From IMG/VR virus record IMGVR_UViG_3300000553_000319, positions 1 to 24,798 of that record: a stretch of 24,798 bases of DNA. One strand, 5' to 3'. Under the pieces are notes generated by a model. It saw only the letters and a program-made list of their open reading frames with translations, did not search any database and was not told the DNA's origin. The position numbers were made by a program, and so were the translations under genes. This document shows positions 1 to 24,798 of the stretch, one piece after another (position 1 is the first letter of the stretch; every line of letters begins with the position of its first letter). This DNA comes from a virus.

Positions 1-1
1 G

Positions 2-1390
2 AGCCTTGCCTACTCCGCATATCTGGGCCGAACCCTCTGGTTCGGCGCCTCGGACCGCACCGTGAACGGATACGTCGGTGCAATCATGCGCAAGGAGCCG
101 AGTTTCAAGGTTCCCAGCGTGTTCGATGACCGCCTGGACGATATCACGAACTGCGGGGAGACCGCGGTGGAGTTTTCGGAGGCCTGCGTCAAGGAATTGA
201 TCGTCACCGGGCGCTACGGACTGCTGATAGACAAGCCGGAACCCAACGAACTGCCCTGCATCAAGATCTACTACCCGGAAAACATCCTGAACTGGCAGAT
301 CGCGGACGGAAATCTCGTGGGTGTGCAGCTTGAGGAGCATGTCTACGAGCCGAAACCAGACGATCACTACGAACTTCAGGATATCTGTCAGGTTCGCGAG
401 CTTTTGCTGGAAAACGGCCAGTATATCTGCCGAATTTGGCGCAAGGCCGACACCTTGGACCAGCGCCTCTCCGACCAGTGGGTCATCCATCAGACCATGA
501 CGCCGACCAAACGCGGAACGGCGCTTGAATCCATTCCATTCATCCTCGTTTCGTGCGACAAAGACGCGACTTCGTGCTCCAAGCCGCCCATCTTGGACTT
601 GGTGGACGCGAATATCAACCATTTCCAGCTCGATGCCGACTATCGCCATGGCCTGCACTTCACGGCGCTGCCCACTCCGGTATTCACCGGCGTGGATGAG
701 AACAGGGACTACTATCTGGGCTCTGAAATGGCGATCAATCTGCGCAACGATAATAGCAAGGCTTTCTACCTCGAGTTCCTTGGCACCGGCCTCACCGCTA
801 TCAAGGACGCGATGGAAGAAAGGAAGCAGCAGATGGCAGCTCTGGGCGCTCAGCTACTCACGAGGGCGCAACGCGGACGTGGAGTTGAGACCGCCGAGGC
901 TGCCCGCATCCAGCAGAGTGGGGAAACCTCTCTGCTGGCTGCGATCGTGAGCCGCACCGAGGAAGCTCTGGAGAAGGCCATCTATCTCTGCTGCGACTGG
1001 GAGACCACCAGTGCCTTTGACAAGGAGGAAATTGAGGTCACGCTCAATCGCGACTTCATCGACGCCACCCTCACCGCCCAGGAGATCATCGCACTCAATA
1101 CTTCCTGGCAGAACGGCGGGCTGTCCCACAGCGAACTGTTCTGGAATCTCCAGCGTGGGGGCGTCATTCGCCCCAATATCACCTACGAGGAGTATTGCGC
1201 GGCCCAGGAACAGGAGCGTAAGGACGGCCTGAGCCCGGCGGCCCCCAGCGGCAAGCCCACCCCGCCCGTCAAAGCCCCCGCGCCCGCGTCTGATGCCACC
1301 TCGACGCCCACGTTGGCCCCAGGGGTAGGCACCGGCCCCACCGGCAACCCCGATGGCCCTACAGGTGGCAACAATAAGGAAGCTAACTGA
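2..1390 (+). CDS. Portal protein, DUF4055-like (5' end outside window)
   Basis: This is the dodecameric portal at the capsid vertex through which DNA is packaged and to which the neck attaches. The frame is open from base 2, so the gene begins before the window; the GTG at 62 is internal. The first visible residues (AYLGRTLWFGASDRTVNGYV, then a GxxxRKEP motif) match the early part of DUF4055-type portals, followed by the family-typical VxELIVTGRYGLLID segment near base 190 and a DxxHFQLDADYRHGLHFTALPTPV helix/clip region near base 615. The last 50 or so residues are Pro/Gly/Ala/Thr-rich and probably disordered. The gene overlaps the next start as TGATG. Family assignment rests on recalled motifs, not a search. 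About 462 residues are visible, which fits a nearly complete portal. Confidence 0.85.
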   Translation, partial: SLAYSAYLGRTLWFGASDRTVNGYVGAIMRKEPSFKVPSVFDDRLDDITNCGETAVEFSEACVKELIVTGRYGLLIDKPEPNELPCIKIYYPENILNWQIADGNLVGVQLEEHVYEPKPDDHYELQDICQVRELLLENGQYICRIWRKADTLDQRLSDQWVIHQTMTPTKRGTALESIPFILVSCDKDATSCSKPPILDLVDANINHFQLDADYRHGLHFTALPTPVFTGVDENRDYYLGSEMAINLRNDNSKAFYLEFLGTGLTAIKDAMEERKQQMAALGAQLLTRAQRGRGVETAEAARIQQSGETSLLAAIVSRTEEALEKAIYLCCDWETTSAFDKEEIEVTLNRDFIDATLTAQEIIALNTSWQNGGLSHSELFWNLQRGGVIRPNITYEEYCAAQEQERKDGLSPAAPSGKPTPPVKAPAPASDATSTPTLAPGVGTGPTGNPDGPTGGNNKEAN

Positions 1391-1584
1391 TGTATGTCCA
1401 TACTCGAGCGTGGTATGAGCGCCTCGAAAAGTGGGTAGGGAAAGAAGGTCAGTTGGACGCAGGTTATCGGCTGTTCGAGCAGTTCACCAAGAACCCCGAT
1501 CTAGGAGGCAACCTTGATCATCACACCAAGAACGAAGTTCATTTGCGACGGTCAGGAGATGGAGTGTTCCTTGATCGTCAATGA
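1390..1584 (+). CDS. Small protein of unknown function
   Basis: This is a 64-residue ORF whose ATG overlaps the portal stop (TGATG). An AAGGAAG ribosome site sits about 8 bases upstream, so translational coupling is plausible. The first 40 residues (HTRAWYERLEKWVGKEG and on) look protein-like, with a charged amphipathic helix. The last 23 overlap the next gene in another frame and look less natural. I recognise no family. The 71-base overlap with a well-supported gene lowers confidence; the true product may be real but short-lived, or the frame may be chance. Confidence 0.5.
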   Translation: MYVHTRAWYERLEKWVGKEGQLDAGYRLFEQFTKNPDLGGNLDHHTKNEVHLRRSGDGVFLDRQ

Positions 1585-1816
1585 GACTGGCGAGGTTCTT
1601 CCGTCAGTCATCCAGGTCGATACCAAGACCGGGGAAGTCATTTCCTACATCCTGGGGCACAACGGAAAACCCATGATGCTCCTGGACGGTTCCAATACTT
1701 TCATGACCAGCAAGAAGCGCCATAAGCAGATCTACTTCACCATCACCGCAGGACCGTCTGAACAGGTTGTTCAGAACATCATTGACGAAGCGCCGGTGGC
1801 GCTCAAGGAGAATTAA
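1514..1816 (+). CDS. Small head-module protein of unknown function
   Basis: This is a 100-residue protein starting at TTG 1514. The rare start is supported by a perfect AGGAGG at 1503-1508, five bases upstream. The sequence alternates beta-type segments (CSLIVNETGEVLPSVIQVD, GEVISYILGHNG, QIYFTITAG). It has a CDGQEMEC cysteine pair near the N-terminus, and no signal peptide or membrane segment. It ends two bases before the start of the scaffold-like gene, so it belongs to the head operon between portal and scaffold. I do not recognise the family. A minor capsid or head-assembly role is only inferred from position. Confidence 0.75.
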   Translation: MIITPRTKFICDGQEMECSLIVNETGEVLPSVIQVDTKTGEVISYILGHNGKPMMLLDGSNTFMTSKKRHKQIYFTITAGPSEQVVQNIIDEAPVALKEN

Positions 1817-1817
1817 C

Positions 1818-2564
1818 ATGCTCAAGCCCGTTCTCGATACCCTGGAAGGGTTGCCGGATGCGATCAAGGCGGAATACAAGCAGGACGCCGTCACCCTCAA
1901 ATACGTGCTGGACGTTCCGGTGGAAGAGCACCCGGCTGTCACCGGCCTGAAGAACGCCCTCGCCAACGTGCGGACCGAGCGCAACCAGGACCGCGACAAG
2001 CTCAAGGTCTACGAAGGTATGGACCCGGAGAAGTATCGGACCATGATGACCACCGAGCAGAAGGTGCTGGAAGGTCAGCTCATCGCGGCGGGCAAGGTGG
2101 AAGAGCTCGTGGAGCTACGGACCAAGGCCCTCCGCGAAAGTCTCGCCGGCGAGGTCACCAACGAACGCACCAAGAACCAGTCGCTCGAGGCACAGCTCAA
2201 CAAGCTCGTCATCGACAACGCTGTCCAGGCCGCGGCCTCCAAGCATGGCGTCGCCGACGGTGCCCTGGACGATGTCCTGTTCCGGGCCCGCGCCACCTTC
2301 AAGACCAAAGACGGCGTCGCGGTGGCCTACGAGGGGGATAACATCATCTACGACAAGACCGGCACGAACCCGCTCGGCATCGACGAGTGGCTGGCCGGCC
2401 TCGCCACCAAGGCGAAGCACCTGTTCAAGCCCTCCGAGGGAGTTAAGGCTCCTGGCGGCAACAACCGACCCGCCCCCACCGGCGACACGATCCATCGTGG
2501 CGACGGCAATGCGTTCCTGGCCAATCTGGACAAGATCGCAAAGGGGCAGGTCAAGGTAGTCTAG
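1818..2564 (+). CDS. Capsid scaffolding-like protein
   Basis: This 248-residue protein is strongly charged and predicted largely helical. It contains a long Glu/Lys/Arg/Gln-rich coiled-coil stretch from about residue 40 to 135 (ANVRTERNQDRDKLKVYEG, then a QSLEAQLNKLVIDNAV heptad-like region). This is the profile of a scaffolding protein, which directs coat assembly inside the procapsid and is then lost. The C-terminal part holds a 'GVAVAYEGDNIIYDK' segment and ends in a basic tail (LDKIAKGQVKVV), as expected for coat binding. I chose ATG 1818, after AAGGAG at 1805-1810, over an in-frame start at 1767 inside the previous gene. The position just before the coat gene supports the role. No protease domain is evident. 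Confidence 0.75.
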   Translation: MLKPVLDTLEGLPDAIKAEYKQDAVTLKYVLDVPVEEHPAVTGLKNALANVRTERNQDRDKLKVYEGMDPEKYRTMMTTEQKVLEGQLIAAGKVEELVELRTKALRESLAGEVTNERTKNQSLEAQLNKLVIDNAVQAAASKHGVADGALDDVLFRARATFKTKDGVAVAYEGDNIIYDKTGTNPLGIDEWLAGLATKAKHLFKPSEGVKAPGGNNRPAPTGDTIHRGDGNAFLANLDKIAKGQVKVV

Positions 2565-2584
2565 CATCGCCTCCTGCTGGACAT

Positions 2585-2625
2585 GAAAACGGCCGCCGCT
2601 CATACCGGGGGTCGTTTTCTTTTAT
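2585..2625 (+). terminator. Rho-independent terminator after the scaffold gene
   Basis: The arms 2585-2594 (GAAAACGGCC) and 2610-2619 (GGTCGTTTTC) pair over 10 bp with one G-T wobble. They are followed by T-rich sequence (TTTTAT). It lies 20 bases after the scaffold stop and just before a promoter for the coat gene, so it separates two transcription units. Confidence 0.7.
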
Positions 2626-2633
2626 AATTACCC

Positions 2634-2662
2634 TTGCATGTCCCCAATTCTCGCCGTATAAT
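2634..2662 (+). promoter_or_regulatory. Sigma70-like promoter for the major capsid gene
   Basis: A perfect -10 box TATAAT lies at 2657-2662, and a weak -35 box TTGCAT lies at 2634-2639, with a 17-base spacer. Transcription would start near 2669 and give a leader of about 97 bases before the capsid ATG. A second TATAAT at 2623-2628 lacks a recognisable -35 box and overlaps the terminator T-tract. The placement directly behind a terminator supports a dedicated promoter for the most abundant virion protein. Confidence 0.55.
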
Positions 2663-2766
2663 TTCAACACATGCAGAGCTTCCGGTGGTTGCTCTCCTTT
2701 CTAGGTCGGTGGAGCCGGTCTAAAGGCGTGAAACCCTTTCATTCCACCACTTCTGAGGAGGGCCGT

Positions 2767-3924
2767 ATGGCCGTTTCCAATACCATCACTGCGATCATCC
2801 CGACCATCTTCGCCCAGGGATTGAGCGCGCTCCGCAACCTGTGTGTCATGCCTGGGCTGGTCAACAACAGCTACAGCACGAGCGCCGCCGAGAAGGGCCA
2901 GGTCATCAGCATCCCGGTGCCCTCCGCCATCGCCGTGGCCGACGTCGTGCCCGGTCCCTACGCCCCGGACAGCGGCAACGTCGCTCCGACCACTGCCAGC
3001 ATCACGCTGAGCAACTGGAAGGAAGCCGCGTTCACCCTGAACGAGCAGGAAATGGCCCAGGCCGTCGCGGGCTACGCCCCGCGCCAGATGACCGCCGCCG
3101 TCAGCGCCATCGCCGACTACGTCAACAGCACGATCTTCGCCTGCTACAAGAAGCTCGGGCAGGGCATCGGCACCCCTGGCACCGCGCCGTTCGCGACCGC
3201 CGTGGACGCAGCCGTCGACATGAAGGAACTGCTCACCAACATGAAGGCCCCGTTCAGCGACCGGCGCCTCGTCCTGGACACCGTCGCCATGGGCAAGGCC
3301 CTCAAGCTGGGCGCGTTCGCCTACGCCCTGAACAGCTCCGACCCCACCGTCATGCGGGAAGGCTCCATGGGCCGCAAGTACGGCTTCGACTGGCTGGAAG
3401 ACCAGCAGGTCCCGCTCCACACCGCGGGCACCATCACCACCGGCCTGATCTGCAAGGCCGCCACCGGCGTCGCCGCTGGCCTGAAGACCTTCACCGCCAC
3501 GACCGCGGCCTCCACCGGCGCCTGCGCCCTGAAGGCGGGCGACATCCTCACCATCGCCGGACACTCCCGCACCTACTCCCTGGCCGCCGACGCCACCCAG
3601 GCCTCCGCCGCCAGCGACGTCAGCCTGACACTGAACCAGGCGCTCGTCCAGGCGCTGGTCGGCTCCGAGGCCATCACCGCGGCCGCCAATCACCGCGTCA
3701 ACCTGGGCTTCCAGGCCGACTGCTTCGGCTTCGCTTCCCGGACCCTGGCCCCGGTCGCCGGCGCCGAGCCCAACCCCATGAGCATGGAAGTGTCGGACCC
3801 CATCTCCGGTCTGACCCTGCGCCTCCAGGTGCGTGAAGAGTTCCACCGTGTCCGGTGGGCCTTCGACATGCTCTGGGGCGTGGACGTCGTCCGCGAGGAA
3901 CTCGGCGCCCGGATGTTCGGCTAG
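2767..3924 (+). CDS. Major capsid protein, P22-coat-like
   Basis: This 385-residue coat protein forms the icosahedral shell (HK97 fold). The N-terminus has the P22-coat pattern: TxIIPTIFAQGLSALRN, then VMPGLVNNSYS, AAEKGQVISIPVPSAI and PTTASITLSNWKEAAF. A mid-protein insertion around residues 245-330 (LKAGDILTIAGHSRTYSL) corresponds to the I-domain region of that family. The end (WGVDVVREELGARMFG) is also typical. ATG 2767 follows GAGGAGG at 2755-2761. An in-frame ATG at 2671 would add 32 unlikely residues and almost no leader. Codons are extremely GC-rich at the third position (GCC, ACC, ATC, CTG, AAC), more so than in any neighbour, consistent with selection for very high expression. It is framed by terminators and has its own promoter. 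Confidence 0.92.
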   Translation: MAVSNTITAIIPTIFAQGLSALRNLCVMPGLVNNSYSTSAAEKGQVISIPVPSAIAVADVVPGPYAPDSGNVAPTTASITLSNWKEAAFTLNEQEMAQAVAGYAPRQMTAAVSAIADYVNSTIFACYKKLGQGIGTPGTAPFATAVDAAVDMKELLTNMKAPFSDRRLVLDTVAMGKALKLGAFAYALNSSDPTVMREGSMGRKYGFDWLEDQQVPLHTAGTITTGLICKAATGVAAGLKTFTATTAASTGACALKAGDILTIAGHSRTYSLAADATQASAASDVSLTLNQALVQALVGSEAITAAANHRVNLGFQADCFGFASRTLAPVAGAEPNPMSMEVSDPISGLTLRLQVREEFHRVRWAFDMLWGVDVVREELGARMFG

Positions 3925-3945
3925 TTCATTTCCTGCGCAACCCTC

Positions 3946-3985
3946 CCGGCTGGCCCAGACTTTCCTGTGCCAGCCGGTTATTCTT
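3946..3985 (+). terminator. Rho-independent terminator after the capsid gene
   Basis: A perfect 9-bp stem, CCGGCTGGC (3946-3954) with GCCAGCCGG (3969-3977), has a 14-base loop and is followed by TTATTCTT. It sits 22 bases after the capsid stop. Some read-through is likely because no separate promoter is visible before the next gene at 4000. Confidence 0.8.
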
Positions 3986-3999
3986 GAAAGGATCATTCA

Positions 4000-4176
4000 A
4001 TGGGACCCAAGGACACCGTGAAGATCGCCAGTGACCTGTTCGAGGGAGGTTTCGTCGTCATCAACGCGGATGACTACGAAGCCGATATCGACGTCCTCTA
4101 CACCGAGCCGGAGCCCGAGGCCGCCGCCGCCCAGGCCGCCGTCGCCGCCCAGGTCACCAAGCGGAAGAAGGGATAG
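4000..4176 (+). CDS. Small acidic head-module protein of unknown function
   Basis: This 58-residue ORF starts at ATG 4000 with GAAAGGA at 3985-3991, and ends four bases before the next start. It contains a FEGGFVVINADDYE segment, then a highly acidic stretch, an Ala-rich linker and a basic tail (QVTKRKKG). Short proteins of this 'GFVVINxDDxE' type often sit directly after coat genes in tailed phages. I do not know an assigned function. It is too short for many gene callers but fits the operon spacing and codon use. Confidence 0.75.
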   Translation: MGPKDTVKIASDLFEGGFVVINADDYEADIDVLYTEPEPEAAAAQAAVAAQVTKRKKG

Positions 4177-4179
4177 TCC

Positions 4180-4680
4180 ATGCCCGTTCCGATTGCCATT
4201 GACGCCACTGCCGGAGGAGGGACTTCCAACTGCTACTGCACCGTCGCAGAAGCGGAGGCATACTTCGCTTCGCGTGGCTTCAGTGACAATTGGAATGGCG
4301 CTACTCCCGACGCCCAGATCCAAGCGCTCCTGTGGGCCACTCGGCTCCTGGATCTCCAGGTCTGGCGCGGGATGAAGCGGATGTATACGAATGCGCTCAG
4401 GTGGCCGCGAGCCGGCCTCCAAGACCGCGACGGCTACATCGTTCCCTACGACACCATCCCCACGTTCATCAAGTATGCCACCTGTGAATGGGCTCTCTAT
4501 CTGCTGAAGGAAGACCGCACTCTGGATGAGGGCGGGTTCACTCAGTATGGTGGCAAGGTCGGCCCCATCACGGATCCTGCATTCTATGCCAGAAAGCCAA
4601 TGCCGGACGGTGTCCGTGAATTCATCGCGCCCTACCTCGCCGGTGGTCCGGTTGGTTCTGGGCGGGTGGGAAGATCATGA
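4180..4680 (+). CDS. DnaT-like head-tail adaptor
   Basis: This 166-residue protein lies at the first neck position after the coat genes. The pattern CTVAEAEAYFASRGF, then WNGATPDAQIQALLWATRLL, LRWPRAGLQDRDGY and a later VPYDTIPTFIKYATCEWAL matches the phage 'DnaT-like' family (PF20557 type), which despite its name is found at the head-tail adaptor position. It would bind under the portal and help seal the capsid. The start has AAGGGA six bases upstream. The 3' end overlaps the next gene by four bases (ATGA). The family call is from motif memory. The structural role is inferred from gene order. Confidence 0.75.
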   Translation: MPVPIAIDATAGGGTSNCYCTVAEAEAYFASRGFSDNWNGATPDAQIQALLWATRLLDLQVWRGMKRMYTNALRWPRAGLQDRDGYIVPYDTIPTFIKYATCEWALYLLKEDRTLDEGGFTQYGGKVGPITDPAFYARKPMPDGVREFIAPYLAGGPVGSGRVGRS

Positions 4681-5039
4681 ACCTGGAAGCCAACATCGCC
4701 CGCAACGGCCAGACCATCTACTGGAAGAAGATGGCGGGAACCGGCGGCACGTTCAACACCGCGACGCGGACTGTTGAAAATGCTTCTAGCTCCGCCTCTG
4801 TGGCGATCCCCATCAAGGCTGTCGTTGACGGCTTTGGTACCATCACTACCATGCTTCGTTCCATCGCATTTGCGGCCCAGTCGCTTCGGCAGGCGGGCCA
4901 GCTGCGAGTATTCACCTGCCATGCGGTCGGCATGGGGGATATCCTGACGGTTGACGGTGTCAATTACACGGTTATCTTCGGAAAGTCGATCTACTACCAT
5001 GGAAAGATCGTTCTCTACATGGTGGAGGCTTCCCAGTGA
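4677..5039 (+). CDS. Head-closure (stopper)-like neck protein
   Basis: This 120-residue protein is coupled to both neighbours by ATGA/GTGA overlaps. The predicted fold is mostly beta: NIARNGQTIYWKKM, then AIPIKAVVDGFG, QLRVFTCHAVGMGDILTVDG, VNYTVIFGKSIYYHGKIVLY. An N-terminal 'I-R-G' strand, a 'GDILTVDGVNYTV' turn and a final strand are typical of head-closure proteins of the gpFII/HK97 gp7-gp9 type, which plug the portal channel and form the tail-docking surface. No motif is diagnostic. The assignment rests on length, beta pattern and position between the adaptor and a gp10-like gene. Confidence 0.6.
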   Translation: MNLEANIARNGQTIYWKKMAGTGGTFNTATRTVENASSSASVAIPIKAVVDGFGTITTMLRSIAFAAQSLRQAGQLRVFTCHAVGMGDILTVDGVNYTVIFGKSIYYHGKIVLYMVEASQ

Positions 5040-5428
5040 AGCGAACTTTCTCAACGGACATTCAGGTTTTCGGTGAAAGCCTCAAGGGCCGTTGTGACAT
5101 TCTGCTTCGTTCTACGGTTCTGAATCTCATGCAGGATCTGCACGATGAACAGATGCCGGTCGAAACTGGTTGGCTGCGTTCTTCATTCATGGTCACGGTC
5201 AATGCTCCTGGCGTTGGGACCAACCCTTCCACCCGCCCAGGAAAACATGATCCTGTGCTGCCAATTCCCCAACTGCCCCTCCCACAGATGCAGTTCGGCG
5301 ATACGGTCTATGTCACGAACAACGTTCCATACACCCGATACGTCCCCAAGGCTATCCATCTGGTAAAGATGGCGCTTCAGAGGGCCACCCGCAACATCGC
5401 GAAGATTGCCAGGACGCTCAACAAATGA
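5036..5428 (+). CDS. HK97 gp10-like neck / tail-completion protein
   Basis: This 130-residue protein starts at GTG 5036, overlapping the previous stop (GTGA). The helical N-terminus (LKGRCDILLRSTVLNLMQDL) followed by MPVETGWLRSSF and a C-terminal VYVTNNVPYTRYVPKAIH, then a helix running to the end, is the classic HK97 gp10 arrangement (PxxTGxLRxS...NxxpYAxyvE). Proteins of this family act where the neck joins the tail tube. The gene sits in its usual place before the tail terminator. The 'ARTLNK' tail is basic. Confidence in the family is good. The exact structural position is inferred. Confidence 0.75.
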   Translation: MKRTFSTDIQVFGESLKGRCDILLRSTVLNLMQDLHDEQMPVETGWLRSSFMVTVNAPGVGTNPSTRPGKHDPVLPIPQLPLPQMQFGDTVYVTNNVPYTRYVPKAIHLVKMALQRATRNIAKIARTLNK

Positions 5429-5829
5429 ACTGGAACGCGATAGAAACCGCATTGGAAGCGAAACTCAGGTCTCTGAACCTGGGAATGCCGATTTGGTCGG
5501 AGAATGTGGAATACAGCAACGTCCCTGGGCAAGTCTACATTGCAATTGAACACTATTTCGTCGATAGCGACAAAATCGCTACCGGCGTCATGGAAACGGT
5601 GGGTGTCACGCGGTTCATCATCAACTTCCCCGCTGGCGAAGGCCCGGGTCCGGCGGCGGCTCTGGCCGACATCGTGTCCGCGGCCTTCGCTCCTGGAACT
5701 TCAATCCCCGCTGGTAGCGGCTACGTCACAATGAACAAATTCTCCCTCGGGCACAAGGAGCCCGGTGTTGATCCAGCGTGGTGGGCTCTCCCACTATCGG
5801 TCTACTACAACGCATACCACAACTCTTAG
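5425..5829 (+). CDS. Tail terminator-like protein
   Basis: This 134-residue protein is coupled by ATGA to the gp10-like gene and lies directly before the tail tube gene, the normal place for the terminator that caps the tube and sets its final length. It starts with a helix (MNWNAIETALEAKLRSL), then beta strands (QVYIAIEHYFVDS, GVTRFIINFPAGEGPGPAAA, a helix, and WWALPLSVYYNAYH). This helix plus sheet pattern matches phage tail terminators of the gpU/DUF4128 group. The stop overlaps the AGGAGG of the tube gene. The call depends on order and fold pattern rather than an invariant motif. Confidence 0.65.
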   Translation: MNWNAIETALEAKLRSLNLGMPIWSENVEYSNVPGQVYIAIEHYFVDSDKIATGVMETVGVTRFIINFPAGEGPGPAAALADIVSAAFAPGTSIPAGSGYVTMNKFSLGHKEPGVDPAWWALPLSVYYNAYHNS

Positions 5830-5838
5830 GAGGCCGTG

Positions 5839-7011
5839 ATGGCTGTCTACTCTTCTGGATCTACCGTAGCCTGGAGCTACATCCAGGAAGTCACCTTCGG
5901 GATGACCCCTGCGACCCCCGCAATGAAGGTCCTCCGCGCGAAGCCTTCCAAGGTGACACTCAAGAAGACCACCTACACCACCGACGAGGTTCGCGCCGAT
6001 CGTGGTATCTCCGACGTTCGCCACGGTCAGCGTTCCGTCGATGGAACCTTGGATGGCGATCTCATGGTGGGCGGCTGGGACGACCTCATCCAGGCGGCTC
6101 TCCAGGGAACCTGGACCGCGGTCGCCACCGGGTCGGCTTCCCTCGCGGCCACCGCTGCCAACTCCTACACGCGCACCGTCGGCTCCTTCATCACCGATGG
6201 CTTCCAGCCAGGGGACGAGGTCATGGTCAGTGGCTTCGCGACCGGCGGCAACAATGGTCGGACCAAGGTGGTCTCCGTGGTCGCCCTGACCCTCACCGTG
6301 GCGAAGGTCACGACTGTGGATACCGCCGCTGCCGCTCGGTTCATCGCCGTGGGCAAGGACACTGTCCTCACCGGCTGGTCCATAGAGTTCGGCACCACCC
6401 TGCGTTCCTTCACCTTCGAGCAGGGCTTCACCGACATCAACCAGTTCCGGCAGTTCAAGGGCGTGACGATCAGCAAACTGAAGATCACCGCGAAGCCCGG
6501 TGCCATGGTGGAGGCCTCCTTCACCTTCCTCGGTGCCGACGCTGCTTCCACCACGGTGACCATCGCCGGTAGTTCCGTCGCTGCCGCCACCAACTCCCCC
6601 ATGAGCCCGTCCGTGGGAACCATCCAGGAGAACAATCTCGCCATCGCTTACATCACCAGCGTGGAGTTCGAACTGGACAACGGGTTGGCGGCTCAGGGAG
6701 TGGTCGGTTCAGATGTCACCCCAGCCATCTTCAACGGACGCTCCAGCATCACCGGCACCGTGACTGCCCTGTTCAAGGACCAGGTCATGATGAATAAGTT
6801 CCTGGCCGAAACGGAAAGCAACATCGATCTGGTGTTCAACGACCCCAACGGCACCGACTTCCACCACGTTCGCCTGCCCCGCATCAAATACACTGGGGCC
6901 GACACCGCCCCGCCCAAGGACGGTGCCACCATCATCACCATGCCTTTCACCGCGCTCGTCGATCCCGTCACTGGATCGAACATCATCTGGCAGCGCTCCA
7001 ACAACACCTAG
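5839..7011 (+). CDS. Major tail tube protein with an inserted module
   Basis: This 390-residue protein would polymerise into the tail tube. The N-terminus (SSGSTVAWSYIQEVTFGMTP, then TTDEVRADRGISDVRHGQ and GTLDGDLMVGGWDDLIQAAL) is typical of siphophage tube proteins of the Phage_tube_2 type. The pattern resumes after an insertion with VLTGWSIEFGTTLRSFTFEQ and ends with a long FNGRSSITGTVTALF and FHHVRLPRIKYTG region. Residues about 107-172 (6157-6354) form an inserted GSFITDGFQPGDEV module that also occurs in the L-like and J-like proteins. ATG 5839 is chosen over GTG 5836 because AGGAGG at 5828-5833 is five bases from the ATG and only two from the GTG. Codons are GC-rich, suggesting high expression. 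Confidence 0.88.
   Translation: MAVYSSGSTVAWSYIQEVTFGMTPATPAMKVLRAKPSKVTLKKTTYTTDEVRADRGISDVRHGQRSVDGTLDGDLMVGGWDDLIQAALQGTWTAVATGSASLAATAANSYTRTVGSFITDGFQPGDEVMVSGFATGGNNGRTKVVSVVALTLTVAKVTTVDTAAAARFIAVGKDTVLTGWSIEFGTTLRSFTFEQGFTDINQFRQFKGVTISKLKITAKPGAMVEASFTFLGADAASTTVTIAGSSVAAATNSPMSPSVGTIQENNLAIAYITSVEFELDNGLAAQGVVGSDVTPAIFNGRSSITGTVTALFKDQVMMNKFLAETESNIDLVFNDPNGTDFHHVRLPRIKYTGADTAPPKDGATIITMPFTALVDPVTGSNIIWQRSNNT
6157..6354 (+). repeat. Dispersed virion module, copy in tail tube protein
   Basis: Residues about 107-172 read GSFITDGFQPGDEVMVSGF, then four residues and NNG, then a VVSVVALTLTV strand and an AAAARFIAV end. The same order of strands and the GF-x(4)-NNG core recur at 11555-11782, 14250-14474 and 14496-14711. 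The copies are related at protein level, not as DNA repeats. The copy is flanked by tube-type sequence on both sides. Confidence 0.7.
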
Positions 7012-7019
7012 GAGGATTT

Positions 7020-7421
7020 GTGGATCTCTTCAACTACACCAGTGACCGCGCCAACATCCCCGTCGATGTCGTCATCAAACACCCTGTCACTGGGGTGGAC
7101 ACCGACAACATCATCCAGGTCATGGGGCTGGATAGCACCGCTGCACAGAACTGCGTGGACGCCCAGCAGGCTGCTCGGTTCCGGGCCATGGCCACCGTCA
7201 ATGGCGAGGTCGTGATGCCGGACTTCGATCCCACGGAGTCGAGGAACCAGCACATCGATCTCCTGGTGGCTTGCACGACCGGCTGGAAGAACATCCAGTG
7301 GAAGGGCGCCGACCTGCCCTTCACTCCCGAGAGCGCCCACATGATCTACGAAAAGGTTCCGACCATTCGTGATCAGGTGAGCAAGGCCACCGGGAGCCGA
7401 AAACTTTTTTTCACCGACTGA
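7020..7421 (+). CDS. Tail assembly chaperone, short form (G-like)
   Basis: This is the zero-frame product of the tail chaperone pair, 133 residues, starting at GTG 7020 with AGGAGG at 7010-7015. It contains VPDFD-like acidic strands (VDVVIKHPVTGVDTDNIIQV), a central AQNCVDAQQAARFRAM helix and a C-terminal LLVACTTGWKNIQWKG segment, as in many G-like chaperones that hold the tape measure before tube assembly. It stops seven bases after a slippery heptamer, so most ribosomes would make this form and some the longer fusion. Length, place between the tube and tape measure genes, and the frameshift signal together make the call strong. Confidence 0.85.
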   Translation: MDLFNYTSDRANIPVDVVIKHPVTGVDTDNIIQVMGLDSTAAQNCVDAQQAARFRAMATVNGEVVMPDFDPTESRNQHIDLLVACTTGWKNIQWKGADLPFTPESAHMIYEKVPTIRDQVSKATGSRKLFFTD

Positions 7422-7759
7422 GGATCAAGCTTCACGAACACGCTGAGAAGGAATTCGCTCTTGATATCCCGCGGAAAGATGGCACAGTCTTACGGCAGCA
7501 TGTCAAATTTCTGCGGGATTCTGGGTTGGATACCAGTGAGTTTGAACCTCCACCGCTACCACCAGAAATGCTCTACGTCTTCAGATATTTCCAGGAACTG
7601 TGTCTCGGTAGGGCAAGCAATGGAATGGGGCCAATGGCTCTTTCTTGCACAGAAATCCTGGCGTGGTCTCAACTCCGAGGGGTGCAGCTAGGTTCATTCG
7701 AATTCACCTGCATCCGCGAACTGGACCTCATTCTACTTAGGAGCCTGACCAATGTCTGA
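7020..7759 (+). CDS. Tail assembly chaperone, frameshifted long form (GT-like)
   Basis: A -1 slip at T TTT TTC (7406-7412) joins the G-like protein to a frame that is open from 7412 to the TGA at 7757-7759. This gives 246 residues. The extension begins HRLRIKLHEHAEKEFALDIP and ends with MGPMALSCTEILAWSQLRG, then FEFTCIRELDLILL, the typical T-domain ending (P-ls-EIxAWxxLxG...E-xxIRxLDxxwL). Zero-frame codons are AAA CTT TTT TTC. The stop of the fusion overlaps the ATG of the tape measure gene. The T domain is thought to recruit tube subunits to the tape measure. An independent ORF from ATG 7526 would lack the first 38 residues and a good ribosome site, so it is unlikely to be the real gene. 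Confidence 0.82.
7392..7412 (+). promoter_or_regulatory. Programmed -1 frameshift site
   Basis: The heptamer T TTT TTC (7406-7412) has the canonical X XXY YYZ form in the reading frame of the G-like gene: both tRNAs re-pair after a one-base slip. A GGGAG Shine-Dalgarno-like sequence at 7392-7396 ends about 10 bases upstream, a distance known to stimulate -1 slippage in dnaX. The zero-frame stop follows at 7419-7421. I see no convincing strong downstream stem-loop. Confidence 0.75.
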
Positions 7760-10574
7760 TGTAGCCGAACTCACTGCCATATTGCGGACCGAGGGTGCTG
7801 CTCAGGCAACGCGCGAAATTGAGCAAATGTCGTTCGCTGGTAAGCAGGCGGAAACTTCAACCTTGGACCTCACCGATGCGCTCCATACTCTCGGTGAGGC
7901 CTTTGCGTTGAAGGAAATAGTCGATTTCACTGTCAATCTTGCCAAACTGGGCGCTCGTTACGAGATGCTTGGAGCCACTCTAGGCATCATGGCAAACAAC
8001 GCTGGCTTTACCCGAGCCCAAATGGAAGGGTTCCAGGAAGGCATGGAGAAGACCGGCATCAGCGCCATCAAGGCCCGTCAGGGTCTGCAGATCATGGCCG
8101 CCGCCCAGTTGGATCTGTCCAAGGCGACTGCTCTGGGCCGCGTCGCCCAGGATGCCGCCACGTTGGCAGGTATCAATTCAAGCGAGGCTTACGCCAAGCT
8201 CGTTCAGGGTATTTCAACCGGTGAATCTCGCATCATTCGCCACATGGGCATCATGGTCAATTTCAAGAAGGCTATTGACGATGAAGCTCATTCTCGCGGT
8301 ATCCAGGTGAGCAGTCTGGATGCTGAGGCACTGGCCCAGATCCGTCTGCAGGCAACACTGGCCGAGGGCATCAAGCGTCAAGGAGTGTATGAAGAAGCTA
8401 TGACCACGGCTGGCAAGCAGATGCTGTCCATGGAACGCTACACTGAAAATCTGCGCGTCCAGATCGGTGAACTGTTCAACCCCTCCACGAACGTCCTGAT
8501 GTTCGCCATGGTGGCAGCGGTCCGGGAGGCCTCAGAAGCAATGAAGGAGTGGCAGGCCAGCGGTGACGCTACCATCTTCGCGGCTGGGCTGAAGGCCAAG
8601 ATGGAAGACTTGGTCGGAACCATCAAGGCCACTGTCCACTTCATCTATGAGTGGCGCAGTGCCATTGAAACTCTGGGGGCGGCCTACGCTGGGTTCAAGT
8701 TGACACAGTTTGTCAATGTTCAGCTTGAATCTCTCAACAGTGTCCGAGCTGCACTCACCAGGAATATGCAGGCTGAAGTACAGGCCGCCGCAGTGCGCGT
8801 CGCTATCATGCAGAAGAAGTTGGCCGACGCACTGGTTGACAAAGAAGTAGAAATGGAAAAGCAGGCCATGATGCCTGTGAAGTTCCGTTCAGAAGCTGAG
8901 TATCAGGCTCTGCGAGTGCGCGGGGTCATGCTAGATAGCGAAGCCGCCGTAGCGAAGCGTGGACTGGCTATGGCAGAGGAGCAACTCGCTGCCGCGCAGT
9001 TGGCCCAGGCGGGAGCTCAGTCACTTGCCCAGACGGCGCTCGGTGCCGTGGGCGGCCCCATCGGCATCCTCATCATTTCTCTCAGTGTTCTGGCCGCGTG
9101 GTGGTGGAAGGTTTCTGAGGCTGAGCGGGACTACAGGAACGGCGTCAAGGCTACTGTGGACGCCACTCAAGAAGCTGCCATCAACATTGGCCGCATAGCG
9201 GCTGCCAAGGAAAAGAAAGATAAGGGCGGCACCGCTGCCGAGATTGAAGCCATTCTCCATCCTGTGACAGAAACTCCTGCTGGGCAGGCCGCCAGGAAGA
9301 CTTTGGAAATGGCGGCTGAGAACTATAAACGGGAGTATGCCGCTGCCAATTCCTCCAAGGGTTCCACTGCAGGAGCCGCGGCTGATCAAGCTGCTCGTGA
9401 TAAAGCGACTGCCAAGTATCAGGAAGCTAAGGATACCTACGATCGGTTCGTGCGCTTCGCGGAAGAAAATCAACGCGATACCCTTGCTAAGGAAAAGGCC
9501 GATCTTGATGCCCGCAAGCTTCTTCACGAGCCCATACCTGTTGAAGCCAAGGTTCGTGAAGATTCCGAGAAGGTCAATCGTCAGATGGCTTCCATGGAAG
9601 AAAAGATCGCCAACTATAAGCTTCAAGGTCTGAACTATACCAAAGAAGAAATTGAAGAAAAGAAGGCCCAGAATGCTTATGATAAACAGATGGATGACTG
9701 GAACTTTCAGACTACTCACATGGTGGGCGGTAAGGACGACAAGCATCCGGAACTTTCCAAGGAAGATTTCGACAAGTTGTCTTCAAAAGCGCGCGAAATG
9801 GAGAAAGCCCGTAAGGATGCTGTCGATCTCCATCACCAGGAAGAAGAGGCCCACAGGATAGCCGATAAAAATCTCCGGGACAACATCAAGCTGATGGCTG
9901 ACGCTGCCAAGATCCGTGCTGACTACGCCGCTGCCATTGAGAAGGCCATCTCCAATGAACTTGATGCCGCCCGCGCCAGTGAGAAAGAAAACTCTGCCAT
10001 TGCGTTCTCCATGGACGTTCTCAGCAAGGCGTATCAGGATGGTGAGATCTCTGCTCAGCAATACACTCAGCGGATATTCGAATTGCAGACCCAAGTTCAC
10101 CGAACTGTGCCGGTGTTCGGAGATCTTCGCGACACCATCAACAACTCCATGACGTCTTCCGCAAAGGCTCTTCAGGATTTCTGCAATACGGGCAAGTTTG
10201 CCTTCAAGGATTTAATCCTCTCCATGCTCAAAGACATGCAGATGCTAGCCATCAAGAACAGTGTTATCAGCCCGCTGTTTGCTGCACTGACTGGTTCGCT
10301 CACTCCAAAGATCAGTGTCGGCGGGGGCGGGGGAGTTGGCCTCGGGCCCACTGCTGCCGGAACAACTCCCTACGTTCAATCCAACTATGCTGCCGCCCCG
10401 GTTGCCGCCGCGTCACTTCAGTCCGTGGCGGTGACCATCCACAACAACGGGGCTGTCACTTCCGATATTCAGTCCTCCGATGGGGCCGCCCAGATGGGCA
10501 CTGTCATTCATGCCGCGGTCCAGAAGTCAATCATTACCGAGCAGCGTCCTGGCGGTCTTCTTTATCAGGGGTGA
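7752..10574 (+). CDS. Tape measure protein
   Basis: This 940-residue protein is the longest head-to-tube region gene and follows the chaperones. It sets tail length and fills the tube before DNA ejection. The N-terminal region (VAELTAILRTEGAAQATREI) and a helix-rich KLGARYEMLGATLGIMANN to QGISTGESRIIRHMG region are typical of siphophage tape measures. A hydrophobic segment around residues 434-454 (GGPIGILIISLSVLAAWWW) may insert in the host membrane. Residues about 460-770 are a Lys/Glu/Asp/Ala-rich coiled coil. The C-terminus carries LSMLKDMQMLAIKNSV, the tip-binding end seen in lambda-type proteins, then a Gly-rich linker. At roughly 1.5 angstrom per residue the tail would be near 140 nm. 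The start has AGGAG at 7739-7743. Confidence 0.92.
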   Translation: MSDVAELTAILRTEGAAQATREIEQMSFAGKQAETSTLDLTDALHTLGEAFALKEIVDFTVNLAKLGARYEMLGATLGIMANNAGFTRAQMEGFQEGMEKTGISAIKARQGLQIMAAAQLDLSKATALGRVAQDAATLAGINSSEAYAKLVQGISTGESRIIRHMGIMVNFKKAIDDEAHSRGIQVSSLDAEALAQIRLQATLAEGIKRQGVYEEAMTTAGKQMLSMERYTENLRVQIGELFNPSTNVLMFAMVAAVREASEAMKEWQASGDATIFAAGLKAKMEDLVGTIKATVHFIYEWRSAIETLGAAYAGFKLTQFVNVQLESLNSVRAALTRNMQAEVQAAAVRVAIMQKKLADALVDKEVEMEKQAMMPVKFRSEAEYQALRVRGVMLDSEAAVAKRGLAMAEEQLAAAQLAQAGAQSLAQTALGAVGGPIGILIISLSVLAAWWWKVSEAERDYRNGVKATVDATQEAAINIGRIAAAKEKKDKGGTAAEIEAILHPVTETPAGQAARKTLEMAAENYKREYAAANSSKGSTAGAAADQAARDKATAKYQEAKDTYDRFVRFAEENQRDTLAKEKADLDARKLLHEPIPVEAKVREDSEKVNRQMASMEEKIANYKLQGLNYTKEEIEEKKAQNAYDKQMDDWNFQTTHMVGGKDDKHPELSKEDFDKLSSKAREMEKARKDAVDLHHQEEEAHRIADKNLRDNIKLMADAAKIRADYAAAIEKAISNELDAARASEKENSAIAFSMDVLSKAYQDGEISAQQYTQRIFELQTQVHRTVPVFGDLRDTINNSMTSSAKALQDFCNTGKFAFKDLILSMLKDMQMLAIKNSVISPLFAALTGSLTPKISVGGGGGVGLGPTAAGTTPYVQSNYAAAPVAAASLQSVAVTIHNNGAVTSDIQSSDGAAQMGTVIHAAVQKSIITEQRPGGLLYQG

Positions 10575-10577
10575 TAA

Positions 10578-10925
10578 ATGGCAGCACCTATTTTCACATG
10601 GTTTGAGGACTGGGGTGGAGAACAGGCCCATAAGCCACGGAACTTCATCATGCAACTGGGTGATGGCTATGTAGAACGAGCCGGCAACGGCATCAATACG
10701 GATCTTCCAGCCTACACCATCACGTTCAGTGGGCGCACCACTGCCGAAGCTCAGGCGATCATGGCCTTCTTGGTCACGACCTGCGCGGCGGGTGTCATCG
10801 CCTTCCAGTTCCAACCCTATGGTGACGCCGTGTCGTCCTTGTGGACCTGCAACGACTACAAGATGAAAGCCAAGGCCGTCAATGTCTTTGATATCTCCTG
10901 CGTGTTCCAGAAGGTGGTGGCATGA
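10578..10925 (+). CDS. Minor tail protein M-like
   Basis: This 115-residue protein follows the tape measure gene by three bases, with an AGGGGTG site. FTWFEDWGGEQAHKPRNFIM followed by LGDGYVERAGNGIN (the 'fGDGYxqr...GiN' signature) identifies the lambda gpM / Phage_min_tail family (PF05939). The remainder (YTITFSGRTTAEAQAIMAFL, a helix, then LWTCNDYKMKAKAVNVFDIS) also follows the family pattern. M forms part of the distal ring that joins tube and tip complex. It overlaps the next gene by four bases. Length is normal for the family. Confidence 0.9.
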   Translation: MAAPIFTWFEDWGGEQAHKPRNFIMQLGDGYVERAGNGINTDLPAYTITFSGRTTAEAQAIMAFLVTTCAAGVIAFQFQPYGDAVSSLWTCNDYKMKAKAVNVFDISCVFQKVVA

Positions 10926-11836
10926 GTATTCCGTATTCTGATGTTCAGACACTAGCCCCTGGTTCACTTGTAACTCTATTCAAGTTGGATTGCTCCAGTA
11001 TTGGTGGTGGCGTCTACTATCTTGCTCCACAATGCAATGTTCTGAAGGGAAATGTCATTTGGCAGGGGGTGACCTACACAGCTATCCCCATATCGGCCAC
11101 TGGCTTCACTTACTCCACTAAAGGGACACTGCCCCACCCGCAGATTTCTATCTCCAACTTGGATGGTTTGATTAGCAGTTTGGTGGCTTCTCTTCAAGAC
11201 GTAGTTGGAGCCTACGTTACTCGTATCCGTGTTCTCACCAAGTATCTGGATGCAGCTAATTTCGTTGGCGGGGTCAACCCCACTGCTGATATCTCAGCCG
11301 GATATGCCACCGATGTGTGGGTAATTGAACAGAAGACCTATCATTCATCAGACTCTATTACATTTGACATGGTGGCGGCTTGCGACGTCCAAGGACTTCG
11401 TCTGCCGGCTAGGACCATGCAGACTTCCAACTGCGGGCACGGTTTCGCGAACTTGGATGGTCTTAATCTGTGCCCCTATTCTGGTTCACTATCTACCTGC
11501 GATCATGGGTTGAACACTCCTAACGGCTGCGCGGCCCACTTCATTCCCAAGGCCATCACTCAGAGTTTCGTGGTGGCGTCTGGGGCAAAGACCTTCGCTG
11601 GTACCGGGTTCGTGACAAACGGCTACAAGATCGGTATGCAGATCTACACCACTGGCTTCACGAATGCGGGCAATAATGGAACGCTAACCATCTCCGCAGT
11701 CACTAATACTCTACTCACATGCAGCACTGCCTCCGGACTGGTAAGCGAAACTTCTCCTGCGACGGCGACTATCGTTGCCGTGAATGTCCCTCTCCCATTC
11801 GGCGGGTTCCCAGGAACGACGGTTCAGTCGTCATGA
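10922..11836 (+). CDS. Minor tail protein L-like with Fe-S cysteines and inserted module
   Basis: This 304-residue homologue of lambda gpL is a tip component known in lambda to carry a [4Fe-4S] cluster. Here four cysteines occur at 171, 184, 193 and 203 (CGHGFANLDGLNLC, then STCDHGLNTPNGC), the expected cluster ligands. The N-terminal region includes LAPGSLVTLFKLDCSSIGGG and an HPQISISNLDG strand, and the protein ends with the family's FGGF motif at 293-296. Between the cysteines and FGGF, residues about 212-287 form an extra module shared with the tube and J-like proteins; lambda gpL has no such insertion. The ends overlap both neighbours as ATGA. Confidence 0.88.
   Translation: MSIPYSDVQTLAPGSLVTLFKLDCSSIGGGVYYLAPQCNVLKGNVIWQGVTYTAIPISATGFTYSTKGTLPHPQISISNLDGLISSLVASLQDVVGAYVTRIRVLTKYLDAANFVGGVNPTADISAGYATDVWVIEQKTYHSSDSITFDMVAACDVQGLRLPARTMQTSNCGHGFANLDGLNLCPYSGSLSTCDHGLNTPNGCAAHFIPKAITQSFVVASGAKTFAGTGFVTNGYKIGMQIYTTGFTNAGNNGTLTISAVTNTLLTCSTASGLVSETSPATATIVAVNVPLPFGGFPGTTVQSS
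11555..11782 (+). repeat. Dispersed virion module, copy in L-like protein
   Basis: Residues about 212-287 include GTGFVTNGYKIGMQIYTTGF, then TNAGNNGTLTISAV and an SETSPATATIVAV end. The boundaries fall between two conserved parts of gpL (last Fe-S cysteine and FGGF tail), which makes an insertion likely. Confidence 0.75.
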
Positions 11837-12495
11837 TGTTGCCAGCCTTTGAGGCATTCAGAGAACATGCGCATCGCGCTGCCCCAGCCGAGTGCTGTGG
11901 GCTGATCGTGGATGAGGACTACCACGCCTGCCCAAACCTAGCCCCGCTGGGGCAATTTGAGCTGTGCCCCGAGGCGTGGGACAGGCTCGAAGATTGCGGG
12001 CAAATAAAGGCCATATGCCACAGCCACCCGGCAGGTCAGGCTTCTCCTAGCGCACTAGATAAGGAATCTTGCGAAACATTTGGGCTTCCATGGTATATTA
12101 TTGGGCGTAATGACGATCTTCAACGCCTAGACCCAGCCCCAATCCCTTTGCTGGGGCGCGAGTTCATTTACGGTTGGCAGGACTGTTTCTCCCTGGCTAG
12201 GGACTACTATGGCTTTGCTCAAGATTACCCGCGCGAAGAAAGGTTCTGGGAATACGGCCACAGCCCGTATGAAGAACACTTCAGAGAGTTTGGGTTTGAA
12301 GAAATTCAACTACAGCATCTTTCCCCAGGAGATGCTATACTTATGCGTGTCGGCACGAAAAAAGTTTTCAACCACGTAGGCATCTACCAAGGGGATGGGC
12401 GAATAGTGCATCATCTCATGAATAGGTTTTCTTCTATCGACCTGCTAGGGCCATTCTCAGAAAATGGCCTGAAGGTTATCAGGAGGATTCAGTGA
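11833..12495 (+). CDS. Tail tip assembly protein K-like (JAMM plus NlpC/P60 peptidase)
   Basis: This 220-residue two-domain protein like lambda gpK is needed for tip assembly and probably cuts peptidoglycan. Residues 1-80 form a JAB/MPN domain: E20 in AECCGLIV, H63 and H65 in CHSHPAGQ, S73 and D76 (S-x-x-D), the complete JAMM zinc set. Residues about 110-200 are NlpC/P60: C118 in YGWQDCFSLARDYY as nucleophile and H181 in FNHVGIYQGDGRIVHH. All expected catalytic residues are present, so both activities may be intact. ATG 11833 overlaps the L stop (ATGA); a longer in-frame start at 11719 lies inside L and is unlikely. The 3' end overlaps the next gene as GTGA. Confidence 0.92.
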   Translation: MMLPAFEAFREHAHRAAPAECCGLIVDEDYHACPNLAPLGQFELCPEAWDRLEDCGQIKAICHSHPAGQASPSALDKESCETFGLPWYIIGRNDDLQRLDPAPIPLLGREFIYGWQDCFSLARDYYGFAQDYPREERFWEYGHSPYEEHFREFGFEEIQLQHLSPGDAILMRVGTKKVFNHVGIYQGDGRIVHHLMNRFSSIDLLGPFSENGLKVIRRIQ

Positions 12496-13169
12496 ACGAA
12501 TTAGTCACCATCAAGTTGCGCGGAGAACTGGGCAAACGGTTCGGCAAGGTCCACAGACTGGCGGTTGATAGCGTATCAGAAGCTCTGCGGGCTTTGATGA
12601 TAGTTGTCCCCGGCTTTGCTGAATACCTGCGTGACAACAAAAGAATGGAATACAAAGTTCTGCTGAAGAACGAACCGATCATTGATGAGTTCCAATTTCA
12701 GATGGCCTGTGGGTTCAATGAAATCTGTCTGGTGCCTCGTGTTCGTGGTGCAGGTGGCGATGGTCTTGGCAACTTCTTCATGGGGGCTGCTCTCATTGCC
12801 CTGGCGATAGCCGCCCCTGAGGCGCTGACTTTCATCGGTTCCACGGGTTTCACCATCATGATGGGCATGGGCACATCAATGATGCTGGGTGGCGTCATGC
12901 AGTTGATATCTGGAACTGCGCCCAGCAATCCCTCCAACAACACGAACTCATATGCCTTCAACAGCGCCCAGAATTCTTCTGGGCAGGGTGTTCCCATTCC
13001 AGTAGCTTACGGTAAATTCAAGATTGTTCCTCCCATTATCAGTCAAGAAATTGATACAGAAATGTTCACTACCGATCTATTCAACTACGGGGTTGCAGAT
13101 GGCCTCGGAAATTGGTTGGGAGACGGAGACACTTCATGCTGGTGCGCCAGTCTTGATCCTATCGCGTAG
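12492..13169 (+). CDS. Tail tip assembly protein I-like
   Basis: This 225-residue lambda gpI-type protein starts at GTG 12492 inside the K stop. Residues 1-70 are a beta-grasp (ubiquitin-like) domain (VTIKLRGELGKRFGKVHRL, then a helix SVSEALRALMIVVPGFAEYL). Residues about 92-141 are very hydrophobic and Gly/Met-rich (GAALIALAIAAPEALTFIG, MMGMGTSMMLGGVMQLI), as is normal for gpI. The end has the family signature SSGQGVPIPVAYGKFKI ('qGnpVPvvYGrxxvg'), then a short tail with CWC. I helps build the tail tip and may act with K. The J-like protein next door starts with a related beta-grasp domain. Confidence 0.88.
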   Translation: MNELVTIKLRGELGKRFGKVHRLAVDSVSEALRALMIVVPGFAEYLRDNKRMEYKVLLKNEPIIDEFQFQMACGFNEICLVPRVRGAGGDGLGNFFMGAALIALAIAAPEALTFIGSTGFTIMMGMGTSMMLGGVMQLISGTAPSNPSNNTNSYAFNSAQNSSGQGVPIPVAYGKFKIVPPIISQEIDTEMFTTDLFNYGVADGLGNWLGDGDTSCWCASLDPIA

Positions 13170-13178
13170 GGGAACCAG

Positions 13179-16100
13179 ATGAAGATTGTCCTCAGAGGTC
13201 GACTGGGCCGCCAGTATGGTAAGAACCTGATCATCACTGGCGAACACGAACCGGCCATCATCAACAAGTTGATGAAGGCTGTGCCCGAGATGTATGGCCG
13301 TCTGGAAAACTACAGCCTGAAATTCGGCAAGACTGTGTGCTACGTGTCTGAACGACTTGTAGGGCGGGAACATAGTGGGGACATTGGTGGCGGAAATCAG
13401 CAACAGCCGCCGATCATCGCTGTTCCTGGACCCATTCCGCCCAAATACTCCGCCACCACGAGTACCACTCTTCAATCCATCCAACAGTCCAAGATTCTCT
13501 ATGCCATGTCTGAAGGAATCATTGACGGATTTGTTCATCCCTCCCAGGGACTTCGCGACGTATATCTGGACGATGTGCCTGTCCAGAATTCAGATGGCAC
13601 CTTCAATTTCAACGGCATTGCTGTCGCGGCTACGGCGGGCACTACGACCCAGAAGCCCATTACTGGAATGAATAGCATCTCCACACTACTTTCTAGTGGA
13701 GCCAACATTCTTCAAGCCAGCCCTGTGACTGTCTCCATCACCAACCCCAATGTCAATTCAGTAATGCTGAATATCTACATGTCTTCGTGTCAGGTAATTG
13801 GCGGAGCTGGAAATAGTGTCGTTCTTAAGATTGAAGTATCCGCCAATGGTGGCGCATACGTGAATGTCACTGATCGGGTCATGAATTCGCAGAACACCGC
13901 TGCTCCTGGCACCATCATGGGTTGGTCAGCAGGCCCCTACACGGCTGGGTTCCGTGTCCCCCTTCCTACCGGAACTAATTGGCTGATCCGTATCACGCGT
14001 GTTTCTCTGGATGCTGCTGGACTAAATCAAAACCCCACGGCTCTTCAGAGCTATGCTTTGATCACCGAAGAAAATCTTTCATATCCATCCGTCGCGCTTA
14101 TGGCGGCGATGTTCGATGCCCACCGGTTCCCGAGCATGCCCAAGTTGTCTGTGTTGATCAATGGTGTGCGAGTAAAGGTTCCTAATGGCTACACCGCTGC
14201 TCGTCAAGGCGGCGTATCTCTCAATTCTTTTATAACGACTACTGGCGTCAATCTGCAAATATCTGCTGCTGGTATCATCACGCAGGCCAGTGGAAACTTC
14301 ACCACGGCTGGATATCTTGTAGGCAATGCCATCACAGTGGCTGGGTTTGCCAACTCTGTCAACAATGGCAAGTTCATTATTAGTGTGGTGGGGACAACCA
14401 CCATGACCATCATTCCCCAGCCAGGAGTGACCCTTACGTTTATCACGGAATCTTCTGGCTCTGGAAGAACCCTTTCTTCTAGTGCCCCGCCTCAATTAGC
14501 TATCACCAGCACGACAATCATTACCCGTAGTGGCAACGGAAGTTTCTTAAACGAAGGTTTTGCTTCTGGGCAACGTATTTCTCTTACTGGGTTCAGCGTT
14601 GCTTCAAATAACGGCACATTCACAATTCAGTCTGTGACCGCCAGCACCATTACGATTAACGCTGCTTCGCTCACTATTGAAACTTCGGCAGCTGGACGCA
14701 CTATTACTACCGCATGGTCTGCAGCAGTCTACCCAGGTTCGTGGGATGGCACATGGGTAGATGGCTGGACTTCTAATCCGTCGTTCATTCTATGGGACAT
14801 GGCAACGAATAAGCGCTATGGCGCGGGCCGGTATCTTCTTCCCGCCAATGTTGATAAGTGGGGCATCTATGCCATGGCACAGTATTGTGATGCGCTGGTA
14901 TCCGATGGATATGGGGGGTTGGAACCCAGGTTCACATTCAACGGATATCTGCAAACTTCTGATGATGCCTATAAAGTCTTTGCCGATATAGCTTCCTCTG
15001 CCAGAGCCCAAGTATTCTATGGCGCTGGAATGATTACTCCTGTTCAAGATACTGATACTACTCCGGCTGGCATCTTCACCAGGGCCAATGTCAAGGATGG
15101 AAAGTTCGTATATCAGAGTTCTGCCCGCAAGGCTCGCCACACGGTGTGCAATGTAACCTGGACAGATCCCGCGCAGCTCTACGCACAGGTGGTGGAAACT
15201 GTCCAGTGTGCCGACTTAGTCATTCAAAAATATGGCGTTCAGACTGTCAATGTGACTGCAGTCGGTTGCACTTCTCTTGGTCAAGCTCGCAGATATGGGC
15301 GCACCACTCTGTTAGTCGAGCAGGGATTAGTTGAAGTCGTCACCTTCACCACAGGGCTCCAGGGCATCACCACCAAGGTTGGAGACATCATCCTTATTCA
15401 GGATGCTGGGAGAGTCACTGCTCGTCTGGGTGGGCGCATCGTTTCTGCTACCGCCTCGCAGATCACTGTGGATAACCCTACAGTTCTCGCTGCCGGACAA
15501 ACCTATACTCTCTATGCAGCCATGCCAGACGGAACCATTCAGTCGGCCACGGTCACCAACTCTGCTGGAACCTACACCGTTCTCAACCTTGGATCTGCTC
15601 TCACTACTGCGCCTCAGTCTCAGGCACAGTGGGTGTTATCCTCTGCTAATTCTATCGCTGGCCGTTGGCGCATCATCAGCATAGCAGAATCAGTTTCTGA
15701 AGAAGCTATGGAATATGCCGTCACCGCTGTCCAGAACATTGAATCTCTGTATTCTCTGTTCGACAGCACTGACAGCATTGTGCCCATTACGAACAATTTG
15801 CGAGCAACTCCTGGTGTCAGTGGGCTGACGGCATCATATACCACTATTCCACTGAATGGTTCTCCAATAAATAATATTTCAGTTTCGTGGACTGCTCCAG
15901 CCAACGCAACTCCCACAAGCTACCAAGCTCTGTGTCAGATTGCCAATGGTGTGTGGAAGGAGATGACTGTCAGCGGAACTAGCGCCGTAATTCAAGTTCC
16001 GGATTATGGTCAGGCCAATATTCGTGTCACCCCCATATACTCGTGGGGCGTGGGCGTTCCAATGACTACTTCGGTCATGTGCTATGGCATCGTCGCCAGC

Positions 16101-18311
16101 ACCATCAATAACATGACCTTTGTTCAGTCCACGACTAATCCGCCTGTGGTGGTCAATGAATATCGGCAACTGGCTACCGAGGGTCTTGGCGGTTCTACCA
16201 TCGTGGGCGGAGTTCCTACTCAGTTCACCCCCGTATACCTGACGGTAACGTTTGAGAACATAGATTGGTCTACCAATCCTGCGCTCATGACTGGCTATGA
16301 AGTAGTGTTCTCCAAGAGTAACGTTGTAAGCGATATTTCAAGCTACCTTCTTCCAATATGTGAAGTTCCCATGAAGACCAAGCCGCTGGCTTTGTCCAAT
16401 ATCACGATAACCGGGGCCGCCAAGACCATATCTGTTCCCAATGGTGGCCTGATCGCTGCTGGCTTCAAGACTGGCGTAGTGTTCTATTTGTCTGGCGTAG
16501 CCAGCGGTTCTGGACCGTTTGTCGCAGGGACTGTTACAGACAATTCTATCATGGTTCCGTTAGCAACTTGGACTGATCAGTCTATTCCTACTTCTTACAT
16601 CACTCCAGTTCAATCCGCTACTGTTTCAATCGTTCCACAAACTGGATTCTCTGTATGGGCTTTTGCTCGTCAGCTCTACTATGGCAATGTCGTAGGAGGT
16701 TGGAATAACGTCTCTGGCGTAACTGTAGCAAGCACTAATCAGCAACTTGCGTCGCTTACCTACATCGGAAATGATGGTATCCTAAGTGTGGGGGAGAAGC
16801 CTGCCGTCTTTGCAGACTATACGGGCTTGTTGTCTCAGATTACCATGCTAAGGTCCGAGGCCACAACTCTTTGTGCAGTGCTGCCCACTCAGAACACTCT
16901 TCTTGCCTATCTGACTGGGCTAGGCCCCTGGCCGTGGACTGATAGAACCGTGGGTCACGATACAGTCATTCCAGACCCCAGTATCTGGACCTCTAAGTGG
17001 TCTGAAATCTATAACGAAATTGCCGCTCTGACTGCCAATATCTCTGCTGCTTTGAATGTTCTTGGAGCTGGTGGTCTGATTTCTGCCAACAATCTTATCC
17101 CTAACTGGGATAGTGAACTTGGGCCAAGGCCTCTTTCCGCCGGATTTAATGTCTATGATACTCAGTTGACTGCCCCTCTTGGAACAAGTAAGGGATACAA
17201 TGCTTCGCGCTACTGCAGAAAATACGCTGGTGTCGGTGGCGCAACTGGCTTTGGCGGCTATATAACTTCTTATCAAACAGAAGCTCCCACGAAATGCAAG
17301 GCGGGAAAAACCTACGCGATCAATTATATGGTAAAGGAAATCTCTAACAGCGGCACTTCTATTACAGGAGATGTAGGCTTTCTTATAGCGTTTAGCGACG
17401 GTTCTGGTAGTAGCGTAGGCAGCGCAATAATTTTGTGGGGATGGAATCCAGCTCTGGCATTCGGAACATGGTGGGAAACAGGCGTAGCTTCTGGACTTCC
17501 TACACTTCTGTTCACTGCACCTACTGGAGCGGCTTCATTCAGTGTCCAAGTCATATGCGGAAATGGGTTCAGTGGAGCTGGTGTAGAACTTTGGCTTGAC
17601 AATGTTTCTCTGATAGAACTGCCCACTCTCGCCGCAGCCGCCACGGTAGGTGGAACTGTGGACAGTGTTGTCACGGCCATTGCTTCCAAGGTGGTGGCTC
17701 CTAACACGTTGGTTCAGCGCGATAGTTCCGGCGTAGTTTACTCCAATTGCTGGAACTATGCTAGTCAACTTCGCGCCTCTACACAGCTCGTAGGTGCATT
17801 CAACATCAATGATTCCTCACTGCTTTCTGGCTGGGACCAACCCGGCATGTATCGTTTCGGCAACGCAGGAACTGACAATCCTGGGGTCAGCTACGGCAAC
17901 ATGTTGACCCTCTGCGCAGGTTCGGACAGCATGTCCCAGATCGTCTGCGATTACCTGAAACCACGGATGTTCATTCGCTCTGCGAACTGGACGGGGACCT
18001 GGACCTTCAACGGTGGGGGCGCCAATGGGTGGACCGAGGTGTGGACTAACAACAACAATGGTGGAACCATCACTGCGGCTAACGGATATCGGAAGTTTGC
18101 TGATGGGCAAATCATGATCTGGGGGGTGGCCGCGGCCGGAACCTCAATTACTTGGTCTGGGACACTGACCTTTCCCAACGCTTGTCTTAACGTGTTTCTC
18201 ACCCCGGCAAGCGCACCCTCGGCCATTCCCTACGCCTCTACCCTGACCACTACTGGATGCACCGTCAACAATGTCGGCGCCATTCTTCGCTACCTCGCAA
18301 TCGGATACTAG
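13179..18311 (+). CDS. Tail tip / host-specificity protein J-like, fused to receptor-binding domains
   Basis: This 1710-residue protein of the central tail tip probably binds the host. Residues 1-62 repeat the I-type beta-grasp domain (MKIVLRGRLGRQYGKNLIIT). Lambda J-type sequence then follows (SIQQSKILYAMSEGIIDGFV near 100; PGSWDGTWVDGWTSNP near 520; VDKWGIYAMAQYCDALVSDG; YGGLEPRFTFNGYL near 580). Two module copies (358-432, 440-511) split the conserved VPNGYTAAR / YPGSWDGTW junction. FnIII-like regions span about 893-960 and 1018-1190, the latter with a possible third copy. From 1297 to 1481 lies a CBM4/9-like domain (NNLIPNWDSELG ... VELWLDNVSLIE), then a pyocin-knob-like domain (about 1540-1630, LLSGWDQPGMYRFGN) and a gp53-like tip ending YLAIGY. 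AGGGGA precedes ATG 13179. Confidence 0.9.
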   Translation: MKIVLRGRLGRQYGKNLIITGEHEPAIINKLMKAVPEMYGRLENYSLKFGKTVCYVSERLVGREHSGDIGGGNQQQPPIIAVPGPIPPKYSATTSTTLQSIQQSKILYAMSEGIIDGFVHPSQGLRDVYLDDVPVQNSDGTFNFNGIAVAATAGTTTQKPITGMNSISTLLSSGANILQASPVTVSITNPNVNSVMLNIYMSSCQVIGGAGNSVVLKIEVSANGGAYVNVTDRVMNSQNTAAPGTIMGWSAGPYTAGFRVPLPTGTNWLIRITRVSLDAAGLNQNPTALQSYALITEENLSYPSVALMAAMFDAHRFPSMPKLSVLINGVRVKVPNGYTAARQGGVSLNSFITTTGVNLQISAAGIITQASGNFTTAGYLVGNAITVAGFANSVNNGKFIISVVGTTTMTIIPQPGVTLTFITESSGSGRTLSSSAPPQLAITSTTIITRSGNGSFLNEGFASGQRISLTGFSVASNNGTFTIQSVTASTITINAASLTIETSAAGRTITTAWSAAVYPGSWDGTWVDGWTSNPSFILWDMATNKRYGAGRYLLPANVDKWGIYAMAQYCDALVSDGYGGLEPRFTFNGYLQTSDDAYKVFADIASSARAQVFYGAGMITPVQDTDTTPAGIFTRANVKDGKFVYQSSARKARHTVCNVTWTDPAQLYAQVVETVQCADLVIQKYGVQTVNVTAVGCTSLGQARRYGRTTLLVEQGLVEVVTFTTGLQGITTKVGDIILIQDAGRVTARLGGRIVSATASQITVDNPTVLAAGQTYTLYAAMPDGTIQSATVTNSAGTYTVLNLGSALTTAPQSQAQWVLSSANSIAGRWRIISIAESVSEEAMEYAVTAVQNIESLYSLFDSTDSIVPITNNLRATPGVSGLTASYTTIPLNGSPINNISVSWTAPANATPTSYQALCQIANGVWKEMTVSGTSAVIQVPDYGQANIRVTPIYSWGVGVPMTTSVMCYGIVASTINNMTFVQSTTNPPVVVNEYRQLATEGLGGSTIVGGVPTQFTPVYLTVTFENIDWSTNPALMTGYEVVFSKSNVVSDISSYLLPICEVPMKTKPLALSNITITGAAKTISVPNGGLIAAGFKTGVVFYLSGVASGSGPFVAGTVTDNSIMVPLATWTDQSIPTSYITPVQSATVSIVPQTGFSVWAFARQLYYGNVVGGWNNVSGVTVASTNQQLASLTYIGNDGILSVGEKPAVFADYTGLLSQITMLRSEATTLCAVLPTQNTLLAYLTGLGPWPWTDRTVGHDTVIPDPSIWTSKWSEIYNEIAALTANISAALNVLGAGGLISANNLIPNWDSELGPRPLSAGFNVYDTQLTAPLGTSKGYNASRYCRKYAGVGGATGFGGYITSYQTEAPTKCKAGKTYAINYMVKEISNSGTSITGDVGFLIAFSDGSGSSVGSAIILWGWNPALAFGTWWETGVASGLPTLLFTAPTGAASFSVQVICGNGFSGAGVELWLDNVSLIELPTLAAAATVGGTVDSVVTAIASKVVAPNTLVQRDSSGVVYSNCWNYASQLRASTQLVGAFNINDSSLLSGWDQPGMYRFGNAGTDNPGVSYGNMLTLCAGSDSMSQIVCDYLKPRMFIRSANWTGTWTFNGGGANGWTEVWTNNNNGGTITAANGYRKFADGQIMIWGVAAAGTSITWSGTLTFPNACLNVFLTPASAPSAIPYASTLTTTGCTVNNVGAILRYLAIGY
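14250..14711 (+). repeat. Tandem virion modules inserted in the J-like protein
   Basis: Two consecutive copies lie at residues about 358-432 and 440-511. Copy 1 reads TAGYLVGNAITVAGF then NSVNNG; copy 2 reads NEGFASGQRISLTGF then VASNNG. Both end in an E-(S/T)-S-x(2-3)-GRT motif (ESSGSGRT, ETSAAGRT). In lambda J the flanking segments (VPSNY...SGIWDGTF) are adjacent, so both copies are insertions. They have diverged at DNA level. Confidence 0.75.
16386..16640 (+). repeat. Possible third module copy in the J-like protein
   Basis: Residues about 1070-1153 contain GGLIAAGFKTGVVFYLSGV followed by a Gly/Ser turn and further strands. The spacing resembles the first half of the other copies, but NNG is replaced by GSG. 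It interrupts an FnIII-like region. It is weaker than the other copies and may only be a similar beta hairpin. Confidence 0.4.
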
Positions 18312-18320
18312 GAGCTCTCC

Positions 18321-18770
18321 ATGCCTTATCTTTCTACCTTCGACGCCACCGGCAACGTGACCGGCACCTTCAGCACTGACATCCACTCCGTCATCCCACC
18401 GGAAGCCATCGCGATCTCGGACGCTGATCATCAGCTCTATGCCACGGGGCTGGTTCGTAGGAACATGATTACCGGGTTGCCGGAAGTCATTCCCCCCAAG
18501 CCTCCCAGCATGGAAGAATACGTCGCTGCCGCTCAGCACATACTGGACAGTGTGGCTCAGTCTCGTAACTACGACGGAATTCTCTCTATGTGCAGCTACG
18601 CCACAAGTCAGAATGCTCCCTTTGCTGCAGAAGCGAAAGCAGGAGTGGAGTGGCGTGATGCCATCTGGCTGAAGGCTTACGAAATCATGTCGGCTGTCAA
18701 GGCTGGCACCGTGCCCCAGCCAACGATTGATGCGTTCATAGCAGAACTTCCGGCCATTGTCTGGCCATAG
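18321..18770 (+). CDS. Tail fibre assembly chaperone-like protein
   Basis: This 149-residue protein starts nine bases after the J-like stop. The N-terminal half carries a strand-rich TGTFSTDIHSVIPPEAIAIS segment, then the 'sdxdhqxy' like turn (SDADHQLYATGLV) and a PPKPPSMEEYVAA linker. The C-terminal half (RNYDGILSMCSYATSQNAPF, then AEAKAGVEWRDAIWLKAYEI and a P-TIDAFIAELP end) matches the C-terminal domain of many phage fibre-assembly proteins found right after fibre genes. It likely helps fold the fibre end of the J-like protein and may stay bound to it. The family assignment is from memory of the pattern. The start has GGAGCTC upstream. Confidence 0.72.
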   Translation: MPYLSTFDATGNVTGTFSTDIHSVIPPEAIAISDADHQLYATGLVRRNMITGLPEVIPPKPPSMEEYVAAAQHILDSVAQSRNYDGILSMCSYATSQNAPFAAEAKAGVEWRDAIWLKAYEIMSAVKAGTVPQPTIDAFIAELPAIVWP

Positions 18771-18778
18771 GAGGCATC

Positions 18779-19207
18779 ATGAAGGTGATGTTTTGTCGGC
18801 GCAATGATCTTCTGTCCCACTTCATCCGCGCCGTGACTTGGAGTTCTTGGTCACATGTCGCACTACTCAATGGAGAAACTGCCGTTGAAGCTGTGTGGCC
18901 CAAAGTTCGCATCACCACCAGAACTCAACTCTTGTGCTACTGGCAAGATGTTTTAGAGACAGACCTACCTTGCTCTGACGACGTCGTTGCCTGGGAAGCT
19001 GCACTTTCTCAGGTTGGCAAGCCCTACGATTGGAAAGCTCTGTTCGGCAACCTATTTCATAACAGAGACTGGCATGACCAAGGACAGTGGGATTGCTCAT
19101 GTCTGACTGCCTGGGCTATCGGTTTTGCGGGCAGGCCACTGTTTCGTTCAGAGGCTCTCACCTGGGTCACTCCCCAACACTTATTCATGCTATTCCCGAA
19201 AGGATAG
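18779..19207 (+). CDS. Permuted NlpC/P60-like (YiiX-type) cysteine hydrolase
   Basis: This 142-residue protein is the first gene of the lysis cluster, with AGGAGG directly upstream. The catalytic residues are in permuted order: H26 in WSSWSHVALLNG and E37 come first, and the candidate nucleophile C106 comes last in WDCSCLTAWAIGF, preceded by GKPYDWKALFGN. This is the layout of YiiX/YebB-like permuted papain-fold enzymes (PF05708 type). Such proteins hydrolyse amide or ester bonds; a peptidoglycan-cutting lysis role is inferred from its place beside a holin. There is no signal peptide or membrane segment, so it would need the holin for export. I see no classical muramidase or amidase endolysin, so it is one of two endolysin candidates. 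Confidence 0.65.
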   Translation: MKVMFCRRNDLLSHFIRAVTWSSWSHVALLNGETAVEAVWPKVRITTRTQLLCYWQDVLETDLPCSDDVVAWEAALSQVGKPYDWKALFGNLFHNRDWHDQGQWDCSCLTAWAIGFAGRPLFRSEALTWVTPQHLFMLFPKG

Positions 19208-19255
19208 TGATGCGCTTTATCATCACACTACTGATGCGCTTTATCATCACACTAC
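19208..19255 (+). repeat. 24-bp tandem direct repeat over a start codon
   Basis: Two perfect 24-base copies lie at 19208-19231 and 19232-19255, and the following TGATG begins a third. Each copy holds an ATG in frame with the gene (19210, 19234; a further ATG at 19258) and encodes MRFIITLL. Only the first ATG has a ribosome site (GAAAGGA, 19198-19204). Confidence 0.95.
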
Positions 19256-19584
19256 TGATGTTCTTCCCCATGTTCGCGGCGGAACCCTGGTCAACCAAGG
19301 ACAAAGTTTTTGAGGGAGTGTATCTCGTTACACTTGCCGCGGACTATAGTCAGACCATGAATATCAGGTGCGACAAAAAGTATTATGAAAATAACCTGCT
19401 GCTGGGCAGACACCCACGCGGAAATGAAACTACGGAATACTTCGTTGTCTCTGCAGTTATCAATGCCTTCATAACAGACAGATTATCCGGAGATAGTCGC
19501 ACTCTGTGGCAGCTCACATTCATTGGAGTGAATATAGGTTTCGTGGCCAACAACTATTTTCTAGGAGTTAAGTTCAGAGTATGA
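19210..19584 (+). CDS. Small exported or membrane-anchored lysis-cluster protein
   Basis: This 124-residue protein has a very hydrophobic N-terminus (MRFIITLL repeated, then MFFPMFAA), which could be a signal peptide cut after FAA or an anchor. The rest has the pattern AADYSQTMNIR, YYENNLLLGRHP, YFVVSAVINAFITDRL, LWQLTFIGVNIGFVANNYFLGV. I recall this D-x-x-QT / YxENxxLGxHP / NxxxGV pattern from short exported proteins in prophage lysis regions (YfiM-like), but no function is established to my knowledge. I chose ATG 19210 because GAAAGGA lies five bases upstream. A start at 19234 or 19258 would give a shorter leader. Its 3' end overlaps the next gene as ATGA. Confidence 0.7.
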   Translation: MRFIITLLMRFIITLLMFFPMFAAEPWSTKDKVFEGVYLVTLAADYSQTMNIRCDKKYYENNLLLGRHPRGNETTEYFVVSAVINAFITDRLSGDSRTLWQLTFIGVNIGFVANNYFLGVKFRV

Positions 19585-19736
19585 GCAAGAAGAAAGAGGA
19601 ATTGAAGGTTGATAAATTCATGCAATTCAGATTGCGTCAGTCAAATGAATTGTGTGAGGAATATGCCGAAACCCTAGATCCCCGTCAACGGATCTTATAT
19701 AACGAGGATGAACATGGAACTCAAAGTAAAGCGTGA
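19581..19736 (+). CDS. Small charged protein of unknown function
   Basis: This 51-residue ORF starts with ATG overlapping the preceding stop (ATGA), and its last 23 bases overlap the DUF5675 gene. The product is strongly charged (MSKKKEELKVDKFMQFRLRQ, then an acidic NELCEEYAETLD segment and DPRQRILYNEDE) and probably mostly helical. No membrane segment, signal peptide or lipobox is visible, so it is not an obvious spanin subunit. Coupled start and tight packing argue it is real. The function is unknown. Confidence 0.55.
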   Translation: MSKKKEELKVDKFMQFRLRQSNELCEEYAETLDPRQRILYNEDEHGTQSKA

Positions 19737-20136
19737 GCATTTCGGCCCACAGGCCACCATCGGCAGCATGTTCATCAACGGTGTCTATGAGTGCGTGACG
19801 TTGGAAGATGTCACCCGCAAGCTGGGACCGAGTGGGGAAGGAAAGGTCTCCGGTGCGACTGCCATCCCGGAGGGTCGGTTCAAGGTGATCATCAATATGT
19901 CCCCCAGGCTGGGACGGCTCATGATGCGCCTGCTCGGAGTTCCCTTCTTCGACGGCGTTCTTATTCACAGCGGCAACACCGATGTTGACACGATGGGCTG
20001 CATCCTCGTGGGGCAGATGGTGGATGGCCCTGACCGAATTCATGGAGGCAGTCTTGCTCTTCCCATGCTGCAAAAGAAAGTGCAGGCCGCGCTGGACAAA
20101 GGTGAGGAAGTCTGGATCACTGTCTCCAGCAGTTGA
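19714..20136 (+). CDS. DUF5675 family protein, possible L,D-transpeptidase-like hydrolase
   Basis: This 140-residue protein carries the DUF5675 pattern: MELKVKREHFGPQATIGSMF, then YECVTLED, TAIPEGRFKVIINMSPR, FFDGVLIHSGN and TMGCILVG. H85 and C96 are spaced as in YkuD-type L,D-transpeptidase sites (H...SGN...D..GC), so a peptidoglycan role is possible but not proven. The position between lysis genes and a holin supports this. I chose ATG 19714 because GAGG (19704-19707) is six bases upstream and the family begins with 'MxLxxxR'; ATG 19708 would leave no room for a ribosome site. There is no export signal. Confidence 0.78.
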   Translation: MELKVKREHFGPQATIGSMFINGVYECVTLEDVTRKLGPSGEGKVSGATAIPEGRFKVIINMSPRLGRLMMRLLGVPFFDGVLIHSGNTDVDTMGCILVGQMVDGPDRIHGGSLALPMLQKKVQAALDKGEEVWITVSSS

Positions 20137-20197
20137 TCTAGACGACCCATACGACGAAGATGCCTATCACGAACACTGGCCTTGGAGGAACAAATGA
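20102..20197 (+). CDS. Possible very small ORF before the holin gene
   Basis: This frame from GTG 20102 to a TGA that overlaps the holin ATG (ATGA) would give 31 residues, ending in an acidic, aromatic DDPYDEDAYHEHWPWRNK. The stretch after the DUF5675 stop reads like real protein rather than noise, but no good ribosome site precedes the GTG. It could instead be a +1 frameshifted tail of the DUF5675 protein. Low confidence. Confidence 0.25.
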   Translation: MRKSGSLSPAVDLDDPYDEDAYHEHWPWRNK

Positions 20198-20811
20198 ACG
20201 CATGGGATGCAGTCCGACCTTTCGTAGCGAAGTATGCCCCGATCATCGGAGCCAGTCTGGGCGGCCCCTTCGGTGGCGCGGCCGGAGCCATCGTGGCCGG
20301 GGTACTGGGCGTGAAGGATGCCGATCCGGCCAGCGTTCAAGATGCCATCAAGAATGGCACCTTGACTGGCGAGCAGATCCTCAAGCTCAAGGAGATGGAA
20401 GAAAAGTTCTCCCTGGACATGAAGAACGCCGATATCAACAATGCCCAGGAGGCAATGAAGGCCACAATGGAGTTGGAGAAATCCTACATCTCCGATGTTC
20501 AGGACGCCCGCAAGTCCAACTCCGCGAACAAGGGCACTTTCTGGATGGGTGTTGCTATTCTGGTGACGTTCGCCATCATCATGTTCGGCGTCCTCTATGG
20601 ATGCTTTGAGATGGCATCCGGCAACGTGGGGATGAAACTGGACCCGGGGACCGCGGCCGTCATCTTCACCCTCATCGGAACCATCGTCGGATACGCTGCA
20701 TCCCAGGCGCAGACCGTTATCAACTTCGAGTTCGGGACCAGCCGGGGTGGATCTGCTCGCGCTGATGCCATGGCCCAGGCCGTCACCGACTTTACGAAAA
20801 TCAAGAGTTAA
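20194..20811 (+). CDS. Holin, 3TM type
   Basis: This 205-residue protein would form lesions in the inner membrane at lysis time. A Gly/Ala-rich hydrophobic segment lies at about 15-37 (IIGASLGGPFGGAAGAIVAG). Residues about 40-110 are a soluble, charged helical region (LTGEQILKLKEMEEKFSLDM). Two clear membrane segments follow, at about 116-139 (FWMGVAILVTFAIIMFGVLY) and 154-176 (AAVIFTLIGTIVGYAASQAQ), and then FEFGTSRGGS, a hallmark of the GTA-type 3TM holin family (PF11351 type: 'xFFFGTSxgS'). ATG 20194 is preceded by GGAGG at 20184-20188; the TTG at 20182 lies on that site and is not the start. It closes the lysis cluster. Confidence 0.8.
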   Translation: MNAWDAVRPFVAKYAPIIGASLGGPFGGAAGAIVAGVLGVKDADPASVQDAIKNGTLTGEQILKLKEMEEKFSLDMKNADINNAQEAMKATMELEKSYISDVQDARKSNSANKGTFWMGVAILVTFAIIMFGVLYGCFEMASGNVGMKLDPGTAAVIFTLIGTIVGYAASQAQTVINFEFGTSRGGSARADAMAQAVTDFTKIKS

Positions 20812-20815
20812 ATTG

Positions 20816-20845
20816 TTGGCAAAGATCCGTAAGACCACCTATAAT
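20816..20845 (+). promoter_or_regulatory. Sigma70-like promoter for the accessory virion genes
   Basis: The -35 box TTGGCA (20816-20821) and a perfect -10 box TATAAT (20840-20845) have an 18-base spacer. They lie just after the holin stop and before the gene at 20888. Transcription would begin near 20852. This is the best promoter match in the window. Confidence 0.65.
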
Positions 20846-20846
20846 T

Positions 20847-20871
20847 AAGGGGGCTCCCACGATCCCCTTTT
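20847..20871 (+). terminator. Terminator-like hairpin overlapping the promoter start site
   Basis: AAGGGG (20847-20852) pairs with CCCCTT (20864-20869), with an 11-base loop, and leads into TTTTCC. It could stop transcripts from the lysis genes. A transcript started at about 20852 would lack the 5' arm and so escape. The stem is only six pairs, so the call is moderate. Confidence 0.5.
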
Positions 20872-20887
20872 CCTTTAGGAGATCCCC

Positions 20888-21463
20888 ATGACCACTACCT
20901 ACGTTCAGACCGCCCGGCAGGCCGAACTCAATGCCTACGCCGCGCTCTTCGGAGCTGCTGCTCAGCTGGCTTTCTTCAGCGGCACTCCGCCGACTGACGT
21001 GGACACGGCTCTTTCCTCCAACCCGATCTGCGCCCGCGTGAACTTCAACGCGACCCCGTTCGTGGCCGCGACCGCCGCCAAGCCGTCGGTCCTGGCCGCG
21101 AATGCAATCACTCAACAGAATGCGTGGTCCACCGTCACGGCTACCTTCTACCGGGCCTACGCCCAGGGGACTGCTGGCATCACCGGCTCTAGTTTCGTCG
21201 TAGGGAAGGTCTACCAGATCCAAGCGGCTGGCACCTCCGTCCAGGCCAACTGGGCGTCCATCGGCTACACTGGCTCGGCCTTCGCAGTTGGCGACATGTT
21301 CGTCGCGACCGGAACCACCCTGACCGGTTCCGGTACTTGCTACCTGATGAACGAGCAGGAGCAGGGGACCATCGGAACTTCTGGCGCCGACCTGAACCTG
21401 AACACGACCTCCATCGTGGCGGGTGGCCCTGTCGCGATCACCTCCTTCCAGCGGTCCATGTAA
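20888..21463 (+). CDS. Virion-associated protein with an inserted module
   Basis: This 191-residue protein has AGGAG upstream of ATG 20888. The N-terminus (TYVQTARQAELNAYAALFGA, then QLAFFSGTPPTDVDTALS) and the C-terminus (QGTIGTSGADLNLNTTSIVA, then GGPVAITSF) together resemble a common small phage structural protein of tail or fibre regions. Between 'FYRAYAQG' and 'QGTIGTSG', residues about 95-152 form a separate module: VVGKVYQIQAAGTSVQANW, IGYTGSAFAVGDMFVATG and a TGSGTCY end. This VGxxY...W..IG...VGxxFxATG...GTGT pattern recurs in many unrelated phage proteins. The first gene of a new transcription unit and GC-rich codons suggest strong expression. Its place in the particle is unknown. 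Confidence 0.65.
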   Translation: MTTTYVQTARQAELNAYAALFGAAAQLAFFSGTPPTDVDTALSSNPICARVNFNATPFVAATAAKPSVLAANAITQQNAWSTVTATFYRAYAQGTAGITGSSFVVGKVYQIQAAGTSVQANWASIGYTGSAFAVGDMFVATGTTLTGSGTCYLMNEQEQGTIGTSGADLNLNTTSIVAGGPVAITSFQRSM

Positions 21464-21472
21464 GGAGTTCCC

Positions 21473-22552
21473 ATGTCCGATGGCATTGTTCAATTAGCCG
21501 CTGATTCGACTGGCAAGAAGGTTGATACTTCCGAGATCACGGTCGGTGCCAACACGGTTGAACGTCAGCGGATCAACATGGCTGATCCCACGACGGCTGC
21601 GGCAATCGCAGCCGTCATGAACAGTGCCCCGGCTGGAACTGAGTATGGTATTGCTACTCGACAGGTAGGCACCGCAACTATCCAGGGTCTCCAACCCGCG
21701 GCTATTTCTACCAGTTTCACCTCGTCAGTATTGACAACCAGCAACATCAACGTCACGCAGTTGAACGTAGCAACTGTGTCCGTCAGCGGAACTTACACGA
21801 ACGCCACCCTCGTGTTCGAACAGTCCACTGATGGGGGAGCCACATGGTATCCCACCGCTGGCAGCAGAACTGATACAGGTGTCATAGAAAGTTCGTCTGG
21901 CATCTTGTCCAGCACAGTTCGCGCGTGGGACATTCCCGTGGGCGGAGCAACTCATCTTCGCATTCGCACAACCACCACACCCACTGGAACCGCCGTAGTC
22001 GTCGTGGGCACCCAGTCGTTCGCTTACGACCCCTGTCCCGGTGTCGTGGCGCAAGGAAACACCGCTGTCGGTTCCGCGCCCATGTCTCCTCCGGTAGTCG
22101 TAGCCGGCATCGACGGGGGAGGACTTATCCGCACAGTTCTCACTACTGCGGGTGGAGTACAGGTAGTGAGCCTGGGCAATTCCACTGGTAAGACCAACGT
22201 CCTGAAGACCGGCACGTTGGCATCCTCTGCCACCACTGCTGATCAGGTAGTTCTCACCTACACCGTTACCACCGGCAAGACGCTCTACCTTCTTGGCTTC
22301 AACATCACGGCTCGTCTCACTACCTACGCCACCACGGCTACTCTGTTCGGAGCTGCCAGTTTGGAGAACCCAAGCGGAACGAAGTTGAATACCGCAGATG
22401 TTGCCAATGCTGGCGTGATTTTCCCTCCGTATGACCAGCAGTTCACAGAGCCCATCCCCATCCCCTCGGCCACCGTCATCCGTATCGTCTGCACCCCTGC
22501 GGCAGCGACTGCATTCACCTGGAGAGCCAATCTCTGGGGCTACGAAATCTAA
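21473..22552 (+). CDS. Phage structural protein with beta-sandwich domains
   Basis: This 359-residue protein starts nine bases after the previous stop, with AAGGAG upstream. The N-terminus IVQLAADSTGKKVDTSEITV, then GANTVERQRINMADP and AAIAAV, is a motif I recall from many phage structural proteins of unknown place. Residues about 80-185 look like a beta-sandwich (VATVSVSGTYTNATLVFEQS, TDGGATWYPTAGSR, HLRIRTTTTPTGTAVVVV). The last 120 residues form another beta-rich domain (VLTYTVTTGKTLYLLGFNIT, ending FTWRANLWGYEI), similar in style to jelly-roll receptor or decoration domains. No enzyme motif is seen. It is likely a fibre or decoration protein. Confidence 0.65.
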   Translation: MSDGIVQLAADSTGKKVDTSEITVGANTVERQRINMADPTTAAAIAAVMNSAPAGTEYGIATRQVGTATIQGLQPAAISTSFTSSVLTTSNINVTQLNVATVSVSGTYTNATLVFEQSTDGGATWYPTAGSRTDTGVIESSSGILSSTVRAWDIPVGGATHLRIRTTTTPTGTAVVVVGTQSFAYDPCPGVVAQGNTAVGSAPMSPPVVVAGIDGGGLIRTVLTTAGGVQVVSLGNSTGKTNVLKTGTLASSATTADQVVLTYTVTTGKTLYLLGFNITARLTTYATTATLFGAASLENPSGTKLNTADVANAGVIFPPYDQQFTEPIPIPSATVIRIVCTPAAATAFTWRANLWGYEI

Positions 22553-22563
22553 GGAGCTGGCTA

Positions 22564-22740
22564 ATGATCGCTACCCTGCTTGTTAGCCAGACTATTGAGA
22601 ATACTTTCTACTTGCCTGGGGTTGTGGTAGACTTCCGTGAAGGATTCGATCCAACTGATCTTATCAGCGTAGGGCTGGCTTCCTCTTCCATTGCCGACGG
22701 GGCTGATATCATTCAGCACGTAGATAATAGGCCAGTCTAA
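22564..22740 (+). CDS. Small protein of unknown function
   Basis: This 58-residue ORF has AAGGAG seven bases before ATG 22564, and its stop directly abuts the next ATG (TAAATG). The product (MIATLLVSQTIENTFYLPGV, VDFREGFDPTDLISVGL, IQHVDNRPV) has a mildly hydrophobic start but no clear membrane segment. I recognise no family. Good ribosome site and exact spacing to both neighbours support it as a real gene, possibly a small virion or fibre-linked protein. Confidence 0.6.
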   Translation: MIATLLVSQTIENTFYLPGVVVDFREGFDPTDLISVGLASSSIADGADIIQHVDNRPV

Positions 22741-24798
22741 ATGCTGTTAGGACTTCGGTCCCTATATGAAGCGCAAGCCTCTGGAGGGCTTGCGCTCAAA
22801 CAGGCATACACCACAACTGCTAATGGAAAATCAGTTGCTGGAGTAAACATAGCAGTGGGCGACCTCGTGGTCGTCGGATACTGTATCGGTAACTCTATAG
22901 CAGCAATTACCTGTTCTGATGGTAGCGCAAACGTTTATCGTGAAGTAGGGACCGGGCAGTATAACTCAGCGTCCAACCAAACGATGCACCTGCTCTACTG
23001 CGTCGCCACGGTGGCCAACGCTTCGGCTACGGTCACGGTCACCGACGCGAACACAAACTACCCCTGCGTCAATGTCGCCACCTACACAGGTGCGATCTCC
23101 GACGGTTCTGCTGTTCTTCGGGCGGGGACCTGGATGACAGCGGAGACCGTGGCCGCGACCGGCCATACGTCGGCGACGATCTCAGCGACAACCGGGGACC
23201 TGCTGATCTCCCTGACCGGTGAAGCTTCGGTGGGGTCGGCGGCCTACACAGACAATTCTGGCTTCACTTTCCGCACCCAAGAAGCCTATGGGGCACTGAG
23301 TCTAGCTGATAAGATCAGTTCCACCACGGGTTCAGTATCTGATTCCATTACTTCATCTCCAGCCTGCGTTGCGATGAACTGTATCGCTGCGTTCAAACCC
23401 GGAGCTACGGGGGTAACAGGAACTTCAACCGCCGCATCTCCATCCATCAGTGGGTCTGCCACGGGTGTTCGCGGGGCAGCAGGAACTTCAGCCGCCGCAT
23501 CTCCATCCATCAGTGGGTCTGCCACGGGTGTTCGCGGGGCAGCAGGAACGAGTTCCACTTCTCAGGTTCTTCTTAATGTCGCCACGGGTGTCCATGGGGT
23601 GAGCGGAACATCATCCACTTCTCAGGCATTCGGCAGCTCTGCCACCGGATCCATAGGCGCGGCAGGTTCCTCTCCCATAAGCGCTCTGTCCATCGGAAGT
23701 TCTGCCAGCGGCACAGTAATTGACTTCACTGGAACGTCCACTGCTGCGTTATCTATAACTGGTTCCGCCAATGGCTCCATAGGTGTAGCTGGCTACGTTC
23801 CAGTAAGTAATCTAGCCTTGGGCGGTTCTGCCAGCGGCACCGTTACTTCTGGATCGGTTACAGGCACCTCGTCCTCTACCATGTCCCTGAGCGGAGTTGC
23901 TGTTGGTTCTCATGGCGAGGCTGGCTATGTTCCGACGAGTGCATTCTCATTCGGCGGGGCAGCCAGTGGTTCCTTCACAACACCAGTGTCTGGAACATCT
24001 GCTTCATCACTGTCCTTAAGTGGCTCTGCCGCTGGTATTCGTGGTGTCTCTGGAACTTCTGCCACTTCTCAGTCCTTTGGTAACTCTGCATCTGGTTCTC
24101 ATGGTGTAGCCGGTTCTTCCCCCATAAGCACGATTATATTCGGTAACTCCGCCAGCGGCGTCTTCGCCACACCCATCTCCGGAACATCTGCTTCCTCTCT
24201 ATCACTGAGTGGAACTGCCGCCGGTTCTCATGGTGTAGCCGGTTTTTCCCCCACCAGCGCTCTTGTCATAGGAGGCTCTTCAACTGGCACGGCTGGCAAC
24301 GTCGTTTCTGGATCGTCAACTGCCCCACTATCTATTAACGGTTCTGCCGCTGGTGTTCGTGGAGAGGCGGGTTCTTCCCCCACCAATATTATTCAGTTCT
24401 CTGGTGTGGCAGCGGGCGGGCATGGGGTCTCTGGTTTCGCTGCTATGGCTGCGCTCGCTATTGTTGGCGCGGCTATCGGGGCCATGCAGGTCAGGGGAAC
24501 TTCTACCGGCACAGTTTCCATAACTGGTTCAGCTAGTGGAACCGCTGGGCAAGCCACCGTCACTGGAACATCCACCGCGCCCCTAGTTCTGAGTAACTCT
24601 GCCACTGGTTCTCATGGAGTAGCGGGATCTGTTCTCACTAGTTCCCTCTCCATGGGCGGAGCGGCTACTGGAGCAGTCCGAGTCTTCGGCACTACGACTA
24701 CTTCTCTGGCCATCGGCGGGGTGGCTACGGGCACCGCTGGGCTAGGCACGGTGACAGGCACTTCGACTGCCTCCCTTGCCCTCTCAGGGGCCGTTGCC
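22741..24798 (+). CDS. Large repeat-rich fibre-like protein (3' end outside window)
   Basis: The frame starts at ATG 22741, directly after the previous stop (TAAATG), and stays open for all 686 codons to the window edge. There is no strong ribosome site, so re-initiation is likely. Residues about 15-220 are a beta-sandwich-like domain (VNIAVGDLVVVGYCIGN, MHLLYCVATVANASATVTV, ATISATTGDLLISLTGEA, CVAMNCIAAFKP), a layout found in secreted or surface proteins. From residue 221 on, about 21 units of G(T/S)S-x(3-4)-(L/I/F)-x-(G/N)-(S/V/A)-A-x-G-x(2)-G-(V/A)-(A/S)-G follow, with almost no charged residues. It is probably a long fibre or appendage shaft, as a beta-helix or solenoid. This is inference; the C-terminal tip is not visible. 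Confidence 0.75.
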   Translation, partial: MLLGLRSLYEAQASGGLALKQAYTTTANGKSVAGVNIAVGDLVVVGYCIGNSIAAITCSDGSANVYREVGTGQYNSASNQTMHLLYCVATVANASATVTVTDANTNYPCVNVATYTGAISDGSAVLRAGTWMTAETVAATGHTSATISATTGDLLISLTGEASVGSAAYTDNSGFTFRTQEAYGALSLADKISSTTGSVSDSITSSPACVAMNCIAAFKPGATGVTGTSTAASPSISGSATGVRGAAGTSAAASPSISGSATGVRGAAGTSSTSQVLLNVATGVHGVSGTSSTSQAFGSSATGSIGAAGSSPISALSIGSSASGTVIDFTGTSTAALSITGSANGSIGVAGYVPVSNLALGGSASGTVTSGSVTGTSSSTMSLSGVAVGSHGEAGYVPTSAFSFGGAASGSFTTPVSGTSASSLSLSGSAAGIRGVSGTSATSQSFGNSASGSHGVAGSSPISTIIFGNSASGVFATPISGTSASSLSLSGTAAGSHGVAGFSPTSALVIGGSSTGTAGNVVSGSSTAPLSINGSAAGVRGEAGSSPTNIIQFSGVAAGGHGVSGFAAMAALAIVGAAIGAMQVRGTSTGTVSITGSASGTAGQATVTGTSTAPLVLSNSATGSHGVAGSVLTSSLSMGGAATGAVRVFGTTTTSLAIGGVATGTAGLGTVTGTSTASLALSGAVA
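23398..24798 (+). repeat. Degenerate Gly/Ser/Ala/Thr-rich repeat array in the fibre gene
   Basis: About 21 complete units, mostly of 19-26 residues, each with a G-(S/V/A)-A-x-G-like centre, continue past the window end. Two unit types tend to alternate: one begins GTS-S-LSLSGSAAG, the other GSSP-S-FGNSASG, so a repeat of about 40 residues is visible in the middle (23970-24290). DNA copies have drifted except for the first pair. Confidence 0.85.
23419..23544 (+). repeat. 63-bp near-perfect tandem repeat
   Basis: Copies lie at 23419-23481 and 23482-23544 and differ by one base I can see (ACC versus GCC codon, Thr to Ala). Each encodes 21 residues containing SPSISGSATGVRGAAG. The third unit keeps only the framework. 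This looks like a recent duplication. Confidence 0.92.

Follow-up and report, generated by a model that had tools for sequence, protein, structure and literature searches.

The window, a stretch of 24,798 nucleotides of viral DNA, encodes four homologous units of about 75 residues in three different tail proteins, namely one in the tube protein, one in an L-like protein and two in a J-like protein, as found with HMMs and blastp. They are probably best explained as FCCH-like barrels of an NNG type that act as promiscuous, dispensable and outward-facing accessory domains in surface loops of the virion. Each unit would be an autonomous all-beta domain and a copy of one and the same domain. The loops that accept it would lie after a peripheral helix in the tube protein, before LPFGGFPG in L and between VPxNY and YxGxWDG in J. 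Homology, insertion, presence or absence, the use of several slots and hosts and the profile link to FCCH domains were all computed.

The three host proteins are encoded on the + strand. The major tail tube protein (5836-7011) belongs to PF18906 (Phage_tube_2, E=5.2e-36). Its model matches 8xan_A (TMt 0.88) as well as 8ed0 and 9iny, and it is predicted to contain a duplicated tube domain, judging from the fold match to the tubes of P74-26 and T5. The L-like tail tip protein (10922-11836) matches PF05100 (Phage_tail_L, E=2.1e-38) and phrog_18 (E=6e-62), with 8iyk_L and 25vf_7 as structural relatives. The J-like central tail tip protein (13179-18311) contains PF24801 and PF13550 and matches phrog_31 (E=5e-156); it is related to 9l9p_S, 25vf_A and lambda J (8iyk_J).

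An HMM was built from any three of the units and searched against the remaining one, and the unit boundaries were taken from the HMM. The tube unit, T1 (6133-6351, + strand, tube residues 100-172), was recovered with E=2.4e-12 and directly follows a helix at residues 82-89 according to DSSP of the model. The L unit, L1 (11558-11782, +, residues 213-287), lies between GCAAHF, the last Cys motif, and LPFGGFPG and was found with E=2.8e-12. The J slot holds a tandem of J1 (14241-14477, +, residues 355-433, E=1.2e-11) and J2 (14487-14711, +, residues 437-511, E=2.4e-15). The four units thus occur essentially where the earlier note had placed them, and its claim of one module shared by tube, L and J proteins holds with leave-one-out E-values of 1e-11 to 2e-15. 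Pairwise blastp between the units gave E-values of 8e-8 to 2e-12. A six-frame search of the window with the HMM gave no further match better than E = 0.33. A candidate fifth, degenerate unit in J (16407-16577, +, residues ~1077-1133, HMM E 0.0085) reached 5.6e-6 against J2 in blastp; it was not accepted as a unit given its marginal scores (HMM E 0.004-0.06, hhalign probability 35%).

The tandem pair in J and the presence of four copies in one genome would fit a recent duplication within this phage. This origin is extremely improbable and was rejected: tube units of other phages match the tube unit at 63% identity, and a tube unit of the relative L010 matches the L unit at 61.5%, but the four share only ~33-47% identity among themselves.

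The units are insertions in all three hosts, as had been proposed, and relatives skip them exactly. Residues 6-97 and 186-378 are the only parts of the tube protein that align with 8xan, a solved major tail protein, which thereby skips T1. PF18906 comprises 266 positions, compared with 391 residues in the tube protein of the window, and the T1 segment is absent from the tubes of PaMx28, DLP4 and Seurat and from 8xan, so that it is not part of the PF18906 core fold. In J, residues 339-516 of the window protein are opposite residues 259-263 of 9l9p_S. The J slot is empty in most homologues, which read VPxNY-(2-4 aa)-YxGxWDG, and holds one module in the relative L096. In the L homologues listed, the last Cys motif is directly joined to LPFGGFPG without a module. 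The segments were accordingly found outside the core fold of each host family.

Natural pairs with and without the module bear out the earlier note's idea that it is exchangeable, and so does the L module, whose nearest relative is that tube module of another phage. Among Pamexvirus tubes, PaMx74 carries the module and PaMx28 does not, with 80.6% identity elsewhere; among Bosavirus tubes, QDWS359 carries it and DLP4 does not, with 87% identity. Vibrio 1.117.O, Seurat and PMBT28 have nothing in the tube slot of T1; Salmonella Ent3 and SGP009 have the module there, DoCa5 has a different insert, and the giant Caulobacter phage C1 has a longer insert that includes the module. Two more tube loops are used by the module in the tube relatives L007 and L010. 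By eye, the DoCa5 insert seemed plausibly linked to a part of the insert of Caulobacter C1 and to the coat protein of the window, but this link failed the tests.

Searches by tblastn with single units recovered few cultured phages; profile searches were required. With profiles, 131 copies were found in 100 ORFs at 90 loci, and the particle proteins that contain the module are of at least seven kinds. The tube, L and J settings described at the outset were confirmed and proved too narrow a description: further hosts are the tail terminator (phrog_179/PF13554), the head-tail adaptor (phrog_442) and additional tail proteins, and proteins of phrog_469 and phrog_778 also carry the module, next to J (phrog_31). 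In a nearest-neighbour test, 70 of 115 modules were paired with a module from the same host protein, compared with a mean of 22.6 after shuffling. This shows that the module is mostly inherited together with its host protein and that swapping between host proteins is a minority event. A neutral insertion, spreading by recombination between virion genes and kept simply as surface loops accept it, would agree with the presence and absence within genera, the several unrelated inserts in one slot and the scattered host proteins. It is an unlikely explanation all the same, as the fold is well preserved over 68 diverse copies and host-linked inheritance implies long retention.

The AlphaFold model of J2 (14484-14714) is a confident all-beta domain with a pLDDT of 94. 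In hhalign, the NNG-module profile matched an FCCH-like profile, A4, with a probability of 90-92 and an E-value of ~1e-6, over 37-40 core columns only. None of 200 column shuffles reached the real score (best 5.9), and the reversed profile gave 0.2. Lone units fell short of A4, with probabilities of 1.5 for L1 and 16 for J1. In the PDB, A4 itself retrieves E1 FCCH (1e-13) and the phage tube proteins 10lj_C and 9l0f_G. Foldseek ranked E1 FCCH chains on top with TMq 0.60-0.66 (2v31 TMt 0.48), which was not significant (E >= 0.1).

Pfam and PHROG scans gave no family that reliably recognises the NNG subfamily. PF16190 matched none of the 68 module copies at E<=0.01, and its curated Pfam cut-off of 29.5 bits was not reached. 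It was also not found in the nine module-bearing genomes; of 300 genomes from the order to which one of the genomes analysed (G001) belongs, 21 contain it. The bacteriophage Ig-like Pfam families (the group of Big_1, Big_2, I-set and FN3) did not match the 68 copies either; a single weak match was to a NUP210 Ig model. DUF4097, DUF5941, Flagellin_D3 and phrog_9998 were stray sub-threshold matches, each in a few members at most. When PDB sequences were searched with the module profile, the only match was 16 residues of a Mad protein, which was regarded as chance. Judged from profile comparison, the module is an unnamed NNG subfamily and apparently a distant relative of the E1 FCCH-like small beta-barrels (PF16190), below the reach of Pfam. 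The earlier statement that no named family covers it is therefore true for the NNG subfamily, but profile comparison sets it beside the E1_FCCH-like barrels. A literature search retrieved no papers on FCCH domains in phages. The strongly conserved residues are G29, GF, NNG and E66, with the conservation around GF-NNG biased by the search pattern; the most conserved columns look structural, and they revealed no conserved ligand site.

We infer that the domains project outside the tail, because a lumen of 40 Å (the value for JBD30) that passes DNA leaves no obvious room and because the analogues that have been placed, residues 16-94 of gp41 of phage T1 and the decoration domains of JBD30 and YSD1, are external. 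The outer-surface position proposed earlier is thus upheld as the most likely one, given the slot and the solved analogues; for the modules in L and J, it is the insertion site only that points outwards. As an alternative, the module could fold onto the neighbouring subunit and stiffen the ring or tip. Domain 2 of YSD1_22, an insertion between alpha1 and beta4, wraps around the subunit next to it, with 950 Å2 of buried surface (PMC8718954, PMC7385642), and the slot of the T1 unit likewise directly follows a helix. Such a brace is possible but doubtful, as the hosts of the module belong to rings that differ considerably, and within one tube family it occupies different loops. Tubes that are 81-87% identical manage without it, which leaves no room for a conserved, fixed partner surface. 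Moreover, the surface domains of T1, T5 and JBD30 protrude (PMC8718954, PMC11945409, PMC11445458).

The outer decoration may instead touch polymers of the cell surface or the environment through weak, multivalent contacts, a function that would be intrinsic to the domain. Surface contact of this kind, and not a lock between particular subunits, is the moderately likely mechanism, because one domain serves hosts of different assembly geometry. A more specific version, in which the module is a dedicated glycan-binding domain that helps the phage to stick to its host, is a tentative possibility and less probable than not. Foldseek detected similar folds in polysaccharide-degrading tailspikes (the KP34p57 depolymerase and the phi92 and K1F endosialidases), the FCCH-like relative L178 has a weak Pfam match to PF12195, and carbohydrate binding was proposed for surface Ig domains of tails (PMC8718954). 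Against this, G29, GF, NNG and E66 look structural, unlike an exposed aromatic or acidic patch, and P. aeruginosa is infected both by PaMx74, which has the module, and by PaMx28, which lacks it. The suggestion of immune-like variation found no support.

Tail surface domains are usually lumped together as 'Ig-like', while the module family is separate, unnamed and linked by profile to E1-FCCH barrels. It can be traced, in defined slots, through virion proteins of at least seven kinds, and its definition would let annotators name a domain that is missed by current family libraries. The cultured pairs PaMx74/PaMx28 and QDWS359/DLP4 make the function of the decoration testable on near-identical tails. 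A much broader reading, which we consider rather unlikely, is that tailed phages have a major interchangeable surface domain that has gone largely unrecognised, and that it is the FCCH-like barrel and not the Ig-like domain. Such barrels would occupy standard slots in proteins of the tube, terminator, adaptor, hub and tip, and eukaryotic ubiquitin E1 would, with its FCCH domain, have captured one member of an ancient viral or bacterial pool.

Among known domains, E1_FCCH (PF16190) shares with the module its size and the core G-x-x-V-x-x-(S/A)-G-x(5)-NG-x(3)-V, and FCCH-like domains of PF16190 are also insertions in prophage tail-tube-like proteins. The NNG subfamily is set apart by GF-x4-NNG and by an almost invariant E close to its C-terminus. 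The endosialidase beta-barrel (PF12195; 4hiz, 1v0e) resembles the module weakly in fold; unlike the module, it is part of an enzyme tailspike, with no significant sequence link. Phage Ig-like domains (Big_1, Big_2, FN3; Fraser et al. 2006, via PMC8718954) are, like the module, scattered, outside the tube and often dispensable. The module behaves in the same manner, being found in unrelated virion proteins and missing from close homologues, but is not a member by sequence; these domains belong to another fold family and are mostly C-terminal in tube proteins, whereas the module is internal (PMC8718954). The decoration domains of JBD30 gp44 (residues 88-175, directly after helix 77-83; PMC11445458) and YSD1_22 use the same post-helix tube slot as the T1 unit (helix 82-89); they are described as Ig-like, and no sequence match to the module was found. 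The 'Ig-like' domain of the phage T1 tail tube protein gp41 (residues 16-94, 9l0f) is external in cryo-EM (PMC11945409). Its residues 16-92 match A4 with a probability of 91, compared with <=0.3 elsewhere in the protein, and the NNG-subfamily profile itself does not match this domain. It differs from the T1 unit of the window in that it lies close to the N-terminus of a tube protein from a different family, PF08813; like the module, it is FCCH-like by profile and an external insertion in a tube protein.

The siphophage structural region of the 24.8 kb IMG/VR virus record runs from a P22-like coat protein via the tube protein (5836-7011) and the tape measure to M, L, K, I and J-like genes, followed by fibre-like genes; M and K were labelled from sequence and gene order. 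The four segments claimed in the earlier note are all present in the tube (6133-6351), L-like (11558-11782) and J-like proteins (14241-14477 and 14487-14711). That they represent one module, with a GF-x4-NNG motif, was borne out by pairwise blastp (E 8e-8 to 2e-12) and leave-one-out HMMs built from three units to find the fourth (E 1e-11 to 2e-15). In the remainder of the six-frame translation, the unit HMMs detected no further copy below E 0.33; a candidate fifth copy at J residues ~1077-1133 gave a marginal match.

Three other features of the region were recorded. The major capsid protein (2671-3924) is P22-coat-like (PF11651, E 6e-20) and its residues ~211-345 matched the module profile weakly (hhalign probability 14-18); the insertion domains of P22-type coats might be remotely related barrels. 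By eye, the lambda tail-I-like N-terminus (VTIKLRGELGKRFGK, PF06805; 12492-13169) seems to be repeated at the J-like N-terminus (MKIVLRGRLGRQYGK, 13179-13500), and by appearance an I-type domain seems to be fused to the J-like protein. A fibre-like 686-aa ORF that runs off the contig (22741-24798) contains many degenerate Gly/Ser/Thr/Ala repeats in a long run (GTSTA..SISGSATG..GAAGTS) and had no match in Pfam.

The proposal that the units are insertions held for tube, L and J, as relatives skip the module segment. The solved tube protein of phage SH-Ab15497 (8xan) aligns to window tube residues 6-97 and 186-378 and omits the module. The L module separates the last Cys motif from LPFGGFPG; homologues have these two motifs side by side. 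The J loop filled by the double unit measures 4 residues in the PDB chain 9l9p_S, and most J homologues have 2-4 there. Among the relatives, locus L096 has a single module in this J slot, L004 has the slot without a module and one module at another place, and the tube proteins of L007 and L010 carry a second module in a different loop.

Among close relatives in cultured phages, the tube slot is either filled or empty. The tubes of the Pamexviruses PaMx74 (380 aa, with module, E 4e-20) and PaMx28 (304 aa, without) are 80.6% identical over shared residues, and those of the Bosaviruses QDWS359 (388 aa, with module) and DLP4/AXL_1 (313 aa, without) 86-87%. A divergent module occupies the slot in Salmonella Jerseyvirus Ent3 and phage SGP009 (HMM E 1e-9 and 5e-11, respectively), while the slot is empty in Seurat, Vibrio 1.117.O and PMBT28. 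In the tube of Xanthomonas phage DoCa5 (L204:3004-4311) it holds an unrelated insert of >100 aa (AGDTMTIGAVTYTF...), and in that of Caulobacter phage C1 (L207:601-2433) the module lies within a far longer insert. The DoCa5 insert resembles the non-module part of the C1 insert by eye, which was unconfirmed by a profile test. Two tube-like genes, of the Salmonella phages vB_StyS-sam (H137, NC_073177.1:17555-18553) and ST1 (H145, MF001366.1:24657-25655), are recorded as 'site-specific recombinase', apparently a misannotation. The module is shown to be autonomous, inserted and dispensable at genus scale, and uses several slots and hosts; this several-slot and plus/minus evidence is new as far as searched.

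Profile-guided scans yielded 82 relatives in IMG/VR (80 kept) and 10 in GTDB genomes, and an iterated HMM counted 131 module copies in 100 ORFs of 90 loci. With the module masked, the host ORFs formed some two dozen phmmer clusters, which is a maximum, since several of the clusters consist of a single ORF or of truncated ones. The hosts recognised by family search are tube (PF18906), J (phrog_31), L (PF05100), tail terminator (phrog_179/PF13554), head-tail adaptor (phrog_442) and tail proteins (phrog_469 and phrog_778); loci L045 and L053 gave a weak, short match to a head-decoration family. As far as searched, the NNG subfamily is new, as is its occurrence in seven or more families of virion proteins. 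Because the scan pattern demanded GF-x4-NNG, these columns look invariant partly by construction; outside this bias, G29 is kept in 61 and E66 in 62 of 68 copies.

A protein family of ~213-286 aa from ten loci (L020, L023, L037, L043, L047, L049, L051, L052, L058 and L079) carries the module at residues ~85-145. Three members searched had no match in PHROGs, and L049 none in Pfam or cultured phage records. The same three adjacent module genes with four modules occur on a virus contig (L053:718-6998) and an 'uncultured archaeon' contig (L087:74-6096), with 58-68% identity between the two; the archaeal one could be viral or wrongly binned.

For 70 of 115 copies, the nearest neighbour outside the own locus belonged to the same host class (shuffled mean 22.6, maximum 35), so that the module is inherited mostly together with its host protein; for the other 45 it lay in a different class. 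The unit of the window L protein is nearest to a tube unit of L010 (61.5%), and the window tube unit has its nearest matches among the tube units of other phages (63%). The four copies are accordingly separate acquisitions, and recent local duplication was rejected as their origin.

AlphaFold2 predicted the module (68 sequences, mean pLDDT 94) with seven strands and no long helix. Foldseek found no significant match in the PDB; top-ranked were ubiquitin E1 FCCH domains, then phage depolymerase and endosialidase domains. Within one bacterial order, 21 of the 300 genomes searched contained matches to PF16190 (E1_FCCH). Several of these lie in proteins of ~215-230 aa, and one such protein gave an additional weak match to the tube family PF08813. 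An alignment of 20 PF16190-matching sequences from this order (A4) matched the module profile with an hhalign probability of 89.8 (E 1.8e-6), or 92.2 with gappy columns removed, compared to ≤5.9 for 200 column shuffles and 0.2 for the reversed profile; the link is confined to the central 37-40 columns. Against the PDB, A4 found E1 FCCH domains (E 1e-13) and the solved phage tail proteins 10lj_C, 9l0f_G, 26dk_M and 9jlf_E. These profiles are good evidence, not proof, of kinship between the module and FCCH-like barrels, whose occurrence in tube-like proteins is already implicit in Pfam. As no module copy itself reaches PF16190, the module was filed as a sister subfamily and not as a member.

In the favoured reading, the module would project outward from the particle as an optional exterior decoration. 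Its effect would be intrinsic to the domain, because the host proteins are so different that no single partner surface is common to all, and would most likely be weak multivalent contact with surface polymers. For specific glycan recognition, no conserved site is visible. Immune-like variation, also suggested in the earlier note, found no support. An outward position of the L and J modules is predicted from the insertion site only.

Promiscuous accessory domains such as Ig-like domains are already known on phage particles. In the predicted window tube, which matches the 8xan, P74-26 and T5 tubes, the module directly follows helix 82-89, just as the decoration domain of JBD30 (88-175), which protrudes from the disc, directly follows the peripheral helix 77-83 (PMC11445458). 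In YSD1, domain 2 lies on the outside between alpha1 and beta4 and grips the adjacent subunit (PMC8718954, PMC7385642). By analogy, ring bracing would be the strongest rival to exterior decoration for the tube copies. For T1, residues 16-94 of gp41 were reported to form an Ig-like domain on the outer side of the tube (PMC11945409). Together with the post-helix site, these external domains make an outward-facing tube module a sensible inference. The T1 segment itself is FCCH-like by profile (probability 91, versus ≤0.3 for control segments), and this link, new as far as searched, would place at least one tube domain published as 'Ig-like', that of T1, in a different group.
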